From Lactonifactor longoviformis DSM 17459 (GTDB lineage: Bacteria > Bacillota > Clostridia > Lachnospirales > Lachnospiraceae), in the NCBI RefSeq assembly GCF_900129135.1, contig NZ_FQVI01000011.1, positions 1-64,000 of the forward strand: DNA of 64,000 nt. Direction: 5' to 3'. Positions 1-64,000 of this stretch are shown in pieces. Below the pieces are notes generated by a model that saw nothing but the letters and a program-made list of their open reading frames with translations, was not told the origin of the DNA and made no database searches. Each line of letters starts with the position of its first letter. Position 1 is the first letter of the stretch. Made by a program: the position numbers and the translations under genes.

Positions 1-110
1 CGGTTACCGTTATCACTTCTATACTTTCTGGCTACATTACAGTCATATCCTATGTGAATGATATCATTCCCCTTCTGATAAATTTACCCTCTGGAACTTC
101 CCTATATCCA

Positions 111-429
111 GGTGAGAGGAATCCCGCGGCGGTGGGATGGCTGGGTTGGGCGGGAGGGAGGCTTAAGTTCCGCGGACGATTCCGCAGGAGTGAGTAGAGA
201 GTCTTAGGCAAAACCGGGATTCACGCAGGAGATTTTTTCGGCAGTCAGGGCCGAAAAAAAGTGAGCATGGGCAGAGAATGCACATCAAGCATTCTTTGCA
301 CATACGAACGGTGCTCCGGCGGGGATTTCGGTTTTGTCTTAGACTCTCTTCATGACGGAGGTGTCCCCGGAACTTAAGCCTCCCTCCCGTCCGGGCCAGC
401 CAGCCCGCTGCCGCGGGATTCCTCTCACC
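111..429 (+). repeat. Long inverted repeat, candidate structured RNA or MITE-like element
   Basis: Positions 111-172 pair with 368-429. Two blocks are perfect (111-129 with 411-429; 151-172 with 368-389) and the 21 bases between them pair imperfectly. A second stem joins 196-216 to 329-349. Three hairpins lie inside: 172-184 (GCGGA/TCCGC), 233-259 (10-bp stem) and 271-299 (11-bp stem). Most departures from perfect pairing would be G-U wobbles in a plus-strand transcript but A-C mismatches in a minus-strand one, which favours a plus-strand RNA. No target-site duplication, transposase or protein-like reading frame was seen. It ends about 75 bp before the thiamine promoter. The identity is unknown; a MITE-like element is the main alternative. 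Confidence 0.55.
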
Positions 430-504
430 GTCCCCCCTGCCACCCCACACCTTCCGACTGGAAAATCTCAAGCTTACGACATTAAATTCCAATTTCCCAA
501 TTAT

Positions 505-533
505 TTGACATTTCCCCCATTTAGTGCTATTCT
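505..533 (+). promoter_or_regulatory. Promoter of the thiamine operon
   Basis: TTGACA at 505-510 and TATTCT at 528-533 are separated by 17 bp. Transcription would begin near 540, just before the TPP riboswitch. Confidence 0.6.
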
Positions 534-551
534 AATTTCAAACAAAATATT

Positions 552-642
552 ACAGTCAGGGGAGCCTGTGAGCAGGCTGAGAGGAAGTACTCAACTTCGA
601 CCCTTTAACCTGATATGGATAATGCCAGCGTAGGGAGATGAA
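552..642 (+). promoter_or_regulatory. TPP riboswitch (THI element)
   Basis: Conserved blocks appear in the expected order: CAGGGGAGCC near 557, GCTGAGA near 576, ACCCTTTAACCTGAT near 600-614, and GGATAATGCCAGCGTAGGGA near 617-636. This is the thiamine pyrophosphate aptamer. It precedes a terminator and a thiamine transport/salvage operon, so it should switch that operon off by premature termination when TPP is plentiful. Confidence 0.97.
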
Positions 643-654
643 ATTAATAATCCG

Positions 655-682
655 GAGAGACGTTTTGGCGTCTCTCTTTTTG
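655..682 (+). terminator. Riboswitch expression-platform terminator
   Basis: An 8-bp stem (655-662 with 669-676) with a small loop is followed by a T run. It lies between the TPP aptamer and the first gene, as expected for a transcription-attenuating platform. Confidence 0.85.
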
Positions 683-753
683 ATTTCTCTAAAACAGACG
701 GGAAAAGAGGTGATGCATCTGCAATATCAGGGATTGTAAAAAGGAGGGAAACA

Positions 754-1941
754 GTGATAGAAAAGAAAACATCAGTCTTCGGCAGCAGTCTTATATGGTT
801 TGGAGCAGCCATTTCAATTGCCGAGATTATGACAGGTACGCTTCTGGCGCCCCTGGGGATGAAAAAAGGAATAGCTGCTATATTGCTGGGGCATCTCATC
901 GGGTGCGCGCTGTTTTATTTTGCAGGCCTGATAGGAGGTGAGACAGGAAAAAGTTCAATGGAAACCGCCAGGCTGTCCTTCGGACAGAAGGGTTCTCTTC
1001 TGTTCTCGGTCCTTAATGTCATTCAGCTGGCCGGATGGACCGCAATTATGATTATCGGCGGTGCACGGGCCGCCGGAAGTATCTCTGCCTCGCTTACAGG
1101 GGCAGACATGGAATGGCTCTGGTCCCTGATTATTGGAGGTCTGATCCTGGTCTGGATCCTAATCGGCGTCACCGGTCTTGGGAAAATAAATACGGTAGTA
1201 ATGTCTGCTTTATTTCTTCTCACTATTATCATGAGTGTCATTGTCTTTAAAGGAAAGAGTCCCGGTTTGGCGGAGGGCAGTATCAGTTTTGGAGCTGCTG
1301 TAGAACTGTCAGTGGCCATGCCTTTGTCCTGGCTCCCTGTCATCTCTGATTATACAAGGACAGCTCAAAAACCGCGCTCTGCCACCCTAGCCAGCACAGT
1401 GACTTATTTTATTGCCAGCAGCTGGATGTACCTCATTGGAATGGGCGCCGCCGTCTACACCGCAGAATCTGACATTGCGGCAATCTTTCTGAAGGCAGGT
1501 CTGGGCGCCGCTGGCTTGATCATTTTTATAGCTTCTACTGTAACCACTACGTTTCTGGATACCTACTCAGCAGGTGTCAGTGCTGCAAGCATCAGCAGTA
1601 AATTCAATGCCCAAAAGGTTGCCGTATTTGTATGTGTAATAGGAACAGGCTTGGCAATTCTTGCTCCTATTGAACAATTTGAAAACTTTCTCTATCTGAT
1701 CGGATCTGTATTTGCACCTATGATTGCTGTTATGATTGCCGACTATTTTCTGCTGAAGCAGGATTTTTCCGGGGAATCCTTCAATGCCAGAAATCTGATC
1801 CTTTGGGGTGTGGGATTTCTTATTTACCGGATATTTATGAGAATTGACACTCCGGTAGGCAACACACTTCCGGTAATGCTCATTATTATTTTGTTATCTG
1901 TCATTACATACCAATTTGTCAGGAGGACACAAACATGCTAG
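754..1941 (+). CDS. cytX: Hydroxymethylpyrimidine transporter CytX (NCS1 family)
   Basis: This 395-residue integral membrane protein has about eleven or twelve hydrophobic segments and reads like the CytX branch of the nucleobase:cation symporter-1 family. Its predicted job is uptake of the thiamine pyrimidine precursor HMP. The family call rests on the N-terminal region (LIWFGAAISIAEIMTG, residues 13-28) and on position: it is the first gene behind a TPP riboswitch and runs into thiM, thiE and thiD. The start is GTG at 754, preceded by AAGGAGG at 741-747. It overlaps thiM by 7 bp, so the two are probably translationally coupled. HMP is the usual assignment; transport of a related pyrimidine cannot be excluded. 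Confidence 0.9.
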   Translation: MIEKKTSVFGSSLIWFGAAISIAEIMTGTLLAPLGMKKGIAAILLGHLIGCALFYFAGLIGGETGKSSMETARLSFGQKGSLLFSVLNVIQLAGWTAIMIIGGARAAGSISASLTGADMEWLWSLIIGGLILVWILIGVTGLGKINTVVMSALFLLTIIMSVIVFKGKSPGLAEGSISFGAAVELSVAMPLSWLPVISDYTRTAQKPRSATLASTVTYFIASSWMYLIGMGAAVYTAESDIAAIFLKAGLGAAGLIIFIASTVTTTFLDTYSAGVSAASISSKFNAQKVAVFVCVIGTGLAILAPIEQFENFLYLIGSVFAPMIAVMIADYFLLKQDFSGESFNARNLILWGVGFLIYRIFMRIDTPVGNTLPVMLIIILLSVITYQFVRRTQTC

Positions 1942-2759
1942 GAGAAATGCTTGAAAATGTTAGAAAAAAATCACCTTTGATCCAAAATATTACCAACTAT
2001 GTAACCGCGAATGACTGTGCCAATATTACTCTGGCCTGCGGAGCTTCCCCTACGATGTCAGACGGGGAAGAAGAGGCAGTGGAGATGGCCACACTCTGCG
2101 ATGGGCTGAATATTAATATGGGAACCCTGCACCCCCGTTCAATCAAAGCAATGCTTCTTGCCGGAAAACAGTCTAATGTATGCGGGCACCCCGTAGTTTT
2201 GGATCCTGTGGGGGCCGGAGCCTCTTCTTATCGTATGGAGACTGCAGCAGCTCTGTTAAGTGAGATACAGTTTGCTGCCATTCGGGGAAATATTTCAGAG
2301 ATAAAGACCCTTGCCAACGGAAAGGGGAGTTCCAAAGGAGTGGATGCTGACGCCGCAGATGCGATTACAGAAGATACCCTCCCGGATATGATAGCATTTG
2401 CAAAGGAATACGCCGGAATTACCGGTGCTGTCATTGCAGTCTCAGGAGCCATAGATATCGTATCAGACAGCAAAAAAGCCTATGTCATCCGCAATGGACA
2501 TTCTGTGATGGCTCAAATTACAGGATGCGGCTGTATGCTCAGTTCTCTGACTGCCGCTTATCTTGCCGCCAACCCCGAACATCACCTGGAAGCTGCCGCC
2601 GCTGCCTCCATTGCTATGGGCTTATGCGGACAATTAGCCTATGATAAGATGGCAGCACAGCAGGCGGGGAATTCATCCTGCCGCAATTATCTGATCGACG
2701 CAGTCTACCATTTAACCGGAGAGCAGCTGGAGAGAGGAGCTAATTATGAACTGTACTAA
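1935..2759 (+). CDS. thiM: Hydroxyethylthiazole kinase
   Basis: ThiM phosphorylates 4-methyl-5-(2-hydroxyethyl)thiazole, the salvaged thiazole half of thiamine, using ATP. The protein is 274 residues, normal for the family. Visible signatures are the N-terminal substrate region (PLIQNITNYVTANDCAN, residues 14-30), the LDPVGAGA loop near 85-92 and the ITGCGCML anion hole with catalytic cysteine near residue 195. It overlaps cytX upstream by 7 bp and thiE downstream by 14 bp. No thiazole synthesis genes (thiG, thiH, thiF, thiS) lie in the operon, so it appears to serve salvage of both precursors rather than full synthesis. Confidence 0.96.
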   Translation: MLGEMLENVRKKSPLIQNITNYVTANDCANITLACGASPTMSDGEEEAVEMATLCDGLNINMGTLHPRSIKAMLLAGKQSNVCGHPVVLDPVGAGASSYRMETAAALLSEIQFAAIRGNISEIKTLANGKGSSKGVDADAADAITEDTLPDMIAFAKEYAGITGAVIAVSGAIDIVSDSKKAYVIRNGHSVMAQITGCGCMLSSLTAAYLAANPEHHLEAAAAASIAMGLCGQLAYDKMAAQQAGNSSCRNYLIDAVYHLTGEQLERGANYELY

Positions 2760-3384
2760 GGAATCTATGCTTTTATACGCCATCACTGACAGAACCTGGG
2801 TAGGTAAACAGACTTTGATGGAACAGGTGAAAGACTCTCTGGAGGGCGGCATCACCTTTCTCCAGCTTCGGGAAAAGGACTTGGATGAAGCCCATTTTCT
2901 GGAGGAGGCGAAAGAAATGAAAGCGCTTGCCTCAAAATACCGCGTCCCCTTTGTCATTAATGACAATGTTGACATTGCACTTGCATGCAGCGCAGATGGA
3001 GTACACGTGGGGCAGAGTGATATGGCGGCCTCTAAAGCCAGAGAAAAACTGGGTCCGGATAAAATAATCGGCGTGTCTGCGCAGACTGTGGAACAGGCTT
3101 TGGCTGCGGAGAGGATGGGGGCTGATTACCTGGGAGTGGGGGCTGTATTTGCCACCTCTACAAAGGATGCGGATGTGATTGCACGTGATACATTAAAAGA
3201 AATCTGTGGGGCAGTATCTATTCCGGTTGTAGCAATCGGAGGTATTAATCACAATAACATTCTGGAACTGGCAGGAAGCGGCATCGACGGTGTTTCTATT
3301 ATCTCCGGCATCTACGGACAGCCGGATATTAAAGAAGCCTGCAGGAAGCTTTTAAAACTATCTAAGGAAATGGTGGGAATATGA
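2746..3384 (+). CDS. thiE: Thiamine-phosphate synthase
   Basis: ThiE joins HMP pyrophosphate to thiazole phosphate, giving thiamine monophosphate. The 212-residue protein is a complete TIM barrel of usual size. Recognisable segments are LLYAITDR near the N-terminus, TFLQLREKD (about 38-46), FVINDNVDIAL (about 69-79), DGVHVGQSD, YLGVGAVFATSTK (about 128-140) and VVAIGGIN (about 163-170). It starts inside the end of thiM (14-bp overlap) and its stop overlaps the next ATG in an ATGA arrangement, which suggests tight coupling with the HAD phosphatase gene that follows. Confidence 0.96.
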   Translation: MNCTKESMLLYAITDRTWVGKQTLMEQVKDSLEGGITFLQLREKDLDEAHFLEEAKEMKALASKYRVPFVINDNVDIALACSADGVHVGQSDMAASKAREKLGPDKIIGVSAQTVEQALAAERMGADYLGVGAVFATSTKDADVIARDTLKEICGAVSIPVVAIGGINHNNILELAGSGIDGVSIISGIYGQPDIKEACRKLLKLSKEMVGI

Positions 3385-4025
3385 AGAACCAATTAAAGGG
3401 GGCTATATTTGACGCAGACGGAACACTGCTGGATTCTATGTATCTTTGGGATACTCTGGGAAATGCCTATCTTAACAGCAGAGGAATCACACCCAGGGCG
3501 GATCTCAACGCGGTATTGGAAACTTTAAGTCTTCCGGAAGCCGCCGAATATTTCAGGGCAAAATACGGAGTTAAGGAAAGCGCCGAAGAAATCATCCGCG
3601 GAATCAATCGTATTATTTTCTGCGGCTATAGAGATACCGTTCCCCTGAAGCCGGGCGTTGTCAAAGTTTTAAACTCTTTTTCTCACATGGGAATTCCTAT
3701 GTGCGTCGCAACTTCAACAGACCGGCCGCTGATTGAAGCCGCCTTTGCCCGCAATGGGATCCTTAAGTATTTTCAAAAAATCATTACATGCACGGAAGCC
3801 GGCACAAGCAAAAGAGAAAGCAAAATATACTTTTTGGCTGCTGACACCCTGGGAACCAGTCCTGAGGATACCTGGGTATTCGAAGATGCATACTTTGCAG
3901 CACAGACGGCTAAAAATGCCGGTTTTCATTTGGCAGGGATCTTGGATCCCTCAGAAAAAAACCAGGAAAAGCTCGCGGAAATTTCAGATATATATCTGCA
4001 CTCCTGGGACGAATGGGAGGAATAA
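3381..4025 (+). CDS. HAD-superfamily phosphatase of the thiamine operon
   Basis: This 214-residue protein is a haloacid dehalogenase-type hydrolase. Motif I is DADGTLLDS (about 11-19) with both catalytic aspartates, followed by a helical C1 cap. Motif II is ATSTDR (about 112-117), a lysine region lies at KRESKIYF, and motif IV is EDAYFAA (about 168-174). The substrate is not determined by sequence. It lies between thiE and thiD with a 4-bp overlap, and no thiL is present here. A role in removing phosphate from thiamine monophosphate, before a thiamine pyrophosphokinase encoded elsewhere, is therefore plausible. Phosphatase action on HMP-P or general housecleaning are alternatives. Confidence 0.85.
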   Translation: MKNQLKGAIFDADGTLLDSMYLWDTLGNAYLNSRGITPRADLNAVLETLSLPEAAEYFRAKYGVKESAEEIIRGINRIIFCGYRDTVPLKPGVVKVLNSFSHMGIPMCVATSTDRPLIEAAFARNGILKYFQKIITCTEAGTSKRESKIYFLAADTLGTSPEDTWVFEDAYFAAQTAKNAGFHLAGILDPSEKNQEKLAEISDIYLHSWDEWEE

Positions 4026-4028
4026 AGT

Positions 4029-4826
4029 ATGCATACAGTACTAACCATAGCCGGTTCCGACTCCAGCGGCGGAGCCGGAATCCAGGCTGATATAAAAACA
4101 ATCACCGCACATAACATGTACGCTATGAGCGCTATTACAGCCCTCACAGCCCAGAACACCACCGGCGTATACGGAATTCAGGAATCCACCCCTGATTTTG
4201 TCGCCCGTCAGCTGGACTGCATCTTCCAGGACATCCCCCCGGAGGCAGTAAAAATAGGAATGGTCTCTAATGCTGAGATCATCCGCATTATCGTAGAAAA
4301 GCTCAAAGAATATAATGCCCAGAACATTGTGGTAGATCCTGTTATGGTTGCCACAAGCGGAAGCAGCCTTATGAAAAACGACGCCGCAAAAGCGCTTATG
4401 GCAGAGCTTCTTCCCATAGGTACCGTTATTACTCCCAATATTCCTGAGGCGGAAGTACTGAGCGGATATCCTATCAGAAATACGCAGGATATGGAGCAGG
4501 CCGCCAAAAAAATCGCTTCCTTTGTCCCAGGAGGAATTCTCATAAAAGGAGGCCATCTCACAGACACTGCCGACGATCTTCTCTATACCCGTGAAGCCTC
4601 GGCGTGGTACCGGACTGTGCGCATTGAGAATCCAAACACACACGGAACCGGGTGTACGCTCTCTTCTGCCATCGCCTGTAATCTGGCCGCCGGATATCCT
4701 CTGACCGTCTGCATTCAAAATGCAAAAGATTATATAACCGGAGCCCTAAAAGCAAATCTAAATCTGGGGAAAGGCAGCGGGCCGCTAAACCATATGTGGC
4801 AGGAAAAGGGGACGTGTTCTTTTTAA
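4029..4826 (+). CDS. thiD: Hydroxymethylpyrimidine/phosphomethylpyrimidine kinase
   Basis: ThiD phosphorylates HMP twice to give HMP pyrophosphate, a ThiE substrate. The 265-residue protein is of normal length. It shows LTIAGSDSSGGAGIQAD (residues 4-20), VKIGMVSN (about 77-84), VVDPVMVATSG (about 102-112), TPNIPEAE and the HGTGCTLSSAIA anion-hole motif near 200. It starts 3 bp after the HAD gene and completes a salvage set. Oddity: its last residues (EKGTCSF) and stop codon are written by a dispersed palindromic repeat at 4804-4885, so the original C-terminus was probably replaced or extended. Confidence 0.96.
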   Translation: MHTVLTIAGSDSSGGAGIQADIKTITAHNMYAMSAITALTAQNTTGVYGIQESTPDFVARQLDCIFQDIPPEAVKIGMVSNAEIIRIIVEKLKEYNAQNIVVDPVMVATSGSSLMKNDAAKALMAELLPIGTVITPNIPEAEVLSGYPIRNTQDMEQAAKKIASFVPGGILIKGGHLTDTADDLLYTREASAWYRTVRIENPNTHGTGCTLSSAIACNLAAGYPLTVCIQNAKDYITGALKANLNLGKGSGPLNHMWQEKGTCSF

Positions 4827-4885
4827 AAGGAACACGTCCCAAAATCATCTCAGGGTGTCCCAAAATAAAGATGCCCTGTCCCTTA
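4804..4885. repeat. Dispersed palindromic repeat, copy 1
   Basis: The core is a 32-bp near-palindrome at 4809-4840 (GGGACGTGTTC at the left end, mirrored at the right), followed by CCCAAAATC and two spaced TGTCCC words ending near 4882. Copies 2 (7653-7740) and 3 (47200-47290) have the same layout and the same 32-bp core length. This copy ends thiD and abuts the stop codon of the convergent anti-sigma gene at 4886. The strong hairpin could terminate transcription from both sides. It resembles REP/BIME-type elements, but no transposase is present in the window. Confidence 0.85.
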
Positions 4886-6142
4886 TTACTTTTCCAGCTC
4901 AATTTCCTCGGAATATACCGCACATGCGGCGGCCTTTTCCTGATCTTTTGCTTTGATGGCCGTAATATCATCTACAATTACATACAGAGATAACTTCGTA
5001 ATTTCTTTTTCCTTCAGTGCATAGGTTTCATAGACTCCCATATCTTCTACCCAGCGCACTCTCTGTCCGTCCTGATCAAAAACGGCAACTCCTATATGCA
5101 GAGGCTCGGAACTGTCCAGATATGCCTCTGTATAGAATTCTTCTGCCTGTTCTTTTCCCAATGCCTCTTCTGCCTGTTTTTTGGCCTTGTCATATATCTT
5201 CCTGATCTGCTCTGACGAGATTTCGGGTTCTATGGGTTCTACTTTTACCTCATAAGGGGTAACCATAACTTTCCCTATGCCGATGCCATCCTCGTTGGTG
5301 TTGTTTACTTCATAAGTCTGAACATTGTCTGAGGTAACGGATACTGGTATGGCAAGGACCCATTTTCCCCGAAAGAAGCATATTCCCTCATTGCCTTCTC
5401 CTGCGACATCACTTTCTACGGTGCCTGATTTATCTCCCCAGTTAATTGCATCCCAGGATATCTGCAGTTCGTAAGGCGCTTCCCCTGCATTTAACTCTTC
5501 CATCAGGTTGATTTTTACAACTCCCAGAAAAGTAGTTTCGTTTACCTGTTTTCCCTCCAGACTGAAATCGTAATCTTTTTCCTCGGAACCATTAATCGAG
5601 TAACTGCCTAAAAGCTGTACCAAATCTGTCTCTCCGCCGCCATTTCCCCATCCTGCATACTGATTATCATATCCCCACATAACTCCCAGAGATTCTTTTC
5701 TTTCCATTGCTATAGTGATAAACAGTGAAGTCCCGTCACAGTATACTTCTGAAGCTGTCAAAGTAATATCTCTGTCTGCGGCAGAATAAGCCTGTGCAGT
5801 TTCCTCATATTCATTCTCCCCGCCTTCTGCGTCCGTATCATTGGCAGTATTGTCTTCGGGAACCAATTTTTGTGCTTTATGGGAATAGTCGCCTGAAAAT
5901 GAAATATCCTTTTCCACTTGTGCAAAGATATCCCCTATAAGCGGCAGCTTACTGGCCATCACAGGGTTGGCAATACAAACTACAATGACACAGACAAATA
6001 CAGCTGCCAGACTCCCCACGCTGACCATCGTATATTTTTGTATTTTCCTCCTTCTTTTTCTTTTTAAAATACCTATACTTTTCTCTATGGTTTTGTCCAG
6101 TTTTTCTTCCGGAATTGGAATCTTATGAAATTCATTGTACAT
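4886..6142 (-). CDS. DUF4179-type anti-sigma factor
   Basis: The 418-residue protein has a short cytoplasmic N-terminus rich in Arg/Lys (KRKRRRKIQK, about 27-36), one membrane segment near 41-62 and a large extracytoplasmic part. The NPVMASKLPLIGDIF stretch directly after the membrane segment is characteristic of DUF4179 proteins, which partner ECF sigma factors. It overlaps the sigma-factor gene by 11 bp and has AAGGAGG 9 bp before its ATG. The inferred role is to hold the sigma factor inactive at the membrane until an envelope signal arrives. The ligand is unknown. Its 3' end touches repeat copy 1. Confidence 0.8.
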   Translation of the reverse strand: MYNEFHKIPIPEEKLDKTIEKSIGILKRKRRRKIQKYTMVSVGSLAAVFVCVIVVCIANPVMASKLPLIGDIFAQVEKDISFSGDYSHKAQKLVPEDNTANDTDAEGGENEYEETAQAYSAADRDITLTASEVYCDGTSLFITIAMERKESLGVMWGYDNQYAGWGNGGGETDLVQLLGSYSINGSEEKDYDFSLEGKQVNETTFLGVVKINLMEELNAGEAPYELQISWDAINWGDKSGTVESDVAGEGNEGICFFRGKWVLAIPVSVTSDNVQTYEVNNTNEDGIGIGKVMVTPYEVKVEPIEPEISSEQIRKIYDKAKKQAEEALGKEQAEEFYTEAYLDSSEPLHIGVAVFDQDGQRVRWVEDMGVYETYALKEKEITKLSLYVIVDDITAIKAKDQEKAAACAVYSEEIELEK

Positions 6143-6719
6143 ATATATAATCCTCCTTGAGATACTCTTTCAGCTGTGACTTGGCTCTGTGCAGATAGGA
6201 CTTTACGGTTCCCTCAGGAACCTCCATGGCATAAGCAATCTCCTGAATCTGCATTTCATTAAAATACTTTAAGATAATCACTGTCTTGAATTTTTCCGGC
6301 AGAGCATCTATGGCATCATACAAATCCCATTTTTCCTCCAGTCCTAGCCCTTTTTCCGTTTCTCCTGTATATGAATCCTCATATTTTTCATATTTGGCAC
6401 TTTTTCTCAGGTGATCCACTGCCGTATGGATTAGAATTCTGGTCAGCCATGTCTTAAAGTATTCAGGCTCCTGAATATTTTTTACTGATTCAAACCCCTT
6501 TAAAATGCAGTCCTGGACAATATCCAGTGCACTCTGCTCTTCTTTTGTATATGTATAAGCCATACGGTATAAATACTTCTTATATATCTCCACCAACTGT
6601 CCATAAGCAGTCACATTGCCTCTTGCGGCCTTTTTCACCAGCTTTAACTCTTTCTTATCTATCACCTTACTGGCAACCTTCCTTTCTGCAAGCTCCCGGG
6701 TAAGCTTTTGCTTTTTCAT
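6132..6719 (-). CDS. ECF-type RNA polymerase sigma factor
   Basis: This 195-residue sigma-70-family protein has region 2 near 45-110 (including ALDIVQDCILKGF) and a region 4 helix-turn-helix near 140-190 (EVPEGTVKSYLHRAKSQL). It lacks regions 1 and 3, as ECF factors do. The downstream DUF4179 gene overlaps it and is its likely anti-sigma factor. The start is uncertain: ATG 6719 has no Shine-Dalgarno and sits about 5 nt after the predicted transcription start, so it would be nearly leaderless. An in-frame GTG at 6665 has a GGAAGG about 11 nt upstream and would give 177 residues. Confidence 0.9.
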   Translation of the reverse strand: MKKQKLTRELAERKVASKVIDKKELKLVKKAARGNVTAYGQLVEIYKKYLYRMAYTYTKEEQSALDIVQDCILKGFESVKNIQEPEYFKTWLTRILIHTAVDHLRKSAKYEKYEDSYTGETEKGLGLEEKWDLYDAIDALPEKFKTVIILKYFNEMQIQEIAYAMEVPEGTVKSYLHRAKSQLKEYLKEDYIYVQ

Positions 6720-6730
6720 TGTACATCAAT

Positions 6731-6759
6731 TAGACGGTACAGGGAGCGAAAAGGTTGCA
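6731..6759 (-). promoter_or_regulatory. Predicted ECF autoregulatory promoter
   Basis: Read on the minus strand, TGCAACC (6759-6753) and CGTCTA (6736-6731) are 16 bp apart. This resembles the AAC/CGTC promoters of Firmicutes ECF sigma factors and lies directly before the sigma-factor gene, suggesting the factor transcribes its own operon. Confidence 0.6.
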
Positions 6760-6854
6760 GGAATAAAAAAAATTTTACTTCTTTCTGTTAAGATTAACGC
6801 CATTGACCCCAAAAGCGTGATGTGATAGGATGTTATAAGATTGGAGGAAATAAC

Positions 6855-7637
6855 ATGCAAATCAGAAAAATTACTCAGTGCTATTTTAGTCCGAGAGGTA
6901 CTACAAAAAAGGTTGTTACCGCCATTGCCCGTCAGTTCAGCGGTCCCAGTGTATCCTTTGACCTGATGGAGCAGCCCTTGACTAAGCAGGAGCAATTATC
7001 CAGTGACACCTTACTCATTATCGGCATGCCTGTCTATGCCGGAAGGATTCCCAAAATGTGTGCAGAGATGCTTAAAAACCTGAAAGGTTCTAATACGCCT
7101 GCAATTGCGGCTGTAGTATATGGCAACAGAGAATACGACGATGCTTTAATAGAGTTAAGAGATCTGCTGAAGGAAAATGGCTTTTCTCTTATCTCCGCCG
7201 GTACTTTTATAGCCCGTCATTCCATATTTCAGGATGTGGCTCCCAACCGTCCGGACACCAAAGACAGACGTATTTTAAAAGAATTCAGTGAGAAATCCTC
7301 TCTCATTCTAGATAAATTTAATGAGAATACCGCCACAGACCTTGAGGTGAAAGGAAATTCTCCATACTGTCAGCCTGGGAATGTGCCATTAAAGCCCAGT
7401 GGAGATAAAAAATGTACCGCCTGCGGCCTTTGCGTCAAAGTCTGTCCGACTCATTCCATTGACATTGCCAATCCAAAGAAAACAAAAAAAGACACCTGCA
7501 TCTCCTGCGGTGCCTGCATCCAGATCTGCCCGAAAAACTCCAGGGGATATCATGGGCCTTTGTATAAAATTGCGGCGAAAAAATTCAGAAAAAAATGTGC
7601 GGAATATAAAAGGCCTGAATTATTCTACCTTACATAA
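6855..7637 (+). CDS. EFR1-type flavodoxin/ferredoxin fusion protein
   Basis: The 260-residue protein has an N-terminal flavodoxin-like domain (YFSPRGTTKKV near residues 9-19; LIIGMPVYAGRIP near 55-67) and a C-terminal bacterial ferredoxin domain with two 4Fe-4S motifs, CTACGLCVKVCP (about 189-200) and CISCGACIQICP (about 216-227). It probably shuttles electrons between flavin and iron-sulfur partners in the cytoplasm; the partner is unknown. An in-frame ATG at 6822 exists, but the ATG at 6855 has TTGGAGGAAA immediately upstream and places the flavodoxin fold at the N-terminus. It stands alone and ends 15 bp before repeat copy 2. Confidence 0.88.
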   Translation: MQIRKITQCYFSPRGTTKKVVTAIARQFSGPSVSFDLMEQPLTKQEQLSSDTLLIIGMPVYAGRIPKMCAEMLKNLKGSNTPAIAAVVYGNREYDDALIELRDLLKENGFSLISAGTFIARHSIFQDVAPNRPDTKDRRILKEFSEKSSLILDKFNENTATDLEVKGNSPYCQPGNVPLKPSGDKKCTACGLCVKVCPTHSIDIANPKKTKKDTCISCGACIQICPKNSRGYHGPLYKIAAKKFRKKCAEYKRPELFYLT

Positions 7638-7652
7638 TCCGGGTGTAAAAAG

Positions 7653-7740
7653 GGGAAAAAGGGGACGTGTACTTTCTAAAAAGTACACGTCCCAAAATCG
7701 ATCCGGCCTGTCCCAAATTCAAATTGACCTGTCCCCGGTG
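7653..7740. repeat. Dispersed palindromic repeat, copy 2
   Basis: The 32-bp palindromic core is at 7662-7693, followed by CCCAAAATC and two TGTCCC words, the second near 7732. One base pair differs from copies 1 and 3 in each arm (GTGTAC instead of GTGTTC) and the change is mirrored, which preserves the hairpin. It lies between convergent genes, and its right part encodes the last residues (TGDRSI) of the alarmone synthetase on the minus strand. Confidence 0.85.
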
Positions 7741-8318
7741 CTATCTTCAAATTTTTTTTCTATCTCCTGAAGCATCCTGGCATAGGATAAGAATTCTCCT
7801 GCCATCTTCTCTTTGTCCTCACATGTTCTCTTATAGCAGATCCTATGCTCCATACTAGCCCAAAAATCCATAGACATTGTACGAAGCTGAATCTCAACAG
7901 GAAAATACGCCATGCCGTCTTCATAGTATACCGGTACCCCCAGAACAAGGTGATAACTTCTGTATCCGTTAGGCTTTGGTTCTCTTACATAGTCTCTCTC
8001 TTTTATGAGCACCAAATCTCCCTGCTTTTTAATGGTGACAACAAGATGGTATATATCTTCCTCAAAGTAGCAAATCACCCGGATTCCGGCTATATCCTGC
8101 AGGTTTTCTTTTGCGTCCTCGGGCTTGGATTTAAGCTTCAGCCGCTTTAATTTGCCTTCAATACTTTCCTTTTTCTTAATCCTGTGCTGAATATAGTGAA
8201 TCGGACAATTCTGGTACTTTTCTTCCAGATTGTGATTCAATGCCTCCAGTCTGGACATCAGAATCTGGCTGGCATCCATATACGGCTGTACTAAATCATT
8301 ATACTGCTCTATTGTCAT
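7719..8318 (-). CDS. Small alarmone synthetase (RelA/SpoT synthetase domain)
   Basis: The 199-residue single-domain protein contains the RelA/SpoT nucleotidyltransferase fold without the HD hydrolase or TGS/ACT domains. Visible motifs are RIKKKESIEGKLKRL (about 46-60), DIAGIRVICYF (about 74-84), NGYRSYHLV (about 116-124) and VEIQLRTMSMDFWASMEH (about 138-155). Such proteins (RelQ/YjbM type) make (p)ppGpp from ATP and GTP or GDP during stress. It is monocistronic with AAAGGGGAG before ATG 8318. Its C-terminal residues come from repeat copy 2. Confidence 0.9.
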   Translation of the reverse strand: MTIEQYNDLVQPYMDASQILMSRLEALNHNLEEKYQNCPIHYIQHRIKKKESIEGKLKRLKLKSKPEDAKENLQDIAGIRVICYFEEDIYHLVVTIKKQGDLVLIKERDYVREPKPNGYRSYHLVLGVPVYYEDGMAYFPVEIQLRTMSMDFWASMEHRICYKRTCEDKEKMAGEFLSYARMLQEIEKKFEDSTGDRSI

Positions 8319-8429
8319 AAATACTCCCCTTTATATGTATATCCAGTGTCCTCACCACAACCACCACTTTATCCCAGAATTGTGTCTATTCTGTGATAAA
8401 AGCTTAAAACTACTATTAAGAATAGCGGT

Positions 8430-8473
8430 AAGAAAGGCAGGTGCTGTCATGCCAAACAGCTCCTGCCTTTCTT
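8430..8473 (-). terminator. Terminator after nagA
   Basis: Arms 8430-8447 and 8456-8473 form a stem of about 17 bp with one mismatch. Together with the T-rich stem end on the minus strand, it lies directly downstream of the nagA stop at 8485. Confidence 0.7.
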
Positions 8474-8484
8474 AGCAGTAAACT

Positions 8485-9588
8485 CTAAATTACCTGGATA
8501 AGATTCAGTTTGTCATCCACAAGCAACAGATCAGCCTCTTTGCCCACTGTCACAGATCCGGTTCTGTCATAGATTCCTATGCTTTTCGCGGGATTTCTTG
8601 TTGCCGCCAGAACTGCCTCTTCCTCCGGCACTCCGAAAGAAATTGCCTTTCTCATGCAGTCAAACAGATTAGTAGCCGAACCTGCTATGGTTCCGCTGTC
8701 CAGCACTGCTTTCTGGTCTTTCACTGTTACTCTTTGTCCTCCCAGCTCATAGGTACCATTCTCCATACCGGTTGCCATCATAGAATCACTGATAAGTGCC
8801 ACACGCTCTGGCCCAAACATCCTAAAGGTTGCTCTCACCACTGAAGGATGAATGTGGATTCCGTCACTGATTAACTCCACAACACACTGAGGATCATCCA
8901 TTGCCGCCCCGATAAGACCAGGTTCCCTATGGGTAAATGGCTGCATCGCATTATACAAGTGAGTAATATGATGCGCACCCCGCCTCATTGCTTCTCTGGC
9001 CACCTCATAATCTGCTGAAGTATGACCCAGAGAAATGCACACCTCATCCTTTAATTCATCAATAAACTCCATGGCTCCCTCTGCGGTAGGCGCCAGAGTC
9101 ACCAATCGAATCAAATGACCGCACCTCTCATTGCATTCCCGGAAGAATTCCACATCAGGCCTGACAATATATTCCTCTACATGGGCGCCCTTCTTTTTCA
9201 CATCAATAAAGGGACCCTCCATATTAATTCCGGGAATAGAGGCACAGCCTTCTTTTTCGCCCACTTCTGCGGCTGTACCAAAGATGGCAAGCAGCTGCTC
9301 TTTGGGCAGTGTCATAGAGGTCGGGCAGTAAGAAGTAATTCCATGCTCCCTCTGATACCTTAGAATTATTTCAAGGCCTTTTACATCTCCATCGGAAAAA
9401 TCGTGGCCATATGCACCGTGGCTGTGGATATCTACCAGGCCCGGAATCACCTTCTTTCCCGCCGCGTCTATCTCAGTTACATCTGTCACTTCCTCCCGGG
9501 AAGCCACAATTTTATGGTTCTCAATAAAAATATCCCGAACCGTGTACTTTCCATCTTCCCCGAAGACAGAACCATTTCTAATTATCAT
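8485..9588 (-). CDS. nagA: N-acetylglucosamine-6-phosphate deacetylase
   Basis: NagA removes acetate from GlcNAc-6-phosphate to give glucosamine-6-phosphate in the cytoplasm. The 367-residue amidohydrolase shows IPGLVDIHSHGAYGHDFSDG (about 49-68) with the metal-site histidines, GHTSADY near 188, HLYNAMQPFTHREPG near 210-224 and the catalytic-aspartate region ISDSMMATGM near 266-275. It starts 3 bp after the nagB stop, so the two form an operon with the deaminase first. The ribosome binding site (TAAGGA) is unusually close to the ATG, consistent with translational coupling to nagB. Confidence 0.96.
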   Translation of the reverse strand: MIIRNGSVFGEDGKYTVRDIFIENHKIVASREEVTDVTEIDAAGKKVIPGLVDIHSHGAYGHDFSDGDVKGLEIILRYQREHGITSYCPTSMTLPKEQLLAIFGTAAEVGEKEGCASIPGINMEGPFIDVKKKGAHVEEYIVRPDVEFFRECNERCGHLIRLVTLAPTAEGAMEFIDELKDEVCISLGHTSADYEVAREAMRRGAHHITHLYNAMQPFTHREPGLIGAAMDDPQCVVELISDGIHIHPSVVRATFRMFGPERVALISDSMMATGMENGTYELGGQRVTVKDQKAVLDSGTIAGSATNLFDCMRKAISFGVPEEEAVLAATRNPAKSIGIYDRTGSVTVGKEADLLLVDDKLNLIQVI

Positions 9589-9591
9589 TCC

Positions 9592-10335
9592 TTACAGCAC
9601 TCCTTTTTCTCTGCATAAGGAGAGAGCTGCTTCATCTGCAATAATTACTACATCCGTGTGCAGCTGCAGGGCGGAAGCAGGCACCTGAGGGGTAATTGGT
9701 CCAAAACAAGAATCATAAACGGCCTGGGCTTTTCCTTGACCGGAAGCTACCAGCAGAATTTTTTTAGCAGACATGATATTGCCTACTCCCATGGAATACG
9801 CATATTTCGGCACATCATCAATGCTGTCAAAAAATCTGGCATTAGCCTGAATTGTACTCTCTGTCAATGCGACGCAGTGGGTTCCCTTTTCAAATGAATC
9901 TGAAGGTTCATTAAACCCAATATGTCCGTTGCCGCCGATTCCCAGCAGCTGTAGGTCCACGCCGCCTGTAGCTTCTATCACTTTATCGTATCTGCCGCAC
10001 TCATAGGCAGCATCCTCTTCCAGTCCGTTTGGCACAAAGGTATTTTCCTTATTAATATTTACATGGTCAAAAAGATTTGTATTCATAAAATACCGGTAAC
10101 TCTGATCATTATCGCCCGGAAGTCCTTTATATTCATCCAGATTAACTGTTGTCAGTTTGGAAAAATCAAGATCTCCCTGCTCATACCATTTTACCAGCTG
10201 CTGATAAGTTCCTACAGGTGTAGAGCCTGTGGCAAGCCCTAAAACCGCATCAGGCTTCATAAGAATCTGCGCTCCAATAATACTGGCCGCCTTTTTGCTC
10301 ATTTCCTCATAATCCTTAACTGCATAAATCACCAT
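9592..10335 (-). CDS. nagB: Glucosamine-6-phosphate deaminase
   Basis: NagB converts glucosamine-6-phosphate to fructose-6-phosphate and ammonia, feeding amino sugars into glycolysis. The 247-residue protein shows LATGSTPVGTY (about 34-44), NLDEYKGLPGDNDQSY (about 65-80) with a catalytic aspartate, and GIGGNGHIGFNEPSDSF (about 132-148). It is followed at once by nagA. AAGGAG lies 11 nt before ATG 10335. No amino-sugar transporter or regulator gene is adjacent, so uptake must be encoded elsewhere. Confidence 0.97.
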   Translation of the reverse strand: MVIYAVKDYEEMSKKAASIIGAQILMKPDAVLGLATGSTPVGTYQQLVKWYEQGDLDFSKLTTVNLDEYKGLPGDNDQSYRYFMNTNLFDHVNINKENTFVPNGLEEDAAYECGRYDKVIEATGGVDLQLLGIGGNGHIGFNEPSDSFEKGTHCVALTESTIQANARFFDSIDDVPKYAYSMGVGNIMSAKKILLVASGQGKAQAVYDSCFGPITPQVPASALQLHTDVVIIADEAALSLCREKGVL

Positions 10336-10773
10336 ATTACCCCAATCTCCTTTTCATCATTATTTATTATGATCACCTTTGCAATCATCATTATAAAACC
10401 TGTTGATAGTAATTTCAATATATTAGCCAATTTTGAAAATACTTTCAAAAATTGTGCATAATACACGTAAAATATGTAATAGAAAGAAATAAAAATAGGC
10501 TGTTTTACTTTCTCCCTAAAAGTATTTTCGGCCCGTTTCAACAGATTTTATATTCATATAACAGTGTAAATATATCATTTTCCTGTGCAAAACACAAGAA
10601 AAAAACTGACTGACAGAATTCACTGTGGAAGGGTGGGGATTTAAACACCCCCTCCCAAGCCTTGGCAATCTCGCCTGGGTTTGCTAATTGCCCATTTATT
10701 CATGAAATAGGAACGCATAACAAAGGCTGTACTGAGTAATATCCAGCCTGCAAGAATTCTGATTTCATCTCAA
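10336..10773. other. Gene-free region upstream of nagBA
   Basis: About 440 bp between two minus-strand genes. It contains an inverted repeat TTTTGAAA-ATAC-TTTCAAAA at 10431-10450, about 95 bp before nagB, a plausible operator. A second GAAAATACTTT-like word lies inverted at 10519-10530. The part near 10630-10660 is G/C rich (a GGGTGGGG tract facing CACCCCC). A short hydrophobic minus-strand frame of about 40 codons at roughly 10640-10765 has no credible start and may be a gene remnant. Confidence 0.4.
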
Positions 10774-11283
10774 CTATTGGCGGTGAAGAAGTCTCTTTTT
10801 CAGTACTCTGACTTTGTTAATATGTCTGCTTGTATAAATTACAGCTGTTATTAGTGCACCCAGGGCCAGCCCTTCACAGAAGTCCGCAAATGCCCCCGGA
10901 ACTCTTCCCCCTGCCATCCCCGTACAGTCCAAAACTAAGAAAATGAGAAAAGATATTACGCCCACCCAGGCAAAAACATGCAGTTTTTTCATCAGCTTTA
11001 TCTTCTCATCGCTGCTATAGTCTGCAACCTTCAAAACCGTCTCTTTTAATTCTTTATCCATTATTATCCCGCCTTTCCTTTCTCCATCAATCAGTTCCCC
11101 GATCTCTACCTCATAAAAATCTGCTATCTCAATGAGAAGATCCAAATCCGGCATATTACTGCCAGTCTCCCATCTTGATATAGTCCTTCCTGATACATTT
11201 AATTGTTCAGCCAGTTGTTCCTGGGTCAGCCCTTTTTCCTTCCGCAGTTCTTTAAAGAAACTGCCAGTTTTTTTCTGATCCAC
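10774..11283 (-). CDS. Helix-turn-helix (Cro/CI-type) protein with membrane tail
   Basis: The 169-residue protein has an N-terminal XRE-type DNA-binding domain (residues about 8-62; LTQEQLAEQLNVSGRTISRW is the helix-turn-helix) and a C-terminal part with two hydrophobic segments (about 100-120 and 135-155). Membrane-tethered HTH proteins of this layout are common in Lachnospiraceae and their signals are unknown. GTG at 11283 is chosen because AAAGGAGG lies 7-8 nt upstream; a longer reading frame to 11358 lacks such a site. Its target is not evident; a neighbouring alpha/beta hydrolase gene lies upstream in the same direction. Confidence 0.8.
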   Translation of the reverse strand: MDQKKTGSFFKELRKEKGLTQEQLAEQLNVSGRTISRWETGSNMPDLDLLIEIADFYEVEIGELIDGERKGGIIMDKELKETVLKVADYSSDEKIKLMKKLHVFAWVGVISFLIFLVLDCTGMAGGRVPGAFADFCEGLALGALITAVIYTSRHINKVRVLKKRLLHRQ

Positions 11284-11404
11284 GGCAAAGCCTCCTTTCA
11301 GCCATATAGTAACATTTGACAGCAGAGAATATACACGACACAAAGCGGGATATGTCATATATTTGCTGTGAAAAGCAGGTAGACATGGAATGTCTGGGTA
11401 TATT

Positions 11405-12271
11405 TTATCCCTTCTCCGTCAGGAACTCAGTAATAACCCTCACGTACCTTTCTGTCTCCAGCAGCATGGCCAGATGCCCTCCGCTGATATCTCTGCGGAC
11501 CACAGGCTCGGGCATGATATCTTCCAGGGCCTTTTTCACAGTACAGTTAAATGTAGTATCTTTCTCTGACAGCATCAGCAGTACCTTTCCTCTGTACTTA
11601 ACAAAATCCTCCGGTGTGTGATCCCAGCAATTCTTAAGATCCAGAACCAACCCGCAGACGTGCTCCACATAGGAAACCGGCAGTTCTTCCATAAGCACAC
11701 GCACAAACTGAGCTACATATTCTTTCTGGCCCTGGCTGTACCCTGCCAGCTTCTTATTCACCATAGGCCAGAGTGCTGATTTTATAAGTCCCAGGGGAAC
11801 ATGCCGGAGGACCTTGGTGATCTGCTGCAGTTCTCTGATCAGTTCCTCCATCCCTTCTTTTCCTTCTCTGCCCATGTCCCTGGCCAGGGTTCCTGTATTC
11901 GTCAGGATCAGGCCTTCGACTGCCTCAGGGTGATTTTTAGCCAGTACCTGTGCCATCAGTCCCCCGTAGGACTGTCCGAACAAATAGTTTCGCTCTGATC
12001 CAATCCTGGTCAGAAGGGCAGCCACTGCATCTGTCAGTTCCCTGCAGGTTGCGTATCCCTCCTGATAATCAAAAGCCAGTACAGAGTATTCGGAAGACAG
12101 GGACTGAAAAATCTCCCAGAACAATTCCGTTTTCCCAATTCCTCCTGTAAATAATACGATGGTAATTTCACCGCCTCTGTGATATCTGTAAAAAAACTCT
12201 TTTCTTTCGATCTCTGCTCTCTGCAGAGGATATGCCTTGTGGAATCTCCTCAATTCGTCCTGTATACTCAT
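11405..12271 (-). CDS. Alpha/beta hydrolase
   Basis: The 288-residue protein has an alpha/beta-hydrolase fold: an oxyanion-region strand (TIVLFTGGIGKTELFW, about 37-52), the nucleophile elbow GQSYGG (about 99-104, serine nucleophile), and a late histidine in SGGHLAMLLETE (about 264-275). The acid is probably the aspartate in LMLSEKDTTF. The substrate cannot be told from sequence; esterase or peptidase activity is possible. It lies in the same direction as the MATE gene upstream, about 60 bp from it, with GAGGAG before ATG 12271. No signal peptide is present, so it is cytoplasmic. Confidence 0.82.
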   Translation of the reverse strand: MSIQDELRRFHKAYPLQRAEIERKEFFYRYHRGGEITIVLFTGGIGKTELFWEIFQSLSSEYSVLAFDYQEGYATCRELTDAVAALLTRIGSERNYLFGQSYGGLMAQVLAKNHPEAVEGLILTNTGTLARDMGREGKEGMEELIRELQQITKVLRHVPLGLIKSALWPMVNKKLAGYSQGQKEYVAQFVRVLMEELPVSYVEHVCGLVLDLKNCWDHTPEDFVKYRGKVLLMLSEKDTTFNCTVKKALEDIMPEPVVRRDISGGHLAMLLETERYVRVITEFLTEKG

Positions 12272-12334
12272 AAGCTCTCCTCACCTGATCTGTCCTCTAG
12301 TAGATACTATGATTCTACCACGGAAAACGTCTTC

Positions 12335-13663
12335 TTAATACCCGTATTTCTTCTTATACTTTTCAAAAAAAGAGAAGGACAGCACTGCCGCCATCAGTTC
12401 CGAGGCTGGCACTGCCAGCCACAGTCCGTCCAGTCCCCACAGCACAGGGAGTGTCACGACTGCGCCTGTCAGGAATAGAAATGTTCTGCTGAAGGAGATA
12501 ATTGCAGAGATCAGGCCATTGGACAATGCCGTAAAAAGCATGCTGGAAAAAGTATTAAAGCCCACCAGGAGCAGAGCAGCAGAAAAGAGTTTATTTCCGT
12601 GTATGGCTAACAGATATGCTTCTGTTCCCGGATTTGCAAATACCCCAACCAGGACCTCTGAACCGGCAACTGCACATATTGTTGTAACTGCAGCAACCAG
12701 GCCGATAAAGAATAAGCTGATGTTTCTAAGCTTCCTCAGTTTTTCCCTGTTATTCTCACCATAGAAATAGCTGAGAAGAGGAGATACTCCAAACATATAC
12801 CCCATATACAAGGCACTCATGAACCCAAACACATAAAAAATAATAGTGCTGGCGGCAACTCCGGCCTCACCTGCGTATCTGAGCATACACTGGTTAAACA
12901 GCAGCATCACAACACCGCTTACCAGGTTGCCTGAGAATTCGGAAAAGCCGTTAGAAGCCGTCTTCAGAAGTATTCCCGGCCGGAATCCGGGCATGGCAAA
13001 ACGGAGCATATGCTTTTTGCGCATAAAGTATACTATCATAGTGAGGCAGGGAATCATCATTCCCATACCGCTGGCAATGGCTGCCCCTTTCATTCCCATA
13101 GAAAACACTTTTATCAGCAAATAATCAAATATGATATTGAAGATCCCCCCAAAGATGGAACTAAACATGGCAAGGCCGGATCCGCCGGAGGCGATAACAT
13201 ACATCTCAAGATTGGAAAACAGCAGATGAAAGACTGCAAAAAACATATAAGAAAACAGATATTCTTTACAGTAAAGGGAAACCTCCGCGGAAGCATGGAA
13301 AACCCCCGACAGCTGCCCTGCAAAAACAGTTCCCGCAATTGTTAAAATGCCCCCTGTCAGCAAATTGCAGAGCATCAGCATGGTAAAATCCTCACATGCC
13401 TCCCTGTGCCGCCCCTCTCCCATCTTTTTCATAACAACAGCGCTCCCCCCGGAAGCAAACATCGCGGCAACTGCCGTGAGGATATTAAAGTATGGGGAAA
13501 TCAGTGTCAGCGCAGACAGCGCCGTCTCACCTATCAAATTTGCCACAAATATACCATCAACCATGGAATACAGTGACTGTACCAGTGTCATTACAATTGT
13601 AGGCAGCGTGAACTTCAGTATGCTGCCCATACGAATGGGTTTTTGATAAATCTCATGAATCAT
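12335..13663 (-). CDS. MATE-family multidrug efflux transporter
   Basis: The 442-residue protein has about twelve membrane segments in two homologous halves and belongs to the MATE/MOP exporter family. These exchange sodium or protons for cationic drugs or metabolites. Visible signatures include TLPTIVMTLVQSLYSMVDG near residues 18-36. Start 13663 is chosen because GGGAGG lies about 9 nt upstream; a longer frame to 13744 runs through the promoter. The divergent gene encodes a MerR-type regulator, and the promoter between them has the MerR layout. A paralogous MATE/MerR locus lies at 39491-41744. Confidence 0.9.
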   Translation of the reverse strand: MIHEIYQKPIRMGSILKFTLPTIVMTLVQSLYSMVDGIFVANLIGETALSALTLISPYFNILTAVAAMFASGGSAVVMKKMGEGRHREACEDFTMLMLCNLLTGGILTIAGTVFAGQLSGVFHASAEVSLYCKEYLFSYMFFAVFHLLFSNLEMYVIASGGSGLAMFSSIFGGIFNIIFDYLLIKVFSMGMKGAAIASGMGMMIPCLTMIVYFMRKKHMLRFAMPGFRPGILLKTASNGFSEFSGNLVSGVVMLLFNQCMLRYAGEAGVAASTIIFYVFGFMSALYMGYMFGVSPLLSYFYGENNREKLRKLRNISLFFIGLVAAVTTICAVAGSEVLVGVFANPGTEAYLLAIHGNKLFSAALLLVGFNTFSSMLFTALSNGLISAIISFSRTFLFLTGAVVTLPVLWGLDGLWLAVPASELMAAVLSFSFFEKYKKKYGY

Positions 13664-13713
13664 TGCGAATAAACCTCCCTGTCCTGACTTGCATTGCGGA
13701 ATGCCCTTTGGGT

Positions 13714-13744
13714 ATAATAAAGGATACAGTAACTGTAAAGTCAA
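13714..13744 (-). promoter_or_regulatory. MerR-type promoter of the MATE gene
   Basis: On the minus strand, TTGACT (13744-13739) and TATTAT (13719-13714) are separated by 19 bp, the overlong spacer typical of MerR-activated promoters. The spacer contains the perfect dyad TACAGTTACTGTA, so the divergent regulator probably untwists this promoter when it binds drug. Confidence 0.75.
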
Positions 13745-13771
13745 GAAAGAATTTTACGGAGGAGGATGCCA

Positions 13772-14593
13772 ATGAACCCTCAAAAACAAGTGTTTACCGC
13801 CGGTGAATTCGCCCGGCTGACAGGCGTTAACAAGAGAACGCTGCACTATTACGATGATATCGGCCTGTTCTCTCCTGCCCAAAAGGGCAGCAACGGATAC
13901 CGGTACTATACTTATGAACAGAGCCTGACTCTGGAAATGCTTCTGGCCCTGCGGGAAGCAGGTATGTCAATCAATGAAATCAAGCATTATATGGACCGCC
14001 GATCCGCGGAACTTTTTCACGAAATGGTTCGTCAAAAGACCTCTGAAATTGATGCCTCTGTCAGAAGGCTGAAAGCCATAAAGGAGATTCTGGAAGAAAA
14101 AGATGAAATGCTGACCCTCTCTGAATCGGCAAAGCTGAATCAGATTACTATAAAAGACTGCCCGGAGGAATATCTGGCAGTAAGTCCGGCTGTCTCTGAT
14201 ACAGGGCAGGAGATAGCTGCACTCATCCGGCACATGAAGGAAGTAACGGCCTATACTCCCTACCGGAAAAGCTTCGGCAGTATGCTGTCGGCAGAGAAGA
14301 TTCAGACAGGCAATTACACGGATTATGACTATCTGTTTACAAGAATCAGCCGGCCCAAAACAAAAAAAGGCCTTTACAGAAAGCCCAAAGGCAGGTACCT
14401 TCAGGCTTACTGTAAAGGAAGCTGGGATTATATCCCTTCTGTATATCAAAAGCTTATGGCTTATGCGGATTCCCACGGGTTACTGCTGTGCGGATATTCG
14501 TATGAGATAGGATTAAACGAGATGGCAATCACCCGTATGGAAGAATATGTGACTCTCATATCTATTCTGTGTACAGAACGTACTGACGCCTGA
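13772..14593 (+). CDS. MerR-family transcriptional regulator with GyrI-like effector domain
   Basis: The 273-residue protein has an N-terminal MerR DNA-binding domain (FARLTGVNKRTLHYYDDIGL, about residues 11-30), a coiled-coil linker near 80-115 and a C-terminal GyrI-like ligand-binding domain (about 125-270), as in BmrR. It is divergent from the MATE gene, and the shared 108-bp gap carries a 19-bp-spacer promoter with a dyad. It probably senses a MATE substrate. ATG 13766 overlaps the GGAGGAGG tract, so ATG 13772, with better spacing, is preferred. It is an intact paralogue of the frameshifted gene at 40928-41744. Confidence 0.88.
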   Translation: MNPQKQVFTAGEFARLTGVNKRTLHYYDDIGLFSPAQKGSNGYRYYTYEQSLTLEMLLALREAGMSINEIKHYMDRRSAELFHEMVRQKTSEIDASVRRLKAIKEILEEKDEMLTLSESAKLNQITIKDCPEEYLAVSPAVSDTGQEIAALIRHMKEVTAYTPYRKSFGSMLSAEKIQTGNYTDYDYLFTRISRPKTKKGLYRKPKGRYLQAYCKGSWDYIPSVYQKLMAYADSHGLLLCGYSYEIGLNEMAITRMEEYVTLISILCTERTDA

Positions 14594-14596
14594 CCT

Positions 14597-16189
14597 TTAC
14601 ACCTGCAGTATCCTTGCCAGATCTTCTTTCGGGGTACTGATAGGCGCAATGTGATACTTCTCTTCCAGATAGTTCAGTACATTTTCAGAGACAAAGGCAG
14701 GCAGAGTTGGACCCAGATATATATTCTGTATTCCCAGATGAAGAAGGGTCAGAAGAATACATACTGCTTTTTGTTCGTACCAGGAGAGAACCATAGACAG
14801 AGGCAGCTCATTCACACTGCAGTCAAAGGCTTTTGCCAGTTCCACTGCCACCATTATAGCGCTGTAAGCATCGTTGCACTGTCCCATATCCAGGATTCTG
14901 GGCAGCCCGCATACCGTTCCCAGATCCATGTCGTTAAAACGATATTTTCCGCATGCCAGAGTGAGAATCAAGCTGTCCTCAGGTGCCTCCTGCACAAATT
15001 CCGTGTAATAATTTCTTCCTGCTTTCGCTCCGTCACAGCCTCCTACCAGGAAGAAATGACTGATTTTTCCGGATTTGACACCTTCAATCACAGTGTCGGC
15101 AGCTCCTAAGACAGCGTCTTTGCCGAATCCGGTGGTCACCTGTGTCCCTCCGTTTATGCCTGTAAATGTCATATCCTCCGGATATCCCCCCAGCTGCAGG
15201 GCTTTTTCTATTACAGGTGTGAAATCCTTTTCCCCGCCGATATGAGTCATCCCCGGATAGGAAACTACTTCGGTAGTAAACACTCTGTCCTTATAGCTGT
15301 CTCTCGGCGGCATAAGGCAGTTTGTGGTAAACAGTACCGGTGCAGGCAGATCGGCAAATTCCTTCTGCTGGTTCTGCCAGGCGGTACCGTAATTTCCTTT
15401 CAGGTGGGTATACGCCTTTAATTTTGGATACGCATGTGCCGGAAGCATTTCTCCATGCGTAAAAACATTGATTCCTTTTCCTTCTGTCTGTTCCAGAAGA
15501 AGCTGCAGGTCGCGCAGATCATGTCCGCTTACTACAATGAAAGGGCCTTTCGGGACAGAAAGTGAAACAGTTACGGGAGAAGGAATCCCGTAAGCAGTTG
15601 TATTTGCCCTGTGGAGAAGCTCCATACATTTCAGGTTAACCCCGCCCACCTCCAGGACCAGGGGGAGCAGCTTTTCCATAGGGAGTTCCGCTCCCACTGC
15701 AAACATTCCTTTGTAAAAAAACTGATTTACCTCTTCGTCCGAATATCCCAGCACCATAGCATGATAGGCATAGGCCGCCATTCCTCTTAATCCGAACAGC
15801 AGAAGGGATTTTAGCGAACGGATATCGGGTTCATCCTTCCAAAGCTTCTCCATATCGTATTCGTCATTTCTCCCGCAGGGCGTCCTGCACACAGAGCACT
15901 GTGATACCAGAGCCTCCTTCTCTCTTCTCACTTTTTCAATCTGTGCCTGAATGGAATCCTGATCAAAGTTTACATTTGTCAGTGTGATAAATAATCCCTC
16001 AATCATAGCGCGGTGGGTACTCTCCTGAGGCATAGTTCCCTCTGCAGCCCTGGCCAGTGCTATGAGAGCTCCTGTCAGTTCATCCTGCAGCCTGGCAACA
16101 TCTGCACTTTTTCCGCAGACTCCGGCTTTTCCTGTACATCCGGTGCATCCTGCTGTCTGTTCACATTGATAACAAAACATGTTTTCCAT
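14597..16189 (-). CDS. hcp: Hydroxylamine reductase / hybrid cluster protein
   Basis: Hcp carries a 4Fe-4S cluster and a hybrid Fe-S-O cluster, and reduces hydroxylamine or nitric oxide during nitrosative stress. The 530-residue protein begins with the cluster motif CYQCEQTAGCTGCTGKAGVC (residues 5-24). Later cluster ligands are seen in GVNLKCMELLH, in TNCLMPP (about 310-316), and in LACGKYRF and GLPRILDMGQCND. It lies 39 bp downstream of a ferredoxin gene in the same direction, its likely electron donor, and has AAGGAG before ATG 16189. Confidence 0.95.
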   Translation of the reverse strand: MENMFCYQCEQTAGCTGCTGKAGVCGKSADVARLQDELTGALIALARAAEGTMPQESTHRAMIEGLFITLTNVNFDQDSIQAQIEKVRREKEALVSQCSVCRTPCGRNDEYDMEKLWKDEPDIRSLKSLLLFGLRGMAAYAYHAMVLGYSDEEVNQFFYKGMFAVGAELPMEKLLPLVLEVGGVNLKCMELLHRANTTAYGIPSPVTVSLSVPKGPFIVVSGHDLRDLQLLLEQTEGKGINVFTHGEMLPAHAYPKLKAYTHLKGNYGTAWQNQQKEFADLPAPVLFTTNCLMPPRDSYKDRVFTTEVVSYPGMTHIGGEKDFTPVIEKALQLGGYPEDMTFTGINGGTQVTTGFGKDAVLGAADTVIEGVKSGKISHFFLVGGCDGAKAGRNYYTEFVQEAPEDSLILTLACGKYRFNDMDLGTVCGLPRILDMGQCNDAYSAIMVAVELAKAFDCSVNELPLSMVLSWYEQKAVCILLTLLHLGIQNIYLGPTLPAFVSENVLNYLEEKYHIAPISTPKEDLARILQV

Positions 16190-16228
16190 AATATTGATCT
16201 CCTTTTCTCTATCCCGTAACGGGTTATT

Positions 16229-16831
16229 TTACTCCAGAATATTTCCCTTAATTCCGATCGTTGCGGAGTGTACCTGCAAATTTTTCCCGCTGTTTTTCAC
16301 CGCGGTCTCCACTGCCTGCACCATTCCCCGGCAGCAGGGCACTTCCATGCGCACAACCGTAATATCCTTAATCTCATTTTCTATGAGAATTGCGGTCAGT
16401 TTCTCGCTGTAATCTGTACTGTCCAGTTTCGGACAACCGATTAGTGTTACCTTATCCTCCATAAATTCCCGGTGAAAATCTCCGAAGGCATAAGCCGTAC
16501 AGTCCGCGGCAATCAGCAGCCTTGCCTGCTGGTAATAAGGGGCAGTCAAAGGTGCCAGCTTAATCTGTACCGGCCACTGCCGCAGACGTCCATTTAATTT
16601 CTGAGGCTGGTGGCCCGGACATCCCTGGAAAGCGGCTGCCTCCCTCTCTTCAAAAGATATGGCGCCTGCAGGACAGACCGGAAGGCAGTCCCCCAGACCG
16701 TCGCAATAATCTTCCTTTATCAGCCTGGCCTTGTTATCCACCATTTCTATGGCACCTTCATGGCAGACTTTTGCACAAAGACCACAGCCGTTGCACTTTT
16801 CTTCATTAATTTTAATTATTTTTCTCAGCAT
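16229..16831 (-). CDS. Ferredoxin-type 4Fe-4S protein, probable Hcp partner
   Basis: The 200-residue protein starts with a ferredoxin domain: CNGCGLCAKVCHEGAIEM (about 14-31) and CDGLGDCLPVCPAG (about 43-56). In the second motif the usual CxxCxxC spacing is altered (Cys-Asp-Gly-Leu-Gly-Asp-Cys), and in the first the proline after the fourth cysteine is replaced by histidine. The remaining 120 or so residues have scattered cysteines (DCTAYAF, GCPKLD, PCCRGMVQ) and no recognised fold. It precedes hcp and is probably co-transcribed, making it a candidate electron donor. AGGGAGG lies before ATG 16831. Confidence 0.85.
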   Translation of the reverse strand: MLRKIIKINEEKCNGCGLCAKVCHEGAIEMVDNKARLIKEDYCDGLGDCLPVCPAGAISFEEREAAAFQGCPGHQPQKLNGRLRQWPVQIKLAPLTAPYYQQARLLIAADCTAYAFGDFHREFMEDKVTLIGCPKLDSTDYSEKLTAILIENEIKDITVVRMEVPCCRGMVQAVETAVKNSGKNLQVHSATIGIKGNILE

Positions 16832-16877
16832 AACTTCAGCCTCCCTGAGTCAAAATGAATTGTTACTTTTGGTTTCT

Positions 16878-16906
16878 TGACTATCTGAGGAAAGCATACT
16901 ATACTT
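16878..16906 (+). promoter_or_regulatory. Promoter of the Crp/Fnr-family regulator
   Basis: TTGACT at 16878-16883 and TATACT at 16901-16906 are 17 bp apart, reading toward the regulator at 16948. The predicted transcription start is near 16913. Confidence 0.65.
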
Positions 16907-16921
16907 GCAGTAGTAAATCGG

Positions 16922-16935
16922 TTGTTTTTACAACG
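16922..16935. promoter_or_regulatory. Candidate Crp/Fnr-type operator
   Basis: GTTGT-TTTT-ACAAC is a perfect inverted repeat between the divergent regulator and ferredoxin-hcp genes. It lies about 10-23 nt after the predicted start of the regulator transcript. It also overlaps the position expected for the -35 element of a minus-strand TATAGT (16904-16899). This would suit repression of the regulator and activation of hcp. Confidence 0.5.
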
Positions 16936-16947
16936 AAATGAGGAAGA

Positions 16948-17613
16948 ATGAAAAAACAAATAGAAATTTTAAAAGATACCCCTCTGTTTTTCGGGGTGCA
17001 GGAACATGAGATTGAGGAAATGCTTGGCTGCCTCTCCTCATCAGAAAAGAATTATCATAAAGGATCTTATATTTTTACCGCACAGGATTCTCCTGTCAAT
17101 GTGGGGATTGTACTGGAAGGCAGTGTTCATGTGATCAAGGAAGACTTTTGGGGAAACCGGGCCATTCTGGCCAGCATAGGAGCAGGGGGCATGTTCGGGG
17201 AGGCCTTTGCCTGTGCACAGGCAGACCATCTTCCGGTAAGCGTGGTAGCCAGGGAAGATACGAGTGTACTTTTCATTGACTATAAACGGATTATTACCAC
17301 CTGCTCCTCCGCATGCCATTTTCATACCCGTCTTATAGAGAACATGCTTCACATCCTTGCAGAAAAAAATCTCCTGCTCACGCAGAAAATGGAGCATATT
17401 GTCAAACGGACAACGAGAGAAAAGCTTTTGTCCTACCTCTCCTGGCAGGCAGCCCAGGCCGGTTCCTCTTACTTTATGATTCCGTTTAACAGACAGGAGC
17501 TGGCAGACTATCTGTCTGTAGACAGAAGCGCCCTTTCCAGTGAGCTGGGAAAGCTGCAAAAGGAAGGGGTTCTGGAGTATCACAAAAATCAGTTTAAGCT
17601 GATTCATGCCTGA
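16948..17613 (+). CDS. Crp/Fnr-family transcriptional regulator (HcpR-like)
   Basis: The 221-residue protein has an N-terminal cyclic-nucleotide-binding-type beta barrel (about 10-125) and a C-terminal winged helix with RQELADYLSVDRSALSSELG (about 182-201) as recognition region. No Fnr-type N-terminal cysteine cluster is visible, so an oxygen-labile cluster is not indicated. It is divergent from ferredoxin-hcp, the arrangement seen for HcpR regulators that control hcp in response to nitric oxide; that function here is inferred. The stop lies inside a hairpin (17602-17644) shared with the convergent lactate permease gene. Confidence 0.85.
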   Translation: MKKQIEILKDTPLFFGVQEHEIEEMLGCLSSSEKNYHKGSYIFTAQDSPVNVGIVLEGSVHVIKEDFWGNRAILASIGAGGMFGEAFACAQADHLPVSVVAREDTSVLFIDYKRIITTCSSACHFHTRLIENMLHILAEKNLLLTQKMEHIVKRTTREKLLSYLSWQAAQAGSSYFMIPFNRQELADYLSVDRSALSSELGKLQKEGVLEYHKNQFKLIHA

Positions 17614-17644
17614 GGCTGCCTTTCGGTCTCTCTCAGGCATGAAT
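17602..17644. terminator. Hairpin between convergent genes
   Basis: A perfect 13-bp stem (17602-17614 with 17632-17644) contains the stop codon of the Crp/Fnr gene and faces the end of the lactate permease gene at 17653. There is no T run on either side, so its action as a terminator is uncertain. Confidence 0.5.
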
Positions 17645-17652
17645 GTGCCCCA

Positions 17653-19131
17653 TTATGTGCCAAAAGCAGGGAATAAGAGGTATGCATACACCATGGACAA
17701 AACGCAGTAAACAACAGTCATAATAATAAATGCTTTAATCGTTCTTTTGAAAACTTCTCCTTCGGCATTCTTTAAGCCCAAAGTTGCATTTACAGCAATA
17801 ATATTATTCGGGCAAATCATATTGCCCAGGGAACCTCCCGCACTGCTGCTCGTTACCGCTACTATCTGGTTGATGCCAAGCGTGGCTGCCGCTTCCAGAT
17901 GAAGCATACAGAACAGTTTATTAGATCCCAGACAGGATCCTGTGATAAACGCTCCGATTGCACCGATAAGAACGGAGACTGCAGGATAAAACTTCCCGGC
18001 CAGGTCAGCCAGAAACTGGGCAATCTGGGAGATCATACCTGAACTGTTCATCAGGTTTGCCAAAGCGTAAAGGGAACACAGCGTGATAATTGGTTTGATC
18101 AATTTTAAAATTGCATTCTTCTCGCATAATAAAAATTTATCTGCGCATCCCATACAAAATGAGCTGATGAGAACTACAATATGAATAACAGCCCCAATCC
18201 AGGTGGCATATCCGTACTTTGTAAGTGCACTCAGCGGAAAGCTAAAGCGCACCGCAGGCAGTAAAATCAGGAGCAGCAGATAGGGTAAAAATGCTTTGAA
18301 ATTGGACTGATTTGTTTCAAACTCCGTGGAAGAATCATTTATGTATGCAGCATTTTCCTTCACGCCCACCAGCTTTAAATAGGCAACGGATACAATCACG
18401 CCCACTACCCCGGATATTAAATCCGATAGTTCCGCTCCGATAAAGTTAGATACTAAAAGCATAGCTATACTCATGCCTATACATACTGTCGCCAGATATC
18501 CCCACATGCCTTTTAAACTTTTAGCTCCATACAAGACAATCAGGAGAACAATTGGCACCACCAGACAGCCTGCCGCCAGAAACCTTCCTGTCATGGCAAC
18601 AATATCCTCCAGCGGTACGGTCCCTGTAATTGCGCTCATGCCGGCAATTGTAGGAACTCCTGCACCCCCAAAGCAGGGCGGTACTCCGTTGCAGATCAGA
18701 CAGGCGGCAGCAGCCACCAGCGGCTGAAAGCCCAACCCCAGCAGGAACGGGGCCAAAATTGCGGCCGGCGCACCGTTCCCGGTGGCCCCTTCAATAAATA
18801 CTCCCAGACAGAAGGCAATGAGTACAATCTGTACACGGCGGTCTCTGGTAAGAGAACTGACGGTTGTTTTTATACGATTCATGCCCGAGCTGACCTGCAT
18901 TAATTCTAACAGAGAAAATGCGCCCCATACCAGGAATGCCACCTGCAGGGCAGCTATCACACCGCTTCTGGATGTTTCAAGCATAGCGGCCGGTTTACCG
19001 GAAAAAGCCGTGACTGCCAGTAAAAATGTAATGGCTACGCCTATCAGAGCGACTATCCAGGCCGGTTTTTTCAGTATTACAATTCCAACTAATACGATTA
19101 AAATGGGAATTATTGCTAATAAAAGAGACAA
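17653..19131 (-). CDS. L-lactate permease-family (LctP) transporter
   Basis: The 492-residue membrane protein has twelve or more hydrophobic segments and the LctP family signature (FLVWGAFSLLELMQVSSGMN, about 67-86; FIEGATGNGAPAAILAPFLL, about 109-128). The family imports lactate, glycolate and related 2-hydroxyacids with protons. At 492 residues it is somewhat shorter than E. coli LctP (about 550). The start is TTG at 19131 with AAAGGGGGA upstream. It is the last gene of the operon with the 2-hydroxyacid dehydrogenase and the oxidoreductase. This suggests its substrate is the 2-hydroxyacid they consume, which may not be lactate. Confidence 0.88.
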   Translation of the reverse strand: MSLLLAIIPILIVLVGIVILKKPAWIVALIGVAITFLLAVTAFSGKPAAMLETSRSGVIAALQVAFLVWGAFSLLELMQVSSGMNRIKTTVSSLTRDRRVQIVLIAFCLGVFIEGATGNGAPAAILAPFLLGLGFQPLVAAAACLICNGVPPCFGGAGVPTIAGMSAITGTVPLEDIVAMTGRFLAAGCLVVPIVLLIVLYGAKSLKGMWGYLATVCIGMSIAMLLVSNFIGAELSDLISGVVGVIVSVAYLKLVGVKENAAYINDSSTEFETNQSNFKAFLPYLLLLILLPAVRFSFPLSALTKYGYATWIGAVIHIVVLISSFCMGCADKFLLCEKNAILKLIKPIITLCSLYALANLMNSSGMISQIAQFLADLAGKFYPAVSVLIGAIGAFITGSCLGSNKLFCMLHLEAAATLGINQIVAVTSSSAGGSLGNMICPNNIIAVNATLGLKNAEGEVFKRTIKAFIIMTVVYCVLSMVYAYLLFPAFGT

Positions 19132-19164
19132 TAAACTTCCCCCTTTCTGCAGAATGCCGTTTCA

Positions 19165-20085
19165 CTAATAATTTGCACTTGCTATCATACCGCTTATTTT
19201 TTCCGCAACCTGGTCCAGTTCTTGTCTCCTCTCAGGGGTAAGCTGTGGAATGATTAATTCCTTCACACCGCCTCTTCCCAGTTTTACTGGCAGGCCCATG
19301 GCGCATGTGGAATACCCCAGATGTTCACAGAGGGGCGTCGAACAGGGGATGATAAGATCCATGTCCTTCGCAATAGCTTCCACCATCATTGACATTGTTA
19401 CCCCGGAAGTATAGCCGGTAGTCGTGCCTGTCTCAAGATCGGTCCAGTGCCTGAACCAATCGCCGCATTCCCTCTCTATCTGGGACTGCTGTTCCTGGGT
19501 AAGCTTCAGGGGAACACCCCCGTATGTCATGGACTCATACAGACGAATGGCCCCGCCCCCATGTTCACCGATGCACAGTGCGCCGATATTAGCGTACTCT
19601 TTTCCTGTAATCATCTCCGTGGCCCATTTGAGGCGAATCGTATCATTGCCCGCCAGCCCCAGGAATTGTTTTTTATCCCAGCCCAGCAGCTTTTGGTAGA
19701 TGTAGACAAAGACGTCCACCGGATTTGCAGACACAATAACAACCGTTGTCGGTTTGCAATGTTTCTTTAATTGTTCACAGATTGGAGCTATAATTTCTAC
19801 ATTCATCTGCAGCTCCTGAGCCCGGTCTTTAATCTCCTTGGAGAACGGCTTGGCTGCAGCACTGAGAATAATGTCACAGTCAGAAAAATCTGAATAGTCC
19901 TTTGCCAAAGAAACCTTTGTCCGGCTCACCGGAAGAAACGCCTGGTTCATATCCATCACATTAGCTGCCGCAAAGTTCTCTTTCACGTCCATTAATTTTA
20001 TTTCTTCCACACAGTCCCGCAAACCCACACAAAAAGCGGTTGTCGCTCCCAGGCGCCCTGCGCCTCCTATTACACCGAATTTCAT
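19165..20085 (-). CDS. L-2-hydroxyacid dehydrogenase (lactate/malate dehydrogenase family)
   Basis: The 306-residue NAD-dependent enzyme keeps the family's core: GGAGRLGA (7-14), the NAD-binding Asp33, Asn121, Asp148 and Arg151 (substrate carboxylate) and catalytic His175 in GEHGGG. The substrate loop is unusual. Where lactate dehydrogenases have Gln and malate dehydrogenases Arg before the Lys-Pro, this protein has Ala78 (AAAKPFSKEIKDR, 76-88). The DRxxEL segment that follows recalls L-2-hydroxyisocaproate dehydrogenases. A bulkier 2-hydroxyacid than lactate is therefore a reasonable guess. It lies between the oxidoreductase beta subunit and the permease. Confidence 0.85.
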   Translation of the reverse strand: MKFGVIGGAGRLGATTAFCVGLRDCVEEIKLMDVKENFAAANVMDMNQAFLPVSRTKVSLAKDYSDFSDCDIILSAAAKPFSKEIKDRAQELQMNVEIIAPICEQLKKHCKPTTVVIVSANPVDVFVYIYQKLLGWDKKQFLGLAGNDTIRLKWATEMITGKEYANIGALCIGEHGGGAIRLYESMTYGGVPLKLTQEQQSQIERECGDWFRHWTDLETGTTTGYTSGVTMSMMVEAIAKDMDLIIPCSTPLCEHLGYSTCAMGLPVKLGRGGVKELIIPQLTPERRQELDQVAEKISGMIASANY

Positions 20086-20106
20086 ATTTCTGCTCCTTTC
20101 AAATGA

Positions 20107-21021
20107 TCATTCCATTCCCTGTTCCGCCAGCCTCATAAGTATATGGAATCTCTGATCCGCTATCTGCTGAATACTGTTGATATCTTCTTCTGTAAGATTC
20201 TTAAATTTTCCAATCCCCTGTATAAATTCCTTTACAGATATCGGTGTTTTGTTTCTCACATTCATGTGATACCCGTCCTCATCCATCTCCCATAGAGGAA
20301 ACATGTTGGACCTTACGGCATTTCTGGCTACCTCAATAGCTTTTTCCGGGGAATATGCCCATCCCGTAGGACAGGGAGAGAATACATGCAGGTAGGCAAA
20401 GCCTTTTTTACTGGCTGCCAGCCCCTTCTCTACTTTTTTCACAAAGTCTGCCATGTGGGACGGCGACGCCGTTGCGCAGTAGGTCAGTCCATGCATGGAC
20501 ATAATCAGAGGAAGATACTTCTGCTGCTGCTGTTTGCCGTTAATCACAGCTCCTATGGGGGTGGTGGATGTCCTGGAACCCTTCGTCGTGGTGGAACTTC
20601 TCTGATAACCTGTATTCATGTACCCCTCATTGTCATAACAGACATAGAGCATCTTTTCATTTCTCTCCGCAGCTGCCGAAAGACTTTGAAATCCACAGTC
20701 GGCCGTGGCTCCGTCCCCTGCGATTCCAATCATATTTACCTCTCCCCTTCCTTTCCGCTCATACATCTGACTCAGCCCGGTAAGGAAGGACGCCGTATTA
20801 TCCAGCAGGGGAATGTGTACAGGAATCTTAAGGCCGTTGGCGTAATTCCACCCCACCACACCGGCTCCGGCCATACATCCCGGGGGAATTCCCACAATTG
20901 TATTTTTACCTGCTATTTTCAGAACGGTTCTCAGTATTAACTCTCCGCCGCACCCCTGACAGGCAGACATGCCCGGAGTCACCTGATCTTCTGCTTCTTT
21001 TAAAATATCAATATAGCTCAT
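20107..21021 (-). CDS. 2-oxoacid:ferredoxin oxidoreductase, beta (TPP-binding) subunit
   Basis: The 304-residue protein binds thiamine pyrophosphate. CQGCGGELILR (about 22-32) gives two cluster-ligand cysteines, and the TPP/Mg motif runs from GIAGDGATADCGFQSLSAA (about 99-117) to NEGYMNTGYQRSS. With the alpha, gamma and delta subunits encoded just upstream it forms the four-subunit enzyme that decarboxylates a 2-oxoacid to acyl-CoA and reduces ferredoxin. Sequence alone does not decide between pyruvate and branched-chain (VOR-type) substrates; the neighbouring dehydrogenase and butyrate kinase favour a C4 or longer acid. AGGAGG precedes ATG 21021. Confidence 0.9.
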   Translation of the reverse strand: MSYIDILKEAEDQVTPGMSACQGCGGELILRTVLKIAGKNTIVGIPPGCMAGAGVVGWNYANGLKIPVHIPLLDNTASFLTGLSQMYERKGRGEVNMIGIAGDGATADCGFQSLSAAAERNEKMLYVCYDNEGYMNTGYQRSSTTTKGSRTSTTPIGAVINGKQQQQKYLPLIMSMHGLTYCATASPSHMADFVKKVEKGLAASKKGFAYLHVFSPCPTGWAYSPEKAIEVARNAVRSNMFPLWEMDEDGYHMNVRNKTPISVKEFIQGIGKFKNLTEEDINSIQQIADQRFHILMRLAEQGME

Positions 21022-21036
21022 TTATCTTCCTCCTGT

Positions 21037-22215
21037 CTAGTCTACCATATACCACTGGGTTTCTCTTTCCCCCGGTTCATTTTTATGGGCGTCCAGATTC
21101 CTGATTGTCTCCATCATCATTTCAATGGAAATGTCTGCGCCGCCCAGACCGCCGATTGCAGAAAAATGACAGTATCTGCTGTCAGCGTCCGCCAGCGCTG
21201 CCTTGACTTCCATATGCATGGGGCCCTGGCTCCATCCAAAACTCACACTTCTGTCGATCACCGCAAATGCTTTTTTATCCTTTAAAGCATCTCTTATTTT
21301 CTCTGCCGGGAATGGCCTTGTGAAGCGCAGTTTAAGCAGACCTGCCTTAATTCCCTCTTCTCTGGCCTGATCCACCGCATCCATTCCCGTTCCGGTCATT
21401 CCTCCGATGGTTACTATGACAACATCCGCATCCTCTGTCCGGTACTGAGAGACAGCTCCCCCGTAATAGCGTCCAAAGGTATCCCCAAATTTCTTATCCA
21501 CCTCATCGATTACTTCCAGGGCTTTCTCCATTGCATCCAGATGAGATTTTCTGTATTTCATCAGGATGGGGCCCGGTGTAAGAGGATCCAGGGCAAAGGG
21601 GTGATCCGGATCCAGCACTGCATGGTGAAAAGAAGGCGGCGGCAGGAATCTGTCCACCTCTTCCTGCAGGGGGAGATCCACACCCTCGGTGAGATGAGAG
21701 CTGTAAAATCCATCGTAGCAGACATTTACGGGAAGTAATACCTCCGGGTGCTCGGCCAGCATATAGCTCTGGATGATCATATCCACGATCTCCTGGTTAC
21801 TGTCACAGAACATCTGAATCCATCCGGCTTCACGGACACTCATAGCATCCTGCTGTCCGCTCCACACAGTCTCCGGCGAGGTCATTTCTCTGGTAGCCAG
21901 AGCCATAACCATAGGAAAACGCAGGGTAGACATACGAAAGTAGGGTTCATACATCAGCGCCAGGCCCTGGGCGGACGTTGCTGTGAACACTCTGCCGCCT
22001 CCGGCAGCCGCCCCCTGAACTACACTCATAGCGGAATGTTCCGATTCTACCTGCACCAGGTTGGCATCTATGACTCCGTCGTGAACCAGTCCGGCCAGAT
22101 ATTCCACGACAGAAGACTGGGGGGTTATAGGGTAGGCGGCAATCAAATCCGGATGACACAATGCTGCTGCTTCTGCCGCAGAGTAATTACCTGTAAGAAC
22201 TTTTATCTTGCCCAT
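21037..22215 (-). CDS. 2-oxoacid:ferredoxin oxidoreductase, alpha subunit
   Basis: The 392-residue protein contains the pyrimidine-binding domain I and domain II of the family: AAYPITPQSSVVEYLAGL (about 28-45), ESEHSAMSVVQGAAAGG (about 58-74) and GGMTGTGMDAVDQA (about 270-283). ATG 22215 is chosen because GGAAGGAGG precedes it and it overlaps the delta-subunit stop by one base (TAATG); a longer frame to 22263 lies inside the delta gene. Gene order gamma-delta-alpha-beta is the classical order for archaeal and clostridial pyruvate or 2-oxoisovalerate oxidoreductases. Confidence 0.9.
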   Translation of the reverse strand: MGKIKVLTGNYSAAEAAALCHPDLIAAYPITPQSSVVEYLAGLVHDGVIDANLVQVESEHSAMSVVQGAAAGGGRVFTATSAQGLALMYEPYFRMSTLRFPMVMALATREMTSPETVWSGQQDAMSVREAGWIQMFCDSNQEIVDMIIQSYMLAEHPEVLLPVNVCYDGFYSSHLTEGVDLPLQEEVDRFLPPPSFHHAVLDPDHPFALDPLTPGPILMKYRKSHLDAMEKALEVIDEVDKKFGDTFGRYYGGAVSQYRTEDADVVIVTIGGMTGTGMDAVDQAREEGIKAGLLKLRFTRPFPAEKIRDALKDKKAFAVIDRSVSFGWSQGPMHMEVKAALADADSRYCHFSAIGGLGGADISIEMMMETIRNLDAHKNEPGERETQWYMVD

Positions 22216-22481
22216 TATCTTGAACCTCCTTCCAGTACCATAGCAATCGCACCTTTTTTGCACTCATTGGCGCAGATCCCGCATCCTTTGCAGTAATCAT
22301 AAGTGATTTCAAACTTTTTTCCGACAGCGGCAACGGCATTGACCGGGCAGAAGGCCAGGCACATGCCGCAGTCGATACATTTTTCTTTGTCCATCACCGG
22401 ACGGTATACTCTCCAGCTGGCTGTATCGAGAATGTACATTCCTTCATCCCCGATGGGTGTTATATGTAAACGCTTCTCCAT
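22215..22481 (-). CDS. 2-oxoacid:ferredoxin oxidoreductase, delta (ferredoxin) subunit
   Basis: This 88-residue protein carries two 4Fe-4S motifs, CIDCGMCLAFCPVNA (about 36-50) and CKGCGICANECKKGA (about 64-78). It is the electron-exit subunit passing electrons from the TPP centre to free ferredoxin. In the second motif the usual proline after the last cysteine is absent. AGGAGG lies before ATG 22481, the gene follows gamma by 10 bp and overlaps alpha by one base. Confidence 0.92.
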   Translation of the reverse strand: MEKRLHITPIGDEGMYILDTASWRVYRPVMDKEKCIDCGMCLAFCPVNAVAAVGKKFEITYDYCKGCGICANECKKGAIAMVLEGGSR

Positions 22482-22491
22482 AAACTTCCTC

Positions 22492-23031
22492 CTACTCTTT
22501 TAAGCCGGCTGCCTGCCCGTAAGCCTTTTGGGCAGCCTCTCTGTTTGCAGCTCCAAAGGATGCCTCTACTTCCTGAAACAGCACATCTTTGTCCACCAGT
22601 CCCGAAATTTGGGCGAATGCCCCCAGCATTGCTGTGTTGGGTATATTGCGCCCCAGAAGCTCTTCTGAGATCCCGGTTGCATCAACTACAGCAACTTTCC
22701 CTGCACAGGAAGGAACTTTCAATTCCTCCGGGGTTTTGACAGAATTAATAATAACAGTTCCGCCCTCCTTCAGCCCTGCATATGTACTTGGGAGGGACAC
22801 CAGCGAGTCATCCAGTATCATCAGGATATCCGGTTCATACACCTGCATCTTTCTGCGGATGGGTTCATCGGAGATTCTCAAATAGCCAAATACTGGGGAG
22901 CCTTTTCGTTCCACCCCGAAAAACGGAATAAACTGGCCGTACTTTTTTCCGGCTACGGCAGCCTTTACCACTATCTGGGAAGCTTTTACAACTCCCTGGC
23001 CGCCACGGCCGTGCAAACGGATTTCTTTCAT
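22492..23031 (-). CDS. 2-oxoacid:ferredoxin oxidoreductase, gamma subunit
   Basis: The 179-residue protein is the CoA-binding gamma subunit. It begins with IRLHGRGGQGVVKASQIV (about 4-21) and contains FFGVERKGSPVFGYLRIS (about 37-54), both typical. ATG 23031 is preferred over ATG 23037 because the AAAGGAG site lies 8 nt before the former and only 2 nt before the latter. It is the first gene of the operon, transcribed from the promoter at 23131-23159 under the shared operator. Confidence 0.9.
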   Translation of the reverse strand: MKEIRLHGRGGQGVVKASQIVVKAAVAGKKYGQFIPFFGVERKGSPVFGYLRISDEPIRRKMQVYEPDILMILDDSLVSLPSTYAGLKEGGTVIINSVKTPEELKVPSCAGKVAVVDATGISEELLGRNIPNTAMLGAFAQISGLVDKDVLFQEVEASFGAANREAAQKAYGQAAGLKE

Positions 23032-23091
23032 ACGCATTTCTCTCCTTTATGGTTTATTTAATGAGTAACCTTTTGCATTTTGTTCACTGTA

Positions 23092-23125
23092 TCAAAACGT
23101 TGTTTTGTATATCAAACACTTTGTA
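23092..23125. promoter_or_regulatory. Candidate IclR operator A
   Basis: Thirty-four bp containing the perfect dyad CAAAAC-GTT-GTTTTG (23093-23107) and ending in AAACACTTTGTA. It is identical at 28 of 34 positions to site B before butyrate kinase. It covers the predicted transcription start of the minus-strand operon, consistent with repression. Confidence 0.7.
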
Positions 23126-23130
23126 TCTTT

Positions 23131-23159
23131 ATAATATATTTAGTTTCTAATTCTGTCAA
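23131..23159 (-). promoter_or_regulatory. Promoter of the oxidoreductase-permease operon
   Basis: On the minus strand TTGACA (23159-23154) and TATTAT (23136-23131) are 17 bp apart. The predicted transcription start is near 23124, at the edge of the operator at 23092-23125. Confidence 0.7.
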
Positions 23160-23216
23160 CTACTCTTTTGCTGCAAAAGTGTAACATTTTTCATACTCAT
23201 TTTTGTCTATAATATA

Positions 23217-23251
23217 TAAAACATCCGTTTACTACATGAAACAATCGTTGA
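23217..23251. promoter_or_regulatory. Candidate IclR operator C (regulator promoter)
   Basis: This sequence keeps the order AAAAC-NNNC-GTTTA followed by TACATGAAACA found in sites A and B, with one extra base in the centre and more divergence. It starts just after a TATAAT at 23208-23213 and precedes the TTG start of the regulator at 23308, suggesting autoregulation. Confidence 0.45.
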
Positions 23252-23307
23252 CGGACAAACTATTTCTTGTTACACTGAAACCATATTATCCAAAGGAGGA
23301 ATGCCAC

Positions 23308-24075
23308 TTGAAAGAAACCGGCAATAACGAAAAATATATTCTCCATTCTGTGGAAACTGCTCTTTCAGTTATGGATCTTTTTTTTACTTACGAAGAACTG
23401 AGCCCCAGTGATGTAACCCGCTATCTGGGGATTAACCGCAGCACAGCTTTCCGATTTCTGGTGACGCTGGAGCAAAGCGGCTATATTGTTAAGACAGAGA
23501 ATTCCAAATACCGTCTCAGCGTCAAAGTGTCAACGCTTGGCCAGATTGCCCACAACCGCATGGAACTTATCGGTCTCATACATCCCCATCTCTGCCGCAT
23601 CTCAGAGGCAACCGGAGAGTCATCCCATCTGGTCATCATGGATAATCCCACTCATGTTACCTTTGTAGACAAAAGCATCGGGTCCCTGTGGCTGAAAATG
23701 GATATTCTTCTGGGGTACACACAGTACGCACACCTCACTGCAACCGGAAAGTCCATACTGGCCTACGAGTCGGATCAGTTTATCAACCAATACATCCGCT
23801 CCGCAGTCTTTGAACAGCAAACACCATACTCCATTAAAGATGCCAAAGAACTGCTGAATATCCTGGACAAAGTAAAAGCAGATGGATATTCCAGTGATAA
23901 CGAGGAAACAGAGATCGGGCTGTCCTGTTATGCCGTACCAATCCTCTCGTTTTCCGGAAGGCCCGTGGCCGCAATCAGCTCCTCCGGACCGACCACAAGG
24001 ATGCTGGCCAATAAAGAGAAACATCTGGAAGCACTGCACAACGCAGCAGAGCAGATCCAAAAAGGGTTGCAGTAA
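23308..24075 (+). CDS. IclR-family transcriptional regulator
   Basis: The 255-residue protein has an N-terminal winged helix (ELSPSDVTRYLGINRSTAFR, about 31-50) and a C-terminal IclR ligand-binding domain (about 75-250, including GESSHLVIMDN, ATGKSILAY and GLSCYAVPIL). A longer frame opens at 23203, but TTG 23308 has AAAGGAGG 8 nt upstream and yields the usual IclR length. It sits between the divergent oxidoreductase and butyrate kinase operons, both of which carry the same 34-bp sequence. It probably responds to a 2-hydroxy- or 2-oxoacid and controls both. Confidence 0.9.
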   Translation: MKETGNNEKYILHSVETALSVMDLFFTYEELSPSDVTRYLGINRSTAFRFLVTLEQSGYIVKTENSKYRLSVKVSTLGQIAHNRMELIGLIHPHLCRISEATGESSHLVIMDNPTHVTFVDKSIGSLWLKMDILLGYTQYAHLTATGKSILAYESDQFINQYIRSAVFEQQTPYSIKDAKELLNILDKVKADGYSSDNEETEIGLSCYAVPILSFSGRPVAAISSSGPTTRMLANKEKHLEALHNAAEQIQKGLQ

Positions 24076-24100
24076 AAAAGGGCAAAAAAAGATTTTCATA

Positions 24101-24129
24101 TTGACTCCCATACCCCTATATGATATATT
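24101..24129 (+). promoter_or_regulatory. Promoter of the butyrate kinase operon
   Basis: TTGACT (24101-24106) and TATATT (24124-24129) are 17 bp apart. Transcription would start near 24136, about 15 nt before operator B. Confidence 0.65.
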
Positions 24130-24150
24130 TTGATTAAACAAGTTCACATA

Positions 24151-24184
24151 TTAAAACGCCGTTTATTATATTAAACACTTTGTA
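24151..24184. promoter_or_regulatory. Candidate IclR operator B
   Basis: Thirty-four bp matching operator A at 28 positions, including AAAACG, GTTT, TATAT and the 12-base end AAACACTTTGTA. It lies between the predicted transcription start and the butyrate kinase gene, a roadblock position. Confidence 0.7.
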
Positions 24185-24213
24185 AATTGCATTAATATTA
24201 TAAGGAGGCGTTT

Positions 24214-25296
24214 ATGAATTATCGACTGCTAATTATTAATATGGGCTCTACCTCCACAAAGGTAGGTGTTTATTCTGACGACACTGCGCTCTGGGTCCAG
24301 TCGATTACTCATCCCAGGGAAGAGATTGCAGGATATCTGCATTTTATGGATCAGTATGAGTATCGTATGGAGGCAATTCTCGCTCTTCTGAAGGAAAAAG
24401 GTGAGCGGCTGGAAGCTTTTCACGCTATTGTAAGCCGCGGGGGTACCATACAGCCGGTACGGGGAGGGACATATAAGATCACGGGCAAAATGCTTGCGGA
24501 CTCCCAGTGCGGCAGATATGGGGATCATCCATGCAATATCGGAGGGCAGATCGCCTATGATCTCGGACAAAAATACAATATCCCGGCCTTTACCGTAGAT
24601 CCCCCGGTATGTAATGAAATGTGTGAGGAAGCCGTTTATTCCGGCCTTCCGGAGATTGAAAGAATTGCTTCATTTCAGGCTTTGAACCACCGTGCCACCG
24701 CAAGAAAATACTGCCGGGATCATGGAGTGGATTACGCAGAGACCCATCTCATAGTGGCTCATATGGGCGGCGGAATTACCGTTGCCGCCCATGAAAAGGG
24801 CAAAATCATTGATGTGAATAACGGACTTGCAGGGGATGGTCCTTTTGCTCTGGAGAGAAGCGGAGACCTCCCGGTAGGAGAATTAATTAAGCTTTGTTAC
24901 AGCGGCCGGTACACCCAGGATGAGATGCTCCGCAGGGTAAATGGACGCGGGGGCATGGCGGCATATCTGGGCACAGTAGACGGACAGGAGGTGCAGCGCA
25001 GAATTGATTCCGGTGACAAAAGGGCTGAGTCTGTCACCAGGGCCATGGCTTATCAGGTTTCCAAGGAAATCGGAGGAATTGCCGCAGTGATGAAAGGTAG
25101 GATAGACGCCATCGTTTTGACTGCCGGTCTGGGATATTGGGACTATTTCGTTAATCTAATCAAAGAGAGGGTCTCCTTTATCGCTCCCGTGGCTGTCTAT
25201 CCTGGGGAAAATGAAATGGAATCCCTGGCGCTGGGCGCTCTCCGTGTCCTGCACCGGGAGGAACCTATACAGAATTACGATGAGCAGTCTGCCTGA
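24214..25296 (+). CDS. buk: Butyrate kinase (branched-chain acyl kinase family)
   Basis: The 360-residue enzyme is an acetokinase-superfamily protein that makes ATP from an acyl-phosphate. It shows the N-terminal phosphate loop LIINMGSTSTKVGVY (about 5-19), VSRGGTIQPVRGGTY (about 71-85), AHMGGGITVAAHEKGKIIDV (about 184-203) and GDGPFALERSGDLP (about 208-221). Members accept butyryl-, isobutyryl-, valeryl- or propionyl-phosphate to different extents. AAGGAGG precedes ATG 24214. It is followed 15 bp later by phosphotransbutyrylase and controlled by the shared IclR-linked sequence. Confidence 0.93.
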   Translation: MNYRLLIINMGSTSTKVGVYSDDTALWVQSITHPREEIAGYLHFMDQYEYRMEAILALLKEKGERLEAFHAIVSRGGTIQPVRGGTYKITGKMLADSQCGRYGDHPCNIGGQIAYDLGQKYNIPAFTVDPPVCNEMCEEAVYSGLPEIERIASFQALNHRATARKYCRDHGVDYAETHLIVAHMGGGITVAAHEKGKIIDVNNGLAGDGPFALERSGDLPVGELIKLCYSGRYTQDEMLRRVNGRGGMAAYLGTVDGQEVQRRIDSGDKRAESVTRAMAYQVSKEIGGIAAVMKGRIDAIVLTAGLGYWDYFVNLIKERVSFIAPVAVYPGENEMESLALGALRVLHREEPIQNYDEQSA

Positions 25297-25311
25297 GAAA
25301 GGAGGGTTTCC

Positions 25312-26208
25312 ATGTATCACAACTTTGAAGAAATCATGAAAGAGATACGCAAGAATACTGATAAGAAAAACATAGCCGTAGCCGCTGCCCATGACTCTGA
25401 GGTTTTAGAATGTGCTGCTCTGGCGCGAAATGAGGGAATTGCCGCTTTTACACTAATTGGAATAGAGGATAAGATAAGAGAGATTCTCTTGTCCCTTGGA
25501 GAAAAACCGGATATGTGGGATATCATCCACCAACCAGATGACAAAAAATCTGCCATGCTGGCTGTGGAACTGGCCGCTGAGGGAAAAGCGGACGCTATTA
25601 TGAAAGGTCTCCTCCACACTTCTGACTTTCTGCGTGCCCTGTTCCACAAAGAATACTGCCTGGTCCCCCAAAAAGCGCTTGTCAGTCAGATAACCGTCAG
25701 TGAATTTCCCCAGGAAAACCGGTTTATCCTTCTGACTGACTGTGCGATCAATGTATGCCCTTCTTATGAGGATAAGGTTCAGATTATCAGAAATGCCGTA
25801 TCTCTGGCGCATAAGCTGGGAATCCATTGTCCCAAGGTTGCCTGTATCGCCCCTGTGGAGGTGATTAATGAAAAAATGCCGGAGACCATTGACGCGGCTA
25901 TGCTCAGCAAAGCCAATGAGCGGAGCCAAATCAGAGACTGCCGGGTGGACGGCCCTCTTGCGCTGGACAATGCCGTGTCCGCGGAAGCTGCAGCAGCAAA
26001 AGGCATTTCCAATCCCGTGGCAGGAAGCGCCGATATCCTCCTTCTCCCCAATCTGTGTACGGGAAATGCACTGGATAAAGCACTGCGGTATTTCGCCAAT
26101 CTGAAGACCGGAAGCGCGGTCATCGGCGCAGGTGTTCCAATTATAATGACGTCCCGGTCAGATTCCGCCCAAAATAAGCTCCATGCTGTGGCGCTCAGTG
26201 TTTTATAA
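25312..26208 (+). CDS. ptb: Phosphate butyryltransferase
   Basis: The 298-residue enzyme exchanges CoA of an acyl-CoA for phosphate, giving the substrate of butyrate kinase. Family features include AAAHDSEVLECAALA (about 24-38), GKADAIMKGLLHTSDFLRAL (about 88-107), LTDCAINVCP (about 142-151), DGPLALDNAVS and PNLCTGNALDKAL. It forms a two-gene operon with butyrate kinase (15-bp gap, AAAGGAGGG before ATG) and ends 8 bp before a strong terminator. The acyl group handled is probably the product of the divergent oxidoreductase. Confidence 0.93.
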   Translation: MYHNFEEIMKEIRKNTDKKNIAVAAAHDSEVLECAALARNEGIAAFTLIGIEDKIREILLSLGEKPDMWDIIHQPDDKKSAMLAVELAAEGKADAIMKGLLHTSDFLRALFHKEYCLVPQKALVSQITVSEFPQENRFILLTDCAINVCPSYEDKVQIIRNAVSLAHKLGIHCPKVACIAPVEVINEKMPETIDAAMLSKANERSQIRDCRVDGPLALDNAVSAEAAAAKGISNPVAGSADILLLPNLCTGNALDKALRYFANLKTGSAVIGAGVPIIMTSRSDSAQNKLHAVALSVL

Positions 26209-26215
26209 CCTTAAA

Positions 26216-26268
26216 AACGGAGCAGAAAAGCCCATGTAAAACCTATGGCTTTTCTACTCCGTTCTTTT
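26216..26268. terminator. Bidirectional terminator between ptb and nth
   Basis: A stem of about 17 bp (26216-26232 with 26247-26263, one mismatch) is followed by TTCTTTT on the plus strand and T-rich sequence on the minus strand. Its right arm overlaps the last codons of nth. Confidence 0.85.
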
Positions 26269-26887
26269 CACATATATCTGCAAGACAGCACCTTTCACAG
26301 CGGGGCTTTGTCCTGGCTGTACAGACATCTCTGCCGTGATATACCAGCCTGTGACAGAAATCACTTCCCTCCTTCGGAGGAATAAGCTTCCACAGTGCCA
26401 TCTCTACTTTTTTTGGATCCTTTATCCCATCCACAAGTCCCATGCGGTTTACCAAGCGGATACAGTGCGTGTCAGTGACAATGGCGGGTTCCCCGAAGAC
26501 ATCCCCCATGATCAGATTGGCACTCTTTCTTCCCACACCGGGGAGCTTCAGAAGACTGTCAAAATCTCTGGGAACCTTTCCCCCATATTCATTCTTTAAT
26601 ATTTTCATACAGGCACTGATATCTCTCGCCTTGCTCTTCCCCAGACCGCAGGGTTTTACTATGCGCTCTATATCCTCCGGTTCCGCAGCAGCCAGAGCAT
26701 CCACATCCGGATACTTTGCATAGAGGTCCTCTACCACCACATTTACTCTGGCATCTGTACACTGAGCAGCCAGGCGAACACTCACAAGCAGTTTCCAGGC
26801 ATCATCATAGTCCAGCGTACATCCGGCCTCCGGATATTCCGTTTTCAGTCTCTCAACAATCTCAAGAGCCAAGTTTTCCTTTGTCAT
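26243..26887 (-). CDS. nth: Endonuclease III
   Basis: Nth is the base-excision-repair glycosylase/AP lyase for oxidised pyrimidines. The 214-residue protein has the helix-hairpin-helix LLKLPGVGRKSANLIMGDVF (about 110-129) containing the catalytic lysine, the catalytic aspartate in VTDTHC (about 136-141), and the C-terminal 4Fe-4S loop with cysteines spaced C-x6-C-x2-C-x5-C (about 190-206). It is monocistronic with GAGAGG before ATG 26887. Its final codons form one arm of the shared terminator. Confidence 0.96.
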   Translation of the reverse strand: MTKENLALEIVERLKTEYPEAGCTLDYDDAWKLLVSVRLAAQCTDARVNVVVEDLYAKYPDVDALAAAEPEDIERIVKPCGLGKSKARDISACMKILKNEYGGKVPRDFDSLLKLPGVGRKSANLIMGDVFGEPAIVTDTHCIRLVNRMGLVDGIKDPKKVEMALWKLIPPKEGSDFCHRLVYHGRDVCTARTKPRCERCCLADICEKNGVEKP

Positions 26888-26939
26888 AGCGTTTCCTCTC
26901 TATTTTCCCAGCCTATTCCCTGCAGTCAGACACTGCCTC

Positions 26940-27758
26940 CTAATTTTTTGTCAGCGCTTCCTTCAGTTCCGCCACCGTCCGTCCCAGCACCGGATGCCTG
27001 AAATAAGGAGCAATCTGAGCCATAGGCAAAAGTACAAAGTCTCTCAGAGGGATTCCTATATGAGGAATCTGCAGTGTCTCCGTGTCAAGGATTAAGTCAT
27101 CATAAAAAAGGATATCCAGATCCAGAGTTCTGGGTCCCCAGCGAAGCATTCGTTTTCTGCCAGCTTCCTGCTCGATGCCATGAAGCATATCCAGCAGTTC
27201 AAAAGGAGTCAGAAGCGTCATTACCTCTGCTGCCCCATTCAGGAACTTATCCTGGTCTGTCACCCCATAAGGCTCTGTCACAATAAAATCTGATACCCTG
27301 CCCACCCGGCAGCTCTCCTGTTCCTTCAAAGCCTCCACAGCCTGAGTAAGATATTCTTCTTTGTCCCCCATATTGGACCCAAGGGCGATGTAGGCTCTGT
27401 GCCACCCCCTGGTAATCTCAATAGAAACCGTATCCAGAGGAAGCCCGATAGGCGCCCAGGGCTTTTTAATTTCCAGCTTCACCTGAGTCAGAAGGGAGAA
27501 GTGAAGAAGCAGTTCCTTTGCCAGGTTCTCCACCACTGCTTCTATGAGCTTAAAGGTGTGGTTTTCCATGTACTCCTTCATGAAATGACTGACTTCCCCG
27601 TAGTTAATCGAACGCTCCAACTGATCGGTCAGACCCGCTTCTCTGGTATCTGTATATAAGACAGCAGAAATCAAAAACTTCTGTCCCAGCTTTGTCTCCT
27701 CCGGAAACACCCCGTGATTGCAGTAAACCTCCAGGTTCTGTATCTTAATCTTATCCAT
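26940..27758 (-). CDS. folBK: Fused dihydroneopterin aldolase / HPPK
   Basis: This 272-residue protein fuses two folate enzymes. Residues 1-118 are dihydroneopterin aldolase (FolB; NLEVYCNHGVFPEETKLGQK near 8-27). Residues from about 121 are 6-hydroxymethyl-7,8-dihydropterin pyrophosphokinase (FolK; AYIALGSNMGDKEEYL, VTEPYGVTDQDKFLNGA, GPRTLDLDILFYDD). It makes hydroxymethyl-dihydropterin and activates it for FolP. It overlaps folP by one base (TAATG) at the end of the folE-HD-folP-folBK operon. Confidence 0.95.
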   Translation of the reverse strand: MDKIKIQNLEVYCNHGVFPEETKLGQKFLISAVLYTDTREAGLTDQLERSINYGEVSHFMKEYMENHTFKLIEAVVENLAKELLLHFSLLTQVKLEIKKPWAPIGLPLDTVSIEITRGWHRAYIALGSNMGDKEEYLTQAVEALKEQESCRVGRVSDFIVTEPYGVTDQDKFLNGAAEVMTLLTPFELLDMLHGIEQEAGRKRMLRWGPRTLDLDILFYDDLILDTETLQIPHIGIPLRDFVLLPMAQIAPYFRHPVLGRTVAELKEALTKN

Positions 27759-28576
27759 TATTCAGCCCCTCTTCCCAGGATCGCTTCCGTCATCTGTATC
27801 ACCCTGGCATTTTCTTTTATATCATGAACCCGCACAAAGGCAGCTCCCTTCATCACGCCCAGCACGGTGGTAGCCAGGGTCCCCTCCACTCTCTCATCTG
27901 CAGGCAGATCCAGCGCCAGTCCAATCACTGATTTCCTGGAAGTTCCAAGCAGCACGGGACACGCCAGCTCATGGAGGCGTTCCAGGCACCGGATAGCTTC
28001 CAGGTTATTTTCATAAGTTTTGCCAAATCCTACGCCGGGGTCCAAGATGATTTTTTCCATTGATATACCGGCTTTTTCGGCAATGGCCAATGTATCTCTC
28101 AGATCGCTGCACATATCTGTCATAAAATCTTTATAGTCCGGCTGGTTTCTGTTGTGCATCAGACAGCAGGCGGCCCCTGACGCTGCAATCACTCCCGCCA
28201 GTTCAGGATCATATTTTAATCCCCAGATGTCATTCACCAGATCAGCCCCCGCCTCGAGGGCTGCCCTTGCTACCGCACTTTTATAGGTATCCACTGACAC
28301 CGGAACATCAAATCTGGCCTTTACTGCCTCAATCACCGGCACAACACGGCGAATCTCCTCTTCCTCTGTAATCTGCACGTGACCGGGACGGGTGGACTCC
28401 CCCCCGATGTCAATGATATCAGCGCCTTCCCCAATCATATCCTCTGTGTGCCGTAAGGCCGCATCGCTTTCATTCCATCTGCCTCCGTCGGAAAATGAAT
28501 CGGGAGTTACATTGAGAATTCCCATAATGTAGGTATGATTCGCTGTGTCAAATACTTTATTTCCAATTGTCATCAT
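27758..28576 (-). CDS. folP: Dihydropteroate synthase
   Basis: FolP condenses hydroxymethyl-dihydropterin pyrophosphate with p-aminobenzoate; it is the sulfonamide target. The 272-residue TIM barrel shows IMGILNVTPDSFSDGG (about 17-32), GADIIDIGGESTRPGH (about 51-66), VPVSVDTYKSAVARAAL (about 92-108), DPGVGFGKTYENN and PVLLGTSRKS (about 212-221). The SRK motif and substrate loops look wild type. Two adjacent ATG codons start the protein; the first follows AGGAGACGGAAGTT. Confidence 0.97.
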   Translation of the reverse strand: MMTIGNKVFDTANHTYIMGILNVTPDSFSDGGRWNESDAALRHTEDMIGEGADIIDIGGESTRPGHVQITEEEEIRRVVPVIEAVKARFDVPVSVDTYKSAVARAALEAGADLVNDIWGLKYDPELAGVIAASGAACCLMHNRNQPDYKDFMTDMCSDLRDTLAIAEKAGISMEKIILDPGVGFGKTYENNLEAIRCLERLHELACPVLLGTSRKSVIGLALDLPADERVEGTLATTVLGVMKGAAFVRVHDIKENARVIQMTEAILGRGAE

Positions 28577-28598
28577 AACTTCCGTCTCCTGTATTCCA

Positions 28599-29081
28599 TT
28601 AGTACTTTAAAATCAAATTTTTTTTCTCCGGACTCCAGTCACACTGCGCTTCAGCCTGACATCCGAAGCAGCTCCTGGACATCTTGTCCGCCCGGTATAT
28701 GATTCCAGCCAGGTTCTTCTCCCCCTGTACTGTACTGTCCCTGTGCCTGACGATTGCTGTAAGAATCGACCTGCGCTCTTCCGGTTCAAAGCCGCAGTCT
28801 GCAAGTATCGCATCCGCTATAGGGACGCTCGCCTTCTGATGGGGCGTCTTGTCCCGGTACTGTACATGCCGCCCGATATCATGAAGAAGTCCGGCCGCGT
28901 AAATCCACTCTTTTTCTATCTTTAGTCCTTCTTCCAGACTAAAAAGATAGGCCAGACGAGCCACATCCAAAAAATGCGTCATGTCATGGCCACAGAAAAT
29001 GCGCTCTTCTTCGTATCCCCTTATCTTTTCCAGACATTCTATGTACGTAGGATGCTGTAAAATACTGTTTACTCTCTCCAT
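28599..29081 (-). CDS. HD-domain phosphohydrolase in the folate operon
   Basis: The 160-residue protein has an HD metal-dependent phosphohydrolase fold: GHDMTHFLDVARLAYL (about 28-43), the HD pair in LLHDIGRHVQYRD (about 67-79), a third histidine in IVRHRDS and an aspartate in IIYRADKMS. A four-cysteine tail (SCFGCQAEAQC) follows. Its gene lies between folE (no gap) and folP. Bacterial folate synthesis needs dihydroneopterin triphosphate dephosphorylation and no Nudix FolQ/NudB lies in this operon, so it is a candidate for that step. This is inference from position only. Confidence 0.85.
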   Translation of the reverse strand: MERVNSILQHPTYIECLEKIRGYEEERIFCGHDMTHFLDVARLAYLFSLEEGLKIEKEWIYAAGLLHDIGRHVQYRDKTPHQKASVPIADAILADCGFEPEERRSILTAIVRHRDSTVQGEKNLAGIIYRADKMSRSCFGCQAEAQCDWSPEKKNLILKY

Positions 29082-29636
29082 CTATTTCACCAGCTGATAA
29101 AAAGTGTTCTGCAGTTCGGTATTGCCTTCAAAGACTCCCCTGGTTACCATGGTGACTGTCTTGGAACCGGGCTTTTTAATTCCTCTCATGGTCATACAGA
29201 GATGCTCAGCCTCTATCATCACCATAACCCCTCTTGGGCTCAAATGCTCCATAAAAGAATCTGCGATCTGCGCCGTCAGCTGTTCCTGAAGCTGAAGCCG
29301 TCTTGCAAACACTTCCACCGTCCTGGCAATTTTGCTCAGGCCTACCACTTCGTGATCCGGTATATATGCGATGTGTGCTTTTCCATAGAATGGGAGCATA
29401 TGGTGTTCACAGAGAGAGTAGAACACAATGTCTTTTTCCACTACCATCTCATTGTTTGTCACATGGAAACGCTTTTTCAGATGCTCTCCCGCATCCTCTT
29501 CCATGCCGCCCACCAGCTCTGTATACATCCTGGCAATGCGATCCGGGGTCTCCACCAGGCCTTCCCTGTTAATGTCCTCCCCGATCCCTTCCAGAATGAG
29601 TCTGACTCCTTCTCTGACTTTATCCTGATTTACCAT
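29082..29636 (-). CDS. folE: GTP cyclohydrolase I
   Basis: FolE converts GTP to 7,8-dihydroneopterin triphosphate, the first step of folate synthesis. The 184-residue protein has the zinc and active-site motifs [18 protein letters not shown] (about 76-93), [20 protein letters not shown] (about 98-117) and [12 protein letters not shown] (about 147-158). It is the first gene of the folE-HD-folP-folBK operon. GGAG lies about 8 nt before ATG 29636. Confidence 0.97.
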
Positions 29637-29823
29637 TTCTTTTGTCTCCGTTCAAAAATACTTAGTATACTGATCGATTTCTTATTATATCATACCTTCG
29701 GCATGATCGCCATTCGCCAAAAGTGAGCAATACTCCCTATGGCTCGCTAACGCTCATTATATCATATTTTTTGGTAAAAGAAACGATAAATTTATACATC
29801 TATCCCCAAAACTATACATTCTC

Positions 29824-31827
29824 CTACTTCAAAGCTACACAGTCCACCCGCACAATGGTATCCCCTTCGTTCCCCTTGATTACCACCTGGTATTCTGTGT
29901 CCGCATCATAGGGCTGCATCAGAGGCTGAATGCCATATTTTTGATACATGAGCTTATTTTCCAGGGCTTTGATCTTTGCTTTGCCGTCTATGGTCTCCCT
30001 TTTTAAAGATACCCGGCCGTAATCGTTCCAGGAACCGGACTCTTTTTCCTGGGTGACAGCCACAATCTTAAGAATCTCGTAATCACTGAGTTTTTTATCC
30101 GCAGGGATTCCTTTCCCTTTCAGAAAATTTACTGTCTCTGTAAAAGAAGGGTAAATATAGCCAATGCCTCCGTTCATACTTCCTTCCTTCGCAAAATTCA
30201 GCATACCAAGGGGCACATCCCCCATGGCCTCCTTCATGGATAAATCCTCCAGATCTCTTCTGTAACAGGCGAACAGCTCCCTCTTTTCTTCACCGCTGAG
30301 GTCAGGCGTCAGCACAGACACTCCGTTGGACCAGGTGAATTCATAGCCGTTATCAATGTCCTCTTCCCCATAGGAAATCAGTGACACCGTTCCAGCCTTA
30401 TATTCCCCGCTCTCATAAATGGGCTGAAATGCTTCCAAGTCCTCCGAAGAGACTACCGGATACTGCCGATAAATGTCGGAACCATTTTTCATATGATAGG
30501 CAACCGCAGCGTAAGTCATTGCCTCCTGTTTCCCCTCCGTGTGTTCTGACAGACCCCGGATCCAGTCCAATACAGCAGCTTTTCTCTCTCCGGTAAGTTC
30601 CATATGGCGGAAACGGCTTTCTGCCATCGAATCATTCCTCAGATCCTCTTTTAGAAATTCGCTGTAAGGATCTGTGTCATCCATGCCCTTAATGCTTACC
30701 GACACAGAACTTACCTTCGCTTCCTCCGGCAGATAAGAATCATACCCCCAGAGATCCCAGTAAAAACTGCACGCAATCAATGCACATATCCCTGCAGTAA
30801 GAAACATCTGCCGCTGCCTGGACAGCATGGCCCGAAAACGGAACTGAAAAATCACCTCTGCCAGTCCGTGGAAGGTGAACACTGCCGCCAGAATCCCTGC
30901 CAGCACCCATACCACAGAACCGCTCTGACCCCCGCACAGGCGGAAAAAATATCCCCCCATAAGGCCCAGAGGAACTACAAACAAGAACCGAAGAACCAGC
31001 TGCGCAGCGGGAAATGCTATGGCTTTTCCTGCCGCTTCTGCGGGGCGGCGGTAAAAGAATACCCTGAGCAGAACATACAGAACTGCTGCCAATCCCAGGG
31101 CAGCCGCAAGATACGGAGCATAGTCGTGCAGGGACCACCTGCCTGCCCCAGTCCCATATTCCCCGAGACCGGCCATCCTCTGATATAAATCCAGGGGAGA
31201 AAGATACAGATTTATGCGATTCAGCCAGTCGGCCTGGTAAAAAGTCTGAAAAAACATTTTGCTGTACATCTGTACAATGATCCCAAAGGTTACCGACACA
31301 TAAAAAACGAAAAAAGCCAGCAGTCCCGCAGCGATCACAATATTTCCCGTCAGCAGCACAGCCAGCAAAGTAATATGATAGAACAAAAGAAAGCCAGCCC
31401 CTGCTACCAGAACCCCGGCCAGTGCCAGATAGAGACTGTCGCCCATATGCTTCGGATCTTTGATGAACCAGCATAAAAGATGGGAGATAAAACAGGGAAC
31501 TGCAAAAATCAGTAACCCATTCCAGTAAGCAGCAGAGAATAACGTTCTTCTCCTCACAGGCAGGCTGAAGTAAAAGTCTGTCCTGTCCTGGGAAAAGAGA
31601 TAGGAAAATCCCTGGATTCCGCACAGAACAGCCAGAAGAATACTGATCGCCATAACAGTCTGGTTCCCGGGACCAAGTCTGTCATCTCCGGCCCAGAGCA
31701 ATCCACTTCCCCCGGATGCAGTTTCCAGTACGTACATACCGAACAAATAGCAGGAAAGTACCATGAGCCATATTCTCCTCTTAAAGTCCTCCTTCATTCT
31801 TTTAAGAAATGAGAGTCTTGATGTCAT
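29824..31827 (-). CDS. ABC-2-type transporter permease with large C-terminal domain
   Basis: The 667-residue membrane protein has about ten hydrophobic segments in its first 370 residues (for example AISILLAVLCGIQGFSYLFS and YFSLPVRRRTLFSAAYWNG) and a soluble C-terminal half of about 300 residues of unrecognised fold. ATG 31827 is chosen because GGAGG lies 9 nt upstream; an ATG at 31848 lies deeper in the ATPase gene without a site. The gene overlaps the ATPase gene by 26 bp and closes the response regulator-kinase-ATPase-permease operon. It probably exports an envelope-acting compound, such as a bacitracin- or lantibiotic-like peptide, or supports cell-wall homeostasis. Confidence 0.8.
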   Translation of the reverse strand: MTSRLSFLKRMKEDFKRRIWLMVLSCYLFGMYVLETASGGSGLLWAGDDRLGPGNQTVMAISILLAVLCGIQGFSYLFSQDRTDFYFSLPVRRRTLFSAAYWNGLLIFAVPCFISHLLCWFIKDPKHMGDSLYLALAGVLVAGAGFLLFYHITLLAVLLTGNIVIAAGLLAFFVFYVSVTFGIIVQMYSKMFFQTFYQADWLNRINLYLSPLDLYQRMAGLGEYGTGAGRWSLHDYAPYLAAALGLAAVLYVLLRVFFYRRPAEAAGKAIAFPAAQLVLRFLFVVPLGLMGGYFFRLCGGQSGSVVWVLAGILAAVFTFHGLAEVIFQFRFRAMLSRQRQMFLTAGICALIACSFYWDLWGYDSYLPEEAKVSSVSVSIKGMDDTDPYSEFLKEDLRNDSMAESRFRHMELTGERKAAVLDWIRGLSEHTEGKQEAMTYAAVAYHMKNGSDIYRQYPVVSSEDLEAFQPIYESGEYKAGTVSLISYGEEDIDNGYEFTWSNGVSVLTPDLSGEEKRELFACYRRDLEDLSMKEAMGDVPLGMLNFAKEGSMNGGIGYIYPSFTETVNFLKGKGIPADKKLSDYEILKIVAVTQEKESGSWNDYGRVSLKRETIDGKAKIKALENKLMYQKYGIQPLMQPYDADTEYQVVIKGNEGDTIVRVDCVALK

Positions 31828-32701
31828 AACCAATAGCCTCCGTTTCATTTATAAATATTTCCTCCAGAGTAAGGGGGAGAAACTCCCAGCATTCCGGTTC
31901 CAGACTCTCTATTGCTGCCCGGACTTCCTCTTTTCCCCCTCTTGCCAGCAATGTAGTCAAGAATCCTGTCTGTCTGCAGGAAACCAGGGAAAGGCCTGCG
32001 GATAACAGTTCCTTGCCGGAATCTTTGAAGATACCCTGCACCTTATGAATTTCATATTCCATATTCTGTATATCCCTGGACAGGAGTACACCCCCCTTGT
32101 GCAAAATTCCAATGTAGTCACAGCATTCTTCCAGTTCTCTCAGATTGTGGGAAGCGATTACCAAAGTCAGTTCTCTTCGCCCCATCTCATCCCGAAGAAT
32201 TCCTGTGACGGACTGGCGCACAACCGGATCCAAACCGTCGAATACCTCGTCACAGAGTATATATTTTGTGTTGGCACACACTGCGCATAAGATACTTACC
32301 TGCTTTTTCATCCCTTTCGAAAACGTCCGCAGCCGCTGGTTTTCCTCAAACCCAAAGTATTTCGCTAATTCTAAAAACCGTTCTGCTGAAAAGTCCGGAT
32401 AAGTATTTTTGTAAAACCGGGCCAGGCTGGCAGTGGTTGCATTTGCAAAAAAGTATGGTTTATCCGGCAGGAAAAAAATTTTTTCTTTCACCGCTGGCAC
32501 ATCAAAGATATTCTCACCATCAGCTGTAATACTCCCCTCGTCCGGCCGCAGAATACCGGCCGCAATTCTAAGAAGGGTAGTTTTCCCGGCCCCGTTGGTT
32601 CCCAGAAGGCCGGTAACCGCTCCGTCCTGAATCGTCAGCGTTACGTTATTTACTGCTTTGACCTCTTCAAAGCTTTTGCTTATCTCTCGTATCTCTATCA
32701 T
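31802..32701 (-). CDS. ABC transporter ATP-binding protein
   Basis: The 299-residue ATPase shows Walker A GTNGAGKTT (about 34-42), a degenerate signature FSKGMKKQ (about 124-131, replacing LSGGQ), Walker B YILCDEVFDGLDP (about 145-157) and the switch histidine in VIASHNLRELEE. It pairs with the permease gene that it overlaps. The same signature form is common in YtrB-like ATPases of Gram-positive envelope-stress transporters. It overlaps the kinase gene upstream by 35 bp. Confidence 0.92.
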   Translation of the reverse strand: MIEIREISKSFEEVKAVNNVTLTIQDGAVTGLLGTNGAGKTTLLRIAAGILRPDEGSITADGENIFDVPAVKEKIFFLPDKPYFFANATTASLARFYKNTYPDFSAERFLELAKYFGFEENQRLRTFSKGMKKQVSILCAVCANTKYILCDEVFDGLDPVVRQSVTGILRDEMGRRELTLVIASHNLRELEECCDYIGILHKGGVLLSRDIQNMEYEIHKVQGIFKDSGKELLSAGLSLVSCRQTGFLTTLLARGGKEEVRAAIESLEPECWEFLPLTLEEIFINETEAIGYDIKTLIS

Positions 32702-33878
32702 TTTCTGTCAGATTCCCCTTTCTGTCCGGCAGCATTACTGTAAATACAGTTCTCTCCTCCCCGCTCTCAGCATAGATCTCTCCCCCGTGGGCCTGGACAA
32801 TTTCTTTTGCTATGGCAAGCCCCAGCCCTGCTCCTCCAGTATGAGTAGAACGGGAGCTGTCCAGACGGAAAAACTTCTCAAAAATGGTCTCCAGCTGGTT
32901 TGGGGGGATGGGATCTCCCAGGTTAGAGAATGTGATCTTCACCTTGTCCTCCGTGCGGCATGCCCGGATCTCAATGACAGTGTCCTCATAGCTGTACGCA
33001 ATGGCATTCTTCAGAATATTATTAAATACTCTGGCCAGTTTTTCTCCGTCCGCCCATATCCACAGCTCTTCCGGAGTCTCGATAACAACTTTTTTCCTCT
33101 GCTGCTCTAAGATGGGATAAAACTGTTCACCAAGCTGCTGAAGAAGGAAGCCAAGATTAGCCCTCCCCAGATTGATCTGTATTGCCTGGAGATTAAATCT
33201 GGTAATATCAAAAAATTCGTTTATGAGTTCTTCCAAGCGGTATGCCTTATCCAGTGTTATCCCAATATATTTTGCCTTTTGCGCCGGGGGCATCTCCGGC
33301 ACTTCATCCAGCAGGGACAGATATCCAATCACCGAGGCCAGGGGGGTCTTCAGATCATGAGCCAAATACGTAATCAGATCGTTCCGCTTTCTGGTTTCCT
33401 TTTCCAGAATCCGGACCTGTCTAACTTCTTTTTCCCGAATCTGATGAAGCTGCGCTTCAATCCTGGCGTAATCGCCGGGAAGAGGAGGGATCTCCTTCTG
33501 ATTTTCCTGAAACTTTCTGAGGATATCCGCTATTTTTCCAATGTCCTGCTGATTCTTTTTTTTGGCCATACGGGCGGCAAGCCATCGCACAAGAAAGACC
33601 ACCCCCAGTACGAAGACAAGAAAAGCAGGATACAAAAAACTTTTCAGGGCATACCAGTTGATTGTCTGGGATTCTATATAGTCATTTGTTTCTGCATTCA
33701 GAAATGTATCCCGGTAAACAAAAGAATTGGTAAACCAGTCTACAAATATCCCGTTAAATGTTGTATCCAGAAGTGTGTAAAGGAACCTGCAGACTACAAG
33801 CACAAGAATGCCAAGCCCAACTGCCTTTACTGCTTTTACCCATTTATTCTTCAACCTTATACCCCACTCCCCAGACAT
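32667..33878 (-). CDS. Sensor histidine kinase (VanS-like)
   Basis: The protein is up to 403 residues. It has two membrane segments (about 17-38 and 72-93) flanking a short outside loop, a linker, the HisKA helix with LAHDLKTPLASVIGYLSLL (phospho-histidine near 172), and a HATPase domain with NNILKNAIAYSYED and SSRSTHTGGAGLGLAIAKEI. With the upstream response regulator it forms a VanRS/BceRS-like pair controlling the ABC transporter in the same operon. The start is uncertain: ATG 33878 lacks a clear ribosome site, and TTG 33854 would overlap the regulator gene by only 11 bp. Confidence 0.9.
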   Translation of the reverse strand: MSGEWGIRLKNKWVKAVKAVGLGILVLVVCRFLYTLLDTTFNGIFVDWFTNSFVYRDTFLNAETNDYIESQTINWYALKSFLYPAFLVFVLGVVFLVRWLAARMAKKKNQQDIGKIADILRKFQENQKEIPPLPGDYARIEAQLHQIREKEVRQVRILEKETRKRNDLITYLAHDLKTPLASVIGYLSLLDEVPEMPPAQKAKYIGITLDKAYRLEELINEFFDITRFNLQAIQINLGRANLGFLLQQLGEQFYPILEQQRKKVVIETPEELWIWADGEKLARVFNNILKNAIAYSYEDTVIEIRACRTEDKVKITFSNLGDPIPPNQLETIFEKFFRLDSSRSTHTGGAGLGLAIAKEIVQAHGGEIYAESGEERTVFTVMLPDRKGNLTENDRDTRDKQKL

Positions 33879-34536
33879 TCTTAATGTATTTCGGATTCTC
33901 TGCCGAATCTTTCATCTTCTCCCGGATATGACGGATGTGTACCATCACCGTATTATTGCTGCTTGTAAAATACTTTTCTTTCCAAACCACCCGAAACAAT
34001 TCCTCAGAGCTAACTACCTTCCCTTTGTTTTTACAGAGATACCAAAGAATGGAGAACTCAATAGGCGTCAGGCTGATAGGCTTTTCATTGAGCCAGCAGC
34101 CGTGCTTTTCTCTGTCCAGAACCAGTCCGGATACGGTAATCACGTCATCCTCGCTCCCCGGACTGCTGTATCTTTTATACCTGCGCAGCTGCGCCTTTAC
34201 CCGGGCGATTAACTCCAGTGGACGAAAAGGCTTTGTTACATAATCATCCGCCCCCAGGGTAAGACCTGTAATCTTGTCCATCTCCTGCTCTCTGGCGGTG
34301 AGCATAATAATTGGGTACGTATAACTCTCCCGGATTCTCTGACACAACGTGAAGCCATCCAAATCCGGCAGCATCACATCCAGAATCGCCAGGTCCAGGG
34401 ATGTCGTTTGTACGCATTCCATTGCCTCCGCACCTGTATAATACTTATATACCTGAAATCCTTCATTTGTTAGAAACAGCTCCACCAAATCAGCGATTTC
34501 TTTCTCGTCATCTACAACTAAAATCCGTGCCTCCAC
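33844..34536 (-). CDS. OmpR/PhoB-family response regulator
   Basis: The 230-residue protein has a receiver domain (VVDDEKEIADLVELFL near 7-22; phospho-acceptor aspartate in LAILDVMLPDLDGF, about 53-66; conserved lysine in DYVTKPFRPLEL) and a C-terminal winged helix (VSSEELFRVVWKEKYF, SNNTVMVHIRHIREKM). It is the first gene of the operon with the kinase, ATPase and permease. Tandem GCTTAA repeats 11 bp apart upstream suggest autoregulation. Confidence 0.94.
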   Translation of the reverse strand: MEARILVVDDEKEIADLVELFLTNEGFQVYKYYTGAEAMECVQTTSLDLAILDVMLPDLDGFTLCQRIRESYTYPIIMLTAREQEMDKITGLTLGADDYVTKPFRPLELIARVKAQLRRYKRYSSPGSEDDVITVSGLVLDREKHGCWLNEKPISLTPIEFSILWYLCKNKGKVVSSEELFRVVWKEKYFTSSNNTVMVHIRHIREKMKDSAENPKYIKNVWGVGYKVEE

Positions 34537-34627
34537 AGTACTTCCCCCTATGCTTTTCTATGTGTTTAATATCCTGAGCCATTATAGCAAAATTTACTTT
34601 CTTTTCTATTAACGATTTATACAGAAA

Positions 34628-34649
34628 TGCTTAAGATTTGCTTAATCTT
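34628..34649. promoter_or_regulatory. Candidate response-regulator binding repeats
   Basis: TGCTTAAGATT and TGCTTAATCTT follow each other directly. The 11-bp period is the hallmark of OmpR/PhoB-type tandem binding sites. They lie about 45 bp upstream of a minus-strand TATAAT, before the response-regulator gene. Confidence 0.5.
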
Positions 34650-34825
34650 TCTTCCCATATTTTTTAGGAACTCTCCACACTTTATTCAAGAAACAATCAC
34701 AGATATTTCACAATTATCCTTTATAGTTATAAGTGTTAAGAGGCCAACAACCTAACGCAAAACTTTTTCTTTTTCATAAGCCAGTATCCGCAGGGTACTG
34801 GCTCTCCTTCTTTTATATAGCAAAT

Positions 34826-34854
34826 GGGGGCGGATATGTGTTACTTCCGCCCCC
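34826..34854 (-). terminator. Terminator after the TPM-domain gene
   Basis: A perfect 9-bp G/C-rich stem (34826-34834 with 34846-34854) lies about 48 bp after the TPM gene stop. The T tract on the minus strand is weak. Confidence 0.55.
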
Positions 34855-34901
34855 ATCGCCGTACTCCCGTGCACAAAGTCCGGCAGCCCGGGCTCATATC
34901 T

Positions 34902-35732
34902 TTAAAAACGTCCGGATGCGCCGCCTCCTCCCGAGGAACCGCCTCCTCCTGAGGAACCTCCGCCGCCTCCGAAGCCTCCGCCTCCGAAACCGCCTCCAAA
35001 GCCTCCACCGAAGCCTCCGAAACCGCCCCCGATATAAGGACCGCGGAAGCCTCCGCCTCTTCTGCCGCCTCGGCGGTTATTATTGTTTAGCAGAATCAGT
35101 ATGATAACTACCAGAATAATCCATAGAATGTCTCCCGTCTTTGAATCATCGCTGCTCTCCCCGCTGTCTGCATCTTCCTCAGGAAGAAGGCTTTCCGTTT
35201 CAAGCTCTGCGGGAGGCTGCAGACCATATTCCTCATAGACAGCCTCCATCACCCCGGTATACATCATTTTTACTCCTGTATTCCAGTCGTCCTCTTTTAA
35301 ATACGGAGTCCCCTGGCTGCGTATAATACGGCCTGCCTTAGCATCATTAATGGCTCCCTCCAGGCCGTACCCCACTTCGATCCGGACCTCCCGATCCCGG
35401 ATTGCCACAAGGATCAGAACCCCGTTATTCTCTTTCTCATCACCAATTTTGTACTGCCGGAACATAGTATTCGCATAATCTTCAATGGTATCCCCGTCCA
35501 GACTTTCTACAATGGAGACGACTACCTGAGCCTTTGTCTCCTCAGCCAGAGCTTTGCTTCGCTGTACCACATAGGTTTCTGTCTCTTCGCTGAGTACATC
35601 CGCAAAGTCGTTGACATAGAATTCACTGGTCTGACGGGGAATCTCAGGTGCCCCAAAAACCTGTACAGCCTGAACAGTCAACAGACAGACCAGGAACACA
35701 GGCAGCCATAATATTTTTCTCTTTTTTTTCAT
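34902..35732 (-). CDS. TPM-domain membrane protein with glycine-rich tail
   Basis: The 276-residue protein has a signal peptide (about 1-27), a TPM (DUF477) domain near 37-160 (VNDFADVLSEETETYV, KENNGVLILVAIRDREVRIE, GYGLEGAINDAKAG), a membrane segment at about 206-222 (DILWIILVVIILILL) and a tail from about 223 made almost wholly of Gly, Phe and Ser with RGG repeats. TPM proteins of the YgcG type are commonly encoded next to LemA, as here, and are thought to act at the envelope; the exact activity is unknown. Confidence 0.88.
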   Translation of the reverse strand: MKKKRKILWLPVFLVCLLTVQAVQVFGAPEIPRQTSEFYVNDFADVLSEETETYVVQRSKALAEETKAQVVVSIVESLDGDTIEDYANTMFRQYKIGDEKENNGVLILVAIRDREVRIEVGYGLEGAINDAKAGRIIRSQGTPYLKEDDWNTGVKMMYTGVMEAVYEEYGLQPPAELETESLLPEEDADSGESSDDSKTGDILWIILVVIILILLNNNNRRGGRRGGGFRGPYIGGGFGGFGGGFGGGFGGGGFGGGGGSSGGGGSSGGGGASGRF

Positions 35733-35753
35733 ATTCTCCCCTGTTCCCTGTCT

Positions 35754-36326
35754 CTACTCGTTAAAATTCACTTCCGGTACACTTTCAGCGCCTTGGGCAG
35801 CCTGGAAGTATTCTGCCTTCTCAAATCCGAAAATGCCTGCAAACAGATTGGACGGAAACCTCCTGATTCTCTGGTTATAAGTCTTTACCGCATCGTTGTA
35901 ATCTTTTCTTGCTACCGCAATCCTGTTTTCTGTTCCCGCCAATTCGTCCGACAGAGACTGGAACTGCTCACTGGATTTCAGATCCGGATAATTTTCTACT
36001 ACCACAAGCAGGCGGCTGAGGGCACTGGAAAGCTCACCATCCGCCGTCGCTTTCTCTTCCATACCCTGCGCCCCGGACAGCTTTGCCCTGGCATCGCTGA
36101 CAGCTGTGATGACTTCCTCTTCCTGTTTTGCATATCCTTTTACGGTGTTCACCAGGTTAGGAATTAAATCAACTCTTCTCTGCAGCATCGTGTCAATATT
36201 GGCCTGCTGGTTCTCCACATCCTCCCGGATCCCTACCATAGAGTTATACTGGCTTACACAAAGTCCTCCGATCACAATCACTCCGACTATGATCCCCAGC
36301 AGTATTATTTTACCTGTTTTTTTCAC
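35754..36326 (-). CDS. LemA-family protein
   Basis: The 190-residue protein has an N-terminal membrane segment (about 7-25) followed by the LemA helical domain, with YNSMVGIREDVENQQANID (about 27-45), RRVDLIPNLVNTVKGYAKQE (about 50-69) and FPSNLFAGIFGFEKAEYF (about 157-174). The start is GTG 36326 with GGAGGATTCATT upstream. It lies 21 bp before the TPM gene, and the pair probably works together at the membrane. The biochemical function of LemA is not established. Confidence 0.92.
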   Translation of the reverse strand: MKKTGKIILLGIIVGVIVIGGLCVSQYNSMVGIREDVENQQANIDTMLQRRVDLIPNLVNTVKGYAKQEEEVITAVSDARAKLSGAQGMEEKATADGELSSALSRLLVVVENYPDLKSSEQFQSLSDELAGTENRIAVARKDYNDAVKTYNQRIRRFPSNLFAGIFGFEKAEYFQAAQGAESVPEVNFNE

Positions 36327-36348
36327 AATGAATCCTCCTCTTCTTTCC

Positions 36349-36816
36349 CTATTTGGGATACCGTTTTCCTGTAAAGGATGACACGGTTACCTTAATCACT
36401 GAAATGATTGAGACCAGTCTTTCATTAAAATCAAATTCCTTGCCTGAAATACATTTCATCAATATCTTCATGGCCTCTATCTTCTCCCCGGGGTCTTCGA
36501 TAATTTGGGCCGTGCCGTGTCCTACGATACTGGCGTATTTGTAACCGTACTGGCAGGGAACTTTCCCCTCCACCAGCTGGTGATCACAGTCCAGTTCCAC
36601 GCCCACCCGGCTGTATCTGCGAAGGACATCCAATTTCTTTCCTTCTACTGCTCCGTGAAGATAAAAAACAAGTTCTCCGTTCTCATAAGTATACCCATAA
36701 TTCATAGGAAGAATGTAAATCTCCCCGTCATCGTACATTCCAAGACGCAGAACTTCACATCGGTCGATAATATCTATCATATCCTGTACATCTTCTATTT
36801 CTCTGTCCCTTCTCAC
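36349..36816 (-). CDS. Pyridoxamine 5'-phosphate oxidase-family flavin-binding protein (NimA-like)
   Basis: The 155-residue protein has the split-barrel flavin-binding fold of the PNPOx-like/NimA group: CEVLRLGMYDDGEIYILPMN (about 19-38), YGYTYENGELVFYLHGA and KYASIVGHGTAQIIEDPGEK (about 92-111). Members bind FMN or F420 and often reduce nitro or quinone compounds; the substrate here is unknown. The start is GTG 36816 with AGGAGG about 9 nt upstream. It lies 22 bp before lemA and may be in the same transcript. Confidence 0.85.
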   Translation of the reverse strand: MRRDREIEDVQDMIDIIDRCEVLRLGMYDDGEIYILPMNYGYTYENGELVFYLHGAVEGKKLDVLRRYSRVGVELDCDHQLVEGKVPCQYGYKYASIVGHGTAQIIEDPGEKIEAMKILMKCISGKEFDFNERLVSIISVIKVTVSSFTGKRYPK

Positions 36817-36921
36817 CTGCTGTATCCTCCTTTATCATTTGTCTTCAAACGGTATGTCATTATTTTATCACAGCAGCTCCTATTTTTCCTCCAATTTCAT
36901 AAATTTTTCGATATATTTAAT

Positions 36922-36972
36922 AAAAGAGACCCATGTACCGGCAGACAGCACCGGCACATGGGCCTCTTTTTA
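36922..36972 (-). terminator. Terminator after the tocopherol cyclase-like gene
   Basis: A 20-bp stem (36922-36941 with 36951-36970) has two deviations that would be G-U pairs in minus-strand RNA, fitting use by the minus-strand gene ending at 36991. T runs flank it on both strands. Confidence 0.8.
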
Positions 36973-36990
36973 TCATCCTTACAGGCAGGA

Positions 36991-37923
36991 TTAAGTTGGA
37001 ATACTGGAAAAGCAGCCGGGATTAACAACCTCCAGACTTCCGTTGTCAGCAGTGACATCCAGAAGAAGCTTTCCCTTCCTCCAGAAGCGGTATCGGATCT
37101 TGCAGGATAAAGCTTCCTGAATTTTCCCGGACATCCTCCCTTTTACCGGGGAGCGCAGACTCTGTCCCCCTTTCCAGGGATACTGAACCCACAGAAGATC
37201 TCTTCCCTGGCAGATCATAAACTCTCCGGAATTCCACCGAAAGATTCTTGCTCCCAGATAAGAGGCCAGACGATACTGTCTGCCTCCGTAGTACACGATG
37301 GCAATACATCCTGAAAATTTCCATCTGCCTGCAGGTACCTTCGCCACAGCAGCCGTAAATGCCATATGCCCTTTGTCAAAGACACTGCACTGTGTCCACA
37401 CATATCCTTCAGGAAACGAAGTTCCCCAGTCTTTTTCAATATATCCGCACCCGCCGTTCAAATTATACCGTTCCCCATTTATCAGAAGACTTCCGTGAAT
37501 CTTATGGCTCAGACTCAGAATACCGTGATTGCATTCCATGGTAAAATAAGACAGAGGGCCCATAATATCCCCGGAAGGAGGCGTCAGGCTTCCATATCTC
37601 AGAACCCCCTGTATTTCGGCTTCCTTACTCTTTAGATTTACCCGGATTCCTTTTTCACAAAATACATTCTCACCGATCTGGCAGTAAAACCTTTTTCGGT
37701 CCCCGTAGTACTGACTGGGCAAAAATTGGAATTCCCATGCGTTCTTTTCCGTGATCACCTGAATGAGAATGCTTATCCTTCCGTCTTTTTCTACATGGTA
37801 AGAAGGGATAAAGCTGATCGTTTTACTCCCTTTCTGGTGTTTCAGATACCATCCCTCAAAATACTCTCTCTTGTCTTTTCCTCCCATAAATGCGCCGCAT
37901 CTGCGCCCTCTTCTACTGATCAT
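36991..37923 (-). CDS. Tocopherol cyclase-like protein
   Basis: The 310-residue protein resembles the tocopherol cyclase-like family found in non-photosynthetic Firmicutes. It has the KREYFEGWYLKHQ signature (about 16-28), FIPSYHVEKDGRISILIQV (about 36-54), NGGCGYIEKDWGTSFPEGYV (about 155-174) and SVFDKGHMAFTAAVAKVP. Its chemical role is unknown; a lipid- or quinone-like ligand is possible by analogy. ATG 37923 is selected because GGAGG lies 8 nt before it; longer frames run inside the upstream gene. It overlaps the FAD/Rieske oxidoreductase gene by 11 bp, so the two products may act on one pathway. Confidence 0.75.
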   Translation of the reverse strand: MISRRGRRCGAFMGGKDKREYFEGWYLKHQKGSKTISFIPSYHVEKDGRISILIQVITEKNAWEFQFLPSQYYGDRKRFYCQIGENVFCEKGIRVNLKSKEAEIQGVLRYGSLTPPSGDIMGPLSYFTMECNHGILSLSHKIHGSLLINGERYNLNGGCGYIEKDWGTSFPEGYVWTQCSVFDKGHMAFTAAVAKVPAGRWKFSGCIAIVYYGGRQYRLASYLGARIFRWNSGEFMICQGRDLLWVQYPWKGGQSLRSPVKGRMSGKIQEALSCKIRYRFWRKGKLLLDVTADNGSLEVVNPGCFSSIPT

Positions 37924-39370
37924 CCTGCATTCCTCCGATATCATTTTGTGCCGGGTTATCGATAAGTTTTCCCTTATAGCTGAATCTGGAGCCATGACAG
38001 GGGCAGTCCCAGCTTTTCTCCTGAGGGTTCCATTCCAGCTGGCAGCCAAGATGAGGGCAGCGTACCGACACTGTAAATACTTTTCCGTCTTCTCTCTTAT
38101 ATACTCCTACCTTCTGTCCCTGCATCTCCACAATACCGCCTTCCCCTATTGTAAGATTTTCCAGGACGTGGTCAGGTACCGCAAAGACCTGCTTGATCAG
38201 ACCGGCAGCTGCCTTTGTACCGTCCACTGCCATATGCTTCGCCGTAGAAAGTGTGATTCCTCTCTGGGGAGAAAACACTTCCTCCCACGGGTTGGGTACC
38301 TTCCGAATCAGATCACTGATTAACATAGCAGCAACCATAGAAGAAGACATGCCCCATTTGCTGAATCCGGTAGCGACATACCAGTAGGGACGGCGGGCGG
38401 AATACCTGCCTATATAAGGAATCTGATCGGGTGACATACAGTCCTGTGCCGACCACATAGCTTCTGTCCTGCACTGAGGCCACCAGAGCGCCGCCTTGTC
38501 TCTCAGTTTTCGAATAGAAGCTTCTGTAAGATTTTCTCCGGTTCTGTGGCTCTCTCCTCCTAAAATCAGATATTCCCCGCTGTTCCGAAAGGAATAATCC
38601 CACTTCGTATCCGTGCCCAGATACATCCCGTCCATACGGCCGGCACCAGAGAATGCAGCGGCATAGCTTCTCTCCTGATGCATCCGCATGAAATAGTATC
38701 CCGGACGGTTTACAAACGGATAATGGGTGGCAAAGATAACGTGATCTGCCTCCACCTTGGGGCCTGCCTCAGTAAATACCTTGTGTTCCTCTACACGGAG
38801 CACCCTGGTCTTCTCGTAAATCTCGATATCCCGGGCAATTCCCTCTAAAAACAGAAGCGGATGGAACTGCGCCTGAGCAGGATAGCGGATCGCTCCCTCT
38901 ACTGGAAAGGGGAGCGAGGTAGTTGTGGTAAATTCCCCTGCGCAGCCCAAATAATTCACAGCCTCTACCTCTTTTTCTATCTTTTCTCTGTCTGAGACAG
39001 AGTATAAAAATGAGGGTACCCGCTCAAACATACACGCTATATTATGTTCTGTTATTATCTGTTCGTATTTTAATATTGCCTCCCAATTAGCTCCCAGATA
39101 CAGGCCCGCCGCTTCCCTGCCAATCTTCTGGATTAGCTTATCATACAGAAGGTTATGGGAGAGCGCTATTTTTGCTGTCGTATTTTTTGTCTGCCCGCTC
39201 CCGATCCGATCTGCCTCCAGAAGAAGCACTGAAACTCCTCTGTGTTTTAAGAGATAAGCAGTCAAGATGCCTGCCATCCCGCCGCCTATGACCACGGCTT
39301 CCGTTTTCTTATCAGAAGTAAGGGGCTGAAAATTCGGGAGTTTCTCCCTGCGCATCCAAATAGATTCCAT
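37913..39370 (-). CDS. FAD-dependent oxidoreductase with C-terminal Rieske domain
   Basis: The 485-residue protein combines a DAO-type FAD domain (AVVIGGGMAGILTAYLLKHR, about 25-44; nucleotide-binding GxGxxG variant GGGMAG) with a Rieske 2Fe-2S domain at the C-terminus (CPHLGCQLEWNP and CPCHGSRF, about 437-465). Both Cys-His ligand pairs are present, so the cluster should form. The YYVATGFSKWGMSSSMV-like FAD end is seen near 331-350. The substrate is unknown. It precedes and overlaps the tocopherol cyclase-like gene. GAGGTG lies before ATG 39370. Confidence 0.88.
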   Translation of the reverse strand: MESIWMRREKLPNFQPLTSDKKTEAVVIGGGMAGILTAYLLKHRGVSVLLLEADRIGSGQTKNTTAKIALSHNLLYDKLIQKIGREAAGLYLGANWEAILKYEQIITEHNIACMFERVPSFLYSVSDREKIEKEVEAVNYLGCAGEFTTTTSLPFPVEGAIRYPAQAQFHPLLFLEGIARDIEIYEKTRVLRVEEHKVFTEAGPKVEADHVIFATHYPFVNRPGYYFMRMHQERSYAAAFSGAGRMDGMYLGTDTKWDYSFRNSGEYLILGGESHRTGENLTEASIRKLRDKAALWWPQCRTEAMWSAQDCMSPDQIPYIGRYSARRPYWYVATGFSKWGMSSSMVAAMLISDLIRKVPNPWEEVFSPQRGITLSTAKHMAVDGTKAAAGLIKQVFAVPDHVLENLTIGEGGIVEMQGQKVGVYKREDGKVFTVSVRCPHLGCQLEWNPQEKSWDCPCHGSRFSYKGKLIDNPAQNDIGGMQDDQ

Positions 39371-39430
39371 GATTTCACCTCTTCATTAAGGTGTGCGGAC
39401 TGCGGGTGTTTTATACAGAAACTTATAATA

Positions 39431-39476
39431 ACATCCGCCGCTCCACAAGTAATATCACCTGCAAAGCGGCGGATGT
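39431..39476 (-). terminator. Terminator after the second MATE gene
   Basis: A perfect 12-bp stem (39431-39442 with 39465-39476) lies 15 bp past the MATE stop codon, with TTATTATAAG following on the minus strand. Confidence 0.65.
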
Positions 39477-39490
39477 GCTGTTTGAATGCT

Positions 39491-40843
39491 TTAATTTTCC
39501 GTAAGAACCCTGGGTGTGCCATAATGGTAGACCTCTTTTTTTGCTCTGAAAAAGTAAACAGAAACAAATATCGTCATTCCTTCAGCCAGAGGAACCGCAA
39601 ACCACACGCCGTCAACGCCGATCAGGTACGGAAGTAATAATACGCTGGCCACAATGAACACAAATGTCCTTAGAAAGGATATAACAGCTGAAACCTTACC
39701 ATTGGAAAATGCCGTGAACATAGCAGACGCAAAGATATTGATTCCGGCAAATACATAGTTAAAGGAAAATAAGAAAAACCCTCTTCTTGCAATCTCATAG
39801 ATTGCAGAGCTTTTTGGTGTAAAGATCTCTACAATTATGGAGGATCCGGCTAATGCAAAAATGCAGATCAGCACAGAGGAGATCCCGATAAAACGAATGC
39901 ATATTTTATAGATTCGCTTCAGCAGTTTCTCATTCCTGCTCCCATAATTAAAGCTGAAGACGGGGGCTACCCCGATGGAAAAGCCCAGATACAGAGCATT
40001 GAACAGAAACTGACCGTATAGCACAATAGTAATAGCGGCTACCCCTTCTTCTCCCAGTAGTCTCAGCATAATAGTGTTAAATAGAAACGTGACAACAGCG
40101 GTTGACAAGTTTGTGACCATCTCCGAGGAGCCGTTCAGACAGCTGTCTGCCAGTACCTTCCAGTCAAGTCTGGGACGAATAAAGTGCAGATCATGGTTCC
40201 GGGAAGCAAAGTAGATAAGACCTGAGACCGCCGGGATAAGCTGTCCGAAGCCTGTTGCCAGCGCCGCTCCCGCGATACCCATCTGCAGAGGCCCCATCAG
40301 TATATAGTCCAGGACAGCATTGGTAATTCCTCCTGCCACAGTGACAGCCAGACCTATACCCGGGCGGCCGGCAGTTACAAAAAAGCTCTGGAACAGCAGC
40401 TGAAGCATACAGGCAGGTGCAAAGAACAGCAGAATACTCAGATATGTAATACAATCTTCCATAATCCTTTCGGTTGCCCCCATTGCCGTTACCAGCGGGT
40501 GGATGAATACGTTGCCCACCGCCAATGCCGCCACTCCAAAGAGAACTCCCACCGCAACAATCAGGGTGAAATTTTCTTTGGCCTCCTTCTCTTTCCTTTC
40601 CCCTATCTTTTTAGCAATGATAGCACTTCCTCCGGTTGCCAGCATAACTCCTGCGGCAATGAGAATATTTACCGCCGGATATATGATGTTAGCCGCAGAC
40701 AAAGCGTCACTGCCTACCAGTCTGGATATAAATACCCCGTCAATGATTGTGTACAAAGACATGAATACCATCATTGCCATTGAGGGCAGCGCAAACTTTA
40801 GTAATGTAAAAAATTTAAAGTCCTGTCCAATTGATTTTGTCAT
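39491..40843 (-). CDS. MATE-family multidrug efflux transporter
   Basis: The 450-residue protein has about twelve membrane segments and strong likeness in pattern to the MATE protein at 12335-13663. Shared signatures are LPSMAMMVFMSLYTIIDGVF (about 19-38), GSDALSAANIIYPAVNILIA and GFSIGVAPVFSFNYGSRN (about 291-308). It should export cationic compounds driven by an ion gradient. GAGGTGATATT precedes ATG 40843. The divergent MerR gene is frameshifted, so control of this pump may be altered. Confidence 0.9.
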   Translation of the reverse strand: MTKSIGQDFKFFTLLKFALPSMAMMVFMSLYTIIDGVFISRLVGSDALSAANIIYPAVNILIAAGVMLATGGSAIIAKKIGERKEKEAKENFTLIVAVGVLFGVAALAVGNVFIHPLVTAMGATERIMEDCITYLSILLFFAPACMLQLLFQSFFVTAGRPGIGLAVTVAGGITNAVLDYILMGPLQMGIAGAALATGFGQLIPAVSGLIYFASRNHDLHFIRPRLDWKVLADSCLNGSSEMVTNLSTAVVTFLFNTIMLRLLGEEGVAAITIVLYGQFLFNALYLGFSIGVAPVFSFNYGSRNEKLLKRIYKICIRFIGISSVLICIFALAGSSIIVEIFTPKSSAIYEIARRGFFLFSFNYVFAGINIFASAMFTAFSNGKVSAVISFLRTFVFIVASVLLLPYLIGVDGVWFAVPLAEGMTIFVSVYFFRAKKEVYHYGTPRVLTEN

Positions 40844-40884
40844 AATATCACCTCATTTTCTTGCTTTTTGCGCCTTTATTAGAT

Positions 40885-40915
40885 ATGATATGGTATAGGG
40901 TAACCCGATAGTCAA
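40885..40915 (-). promoter_or_regulatory. MerR-type promoter of the second MATE gene
   Basis: On the minus strand, TTGACT (40915-40910) and TATCAT (40890-40885) are 19 bp apart and the spacer holds GGGT-T-ACCC. The layout is the same as at 13714-13744. Confidence 0.7.
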
Positions 40916-40927
40916 GAGGAAAAAATC

Positions 40928-41744
40928 ATGAATCAAAAAGAAATGTATTTAACCACCGGTGAGTTTGCCAGACTTACCGGAGTGACCAAACACACCTTAT
41001 TTCATTATGATGAGATTGGCCTGTTTTCTCCTGCGGTAAAGGGAGATAACAATTACAGATATTACACCGTGTCCCAGCTGGATGTATTTGATGTGATCTG
41101 GACATTAAAAGAATTGGATATGCCGTTAAAAGAGATCAAATCTTATCTGGAGCATAAAAGTCCCAGGGCTCTGCTTGCGTTACTGGAAAAGGAAGAGGCC
41201 ATTATTGACGGAAAACTGACCCAGCTGAAAAAAAACGAAAAAATGGCTCCGGCGCAAAAGACAGTTTATCACCGACGCGCTGGAGCAGGATTACACTAAG
41301 ATCCAGGAAAAAGAATGCACTGCCCAATATTATATAGCCTCCCATGCAGATGCAGCAGACGATTTTTCTCTGGCTCTGAAAATCGGAGAGCTTATTGATT
41401 ACTGTGCAAAACTGGGGTTCAAAAGTACCCACAATATCGGATACCTCCACAGCAGAACTCAGATAGAAGAGGGAATCTATGACGATTACCGGAACATTTA
41501 TCTAATCCTGGATGCTCTGCCATCCAAAATCAGATACCAGTTAAAGCCCGGGGGAAGGTACCTTTTTGTGTATCATATAGGGCACTGGAAAACCATCGGC
41601 GACTCCTACGGCCGGCTGTATTCCTATGCACAGGAAAACAAACTGAAGCTTGGAGATTTCTTTTATGAAGACTGTTTATTTGACGAGCTTACCATGTATG
41701 GTTATGAAAATTATATCACCCAGATATCCGTACAGATCGTATAG
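40928..41744 (+). pseudogene. MerR-family regulator, frameshifted
   Basis: The first frame (40928-41299) gives a MerR DNA-binding domain ([20 protein letters not shown]) and coiled coil, then runs to a stop. The missing C-terminal GyrI-like domain continues one frame over, from about 41230 to the stop at 41742-41744 ([49 protein letters not shown]). Removing one base from the A8 run at 41228-41235 or the A6 run at 41238-41243 restores about 271 residues, close to the intact paralogue (273). It is either a true pseudogene, a sequencing error in a homopolymer, or a slippage site. Confidence 0.85.
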
Positions 41745-41749
41745 ACTGC

Positions 41750-42121
41750 TTACGACCGGGAATCTTCGGATCCTTCCTTCTCTTCTTCCCTTTGGTGGCT
41801 CAATTCATACTCCTCCTCTTCATTTTTAATCTCCCAATGAATAAGAACTGCCAATATGGTCCTAAGAATGATGATTGCTCCAACCATAATAATCTCTGAC
41901 ATATCCCTGATAATCACTGTGCGCAGAATCTCTCCTCCAAGCTTGAATTCGAGCCCCATAGAAAGTCCTTTTGCCAGAAGCAGCCTGGTATTGGGTTTTC
42001 TGCGTATGTAGTTGACAATCCCCTGGAGGCCTGAAAAGGTAATGACGCCCACTCCAATGCACTCGAAAATCAGGATCGCTGCCCGCGTTACCAGAATCAG
42101 TAAATCTTCTAAATATTCCAT
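41750..42121 (-). CDS. DUF1622 membrane protein
   Basis: The 123-residue protein has three hydrophobic segments (about 6-31, 64-75 weakly, and 80-98) and matches the DUF1622 pattern (LEFKLGGEILRTVIIRDMSE, about 56-75; ILRTILAVLIHWEI, about 89-102), ending in an acidic tail. The function is unknown. ATG 42121 with GGGAGGTGCCT upstream is preferred over ATG 42136, which would overlap the preceding gene. It lies 11 bp after the epimerase-like gene in the same direction. Confidence 0.82.
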   Translation of the reverse strand: MEYLEDLLILVTRAAILIFECIGVGVITFSGLQGIVNYIRRKPNTRLLLAKGLSMGLEFKLGGEILRTVIIRDMSEIIMVGAIIILRTILAVLIHWEIKNEEEEYELSHQREEEKEGSEDSRS

Positions 42122-42132
42122 AGGCACCTCCC

Positions 42133-43125
42133 TCATTGATTATTTGCATCCAGCCAGCGGATGGTGTCTGTGACTGTATCATACAGATCTCTCGGAACAT
42201 ACCCCAGCTCACTAGTGGCTTTATCATGGGAAAACCTGTCGTTGCTGGTCAGCGTATACAGGGAATAGCTGGTATATAGGGGGCGTTTGTTTCTGCATCG
42301 GCCGTAGAATCCGATCCATGGCGCAAACGCCTTTGCCACCCATACCGGCAGCACCGGCAGACGGTGTCCTCCCTGAATCTCCCGGATCATTTTAAGAATT
42401 TCACGGATCTCATAATGGCGGTTGGATAGAATGTAGCATTCCCCGCACCGCCCCTGTTCTGCTGCAGCAAGACAGCCTTCCGCCACGTCTCTGACATCGA
42501 CAAAATCATAACCGCCCTTTACCCCTGCGGGCAGACTGCCTTTCATATAATCGTATACAAACTGAACAACATAGTTCCCTTTTTTGTCATAAGGCCCAAG
42601 TATCCCGGAGGGATGTACCACCACAGCATTTGTACCCAGTCCGGAACTTCTCAGTACCTCCCTGGTGGCCTGTGCCTTAGTCTTGGCATATCCGCCCACA
42701 ACCAAATCAGGGGAAAATTGTTTTACTTCTCTTATCACATGCAGTGTGTCGCCCTCTGGTATCGCATGTACAGAACTTACATAGACCAGTCTGTCTACCT
42801 TATACTTTCTGCAGGCTGCCAGGATTGTTCTCGTTCCCAGCACATTGACTTCATACATCCTTCTGGTTAATTTCCCTGAGATATCTACGATCCCTGCCGT
42901 ATGCAGCAAAATGATACTGGAGCCCTCCGTTCCCGCAAACAGGGGTTCCAGTTCCCGCAGATGCCGCACATCACCGCAGACGTAATCCACTCCCTTCAGA
43001 AGGTTCTCTTTTTCCCCCGGAAGTATAAGCCCCCTTACATTCTCCTGCCTTTTTTTGAGCAGTCTGATTAAAGTACTGCCCAGATGGCCGTTGGCCCCGG
43101 TAACCAGATAAATTCTTTTCTTCAT
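42133..43125 (-). CDS. NAD-dependent epimerase/dehydratase-family protein
   Basis: The 330-residue extended short-chain dehydrogenase has the Rossmann motif VTGANGHLGSTLIRLL (about 8-23), a DV pair after the third strand, and an active-site region YVSSVHAIPEGD (about 115-126) with serine, followed by GYAKTKAQATREV (about 149-161) giving the YxxxK motif. The substrate is uncertain: dihydroflavonol reductase-, 3beta-hydroxysteroid- or sugar-type activities are all known in this family. GGAGG lies 10 nt before ATG 43125. Confidence 0.85.
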   Translation of the reverse strand: MKKRIYLVTGANGHLGSTLIRLLKKRQENVRGLILPGEKENLLKGVDYVCGDVRHLRELEPLFAGTEGSSIILLHTAGIVDISGKLTRRMYEVNVLGTRTILAACRKYKVDRLVYVSSVHAIPEGDTLHVIREVKQFSPDLVVGGYAKTKAQATREVLRSSGLGTNAVVVHPSGILGPYDKKGNYVVQFVYDYMKGSLPAGVKGGYDFVDVRDVAEGCLAAAEQGRCGECYILSNRHYEIREILKMIREIQGGHRLPVLPVWVAKAFAPWIGFYGRCRNKRPLYTSYSLYTLTSNDRFSHDKATSELGYVPRDLYDTVTDTIRWLDANNQ

Positions 43126-43235
43126 CCCCTGTACACCTCCCCAAACACCGCACGATGTATAAACACTTTTATATTATCTATTATAATGTAAGAATTCAGG
43201 GTGTACAATACTATTTTATCTCACGTTTCTTCGTA

Positions 43236-44336
43236 TCACTTCTGGTTTTCAATATACTCTTTCAGAAAATCGTATACCTGATTTTCCGTAGGCGGACAGC
43301 CCTTCAGATAGCACTGGCAACCCCTGGTACAATTTCCGATCCCCAGCAGCCCCTTTTTGCCTTTATAACCCTGTCCAATGGAGATCTTCGTATGCAGCTG
43401 TTTCAGAAGCCCTTCTTCTTTTAATCTGTCCAGGGCCGGTATAAGGTATCCGTAACAGGCACTGCAGGAGTCCACCTCTTCCACTGCGTCCTGAAGCTCT
43501 ACAATTTTTCTTGGAGAAGATATCTTCTGCAGTTCTTCCTCCTGGCCGCAAAAACGGATCACAGCCTTTGTAAGATCACAGCAGCCAACTCCCAGCTCAG
43601 CCGCCAGTTCAATATACGGCACATCGGATATGTCATACTGTAAAAGACTGCACGCATAGGCATCACAGAGTACCGGATCTGCAGCTGTGAGAATGCGGTT
43701 CATAACTACCGGATTTCCACCATCCTCAAAATCCAAATCCCCGCAGATATTATCCACTACAATGAAATCCTGCCGGATTCCCGCATTCAGATGGGCAATA
43801 GGCTTGTGTAGACCCATAGTATGGAAACGCCTCTTTTCTTTGTTCGGTATCAGGCCCTTCATGTTCTTCAGGGCACAGGTTATCTTTGTCTGGCAGTGGC
43901 CTTTTAAAACCGGTACATTAATTAGAAAATCCAGGGCGGAAACACTGTCGCAGATCTCAAGATTCATCCCTGCGCAGCTGCAGCTTTTGTGTCCGTCCTT
44001 CTGGGTATCTGTAAATTCTACCTGGTATTCAGAAAACAGCCTGTCGTAACCGCATGCCTCTACAGTATCCCAGGTTTTATCCCCTACCCAGGATCCTTCC
44101 AGAACCACAAGATTTCTATAGCCCCGCTCCTGCAGGTATTCGATGATGCCTGCTACAATCTCCGGGTGAGTGGTAGCTCCCCAGGAAGGTGCAGAAGGAG
44201 ATACCAGATTGGGCTTTATCCCGATACGGAAGTTTTTGTCCGGTATACGGGCTTCAAGATCCGATTCCTCCAGAATACGTTTTGTCATCTCTTTATAATC
44301 TTCTCCGCTGATAATCACGATTTCATTATTTCTCAT
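43236..44336 (-). CDS. DUF362 iron-sulfur-type protein
   Basis: The 366-residue protein has the DUF362 core: GIKPNLVSPSAPSWGATTHP (about 37-56), LINVPVLKGHCQTKITCALK (about 136-155), NMKGLIPNKEKRRFH and VVDNICGDLDFEDGG. Cysteines are abundant: SCSCAGM, VDSCSACYGY near 290, and a C-terminal CTRGCQCYLKGCPP cluster near 340 that could hold an Fe-S centre. The function is unknown. ATG 44336 with GAGGAG upstream is preferred to the frame opening at 44369. Confidence 0.8.
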   Translation of the reverse strand: MRNNEIVIISGEDYKEMTKRILEESDLEARIPDKNFRIGIKPNLVSPSAPSWGATTHPEIVAGIIEYLQERGYRNLVVLEGSWVGDKTWDTVEACGYDRLFSEYQVEFTDTQKDGHKSCSCAGMNLEICDSVSALDFLINVPVLKGHCQTKITCALKNMKGLIPNKEKRRFHTMGLHKPIAHLNAGIRQDFIVVDNICGDLDFEDGGNPVVMNRILTAADPVLCDAYACSLLQYDISDVPYIELAAELGVGCCDLTKAVIRFCGQEEELQKISSPRKIVELQDAVEEVDSCSACYGYLIPALDRLKEEGLLKQLHTKISIGQGYKGKKGLLGIGNCTRGCQCYLKGCPPTENQVYDFLKEYIENQK

Positions 44337-44381
44337 TCTCTCATCTCCTCGTATAATGATCACTTTCAAAGTATTGGCGTT

Positions 44382-45221
44382 CTACAGATATATAATCAGG
44401 ATTCCCACCATCATACCCACAATTACGGAGAATGCCGGGGATTTGCTGCGGTACATAAGAATAGCCTGGGGCAGAATCTCCCCGAATACAACATAGAGCA
44501 TGGCACCGCTGGCAAAACAAAGACTTAAAGCAAGCCCCAGAGGGCCGATGTCACCCAGCCAGAAACCAAGCAGAGCTCCTATTATAGTAGGGGCCCCGCT
44601 CAATGCCGTCACTGCTATGGCTCTTCCCCTGCTCATTCCGCCGCTTATGAGGGGCACTGCCACTGCCATTCCCTCCGGTATGTTGTGCAGCCCGATGAGA
44701 ACTGCCAGTACCAGAGCAGAGCCCGTAAAAAGACTCTTGGAATTTGCAAAGGATGCCCCTATGGTCATTCCCTCCGGCAGATTATGCAGCGCTATGGCGC
44801 AGGCCATAACCGCCCCGGCAATAAACAGAGATGCTCTGGAATCTTTATTCCTTCTGTGCGTCTCAAGGTGATCGCTGTGAATTAACTCCTTCAGGTCGTC
44901 TGCCGTGCGGGGATGATCCGCATCTATGTGAGGCACCTCAGAGTTGGTACGTTTGTCAATGATATAATTCAAAAGAGACACCAGGGCTATTCCTATAAGA
45001 ACCCCGGCAATAATGATACCTATATTGGTCTTAGTGTTGATTGCACTTATTAATAAATCAAAGCACACGATGCTCAGCATGACTCCCCCTGCAAAGCTTA
45101 ACAAAAGACTCACGGTTTTCGTAGAGTCCTTTTTAAACAGACCTCCTATAATCCCGCCCAATCCGGTTCCTCCGACTCCCGCGGCCGCTGTAATAAGTAT
45201 CACACTTTCTAATGCACTCAT
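44382..45221 (-). CDS. ZIP-family metal transporter
   Basis: The 279-residue membrane protein has eight hydrophobic segments with a His/Asp-rich loop between the third and fourth (residues about 95-125: HIDADHPRTAD, HSDHLETH). The metal-site helices HNLPEGMTIGASFAN (about 145-159) and HNIPEGMAVAVPL (about 178-190) are diagnostic. It probably takes up zinc or another divalent metal, though direction and metal are not fixed by sequence. It follows no obvious partner gene; GGAGAGATAAAGAGT precedes ATG 45221. Confidence 0.92.
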   Translation of the reverse strand: MSALESVILITAAAGVGGTGLGGIIGGLFKKDSTKTVSLLLSFAGGVMLSIVCFDLLISAINTKTNIGIIIAGVLIGIALVSLLNYIIDKRTNSEVPHIDADHPRTADDLKELIHSDHLETHRRNKDSRASLFIAGAVMACAIALHNLPEGMTIGASFANSKSLFTGSALVLAVLIGLHNIPEGMAVAVPLISGGMSRGRAIAVTALSGAPTIIGALLGFWLGDIGPLGLALSLCFASGAMLYVVFGEILPQAILMYRSKSPAFSVIVGMMVGILIIYL

Positions 45222-45359
45222 ACTCTTTATCTCTCCCTGTCTCCTTATATTGGCTCAAAGCTTGTTTTAAACAGTATCTATTTTACACCATTTTATACTG
45301 CTTGTCCGCCAAAATTTGACATTATTTTTAATGTATAGAGGGGACACCTATCGAGCGGC

Positions 45360-45388
45360 TTGACATCCCCCGCGGCTGCATTTATCAT
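45360..45388 (+). promoter_or_regulatory. Promoter of the aldo/keto reductase operon
   Basis: TTGACA (45360-45365) and TATCAT (45383-45388) are 17 bp apart, with a predicted start near 45395. Confidence 0.6.
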
Positions 45389-45433
45389 CTAAGTAGCATT
45401 GCATACATAAACATTCAGAAAGCAGGAATCTAT

Positions 45434-46447
45434 ATGAATCTTTTATCTATCGGAAGGTCCGGTATCCGGACACCTTATATTTCAATGGGCACCTGGGCTA
45501 TCGGCGGAGGCACCTGGTGGGGAGAAAATGATGACGCGGTCTCAGTGAGAACCATAGAAGAAGCTGTTGCTCTGGGTATCCGATGGTTTGATACCGCACC
45601 GGTTTATGGGATCGGTCACAGTGAGGAGGTTCTTGGGAAGGCACTGAGAGGCAGGCGCAGTGAAGTTATTTTGTCAACCAAATGCGGCCTGGAGTGGGAC
45701 TATGAGACCCCCTGCTTCCATAAAGTAATGGAGGGCAAAAATGTGTACCGCGATCTCTCCCCCCAGGGAATCCGAAAAAGTCTTGAAAACAGTCTACTCA
45801 GACTTGGAACCGATTATATTGATATACTGTACACCCACTGGCAGACCCCGGATCCTGCTCTCTATCCTCTGGAAGAAACTGTAGCGACACTCATGTCCTT
45901 GAAAAAGGAAGGGAAGATTCGGGCGGTGGGAGCATCTAATGTAACTCCGGAGATCATACGAAGTTACTGCCGATACGGACAACTGGATGTGATTCAGGAA
46001 AAATACAGTATCCTTGATCCCCATATCGCCAGGGACCTGGTTCCCGTATGCCGGGAACTTGGGGTCTCGGTCCAGGCCTATTCTCCGCTGGAACAAGGAC
46101 TGCTGACAGGGAAAGTAACTGCTGACACTATCCTTTCCCCGGAAGATATCAGAAACAAGAACCATTACTGGCAGCAGGAAAACAGGAAGTATGTCCTCCG
46201 CCTTTTGGATGACTGGAAACCTCTGACAGAAAAATACAGCTGTTCACTGGCGAATCTCATCATCTGTTTTACAGCGGCATCCATGAAAGAACTCAACATT
46301 CTCTGCGGTGCCCGCAGGCCGGAGCAAATACGTGACAATGCAAAAGCGCTCACGCTTGAGATAGAGCCTGCAGATCTGCTTTCCATGCAAAAACAGGCAA
46401 ACGCCCTCCAATCCATACTCATTCAGGGAGGCTCAGATCATGATTGA
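45434..46447 (+). CDS. Aldo/keto reductase
   Basis: The 337-residue NADPH-dependent oxidoreductase keeps the tetrad: Asp and Tyr in WFDTAPVYGIGHSEEVLGKA (about 54-73), Lys in ILSTKCGLEW (about 82-91) and His in LYTHWQTPDP (about 133-142). It fits the AKR11/12-like group that reduces sugars, ketones or aldehydes; the substrate is unknown. It overlaps the downstream HD-hydrolase gene by 8 bp. AGCAGGA lies before ATG 45434. Confidence 0.92.
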   Translation: MNLLSIGRSGIRTPYISMGTWAIGGGTWWGENDDAVSVRTIEEAVALGIRWFDTAPVYGIGHSEEVLGKALRGRRSEVILSTKCGLEWDYETPCFHKVMEGKNVYRDLSPQGIRKSLENSLLRLGTDYIDILYTHWQTPDPALYPLEETVATLMSLKKEGKIRAVGASNVTPEIIRSYCRYGQLDVIQEKYSILDPHIARDLVPVCRELGVSVQAYSPLEQGLLTGKVTADTILSPEDIRNKNHYWQQENRKYVLRLLDDWKPLTEKYSCSLANLIICFTAASMKELNILCGARRPEQIRDNAKALTLEIEPADLLSMQKQANALQSILIQGGSDHD

Positions 46448-47231
46448 TTTTAAAAAGGCACATCAGGCATTTGAAACTTATCTGGACAGCTACAATCGGA
46501 AGGATGATAAGATCCGGCTTAAAATCATCCACACCTACGGAGTTATGACATACAGCGAAGAAATTTCCCGCCGCATGAAGCTCTCCAGCCAGGATACCGA
46601 TCTGGCAAAAATCATAGCCCTTCTCCACGATATTGGCAGGTTTGAACAGCTAAAACGCTTTGACAGCTTCCAGCCAGATACCATGGACCACGCAGCCTAC
46701 GGAGTACAGATACTATTTGAGGAAGGCATGATCCGGCAGTTTATAGAGGATCCGTCCTGGGATTCCGTAATCCGTACAGCCATCGCTCTCCACAGTGATT
46801 ATATTCTGAGAAGCATACCTCATCCCCAGACCCAGCTTCACGCGAAGCTGATAAGAGATGCCGACAAGCTGGATAACTGCCGGGTCAAATTAGAAGAGCC
46901 CATAGAGACACTGCTGGGCATATCCCCAAAAGAGCTGGGACATTCCCAGATAAGCCCTCATATTGCAGATGCATTCTTTCACAATCAATGCATAGAATCC
47001 TCCCAGCGGGTCACACCTATGGATTACTGGGTATCTTATATCGCCTACTTTTATGACATAAACTTTCAGGCAAGCCGTGATATCATCCATGAGAAGAACT
47101 ATATCTCCCGCATAATACACAGAATTCCTTATGAAAACCCAGAGACCAAAACACACATGAAGCAAATGGAGATACATCTAAAAAGATACTTTGGAAATTT
47201 GGGGACGAATTTTGGGACGTGTTCTTTCTAG
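46440..47231 (+). CDS. HD-domain phosphohydrolase
   Basis: The 263-residue protein has an HD fold: an early histidine in IIHTYGVMTYSEEI (about 30-43), the HD pair in IALLHDIGRFEQLKR (about 58-72), paired residues in AIALHSDYIL (about 115-124) and an aspartate in KLIRDADKLDN (about 137-147). The substrate is unknown. It is translated with the aldo/keto reductase (8-bp overlap, GGGAGG upstream of ATG). Its final residues (GTNFGTCSF) and stop come from repeat copy 3; the last five (GTCSF) are identical to the end of ThiD, where repeat copy 1 plays the same part. Confidence 0.88.
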   Translation: MIDFKKAHQAFETYLDSYNRKDDKIRLKIIHTYGVMTYSEEISRRMKLSSQDTDLAKIIALLHDIGRFEQLKRFDSFQPDTMDHAAYGVQILFEEGMIRQFIEDPSWDSVIRTAIALHSDYILRSIPHPQTQLHAKLIRDADKLDNCRVKLEEPIETLLGISPKELGHSQISPHIADAFFHNQCIESSQRVTPMDYWVSYIAYFYDINFQASRDIIHEKNYISRIIHRIPYENPETKTHMKQMEIHLKRYFGNLGTNFGTCSF

Positions 47232-47290
47232 AAAGAACACGTCCCAAAATAGGCAAGGGGTGTCCCTTTTTACAACTGCCCTGTCCCTAC
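47200..47290. repeat. Dispersed palindromic repeat, copy 3
   Basis: The 32-bp core at 47214-47245 is a perfect palindrome beginning GGGACGTGTTCTTTC. CCCAAAATA and two TGTCCC words follow, as in copies 1 and 2. It lies between the HD-hydrolase gene, whose stop is inside the core, and the convergent surface-protein gene. Confidence 0.85.
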
Positions 47291-47366
47291 TTTACTCTTT
47301 GCGTATAATTATTTCTCTATTTTGTGATAAATAAATTTAATTGCTTTTATTTATCATCCGTGCAAA

Positions 47367-47412
47367 ATAAAAAAGCAACACCTCCGGGCTGCGAGGTGTT
47401 ACTTTTTTATTT
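47367..47412. terminator. Bidirectional terminator before the surface-protein gene end
   Basis: AACACCTC (47377-47384) pairs with GAGGTGTT (47393-47400), with A runs on one side and T runs on the other. It lies 5 bp from the stop codon of the minus-strand surface-protein gene. Confidence 0.85.
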
Positions 47413-47416
47413 GCCG

Positions 47417-49648
47417 TTATTTCGTTGTTCTTCTCCTTTTATAGATGATTGCACCACCTACTGTTCCGGACAATAAGAGAGCCAACATTGCACTGCTTAT
47501 TGGTGTATTGTCTGCTGTCTTTGCTCCTTTGGCCTTTGAGGTTGCAGATTTTTTCGTATTGCTGCTCTTCTTGGCTGGTGTAGTAGATTTTTTGGTTATC
47601 TTAAATGTTTTCTTTATAGTTCCGGTATAATTACCCTTGAATATAATTTCTACGGTTCCGGTTCCCACTGCTGTGTTTTTGCCGTATTTCAGGTCATAAT
47701 CTGTATCTTTTTTTAGCTTTTTATCACCAAGTTTAACGGTAGGTGTAGGTTTAATTTGTTTGCCAGTCGAAGGATAAGATGAAGAGATACCTGTGATTTT
47801 TACATCATCAGCAGTTAGTTTCATTGGATCAACGGTAATGTCTAGTGAAGCTGACGCTGATTTATAGTTCGCATCTTCTTCCTTTGTTACCTTAACCGTT
47901 GCTTCGCCTGCAGCTTTAATCGTAACTTTTCCTTTCTCATCCACTGAGATAACGTCTTTGCCCGCTTCTACACTAAATGTCAGCTTACCGTTTCCTTTAG
48001 CCCCTGACACATTAAGCTCAAATGGTTCATCGCCGAAGACTTTATTTTTTACTTCTTCAATGGAAAGAACTTGTTCCAGCTTGTTCGGTGTAACCTCAAT
48101 CACAGCATCTTCTTCAGCACTGCTGTAATTGGAATCAGCATCCGGCTGGTATTCGGCCTTAAATGACAGCTTCTTACCTACTTCGTCTACCTTATATATA
48201 TATGTTGCTATCCCATTTTCAAGGGCTACAGGATTTTCATCCCGCAGTTCTGTTCCCTGAGAAAACTTAATTGCCCCGGTAGGCGTATTTCCGGTTCCGT
48301 TCGGTGCGGCAGTAACTGTCAGCTCAATTGCCAAACCACCTTTATCCACAGCTTTCGCTTCTATACTCAGTTTAGTTTTAGCTTTTACAATCTCTATTTC
48401 CCCAGAATTTACTGTCACATTATATTTAGGATTAGAAGCCTCTCCTGTAACATCAGGATATTTACCAACAGCAGCCCCAGGATCCTGTGCCTTAGATTTG
48501 TAGGTCAAACCTAAGTCATCTCCGTCAATAATTGTCCCAGCTGTTACGTCATATGGATTATTTAGAGAAAAAGTATCTCCATATGTCATTTTTAAATCCT
48601 TTTTTATGTCGATTGTTACTTTTCTGGGCTTCACCGGCACTGTTACACTTACATCGCCTGCCTCATATGCTCCCGGATCATTTGGCGTAAATGTAGCTTC
48701 ATATGTAATATCTCCTACATCACTTAACACCGTTGAAGGATCTTTCCAAGCATAAGTCCCCTTGTCACCAGAAAGACTAAACTTCTCTAACTTATCTCCA
48801 TATTCAGCCTCTCCGGATACTTTAGGTGCAGGTATTGAATTTTTAATTACTTTAGCCGTCTTATCGCTTTTAATATTACCGGTAAAGCCAGCTGTACCTG
48901 ATACCGTTACCTGTAAGGTATTACCCACATCTGCATTTGTTATTGTATAGGTGCTGGCAGTAGCCCCTGCAATATCCACAGGCTGCTTCCCATCCTCGCA
49001 TCTCTGCCACTGATATCCAAGGCCCTGTATAGCATTAGAAGGATTCACTTTACTTACATCAGCAGTTAATGTCTGTCCCACTGCCGGAGTGCCAGTGACA
49101 GCAACTGTTCCTAAAATCTTGTTTACTATCTCCACTTTATCGTTCTTCACCAGATTACCGTCCCCGGTTTTCTTAACGACTGCACCCACAGGGGTTCCGG
49201 CATCCAAGCCTTTTGCAGTGCCGTCCAGCACTAAGGTGCCTGTCATTCCCTGCTTGCCCAAGGTAAGCACAGCGTTCTCAGCCGTAACATCAAACATATC
49301 TCCGGCGAATTTATCCGCTCTGGAGATTGTCACTTTTGGAACATCTTTGGGAACAATAGAAATCTTCTGGCCTTTTTTCAAGACTAATGTCTTGTTAATA
49401 GTCTGATCCGCTTTCAAATCAATCTGTGCCGTTGCCCCTTCGCTCACCGCGTTCAATGCCGCTTCCAGGGACGGATACCCGGTGTTTTCAATAAAAGCCG
49501 TCTCTGTTGTCTTTGGGGTTCCGGGTGTCTCTGTTCCTGTGCTGCTGGCCATAACTGTAACGCCCAGATCGCTTCCCACCGTGGTTCCCACCAGCAATCC
49601 GGCAAGCAGAAAGCTCAGGACTCTCTTCCTATACCCTTTCTTTGCCAT
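47417..49648 (-). CDS. MBG/YDG-type repeat surface protein
   Basis: The 743-residue protein has a signal peptide (about 1-34: KKGYRKRVL then a hydrophobic core). A pectate-lyase-like or adhesin-like first part follows, then an Ig-like domain (TVAVTGTPAVGQTLTADVSK), an MBG-type domain (KVTIDIKKDLKMTYGDTFSL), a Big_3-like region (KLSIEAKAVDKGG), a YDG-like domain (VKNKVFGDEPFELNVSGAK) and another near 630-690. The C-terminus is a Ser/Thr/Lys linker, KTADNTPI, a membrane segment and KRRRTTK. It is probably cell-wall or membrane anchored and adhesive. ATG 49648 follows AAAGGAGG. Confidence 0.8.
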   Translation of the reverse strand: MAKKGYRKRVLSFLLAGLLVGTTVGSDLGVTVMASSTGTETPGTPKTTETAFIENTGYPSLEAALNAVSEGATAQIDLKADQTINKTLVLKKGQKISIVPKDVPKVTISRADKFAGDMFDVTAENAVLTLGKQGMTGTLVLDGTAKGLDAGTPVGAVVKKTGDGNLVKNDKVEIVNKILGTVAVTGTPAVGQTLTADVSKVNPSNAIQGLGYQWQRCEDGKQPVDIAGATASTYTITNADVGNTLQVTVSGTAGFTGNIKSDKTAKVIKNSIPAPKVSGEAEYGDKLEKFSLSGDKGTYAWKDPSTVLSDVGDITYEATFTPNDPGAYEAGDVSVTVPVKPRKVTIDIKKDLKMTYGDTFSLNNPYDVTAGTIIDGDDLGLTYKSKAQDPGAAVGKYPDVTGEASNPKYNVTVNSGEIEIVKAKTKLSIEAKAVDKGGLAIELTVTAAPNGTGNTPTGAIKFSQGTELRDENPVALENGIATYIYKVDEVGKKLSFKAEYQPDADSNYSSAEEDAVIEVTPNKLEQVLSIEEVKNKVFGDEPFELNVSGAKGNGKLTFSVEAGKDVISVDEKGKVTIKAAGEATVKVTKEEDANYKSASASLDITVDPMKLTADDVKITGISSSYPSTGKQIKPTPTVKLGDKKLKKDTDYDLKYGKNTAVGTGTVEIIFKGNYTGTIKKTFKITKKSTTPAKKSSNTKKSATSKAKGAKTADNTPISSAMLALLLSGTVGGAIIYKRRRTTK

Positions 49649-49716
49649 TTTATTACCTCCTTTGTCTTCAACAAAAATCTTCACCCTCTATGCAGGCAGA
49701 CTCCTACATTGTTTAA

Positions 49717-49745
49717 ATTATACTAAAAAAGCCTGACATTTACAA
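49717..49745 (-). promoter_or_regulatory. Promoter of the surface-protein gene
   Basis: On the minus strand TTGTAA (49745-49740) and TATAAT (49722-49717) are 17 bp apart, about 70 bp before the ATG at 49648. Confidence 0.6.
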
Positions 49746-49800
49746 TAGAATTGGAAAAAACCGGAGATTATTAAGATTTTTTTAAGAACCCACGGCACAA

Positions 49801-50046
49801 TTATACATCCAGACCTTCAAAGAACTCGTCGTAGCTGCATTTGTACAGCTTATGCAGCGCAACCAACAGCTGAATCGGCACATTCAGTTCACCGGTTTCA
49901 TATCTGGAGTATTTACTTCTTGTTATGCGAATGCCAAAATTAGTATCCAGCTGTGCGATCAGCATATCCTGAGTAAGATTGCTGCGCTTTCTCAGCATGC
50001 GTAAATTATTTCCTATGTTCATTTCCCCACTTTTAAGTTTCTGCAT
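49801..50046 (-). CDS. Small Cro/CI-type helix-turn-helix regulator
   Basis: This 81-residue protein is little more than one XRE-type DNA-binding domain: NLRMLRKRSNLTQDMLIAQL (about 13-32), TRSKYSRYETGELNVPIQLL (about 42-61). ATG 50046 (GGCGGG nearby) and ATG 50022 (GTGGGG nearby) are both possible starts; the residues between carry no known motif. It is divergent from a 55-codon gene, and the gap holds two near-identical palindromes, so it probably represses both. Confidence 0.82.
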   Translation of the reverse strand: MQKLKSGEMNIGNNLRMLRKRSNLTQDMLIAQLDTNFGIRITRSKYSRYETGELNVPIQLLVALHKLYKCSYDEFFEGLDV

Positions 50047-50061
50047 AATACCCGCCTTTTC

Positions 50062-50077
50062 GCTCACTATATTGAGC
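50062..50077. promoter_or_regulatory. Candidate operator 1 of the small HTH regulator
   Basis: GCTCA-N6-TGAGC dyad just upstream of the HTH gene. It differs from the second copy at 50114-50129 by only two central bases; the two start 52 bp apart, about five helical turns. Confidence 0.65.
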
Positions 50078-50113
50078 ATATAGTAAAGTATATGTTATGC
50101 TGTAAGCAAATAG

Positions 50114-50129
50114 GCTCAAAATATTGAGC
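50114..50129. promoter_or_regulatory. Candidate operator 2 of the small HTH regulator
   Basis: GCTCA-N6-TGAGC dyad just upstream of the 55-codon gene, sharing both arms and the ATATTGAGC end with the copy at 50062-50077. Confidence 0.65.
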
Positions 50130-50143
50130 AGAAGGAGGCAATC

Positions 50144-50311
50144 ATGAAATTTACTGAAAAATTAAGAATCATCATCGAAGGAAAAATCATTGAAAGCAGA
50201 TTAAAGCCTGATGAGGCAGACAATAGGAAACCCCCGGAGGAGTTATACCAAAGAATAGTTGAAGAACTAAAACAGAAAGGAATCTATCGGGAAGAGGAAT
50301 CGGAAGATTAA
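50144..50311 (+). CDS. Small charged protein divergent from the HTH regulator
   Basis: A 55-codon gene with a strong ribosome site (GAAGGAGG, 6 nt before ATG 50144). The protein begins MKFTEKLRIIIEGKIIESRL, is rich in Glu, Lys and Arg and contains PPEELYQRIVEELKQKG near 30-46, probably two amphipathic helices. No family was recognised. Its placement beside a Cro/CI regulator with paired operators suggests a regulated small effector or co-regulator; no lethal or membrane-active feature is visible. Confidence 0.7.
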   Translation: MKFTEKLRIIIEGKIIESRLKPDEADNRKPPEELYQRIVEELKQKGIYREEESED

Positions 50312-50359
50312 ATGATGGAAAAAACACCGCAGTAGGTGGAAAAAGCAGGAGACTTGACA

Positions 50360-51304
50360 CTATTTCTCGTGCCAAATCTCCTGCTCTTGAAACAAATCTT
50401 CAACAATAGATTCATATGCTGCCAGCTTTTCACATTTTCTTATCTTCTTTACATACTTTCCACTGTTCGTAAAACTGGAGCCCATATAGGACCACAGCTC
50501 TTTCATCTTAAAAAGTACGGTTTTTTCGCCAAAGAGAACCTTTTGATATTCCCCATAAACCGCATCATGAAATTCTCTGTATCGCTGTTTCTCCGGCAGC
50601 TCTCTTTTTTTCATCCGGCAAATCAGACCGGGATCTGAAAGTATTCCCCTGCCAAGCATCACCGTATCCGTCTCAGGAAACTGGCGGATAAAGCCTTCAA
50701 GATCATCCGGCGTAAAAAGATCCCCGTTGTAACATACCGGATTTCGGCTTAGCTTCCAAGCATCTGCAAACACTTGAAGATTGGGTTGATTTTTGTAATA
50801 ATCTCTCTGGATTCTCGGATGTATAATCAGCTCTTTTAAGGGATATTTATTATATATTTCAATAAGTCTGTAAAACTCTCCCGGGTCATCCCGGCCAATT
50901 CTTGTTTTTATGGAAATGGAAAGATCCAGACTGGAGAAAACATCCTCCAGAAACTGATCCAGCTCTTTGGGACAAGCCAAAAACCCGGAACCCCTGTTTT
51001 TGGCAACTACAGTTCTGGAGGGACAGCCCAGGTTCAGATTTACCTCTTTATAGCCCAGGCCTTTCAAATCCCGTGCAGTCCGGATGAAATCTTCCTGCCT
51101 GTTGGTCAGTATCTGCGGGACCAGCACCATCCCCTCATTATGTTCCGGAAGTATATCATTTAATTCTTTGGAGTTAAAACTCCGGTTCTGATTGGGTGCT
51201 ATAAAGGGAGAAAAATATTTATCTATCCCTCCAAAATACGTGTGATAAGCCGACCTGTAAATATAACCGGTAATTCCCTCCATAGGTGCAAAATAAAACT
51301 TCAA
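50360..51304 (-). CDS. dus: tRNA-dihydrouridine synthase
   Basis: The 314-residue FMN enzyme reduces uridines in tRNA D-loops. It shows FYFAPMEGITGYIYRSAYHT (about 3-22), NLNLGCPSRTVVAKNRGSGF (about 90-109) with the catalytic cysteine, ISIKTRIG (about 133-140), LIIHPRIQRDYYKNQPNL and VMLGRGILSDPGLI (about 219-232). It does not have the LTVHGRT form of the common DusB, so the subfamily is uncertain. The start is TTG 51304 with AAGGAG 10 nt upstream. Confidence 0.92.
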   Translation of the reverse strand: MKFYFAPMEGITGYIYRSAYHTYFGGIDKYFSPFIAPNQNRSFNSKELNDILPEHNEGMVLVPQILTNRQEDFIRTARDLKGLGYKEVNLNLGCPSRTVVAKNRGSGFLACPKELDQFLEDVFSSLDLSISIKTRIGRDDPGEFYRLIEIYNKYPLKELIIHPRIQRDYYKNQPNLQVFADAWKLSRNPVCYNGDLFTPDDLEGFIRQFPETDTVMLGRGILSDPGLICRMKKRELPEKQRYREFHDAVYGEYQKVLFGEKTVLFKMKELWSYMGSSFTNSGKYVKKIRKCEKLAAYESIVEDLFQEQEIWHEK

Positions 51305-51321
51305 GTCAGTTTTTCTCCTTA

Positions 51322-51705
51322 TTACAATTGATTTTTTTCCAGCTTAGCCATCTTTTCCTCTGAAACCAACAGTATTTTTACTGCCGCCCTTCCCTCTTCT
51401 ATCAAATCGGGATCCATCAAAAGAACGGCCGCCGCTCTGCTTTTTCCGTCCCGAATCTCATACTCAACAGTCTCAAATATAAGATCCTCTCCCGCCGCTG
51501 TGATACTGGCATCCTGTCCCATTCGAAAGGTAACTGCAAAGGCCGGGACTGAGCCCTCCATATTTTTCTTATGTATGACTGCTTTGTCCAGTACCTCCTT
51601 CTCAAAGGCATAACCTCTGATGCTGTCAGCCAGATCATGCAGCTTCACATAACCTGTATAATAATAATTTCCTTCCTGTCTTGCATCCTGTACTCTTACT
51701 CTCAT
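51322..51705 (-). CDS. Hypothetical protein, 127 residues
   Basis: No family was recognised. The protein is soluble, without signal peptide or membrane segment, with a beta-rich middle (AFAVTFRMGQDASITAAGED, about 54-73) and a helical C-terminus. It begins MRVRVQDARQEGNYYYTGYV with AAAGGAG before ATG 51705, so it is very likely expressed. It precedes dus by 17 bp in the same direction, and a 30-bp perfect palindrome lies 31 bp upstream. Confidence 0.65.
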   Translation of the reverse strand: MRVRVQDARQEGNYYYTGYVKLHDLADSIRGYAFEKEVLDKAVIHKKNMEGSVPAFAVTFRMGQDASITAAGEDLIFETVEYEIRDGKSRAAAVLLMDPDLIEEGRAAVKILLVSEEKMAKLEKNQL

Positions 51706-51735
51706 ATAAATCTCCTTTCGGAACCTAATTCAACA

Positions 51736-51765
51736 GAACTGTAGTGGGTTAACCCACTACAGTTC
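51736..51765. repeat. Perfect 30-bp palindrome
   Basis: GAACTGTAGTGGGTT at 51736-51750 is mirrored exactly at 51751-51765 with no spacer. It lies between the end of the DUF3786 gene and the start of the 127-residue gene, both on the minus strand. No T run follows it, so it is more likely an operator or repeat than a terminator. Confidence 0.7.
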
Positions 51766-51835
51766 ACCGGAGGGTATATAAAAAGTATATCATACTTACA
51801 CTGCGGCGTACACTGCTACCCGATATCTCAGGTCA

Positions 51836-52492
51836 TCATTGTAACTTTGCCTCTTTACACAAACTGATGATAAACTCTCCTGCCGTGACAGCATCCTCTA
51901 CTGTCAAATAATGATCTGCATTCTTTTGTACCAAAAGCCTTGCCGACGCAGGGAATTCCTCATCTCCAAACCATAGATTCAGCATTATCGGATAGCGTGG
52001 AAGAAGTGGAAATATTGCACACAGGTCCGCTCTGGATTCTGCAATTTCAGCCCCAAGAAGCCTGCAAATATCCTCCGCCTTTTCCTGGGACAGTGCACCG
52101 AAAAAGCTTCCCAGCTGTTCATTCACTGTATGATCAAACTTTGTACCTCTGATTAACCCGTCTTTCAATTCCCCAAATGATATCCATTCTGGGGAGACAG
52201 GCATTCCATCCGCAAGGTTCAGATAATGCAGCACCAACAGATGGTGCCAATGATTCAGTTTCTGCCTGATTTCAAATCCAGGCAGCTCTATATCTATCAT
52301 CTGTGAGAGACTTTTTACTCTGAAAGAAGAAGTCTCCTTCACATATTCAACTCCGGCTTTCCCTGCTATATCCTCCGGACTGCGGCTCACCAGAGATTCC
52401 TGCGCATGTTTCAGCATCTCACAAAATGCACGGTCTGCAGACAGTGTCGGATCCCCGCAGGGAATTCTCTTATTTTTCATATCAGTATTCAT
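51836..52492 (-). CDS. DUF3786 protein
   Basis: The 218-residue protein resembles the DUF3786 family: FEIRQKLNHWHHLLVLHYLN (about 73-92), GTKFDHTVNEQLGSFFGAL (about 116-134), LPRYPIMLNLWFGDEEFPAS (about 165-184) and an acidic SADYHLT-like end. DUF3786 proteins occur beside corrinoid and CO dehydrogenase genes in acetogens, but their biochemical role is not established. It overlaps the zinc-ribbon gene by 11 bp and follows the CooC-like gene, suggesting one operon. Confidence 0.78.
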   Translation of the reverse strand: MNTDMKNKRIPCGDPTLSADRAFCEMLKHAQESLVSRSPEDIAGKAGVEYVKETSSFRVKSLSQMIDIELPGFEIRQKLNHWHHLLVLHYLNLADGMPVSPEWISFGELKDGLIRGTKFDHTVNEQLGSFFGALSQEKAEDICRLLGAEIAESRADLCAIFPLLPRYPIMLNLWFGDEEFPASARLLVQKNADHYLTVEDAVTAGEFIISLCKEAKLQ

Positions 52493-52685
52493 CCTCTGCT
52501 ATAAATTTTATCAGGTGTACCCCATCCGGAATAAAATATCCGCATTGTGTGCAGCTGCTTTCTCCCACAGTCAGGCTATCCTTTTCAAATACTTCTATTC
52601 CATTTGCCTTCTCACAGGAAGGACAGTCTATTTCCTTTATACTAATCATATTCCTCGCATCCATACAGCCAGCAAATACACTCAT
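52482..52685 (-). CDS. Small zinc-ribbon protein
   Basis: This 67-residue protein has two CxxC pairs, CPSCEKANG (about 21-29) and CTQCGYFIPDG (about 45-55), the layout of a zinc ribbon or small iron-sulfur protein. No enzyme domain is present. It lies between the CooC-like gene (31 bp away) and the DUF3786 gene (11-bp overlap), with GGAGGCAGAGTT before ATG 52685, and is probably part of the same functional unit. Confidence 0.72.
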   Translation of the reverse strand: MSVFAGCMDARNMISIKEIDCPSCEKANGIEVFEKDSLTVGESSCTQCGYFIPDGVHLIKFIAEDEY

Positions 52686-52716
52686 AACTCTGCCTCCATG
52701 ATTTCAAACAGTTTCC

Positions 52717-53487
52717 CTAGAGTTTAAGTTTATCTATAATCCCGGCCAGAGCGGTGCGCACCTGGGAGTCTTTGGGAAGCTGGACTGTTGGCCTTCCGTC
52801 ACAGTCATAGCGGTAGACCATATCATCATGGGGAACAACCCCCAATAGTTCCAGGTTTTGACTGCAGATTTCTTCCATTGTTCCTTCATCCAGCTTTCCG
52901 TCCGGCGCCCGGTTAATAATCAGTCCCGTCTGCTTTGGCTTGAAATTCAGTTCCTCCATCAAACCTGCGATTCGTCCGGCGGCCTGTACCCCTCTTCTGG
53001 AGCAGTCGCTTACCAGAATCGCCGTTTCCATCGTGGGGAGGAGTCCTCTGTTGATATGTTCCATCCCAGCCTCATTGTCCACTACAATAAAAGGGTAGTG
53101 GCTCTGCAGTTTCTGAATCTGCGTCTGTACCAAACCATTTACAAAACAGTAGCATCCCTGTCCCTGGGTGCGCCCCATCACCATCAGATCATAATCATCC
53201 TCTTCTGTTATGGCATCCGCAAGTCTCATCTCCAGATATGCCTGTTTTGTAATTCCTGCAGGTATCTGGTAACGGCTGTCTACCCCTGCTCTTTCCAGCT
53301 CCTCTCTCAGCTCTCCTAACGTCACTTCTGTCTCCACACCCAGAACTTCATTCAGATTAGAATTGGCATCAGCATCCACCGCCAGCACCGGTCCCCGTCC
53401 GCTTTCGCATAAATATTGAATCAGCAGGCCGCATAAGGTTGTCTTTCCCACACCGCCTTTTCCTGCAACTGCTATTACATGTCCCAC
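52717..53487 (-). CDS. cooC: CooC-type nickel-insertion ATPase
   Basis: The 256-residue MinD-type ATPase shows the deviant Walker A AGKGGVGKTTLCGLL (about 8-22), switch I/DADANSNLNEVLG (about 38-50), and MVMGRTQGQGCYCFVNGLVQ (about 102-121) carrying the Cys-x-Cys metal motif typical of CooC. CooC proteins help insert nickel into CO dehydrogenase. No CO dehydrogenase gene lies in the window, so the client is unknown; it may be an unlinked CODH/ACS or another metalloprotein. The start is GTG 53487 with GGAGG upstream. Confidence 0.85.
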   Translation of the reverse strand: MGHVIAVAGKGGVGKTTLCGLLIQYLCESGRGPVLAVDADANSNLNEVLGVETEVTLGELREELERAGVDSRYQIPAGITKQAYLEMRLADAITEEDDYDLMVMGRTQGQGCYCFVNGLVQTQIQKLQSHYPFIVVDNEAGMEHINRGLLPTMETAILVSDCSRRGVQAAGRIAGLMEELNFKPKQTGLIINRAPDGKLDEGTMEEICSQNLELLGVVPHDDMVYRYDCDGRPTVQLPKDSQVRTALAGIIDKLKL

Positions 53488-53578
53488 ACTCTTACCTCCA
53501 TCGTATTATAATTTATGAACAATGTGTTGATTATTTCTATATTAATGATTATAATATTTGATAATAAAAAAACAAGAA

Positions 53579-53625
53579 ACAATATTTGGGATCTGTACGA
53601 TTTCTGAACATATCTAAAATATTGT
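53579..53625. promoter_or_regulatory. Candidate operator between cooC and the TetR gene
   Basis: ACAATATTT (53579-53587) is repeated inverted as AAATATTGT (53617-53625) in the gap between the divergent genes. The surroundings are AT-rich, so chance is a serious alternative. Confidence 0.3.
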
Positions 53626-53645
53626 TGATATTTTAAGGAGGTTTT

Positions 53646-54251
53646 ATGTCAGCTGATACACGAAAGGAAGACCGTCGGACAAAATATACCCGGCATATAA
53701 TAAAGGAAACTCTTTTTAGACTCCTTGAAAAAAAGTCTTTTTCAAAGCTTACGGTTACGGAGCTGTGCAGACAGGCAGAGATCAATCGGGGAACCTTTTA
53801 TCTTCATTATTATGATATGGATGATGTGCTGGATGATATCTTAAGTGAAATGATAGAGAAAACCACGAATATCATTGATCATGTGCTATGTCCGCGGCAG
53901 CTTACTTCCAAGTGCTCCTACCCATTCTGTGACCTGATACATTCCAATGAGCAATACAGGGTTTTATTTTCCGACGATTCCATTACACCAAGAATCATAG
54001 ACAAAATCGCAGATTTAAACAAAGAAGACTATGTAACCTGGCTGATGTCACATAGCCTTCTTACCTTTGAAGAAGCAGAAGCTATTTTTTATTTTCAAAT
54101 GAATGGGTGCCTGACCATTAACAAACTGACTCTGCACAACAAGTGCAATGATTGGAGGAAGGTACAGAAAACGATTGATGCCTTCATCAAAGCCGGTTTC
54201 GAAAGTTTCCTGATTCACGATCAGAGAGAGAAACCAACAGGTTCCTCCTAA
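53646..54251 (+). CDS. TetR-family transcriptional regulator
   Basis: The 201-residue protein has a TetR-type helix-turn-helix (FSKLTVTELCRQAEINRGTF, about 33-52) and a C-terminal helical domain near 75-195 resembling TetR_C groups of Firmicutes. The ligand is unknown. It is divergent from the CooC-zinc ribbon-DUF3786 genes and may control them. AAGGAGG lies 4-5 nt before ATG 53646. Confidence 0.88.
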   Translation: MSADTRKEDRRTKYTRHIIKETLFRLLEKKSFSKLTVTELCRQAEINRGTFYLHYYDMDDVLDDILSEMIEKTTNIIDHVLCPRQLTSKCSYPFCDLIHSNEQYRVLFSDDSITPRIIDKIADLNKEDYVTWLMSHSLLTFEEAEAIFYFQMNGCLTINKLTLHNKCNDWRKVQKTIDAFIKAGFESFLIHDQREKPTGSS

Positions 54252-54265
54252 ACTCTGTAAAGCAT

Positions 54266-56656
54266 TCAGAAACGCCTTTTATTCTTCTCCTCCCACCGCC
54301 GGCAGTATTTCAGCATACTTTTCAGATGCTCAATACTGATTGGCTTTGCCAGATGATCACTCATGCCGGCCATCTTTGCTTTTTTTACATCCTCGGAAAA
54401 GGCATCTGCCGTCAGGGCAATAATGGGCAGCTCATGGATAGCCTCCTTGCCGGAGGCTCTTATCTGTCTGACCGCCTCGTAGCCGCCCATCACCGGCATC
54501 TGGATGTCCATAAACACAAGATCATAATAAAAGGGGGGATTCTCCAATACCTTATTTACCGCCTGCCGTCCGTCTGACACAATCTCCACCTGCACCCCCA
54601 GAAGTTCAAGCATCTCCGATGCAATCTGCTGGTTCATCTCATTGTCCTCTGCCAGGAGGATACGCATGCCCTCAAAATTTTCATAAATATCCTCTGCCGG
54701 AGAGATATATTTCTTCCCGGGCTCTACACACTTTTCCATGGAAAAGGTGAGAGTAAACCGACTGCCCTTTCCATATTCGCTCTCTACCTTAATATCCCCG
54801 CCCATCATCTGCACAATATTCTGTACAATCGTCATCCCCAGACCTGTTCCTGGAATTTTCCTGTTTCTGGTATCGTCGGCCCGGCTGAAGGGCTCAAATA
54901 TATGTTCCAGAAATTCTTTTTTCATTCCCATGCCGGTGTCTTCTATCACAAACCGGTAAATGCCCATATGGTTTTCTTCTTCCCCCAGTTCTTCTGCAAA
55001 GATACGGACAGTTCCTTTCATCTGCGTATATTTGGATGCGTTTTCCAGTATATTCACCAGAACCTGAGAAAGCCTCTGCTTGTCTGTAAGGACCTTTCGG
55101 TGCATATCCTCTGAAAGTGATACCTCTAATTCCTGCCTTTTTTCACTGACTCCAGGCTGCACAAGAAGAACCACTTCCTGCATCAGTTCCCCCAGATCTG
55201 TCTCTGACTCTGACAGTTCGACTTTACCGCTCTCAATCTTGTTCATATCCAGCACTTCATTAATTAGCCCGAGAAGGTGCGCGCCGGAAACCTCTATCTT
55301 ATTCAGATAATCTAAGAGTTTTCCCTCTTCCCCTATATGGAGCTTTGCCAGAGCTGTCATCCCCATAATAGCATTCATAGGAGTCCGGATATCATGACTC
55401 ATCCTGGAGAGGAAATCACTTTTTGCCCTGCTTGCCGCCTCTGCTTTTTCCAGCGCCTCCTTTAACAGTACTGTAGCCATGCGTTCCTTTTCCAGATTTT
55501 CTTCCTGCTGCTGCCGCTCTTCATCTATATCCTTAGACATGGTAATCTGAAGCACATCATCTGAATCCGGATTCTCCACCCTCACTGCCTGGGTGGAATT
55601 CCAGTGATATTTTCCGTCGTCCCCCATCTGCCGCATTTCCATCGTAACCTTTTTCTCCCCTCTGGAAAAGGCTTCCAGAAGAGCTTTCCGGGAAAACTTA
55701 TCTTCAAACTCCCGGCGGTAATCCGGGTCCAGGGTAGACATCCCAACTTCTATCAGATTGTCAAAGCACCCCGATTCCTGTGCTTTTTTCGTGGGAAACC
55801 TGTCGTACTCCAGCATCTGGTAGGTATTTTGTGTAAGATTCACCGCTATCAGCATCTGGTAAGCAACTCTGGCTGCTGTAGCCAGCTGGCTCATGTCCAG
55901 GTCCCGCTTCCGCTCCAGTAGGTATTCCTCGTTGACATCCCGAAATACCAGTACACACCAGTACTCATCCCCCAGCTCCAATGTCCTGGTTGCGGTAAAT
56001 TCAACCATATGGTATGTCCCGTCTCCCATTTTTCGCCGCAGCCGCTTTGCAATCTGGTTTTTTCCGCTTTTAAAAATCCGGAGCATAGATTCTCTGGAAA
56101 AGTGGGCGTCAAAGCAGTCCATATCATCCGGATGTATCGTCCGGCGGGAATATTCTCTATTCTCTGCCCCAAAATTTCCCCTCTCCGGAATATCTGTCCA
56201 CATCACGTCCTTCTGACAATTTACATAAAAATCCTTCGTAAGGTTCGCAATGATGCATTCGTTAAATACAGTAACCAGGCTTTTGGAATATATTTTCTCG
56301 ATCTGCCGCAGCCCCTGTTCTTCCTCATAATTAAGCTTGTGAGGAGTAATAATTATAACAAATGCAGGAATCCTGCCGTTCCACATCATTCGGTTTGCTA
56401 TGATATCCACTACTTTTCCAAAAGGGTCATTATAGTGGATGGAATGGCTGGTATCCCTGTCCCCGATAGTGAGAAGAGGACAATCTGAACAGGTGCCTTC
56501 CCACAGCTCATGGCACTTCATTCCCAGCTGTGCTTCAGGCGTAACATCTTTAATTCTCCGGTTAAAATAAAGCAGTCTGTGTGTATCCTGTTCTATGACA
56601 TATACGCCTGTCTCTTCCAGTGAGTCAAGCATTGCTCTTATATTCCAATCCTCCAT
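54266..56656 (-). CDS. Hybrid sensor histidine kinase/response regulator
   Basis: The 796-residue soluble protein has an N-terminal PAS-like domain (about 10-105) with a cysteine cluster CHELWEGTCSDC (about 48-59), two further PAS-like regions (about 125-250 and 265-385), HisKA with FLSRMSHDIRTPMNAIMG (phospho-histidine near 419), HATPase (NILENASKYTQ; GTGLGMTIVQNIVQMMGG) and a receiver domain from about 663 (LLAEDNEMN; aspartate in FMDIQMPVMGG). No membrane segment is present, so it senses a cytoplasmic signal. ATG 56656 follows GCAGGAGGGGGCCAC; the frame upstream to 56737 is not needed. No partner regulator is adjacent. Confidence 0.88.
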   Translation of the reverse strand: MEDWNIRAMLDSLEETGVYVIEQDTHRLLYFNRRIKDVTPEAQLGMKCHELWEGTCSDCPLLTIGDRDTSHSIHYNDPFGKVVDIIANRMMWNGRIPAFVIIITPHKLNYEEEQGLRQIEKIYSKSLVTVFNECIIANLTKDFYVNCQKDVMWTDIPERGNFGAENREYSRRTIHPDDMDCFDAHFSRESMLRIFKSGKNQIAKRLRRKMGDGTYHMVEFTATRTLELGDEYWCVLVFRDVNEEYLLERKRDLDMSQLATAARVAYQMLIAVNLTQNTYQMLEYDRFPTKKAQESGCFDNLIEVGMSTLDPDYRREFEDKFSRKALLEAFSRGEKKVTMEMRQMGDDGKYHWNSTQAVRVENPDSDDVLQITMSKDIDEERQQQEENLEKERMATVLLKEALEKAEAASRAKSDFLSRMSHDIRTPMNAIMGMTALAKLHIGEEGKLLDYLNKIEVSGAHLLGLINEVLDMNKIESGKVELSESETDLGELMQEVVLLVQPGVSEKRQELEVSLSEDMHRKVLTDKQRLSQVLVNILENASKYTQMKGTVRIFAEELGEEENHMGIYRFVIEDTGMGMKKEFLEHIFEPFSRADDTRNRKIPGTGLGMTIVQNIVQMMGGDIKVESEYGKGSRFTLTFSMEKCVEPGKKYISPAEDIYENFEGMRILLAEDNEMNQQIASEMLELLGVQVEIVSDGRQAVNKVLENPPFYYDLVFMDIQMPVMGGYEAVRQIRASGKEAIHELPIIALTADAFSEDVKKAKMAGMSDHLAKPISIEHLKSMLKYCRRWEEKNKRRF

Positions 56657-56767
56657 GTGGCCCCCTCCTGCTCCGCTTCTAAGCCATATCGTACTATTAT
56701 CTAGACAAATTATACTATAAAACAAACTTTTTATCACTAGTATTCCTTGTATAAACCAATAGAAATA

Positions 56768-56803
56768 TTATGTAAAAAGAAAGATTGCGCGAAAGCGCAA
56801 TCT
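56768..56803 (-). terminator. Terminator after the alpha-galactosidase gene
   Basis: A perfect 9-bp stem (56782-56790 with 56795-56803) around a four-base loop is followed on the minus strand by TTTCTTTTTAC. It lies about 48 bp past the alpha-galactosidase stop. Confidence 0.8.
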
Positions 56804-56850
56804 CCGCCTGCGGAAATCTTCCTTTTTTGTGCAGTACTGCTGCATGCCTG

Positions 56851-59043
56851 TCATCTGATCTTTTTTATATGGAAGCGGAAACTCTCATATTCCACCTTAG
56901 CTCTGGGAAGGGGAATGCCCCCCTCCATAAGTACACCTCCGGGGTACTCCCTGTGATTCACCAGGTATATGCCGTTCTCCTCCAGCCCCTTCACTTTCAT
57001 CAATACAGACGGACCGTTGGGATGAATCTTTAGAGCCACCACACACAACAGGGCCTCGCTTTTATCTTCTGCGGCGAACTCCCAGGCGTGATACCCGTCG
57101 TTGTATTCAGGATCTGTCAGGCGGAAATAAAGCCCTTCCTGAATCAGCGGATAATAGCTCCTATACTCCTCAATCTGCCGGCGGACAGCCTGTTTTTCCT
57201 CCCCCGTCATCTGATTCACATCCAGTTCATAGCCAAAGGTTCCCGCCATAGCTACCGTGGCTCTTGTCTCCAGGGGTGTATTTCTCCCTGTCTGTTCATT
57301 GGGACACTTGGATACATGAGAGCCCACTGCGCTTATTGGGTAGCCGAAGGAGGTACCGTACTGAATCGTCAGACGTTCAATAGCATCCGTATCGTCGCTG
57401 CACCAGCTTTGCGGCGCATAATAGAGCATCCCCGCATCGAAACGCCCTCCCCCTCCGCTGCATCCTTCCAGAAGGAGATCCGGATATCTGTCCGTAAGCC
57501 GCTCCAGAACCTCATACAGACCCAGGATATAACGGTGTGCCACCTCCCCCTGCTTCTCCGGGGGCAGTACGGCGCTGTAAATATCACAAAGACTTCTGTT
57601 AAAGTCCCATTTTACATATTCAATCCTGGCATGGTCCAATATACTGCAGAGCCGGCCGAATATATAATCTCTCACATCCTGCCTGGAAAAGTCCAGAACC
57701 AGCTGATATCGGCTTCGGACCGGTGTCTTTCCCGGAATACGAAGCGCCCAGTCCGGATGTGACCGGTACAAATCGCTGTCTTCTGAAACGCCTTCCGGTT
57801 CAAACCAGATACCAAACTTCATCCCCAGCCTGTGAATCCTCTGTGAAAGTTCTGAAAGCGTGCATCCCAGTTTTTCTTCGTTTACTGTCCAGTCACCAAG
57901 TCCGGAAGTATCTGTATCCCTTTTTCCGAACCATCCGTCATCCAGTACAAAAAGTTCAATGCCCATAGATGCGGCCTCTTTTGCCATAGAAAGCAGTTTT
58001 TCCCCTGTAAAATCAAAATAAACCCCTTCCCAGCTGTTGAGCATCACCGGCCTTCTGGCTGTTTTATATTTTCCCCGGCAGAGATGCTTTCGATAGGCAC
58101 GATGGTAAATCTGTGACAGGTTCCCCAACCCTCCGGGGGCATATGCCATTGCTGCCTCTGGTGCCGAAAAGGATCCCCCGGGTTCCAGCCGGTATCTGAA
58201 ATTGCCGGGATGAATACCAAGTACAGCTCTAGTCTGATCATACTGATCCAATTCCACTTCTCCCAGAAAGTCCCCGCTGTACAAAAGAGAAAATCCATAA
58301 CACGCTCCATGTTCTTCTTCTGCTGTTTTCTCACAGAGAATATAGAAGGGGTTCTGCTGATGGCTGGATGTCCCTCTGGTGCTGCCCACAGACTGAATCC
58401 CGTGTCGGAGCCCCATTCTCTGGGGGGTACGCTCTTTCACATGTCTTCCATAAAAAGTCTGCAGCTCCCAATCCTTACCCGGATAATCCACACAGGTGCT
58501 CATCACACGCTCCAGACAGATGGGAGCCTTACCTGTATTTTCCACCACAGCTGTTCGGGTAATCAGATCCAGTTCCTCTAAGACACCGTAAATTAAGGTG
58601 ACCAGCACTTGTCCTGTGGTATCCCTCATGTATACTTCCAGTGTCTCCGCCCCCGTCTCCTCTTCCCAGTACAGAGCCGGAAGGCCGGGAATCCTGTACT
58701 TCCCCTGTCTCACTTTCACACCTGCAAACCGCAGTTCACAGGAAGTGCTGCCATCCGGAAACACCACCTTCAAAGCGCTGGTACGGTAGTCCCCGCTGCC
58801 AAAAGAAGGATACTCCTGAGGCAGTGCGTCCAGGGAATAGGTTCTGTCGTTCCCCTTATCGTAGGGATTTCCTGAAAACCCCCGGTCCTCGCAGATTATC
58901 CGGTAAGAATAATCCCAGACAGCGGTCTTTTTTCCATAGTATGTGTGCAGCAGCACTCCCGCCTCGTCCACCTTCATCTGATACATGGTATGGGCTGTCT
59001 GCAGTGTAAAAAGTGTCTGACTGCTGTTAATTAGGATTGCCAT
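56851..59043 (-). CDS. Alpha-galactosidase, GH36
   Basis: The 730-residue enzyme is of normal GH36 length. It hydrolyses terminal alpha-galactosides such as raffinose or melibiose. The nucleophile aspartate is in YVKWDFNRSLCD (about 474-485), the acid/base aspartate in SWCSDDTDAIERLTIQYG (about 539-556) and substrate residues in VLDDGWFGKRDTD (about 365-377) and CSGGGGRFDAGM (about 522-533). No signal peptide is present, so it acts in the cytoplasm on sugars imported by the ABC system encoded upstream. GAGGAG lies before ATG 59043. Confidence 0.95.
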   Translation of the reverse strand: MAILINSSQTLFTLQTAHTMYQMKVDEAGVLLHTYYGKKTAVWDYSYRIICEDRGFSGNPYDKGNDRTYSLDALPQEYPSFGSGDYRTSALKVVFPDGSTSCELRFAGVKVRQGKYRIPGLPALYWEEETGAETLEVYMRDTTGQVLVTLIYGVLEELDLITRTAVVENTGKAPICLERVMSTCVDYPGKDWELQTFYGRHVKERTPQRMGLRHGIQSVGSTRGTSSHQQNPFYILCEKTAEEEHGACYGFSLLYSGDFLGEVELDQYDQTRAVLGIHPGNFRYRLEPGGSFSAPEAAMAYAPGGLGNLSQIYHRAYRKHLCRGKYKTARRPVMLNSWEGVYFDFTGEKLLSMAKEAASMGIELFVLDDGWFGKRDTDTSGLGDWTVNEEKLGCTLSELSQRIHRLGMKFGIWFEPEGVSEDSDLYRSHPDWALRIPGKTPVRSRYQLVLDFSRQDVRDYIFGRLCSILDHARIEYVKWDFNRSLCDIYSAVLPPEKQGEVAHRYILGLYEVLERLTDRYPDLLLEGCSGGGGRFDAGMLYYAPQSWCSDDTDAIERLTIQYGTSFGYPISAVGSHVSKCPNEQTGRNTPLETRATVAMAGTFGYELDVNQMTGEEKQAVRRQIEEYRSYYPLIQEGLYFRLTDPEYNDGYHAWEFAAEDKSEALLCVVALKIHPNGPSVLMKVKGLEENGIYLVNHREYPGGVLMEGGIPLPRAKVEYESFRFHIKKIR

Positions 59044-59065
59044 AAAATATCTCCTCGTCTTTCTT

Positions 59066-59914
59066 TTATTTCACCGCCCCGTTTACAACGCCGTTTAATA
59101 TCTGTTTCTGGCAAATCAGATAAAAGGCCAGCACCGGCAGCAATGCCAGCAGATAAGAGGCGAATGCCAGATTATAATTTGTTCCGAATTGTGTCTGGAA
59201 GGTAAGCTGCGCCAAAGGCAGAGTGTTCTTCCCTGTTCCCGCCATAATGACCAGAGGCGTCATCACATCATTCCAGGTACCCAAAACTGTGAGGACTGCT
59301 GCTGTTGCATGCATGGGCTTCATAATAGGAAAAATAATACTCCAATAAGTCCTCCAGGTGCTTGCTCCGTCTACTCTTGCCGCTTCCTCTAACGCAAGGG
59401 GAATATTTTTCAGATACCCGCTGTACAGCAATAGATTCATAGGCATATAAAATACCACATAAAGCAGGATCACCCCAGCCCGGTTACCGATTCCCATCTG
59501 CGAAGTCTGTTTTACAAGCGGCATCATAAGAATGGCAAAGGGGACAAACATTCCGCTTACAATATAGAGATACACGAAATTGTAGAATTTGCTGCTTTTC
59601 ATGTTTCTGCCAATGGCATAGCCTGCCAGAGAGTGGATCAGAATAGAAAGGATCACAGCCGCTGCTGAGATTAACAGACTGTTTCCCAGGGAGTTCCAGA
59701 AGTCTGTGACACGCATAGCCTCTGTAAAATTCCCAAGGCTCCAGTGTTGCGGAAAAGACAGGGCTCCTGCAATATCGTTTGTCATCTCAGAAGGCTGTTT
59801 CAGCGCAATCATGACCGCCATATACAGAGGAAAAAAGATAGTTATGCATCCTAAAATAAGCAGAATGGTTACCGGCCAGTTTACTTTTTCACTGTGTTTT
59901 CTCTTACTATTCAT
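59066..59914 (-). CDS. Sugar ABC transporter permease (MalG type)
   Basis: The 282-residue inner-membrane protein has six hydrophobic segments and the EAA loop ALEEAARVDGASTWRTYWSI (about 191-210) of binding-protein-dependent sugar importers. ATG 59914 is chosen: AAAAGGAGGAG precedes it and it overlaps the previous permease stop by one base (TAATG). A frame reaching 60202 lies inside the neighbouring gene. It pairs with the MalF-type permease. The ATPase subunit is not in this operon and is probably shared from elsewhere, as is common for CUT1 systems. Confidence 0.93.
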   Translation of the reverse strand: MNSKRKHSEKVNWPVTILLILGCITIFFPLYMAVMIALKQPSEMTNDIAGALSFPQHWSLGNFTEAMRVTDFWNSLGNSLLISAAAVILSILIHSLAGYAIGRNMKSSKFYNFVYLYIVSGMFVPFAILMMPLVKQTSQMGIGNRAGVILLYVVFYMPMNLLLYSGYLKNIPLALEEAARVDGASTWRTYWSIIFPIMKPMHATAAVLTVLGTWNDVMTPLVIMAGTGKNTLPLAQLTFQTQFGTNYNLAFASYLLALLPVLAFYLICQKQILNGVVNGAVK

Positions 59915-60786
59915 TATAACTGCTCCTCCTTTTTCCCCAGCACCGTAAGTTGGAATACAGAAATCACAACAATTACCACAAAAAACAGAAATGCGTTGGC
60001 ACTCTGAAAACCGAACTGTCCCCCGTTCATACCATTTTGGTAAATCAGATAAGAAATAGATTCTGTACTCTGCGCCGGACCGCCTTTTGTCAGCGCCATG
60101 ATCTGGTCGAATACCATAAGGAAATTTTTCATACAGAGCACCATATTGATGGTGAAGAAAGGAAGAATCAGCGGGAAGGTCAGATGCCTGAACCTCTTCC
60201 ACCCTGTTGCGCCGTCCAGTCCTCCGGCTTCATAGACATCCTCCGGTACGGTCTGAAGCCCAGAAATATAGATGATAGTGTTCATAGCTATTGACTGCCA
60301 CGCGCCTACCGCAACAATCGCCGCCCAGGCAGTCTTGGTATTAGACAGCATATTCTGACTCAGGAATTCACTTCCCATAGCTGACCCTGCCGCGGGAAGA
60401 ATATAGGTAAAAATGAAGCTGAAAATATAGCCGACTACCAGCCCTCCCAAAACATTTGGAAGAAAATAGACGCCCCGAAGCGCACTCTTTGCCTTAATCC
60501 TGCTGTTCAGACCAAACGCAAGAACAAGACTTAAAACATTTACTATGATGGTGCACACCACTGCGTATTTAAATGTGAACAGATACGATTTGCCGATTCT
60601 TCCGTCTGTAAAAAGGTCTGTGTAATTGCGCAGCCCAACCCAGTCATAGCTGCCGTACCCTTTAAAATTGGTAAAACTGTATACAAACCCTTTAAGCAGC
60701 GGCAGTGTATTAAACAGAAAAAACAGGATCAGTACAGGTATCGTTATGAGCAAAAATGTTCTTTTTCTTTCATTGGTTTTCTCCAT
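59914..60786 (-). CDS. Sugar ABC transporter permease (MalF type)
   Basis: The 290-residue protein has six membrane segments and the EAA loop VYEAGGLDGATGWKRFRHLT (about 184-203). It forms a heterodimer with the MalG-type permease to let alpha-galactosides through the membrane. It follows the solute-binding protein gene by 2 bp. Confidence 0.93.
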   Translation of the reverse strand: MEKTNERKRTFLLITIPVLILFFLFNTLPLLKGFVYSFTNFKGYGSYDWVGLRNYTDLFTDGRIGKSYLFTFKYAVVCTIIVNVLSLVLAFGLNSRIKAKSALRGVYFLPNVLGGLVVGYIFSFIFTYILPAAGSAMGSEFLSQNMLSNTKTAWAAIVAVGAWQSIAMNTIIYISGLQTVPEDVYEAGGLDGATGWKRFRHLTFPLILPFFTINMVLCMKNFLMVFDQIMALTKGGPAQSTESISYLIYQNGMNGGQFGFQSANAFLFFVVIVVISVFQLTVLGKKEEQL

Positions 60787-60788
60787 CT

Positions 60789-62081
60789 CTATCTTCCCCC
60801 TTCTTTTTCCCCGTCTCTTTCAAATTCTTTTACTTTCCTGATGATATCCCGGTTGTATCGCTTCCAGTCAGCATCGAATTTCCCAAGAAACGCATCCGGA
60901 TCCCCCTCCATGAGGTACGTCTGGATCATAGCATCTACTGTCATCTCTGCCGGATAATAATGATCCTGATAATCCGCCATCTTTCCTTCCCTGATATAAG
61001 GCAGCATGCCATCCAGCATGGAAGGCAGTTCAAAGTCTCCTTCCTTACATGGAACTGCATTCTGAGCGTCCATATATTTTTGTACATTTTGATCCTCCTG
61101 CAGGAACCTTAAGACCTCATAGGCTGCCTCTTTATTTTCACACGCCTTCATAACACTGAATTGAAGGTCGATCCCGGAATTCAGCAGATTCTGTTCCGCC
61201 TCATCCGCTGCGGGGAAAACAAACGAGTCAATATCCATGTCAGGATTCACAGATTTAATCTGGGGAACCGCATAACTGCCGATTACATACATAGCTGATT
61301 CTCCTCTGGCAAATGCTGTACAGGCATCGTTATAGCTGTAACCATAGGGATCCTTCTGCGCATAAGGAATAAGCTTCAGAATTTTCTCAGCAGTCTCCCG
61401 GTATGCGTCCTTAAATACTGTCTCTCCCCGGTTTACCCTGGCACATATATCCGCCGGCGCAAGGTCTGCACACATAGCATTCCACGGGGCCAGACACGTC
61501 CAGGTATCCTTAAACCCAAAGTACAGAGGCTGCTGTCCCTGATCCTTTATCCTCTCACACAAATCCAGAAATTCCTGCCATGTAGTCGGTATTGTCCAGC
61601 CATTCTCCTGAAACATTGTCCGGTTATACAGAACCCCTGCCGCATTTCCCGCATAAGGTACAGCATAGGTTCCCTTTAATGGAACAAACTCCAAATTCTT
61701 ATCGATTTCCAGGTAAACTTCTTTTACCTCTGATAATCCTTCATAGTCAGAGATGTCCATGAACATATCTGCATCCAGAAAATTGGAATAATTAATATCT
61801 CCCCCGATTCCCACGATATCCGGGATCTCCTCTTTCACAAACATGGTTTTCAGCACTGTCATGGCATCGTTTGGGGATTCTATGGTAAGCTTTATGTCTT
61901 CATGAGTTCTGTTAAATTCATTCTCCAGTTCTTCAAAAACCTTGACCGCTTCCGGCTTATACTGTACCATCCTCACCTGGGTCCTGGCGTCTTCAGATGT
62001 CTTCCCGCATCCTGCCGCAGAGAGTGCCATAACCGCAAGTACAGCGGCCGGCCAGACAGCTGATTTTACTCTTCCTTTCAT
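60789..62081 (-). CDS. Extracellular sugar-binding lipoprotein
   Basis: The 430-residue protein has a lipoprotein signal (LAVMALSAAGCGKTSEDA, about 15-32; lipobox cysteine at 25) and the cluster B/CUT1 solute-binding fold (GIGGDINYSNFLDADMFMDI, about 92-111; PYAGNAAGVLYNRTMFQENG, about 143-162; GESAMYVIGSYAVPQIKS, about 254-271). It captures the sugar outside the cell and delivers it to the two permeases. Downstream GH36 suggests raffinose-family oligosaccharides or melibiose. AAGGAG lies before ATG 62081. Confidence 0.93.
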   Translation of the reverse strand: MKGRVKSAVWPAAVLAVMALSAAGCGKTSEDARTQVRMVQYKPEAVKVFEELENEFNRTHEDIKLTIESPNDAMTVLKTMFVKEEIPDIVGIGGDINYSNFLDADMFMDISDYEGLSEVKEVYLEIDKNLEFVPLKGTYAVPYAGNAAGVLYNRTMFQENGWTIPTTWQEFLDLCERIKDQGQQPLYFGFKDTWTCLAPWNAMCADLAPADICARVNRGETVFKDAYRETAEKILKLIPYAQKDPYGYSYNDACTAFARGESAMYVIGSYAVPQIKSVNPDMDIDSFVFPAADEAEQNLLNSGIDLQFSVMKACENKEAAYEVLRFLQEDQNVQKYMDAQNAVPCKEGDFELPSMLDGMLPYIREGKMADYQDHYYPAEMTVDAMIQTYLMEGDPDAFLGKFDADWKRYNRDIIRKVKEFERDGEKEGGR

Positions 62082-62398
62082 ACCCTCATTCTCCTTTTCT
62101 CCTGATATTTCTTTTCCCTGTTACCTAATCGTTTTATGCCCTACCTTCTGCGTGTCCGTCAGTTTGTATGCTCTATTCTCTTTTCTTATTTAAAATAGTA
62201 GCATTTTACCCTTTTTCCGTAAATATTTCTATGAGTCAGTTTTTATTTCCTTATTCGTCTTTTCACGAAAATAGTTGAAGTATAGACGCATTTTGGTATA
62301 TAATAAAACAAAATCACTAATATTTGTCGGATATAGCTAAAAATATATCTATATTTTTAACTACTATTACCTGTTTATCTATGCGCAGGAGGTGAAAT
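62082..62398. other. Divergent regulatory region of the alpha-galactoside locus
   Basis: It contains a 10-bp-arm inverted repeat at 62338-62359 (TAAAAATATA, two bases, TATATTTTTA) and a minus-strand TATTAT at 62305-62300 that could serve the binding-protein operon. A weak or missing -35 is consistent with AraC activation. The leader from there to the binding-protein gene would be about 210 nt; no RNA motif was recognised in it. Confidence 0.4.
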
Positions 62399-63262
62399 AT
62401 GCCCAATGTTTTATTTTCTATTTTTCCGGACGAACATTTTATGGATTTAACTTTATACCAATTTGGGTATGAAAAATGCGCTCCTCTTCATTCCTTCGGG
62501 CCTTTTGTCAGAAATCACTATTTATTTCATTACGTAATCTCAGGAAAGGGAACCCTGCACTCCAATGATGCGCATGACAATGCTGCCATCTATCACCTGA
62601 CGGAAGGATCCGGTTTTTTAATTGAACCGGAATTTGTCAATCTTTATTATGCGGATGAAAAAGAGCCCTGGGAATATATTTGGCTAGAATTCGGCGGATT
62701 AAGAGCCAAAGAATTTCTGGAGATTGCCGGCCTTTCCAGAGAGCATCCCATCTTTACCCCGGATACTCCTCTCCATGGGGAAGAGCTCCTCAACGAAATG
62801 TTTTCTATTGTCCGGAATACCGCGGCCTCTCCTTTAAGCCAGATTGGCCATCTCTATCTGTTTATGGATCGGCTCATCGCAGGTTCCTCCTGCAAACAGA
62901 AGCTCCAGGGAGGAAGGCTGAGCGAATTCTATGCCAGGGAAGCAGTAACCTTTATCGAACAAAATTATTCCAGAAATATCACCGTCTTAGATATGGCCAG
63001 ACGCTGCAGCCTGGATCGCAGTTATTTCGGCAAAATTTTTAAAGATGTCATCGGACAATCCCCTCAGGACTTTCTCATTCATTACCGTATGACAAAAGCC
63101 GCAGAGGCTTTAAAACTGACCGATTCCTCAATCGGGGAGATAGGAAGCTCTGTGGGATATCCCAACCAGCTTCATTTCTCCCGGGCTTTTAAAAAGGTCT
63201 TCGGGATTTCACCCAGAGAATACCGGCAGAAGCACAAGATCCTACCCTCCGGGGAACCATAA
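62399..63262 (+). CDS. AraC-family transcriptional regulator
   Basis: The 287-residue protein has an N-terminal cupin sugar-sensing domain (about 20-145; HYVISGKGTLHSND, GSGFLIEPEFVNLYYAD) and two C-terminal helix-turn-helix motifs (ITVLDMARRCSLDRSYFGKI, about 198-217, and SIGEIGSSVGYPNQLHFSRA, about 244-263). The RafR/MsmR-type layout and divergent position suggest activation of the alpha-galactoside operon. AGGAGG lies before ATG 62399. Confidence 0.92.
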   Translation: MPNVLFSIFPDEHFMDLTLYQFGYEKCAPLHSFGPFVRNHYLFHYVISGKGTLHSNDAHDNAAIYHLTEGSGFLIEPEFVNLYYADEKEPWEYIWLEFGGLRAKEFLEIAGLSREHPIFTPDTPLHGEELLNEMFSIVRNTAASPLSQIGHLYLFMDRLIAGSSCKQKLQGGRLSEFYAREAVTFIEQNYSRNITVLDMARRCSLDRSYFGKIFKDVIGQSPQDFLIHYRMTKAAEALKLTDSSIGEIGSSVGYPNQLHFSRAFKKVFGISPREYRQKHKILPSGEP

Positions 63263-63270
63263 ATACCCGC

Positions 63271-63325
63271 AGAAAAAGCAGCAGGCAGGGAAATGAACGT
63301 TTTTCTCTGTCTGCTGCTTTTCTCT
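63271..63325 (+). terminator. Terminator after the AraC-family gene
   Basis: A stem of about 16 bp with one mismatch (AGAAAAAGCAGCAGGCAG at 63271-63288 facing 63307-63325) ends in T-rich sequence, 8 bp after the stop codon. Confidence 0.8.
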
Positions 63326-63378
63326 ATGTTCTGTGCAGTCTTATTATATTCTCCTATATCTGAGCAGGCCGGATTTGG

Positions 63379-63867
63379 TCAGCAGCCAGCCCTTTCACAT
63401 CCACATGGTTTTACTGTAATTGATGAAATCTTCTGCCGTTCCAGATACCCGCAGGCGGACAGCCCGGCTCTCACCACGGTGTTCCATTTCTGGGCAGAAA
63501 GATGGTACACGGTCTCATCGTCTAACACAACCGTGCAGGCGTTCTCCATAGAGCAGTTTTCTGAGTATGCTACTTTATACATATTTTTTCTGCTGATGGC
63601 GCCTATCTCCTCCAGAACATTCACCATGCGGTATACCGTAGCGGCACCGATTCTATCATCTATCTTAGCAGCCATATAAAATATTTCCTTGCAGCTTGAG
63701 CACTCATTTTTAAGGATAATATCCAGCAGCGTCAGGCGCTGTTTGGTAATCCTGCAGCCACGCTCCCGCAGTTTATCTATGATAATTTCCCTCTGCATCT
63801 GCGTACGCTGATAGCTTCTGGAGTCCGGAAGTTTTCTTTTTTCCTTAGTATTGCCTCTATCTGTCAC
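63379..63867 (-). CDS. Fur-family regulator, divergent metal site
   Basis: The 162-residue protein has the Fur winged helix (RERGCRITKQRLTLLDIIL, about 34-52; IGAATVYRMVNVLEEIGAI, about 72-90). The usual His-rich hinge (HHHxHxxC) is replaced by AYSENCSMENACTV (about 98-111). The C-terminal cysteines are GLSACGY and KPCGCERAGC, which may form a structural zinc site. The regulatory metal is therefore unclear. The start is GTG 63867 with AAAGGA upstream. It follows the end of a FeoB-associated gene by 17 bp, which points to iron homeostasis. Confidence 0.82.
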   Translation of the reverse strand: MTDRGNTKEKRKLPDSRSYQRTQMQREIIIDKLRERGCRITKQRLTLLDIILKNECSSCKEIFYMAAKIDDRIGAATVYRMVNVLEEIGAISRKNMYKVAYSENCSMENACTVVLDDETVYHLSAQKWNTVVRAGLSACGYLERQKISSITVKPCGCERAGC

Positions 63868-63884
63868 CTCAGCCTTTTTCCTTT

Positions 63885-64000
63885 CTAGTGTCTGCAGTGA
63901 CCGCCGCAGTGTTTGCAGTCACATCCGCATTGGAGGGATTTTCCATCTTTTTTGCCACGTACCATGCTTCTTACCGCCAGGCCAGACACACCTATGACAA
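63885..64000 (-). CDS. FeoB-associated Cys-rich membrane protein (C-terminal part)
   Basis: The last 37 codons of a minus-strand gene entering from beyond the window. The end of a membrane segment (GVSGLAVRSMV) is followed by RGKKDGKSLQ and a cysteine-rich tail (CGCDCKHCGGHCRH). This matches the short proteins encoded after feoB, so a feoAB iron(II) transport operon probably lies just outside, with the Fur-like gene at its end. The start codon is not visible. Confidence 0.75.
   Translation of the reverse strand, partial: VIGVSGLAVRSMVRGKKDGKSLQCGCDCKHCGGHCRH

Follow-up and report, generated by a model that had tools for sequence, protein, structure and literature searches.

The closest precedents for the locus analyzed here are the luo operon of Desulfovibrio and the hpd cluster of Clostridium scatologenes. 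In D. vulgaris, a lactate permease, lactate dehydrogenases, a pyruvate:ferredoxin oxidoreductase, Pta, and Ack are encoded in one transcription unit, according to the available sections of the luo report (PMC4481167). In the available part of the C. scatologenes report, the four-subunit oxidoreductase HpdDEFG and the Ptb and Buk homologs HpdJ and HpdK were reconstituted through to the acid (PMC13285125). Oxidoreductase loci with Ptb/Buk and aminotransferases are also described, in the sections considered, for Intestinibacter bartlettii and Blautia hydrogenotrophica, and the oxidoreductase repertoire of gut acetogens is expanded, with ten in B. hydrogenotrophica (PMC13290082).

We analyzed a stretch of 64,000 nucleotides from Lactonifactor longoviformis DSM 17459 (hereafter, the window), in which a locus at 17653-26208 contains the gene families expected of a luo-type operon (a permease, a probable 2-hydroxyacid dehydrogenase, an oxidoreductase, a phosphotransacylase, and an acyl kinase) together with a shared operator pattern. 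As far as the available passages go, the luo dehydrogenases are of glycolate-oxidase-like and iron-sulfur types, whereas that of the locus (LdhX) has the LDH fold; luo has one por gene and Pta/Ack, the locus four por genes and Ptb/Buk; and luo, whose substrate is lactate, comes with response regulators and no IclR in those passages, whereas the locus has an IclR-family gene (PMC4481167). The four-subunit oxidoreductase with Ptb and Buk homologs is common to the hpd cluster and the locus, but hpd starts from tyrosine via transamination, the terms "2-hydroxy" and "phenyllactate" are absent from the main text of that report, and HpdE belongs to cluster 3, that of VOR, while PorA of the locus matches best to PadG, placed in cluster 6 (PMC13285125, in part). 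The loci of I. bartlettii and B. hydrogenotrophica are entered via aminotransferases, with no 2-hydroxyacid entry in the available parts of the source (PMC13290082). The initial annotation knew of no description of this gene set as one unit; this stands for the exact set, which is not named in titles or abstract openings among the matches listed, but close functional parallels have been published (PMC4481167, PMC13290082, PMC13285125; each seen in part). The locus is best read as a variation on known lactate-to-acetate and amino-acid-to-acid routes.

Results

Layout of the locus and proposed pathway

The locus consists of two divergent runs, with the LctP permease, ldhX, and porGDAB on the minus strand and iclR, buk, and ptb on the plus strand (Table 1). 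The gene content given in the initial annotation was confirmed: every named gene is an intact ORF with a family match. Intergenic gaps are 10, -7, 15, 21, and 33 bases in the minus-strand run and 15 bases between buk and ptb. The ORF of iclR opens at 23203, but its start is probably the TTG at 23308, which is preceded by AGGAGG, and porA probably starts at the ATG at 22221 rather than at the mechanically called GTG at 22263. No aminotransferase or amino-acid dehydrogenase is present in the gene set at 17653-26208.

Table 1 Features of the locus and of its predicted control regions
Feature	Position	Strand	Basis
LctP-family permease, probable 2-hydroxyacid:cation symporter (predicted)	17653..19131	-	PF02652, 315.6 bits
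ldhX, LDH/MDH-superfamily dehydrogenase, probably NAD-dependent L-2-hydroxyacid dehydrogenase	19165..20085	-	PF00056, PF02866
porB, TPP-binding beta subunit of 2-oxoacid:ferredoxin oxidoreductase	20107..21021	-	PF02775 (TPP_enzyme_C)
porA, alpha subunit	21037..22221	-	PF01855 (POR_N), PF17147 (PFOR_II)
porD, 2x[4Fe-4S] delta subunit	22215..22481	-	TIGR02179, 93.9 bits (cut-off 60)
porG, gamma subunit	22492..23037	-	TIGR02175, 184 bits (cut-off 81)
Predicted operator AAAC-N3-GTTT-N8-AAAC, copy 1	23095..23117		13 bases downstream of porG -10 element
Putative porG-operon promoter TTGACA-N17-TATTAT	23131..23159	-	Consensus match only, 11/12 positions, best in the region
IclR-family regulator	23308..24075	+	PF01614 (IclR_C), PF09339 (HTH_IclR)
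Putative buk-ptb promoter TTGACT-N17-TATATT	24101..24129	+	Consensus match only, 10/12 positions
Predicted operator, copy 2	24154..24176		24 bases downstream of buk -10 element
buk, butyrate-kinase-family acyl kinase	24214..25296	+	TIGR02707, 456 bits; Acetate_kinase family
ptb, Ptb-type phosphate acyltransferase	25312..26208	+	PF01515 (PTA_PTB)

We consider the locus, with a probability of about 0.7, to be a module for the catabolism of an L-2-hydroxyacid under repressor control. The acid would be imported by the LctP permease and oxidized by LdhX to the 2-oxoacid with formation of NADH; PorGDAB would then yield acyl-CoA, reduced ferredoxin, and CO2, Ptb would convert the acyl-CoA to acyl-phosphate, and Buk would form ATP from acyl-phosphate and ADP and release an acid with one carbon less. 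The chemical logic of this series, already put forward in the initial annotation, is supported. The electrons would be disposed of through acetogenesis; acetyl-CoA synthase genes were found in the genome and are a possible sink.

Predicted control of the two operons

The same predicted operator pattern lies downstream of both putative promoters, so the earlier claim that the two operons are co-regulated is supported at the sequence level. The pattern, which was derived from the two window sites and counted afterwards, occurs twice in the window against 0.00 expected; genome-wide, three exact copies were found in 4.84 Mb and none of a control pattern. It is also found in Dorea sp. D27, in a variant form in Acetoanaerobium noterae, and only in degenerate form in the genome G115. 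The shared pattern supports joint control, and the IclR-family protein is the candidate that would bind it as a repressor: sitting just downstream of both promoters, it would keep both shut in the absence of an inducer, which is probably the hydroxyacid or the oxoacid. No riboswitch was detected at Rfam gathering thresholds between 16900 and 26400.

LdhX belongs to the LDH/MDH superfamily

LdhX gave 87.9 bits with Ldh_1_N and 30.7 bits with Ldh_1_C. Its AF2 model (pLDDT 93.2) aligned with MDH and LDH structures with Z of 38-40 over about 300 residues; the solved members listed are 19-30% identical to LdhX. R88, R151, and H175 were invariant in 35/35 aligned sequences and D148 was conserved in at least 90%; for this alignment, the G546 ldhX was entered as L045 by its coordinates, the duplicate L041 was dropped, and L018 and L020 were excluded. 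LdhX thus has the fold and the catalytic Arg, Asp-x-x-Arg, and His of the superfamily as well as its NAD-binding domain, but its substrate loop is altered and longer (KPFSKEIKDR versus ANQKPGETR of LDH-like rows). The specificity position of this loop, which we take to be Gln in L-LDH and Arg in MDH, would be F81 or S82 in LdhX, in a stretch (residues 81-90) with a mean pLDDT of 72; the usual LDH Gln is lacking, and Phe or Ser replaces the MDH-type Arg.

LdhX falls below every NCBIfam LDH/MDH cut-off, including those for L-lactate dehydrogenase (TIGR01771, 153.8 bits versus 303.55) and malate dehydrogenase (TIGR01763, 115.6 versus 351.85; PRK06223, 172.1 versus 283). Malate was rejected as a substrate because these latter cut-offs are missed and the specificity position is not Arg. 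Hydroxyisocaproate dehydrogenase was not named among the 50 LdhX matches listed, which is no evidence against kinship. The initial annotation had set lactate aside; the missed L-LDH cut-off likewise makes lactate less likely. The substrate is best read as a non-malate L-2-hydroxyacid, aliphatic or aromatic, with lactate as a less likely candidate.

Curated family tests of the other proteins

Gamma, delta, alpha, and beta subunits of a four-subunit 2-oxoacid:ferredoxin oxidoreductase are encoded together, with POR_N, PFOR_II, POR, TPP_enzyme_C, and Fer4 matches across the four genes. PorA misses all curated pyruvate, isovalerate, phenylglyoxylate, and oxalate sub-type cut-offs: its best NCBIfam matches are PadG (464 bits, cut-off 700) and PorA_Arch (425, cut-off 550), followed at a distance by others (PRK08366, 301 versus 646; oxalate, 274 versus 500). 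PorB matches best to PadI (373.5 bits), under the cut-off of 700. Buk passes the butyrate kinase model TIGR02707 (cut-off 289.1), which indicates the family and not the substrate, and gave 358 bits with probable butyrate kinase 2 (1saz). Ptb misses the phosphate butyryltransferase model TIGR02706 (329 bits, cut-off 410.5) and the permease misses TIGR00795 (307.7 bits, cut-off 341.15), each with its Pfam family matched.

The use of Ptb/Buk had earlier been taken to argue for C4-C6 aliphatic substrates. This argument is weak, as HpdJ and HpdK act on 4-hydroxyphenylacetyl-CoA and 4-hydroxyphenylacetate, according to the available part of the source (PMC13285125), so that aromatic 2-hydroxyacids are equally open for a Ptb/Buk locus.

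Recurrence of the set and rarity of ldhX

The search for the same gene set in other genomes, proposed in the initial annotation, was successful. All 9/9 genes are present in G115 in one co-directional run with a rearranged order, including a permease 68% identical to that of the window, and 8/9 are present in Dorea sp. D27 (G421, which carries the D27 set, was not treated as a species separate from D27). In D27, the permease is absent and the gene after ldhX is instead of the nitrilase family (best PDB match cyanide dihydratase, 378 bits). The recurrence in these genomes shows that the genes did not come together by chance alone. A. noterae has a homologous iclR-porGDAB-buk run that lacks the dehydrogenase and the permease. 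In the stretches examined of genus g417, LdhX relatives have no oxidoreductase, Ptb, or Buk beside them, so LdhX alone does not imply the pathway. The substrate loop of the window and D27 LdhX differs from that of G115 and g417; the substrate may thus differ within the set.

Beyond the D27 and G115 sets, ldhX was very rare in the samples searched, as counted at E <= 1e-30 or 1e-50, which purposely excludes ordinary LDH/MDH members, and, for genome contigs, in a scan with a single-protein query that reaches close relatives only. With no E limit, 45 of 98 genomes (L. longoviformis included) matched LdhX, the best non-self match having 28% identity (6.9e-29). One of two genomes of the G115 genus carries ldhX, the second species being without it. 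Plasmid records were rejected as a source of orthologs, as all 79 that matched were below 60% identity (25-31% for the 20 listed).

Parallel oxidoreductase loci in the genome

The genome contains 13 non-NifJ oxidoreductase loci, all with a CoA-ester exit enzyme (13/13). Entry genes are of the 2-hydroxyacid dehydrogenase type in six loci and amino-acid dehydrogenases in six, with no locus having both (probability of no overlap, 0.004), and an entry and an exit enzyme occurred together in none of the 20 control regions (14 kb each); the reference proteins for these counts were taken partly from the loci themselves. The ketopantoate-reductase-type genes pass the curated 2-dehydropantoate 2-reductase cut-off, so their 2-hydroxyacid dehydrogenase label is putative, and the D-2-hydroxyacid-type gene of L092 was assigned tentatively, through its similarity to the L085 gene of this type (32% identity over 262 aa). 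A NifJ-type enzyme is encoded elsewhere (L094).

Discussion

What the sequence shows is the gene content and its recurrence in other genomes, an operator pattern common to the two promoters, the intact LdhX catalytic residues, and the acetyl-CoA synthase genes; from there we infer the direction, stereospecificity, and substrate of LdhX, the binding of IclR to the operator as a repressor, and acetogenesis as the outlet for electrons. Enzymes with the LDH fold work in both directions, many of them favoring reduction, and LdhX could instead work reductively, with an amino-acid-derived 2-oxoacid being split between oxidation by PorGDAB/Ptb/Buk for ATP and reduction to a 2-hydroxyacid exported via LctP as an electron sink. 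The core in A. noterae, without dehydrogenase or permease, fits this reading in that the 2-oxoacid used by the core can come from another source. However, the mutual exclusion of 2-hydroxyacid dehydrogenase-type and amino-acid dehydrogenase genes over the parallel loci is as for entry enzymes, the set has no aminotransferase or amino-acid dehydrogenase of its own, and acetyl-CoA synthase offers an alternative sink, making a reductive LdhX improbable.

A lactate-to-acetate operon, the counterpart of luo with Ptb/Buk acting on acetyl groups, would be a special case of the catabolic module, and the odds of the two overlap. The LctP family and the LDH fold agree with it, and LdhX is the only L-LDH candidate of the Ldh_1 family in the genome, since a single further Ldh_1 gene was found, one that carries Arg in the specificity position and adjoins a malic-enzyme-like gene. 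The luo operon shares this logic in the sections considered (PMC4481167); the same precedent was counted in favor of the catabolic-module reading. Lactate is nevertheless unlikely, given the LdhX score (154 bits versus the L-LDH cut-off of 304), its longer, altered loop without the usual Gln, PorA and PorB scores under every curated pyruvate cut-off, the NifJ-type enzyme elsewhere, and a kinase that is Buk and not AckA. Least probable is a mandelate/cyanohydrin route, in which a nitrilase would deliver an aromatic 2-hydroxyacid, LdhX would form phenylglyoxylate, PorGDAB benzoyl-CoA, and Ptb/Buk benzoate and ATP: PadG and PadI are the best curated matches of PorA and PorB and a nitrilase-family gene follows ldhX in D27, but both cut-offs are widely missed (464 and 374 versus 700), PorA_Arch scores nearly as high, and a close nitrilase is lacking in the L. 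longoviformis genome, where the best match reaches 32% over 205 aa.

If the locus is taken as a catabolic module for an L-2-hydroxyacid, a broader picture can tentatively be drawn, although we hold it to be doubtful. The genome might carry a toolkit of 2-oxoacid oxidoreductases, in which the entry enzyme is in some loci an amino-acid dehydrogenase and in others a 2-hydroxyacid dehydrogenase from one of three families (LDH-type, ketopantoate-reductase-type, and D-2-hydroxyacid-type). LDH-type enzymes are presumably L-specific and the other 2-hydroxyacid dehydrogenases D-specific, and the ldhX locus, as the only LDH-type one, would be the L-specific member. The organism would then be an acetogen that feeds on the 2-hydroxyacids released by lactic acid bacteria and by reductive Stickland fermenters, yielding branched or aromatic acids and acetate.

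Amino acids are usually seen as the source of the branched and aromatic acids that anaerobes make; a jointly regulated route to these acids from free 2-hydroxyacids with gain of ATP would, if true, be a second source, and the 2-hydroxyacids excreted by other fermenters would be food and not an end product. With entry and exit enzymes swapped among the repeated loci of the genome, the substrates are testable locus by locus.

Organization and recurrence of the gene set

The family assignments of the genes at 17653–26208 were confirmed by Pfam and curated family scans, and the gene calls of the initial annotation were correct for both divergent runs. The start of iclR is more likely at TTG 23308 than at 23203, since AGGAGG lies upstream of the former. 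The genes adjoining the set are probably a separate stress unit.

Features of the gene set and of related loci
Feature	Position	Strand	Remarks
porG, porD, porA, porB, ldhX, LctP-family permease		−	window; successive intergenic gaps of 10, −7, 15, 21 and 33 bases
ldhX	19165–20085	−	window
iclR, then buk and ptb		+	window; buk–ptb spacing of 15 bases
Operator copies	23095–23117; 24154–24176		window
Adjoining genes	14597–17613		window; hybrid-cluster-protein-like and ferredoxin-like (by eye), Crp/Fnr-family regulator (Pfam)
Nitrilase-family gene	L033:11008–12036	+	Dorea sp. D27; 44 bases past ldhX; best PDB match cyanide dihydratase, 378 bits
Fusion gene	L082:12766–14514	−	source genome (C29); 582 aa, metallo-beta-lactamase-fold domain and butyrate kinase

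A search for the same set in other genomes, proposed as a check in the initial annotation, recovered it in Dorea sp. D27 (8/9 genes, same arrangement, 71–86% identity to the window) and in genome G115. The latter carries all nine genes as one co-directional run in the altered order iclR-ldhX-permease-porGDAB-buk-ptb, with 51–71% identity for the eight genes measured (porD was identified by eye in the ORF list). Identical content in a different order favors a functional unit over an inherited neighborhood, and on this comparison of gene content the grouping of the nine genes is a real set. The D27 set is without the permease, and a nitrilase-family gene comes after ldhX instead; it may convert a cyanohydrin to a 2-hydroxyacid or have no connection with the set. 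Acetoanaerobium noterae has the core iclR-porGDAB-buk, without ldhX and the permease, and genome G945 has a por-buk core (6.2 kb contig). PorGDAB relatives (PorA 53–55%) were also seen at loci L070 and L071, beside genes resembling dihydropyrimidinase and class V aminotransferase; microcompartment-shell-like genes lie nearby in L071 and an ADP-forming-CoA-ligase-like gene in L070 (all by eye). This context matches none that we recognize.

Probable joint control

The co-regulation proposed in the initial annotation is supported by an operator pattern predicted at both promoters. AAAC-N3-GTTT-N8-AAAC occurs twice in the window (expected, 0.00) and three times in the 4.84 Mb source genome, where the reversed control pattern does not occur; the third copy lies upstream of a gene resembling an ABC transporter (by eye). 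The window copies start 13 and 24 bases downstream of the −10 of promoter-like sites, which fits a repressor. As the pattern was derived from these two sites themselves, its recurrence is the independent part of the evidence: in D27 it sits at the corresponding position of the buk promoter, the porG promoter carries a one-mismatch form, and an N9 form lies closer to iclR; A. noterae has an N9 form immediately downstream of the porG promoter. In G115, a regular-expression scan gave no match to the pattern, and only a degenerate version was seen by eye. From position and co-occurrence, we infer that IclR binds this operator. We judge the pathway logic and joint control of the set to be likely (probability 0.7).

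Role and substrate of LdhX

Eighteen alpha-subunit matches at E ≤ 0.001 in the source genome fell into 14 loci, all of which were read, although more distant oxidoreductases were possibly missed: the window, one NifJ-type locus (L094), and 12 with VorB and VorA. All 13 non-NifJ loci encode an exit enzyme acting on the acyl-CoA: seven have an ADP-forming CoA ligase, three a CoA-transferase, and three Ptb/Buk or PduL/Buk. An ELFV amino-acid dehydrogenase is found in six, and a 2-hydroxyacid-dehydrogenase-type gene in six others: one LDH-type, three ketopantoate-reductase-type, which exceed the curated 2-dehydropantoate 2-reductase cut-off, and two D-2-hydroxyacid-type, one reaching no cut-off (L085) and one assigned on 32% identity (L092), all points that count against this reading of the loci, as does the position of the L089 entry and exit genes on the opposite strand from VorBA. 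No locus has both types and one, L086, has neither; the 12 loci in L081–L093 comprise six with an amino-acid dehydrogenase, five with a 2-hydroxyacid-dehydrogenase-type gene and one with neither. Random placement of 6 + 6 on 13 loci gives zero overlap with a probability of 0.004, in a test picked after the table was seen.

Among 20 random 14-kb regions of the source genome outside the loci, a single one contained a gene of entry type, namely the other Ldh_1 gene, and none an exit enzyme or both. Entry plus exit enzymes occurred in 12/13 loci versus 0/20 control regions (p = 4e-8), a comparison biased in favor of the test loci, as reference proteins came partly from them. The test loci span 10–20 kb, and the control regions, sampled from 12 of the 75 contigs, all of known length, landed on 7 of these. 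That the two dehydrogenase types exclude each other supports an oxidizing, entry role for LdhX, since an overflow role would tolerate an amino-acid dehydrogenase. The L082 fusion gene adjoins a PduL-type phosphotransacylase, a sodium:solute symporter, VorBAG and a ketopantoate-reductase-type gene, possibly a differently constructed 2-hydroxyacid-to-ATP route.

The AlphaFold2 model of LdhX (pLDDT 93.2) aligned with the 50 best malate/lactate dehydrogenase structures listed at Z 38–40 over ~300 residues (19–27% identity); as modeled, LdhX is a complete LDH/MDH-superfamily protein. An alignment of 35 sequences, of which 7 are ldhX-type and 28 belong to the rest of the family, shows no variation at R88, R151 and H175 and at least 90% conservation of D148; we take these residues to be R109, R171, H195 and D168 of the LDH catalytic site. 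In the window the specificity loop has the sequence KPFSKEIKDR; D27 has KPFSKDIKDR, G115 and the genus g417 have (L/I/M)PERxVxxR, and other family members have such forms as ANQKPGETR or ARKPGQTR. Against these other loops, the specificity position excludes a malate enzyme and makes LdhX atypical as a lactate enzyme, and the G115 loop, compared with that of the window, indicates that the G115 set may have a different substrate. Lactate may still be a substrate of LdhX, because the sole other Ldh_1 match in the source genome has Arg at the specificity position and adjoins a malic-enzyme-like gene.

PorA and PorB reached no cut-off of the curated sub-type models; the best match was phenylglyoxylate dehydrogenase (464/374 bits, cut-off 700), followed for PorA by archaeal PorA (425 bits, cut-off 550). 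A published network places PadG in cluster 6, together with members of the PFOR and VOR types (PMC13285125); the window PorA would be expected to group there. The substrate is not safely readable from sequence, as, of six active enzymes of B. hydrogenotrophica, two departed from sequence-based expectation (PMC13290082). We judge the substrate to be an L-2-hydroxyacid other than malate, aliphatic or aromatic, and lean slightly toward one other than lactate. The initial narrowing to C4–C6 aliphatic substrates is unsafe, having been based on Ptb/Buk naming.

Precedents, distribution and possible electron disposal

For lactate, the luo operon already unites permease, dehydrogenase, oxidoreductase, phosphotransacylase and kinase in one unit (PMC4481167). 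A four-subunit oxidoreductase together with Ptb and Buk has been described for 4-hydroxyphenylpyruvate derived from tyrosine, similar clusters being stated as widespread in anaerobic Firmicutes (PMC13285125). The combination of genes here, an LDH-fold entry enzyme with a PadG-like oxidoreductase, LctP permease and IclR, was found in none of the literature matches listed.

Homology searches show ldhX to be rare. With a limit of E ≤ 1e-30, it was found in 3/397 genomes of the family (the source genome, G115, and G421, either D27 itself or a double of it) and 6/392 of the order (the source genome, G115 again, and four of g417); a profile search of the phylum at E ≤ 1e-50 returned 1/398, its own genome, and a single-protein query against genome contigs returned one locus. 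In the g417 stretches covered (4 contigs, 2 under 8 kb), ldhX has no por, buk or ptb as a neighbor, so this dehydrogenase family is wider than the 2-hydroxyacid pathway. In the g417 loci L043 and L046, the homolog (42–46% identity) adjoins a threonine-aldolase-like gene (Pfam Beta_elim_lyase in L043, by eye in L046), and Glu in the loop suggests a different substrate. Selenium-donor-like genes lie in both stretches, and a molybdenum-hydroxylase-like gene in L043 (both by eye).

Wood–Ljungdahl uptake of electrons and CO2 is reported for gut acetogens oxidizing amino acids (PMC13290082). The source genome encodes two adjacent acetyl-CoA-synthase-family genes (PF03598, 228 and 227 bits), and the same pathway could therefore serve L. 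longoviformis as a sink for electrons and CO2.
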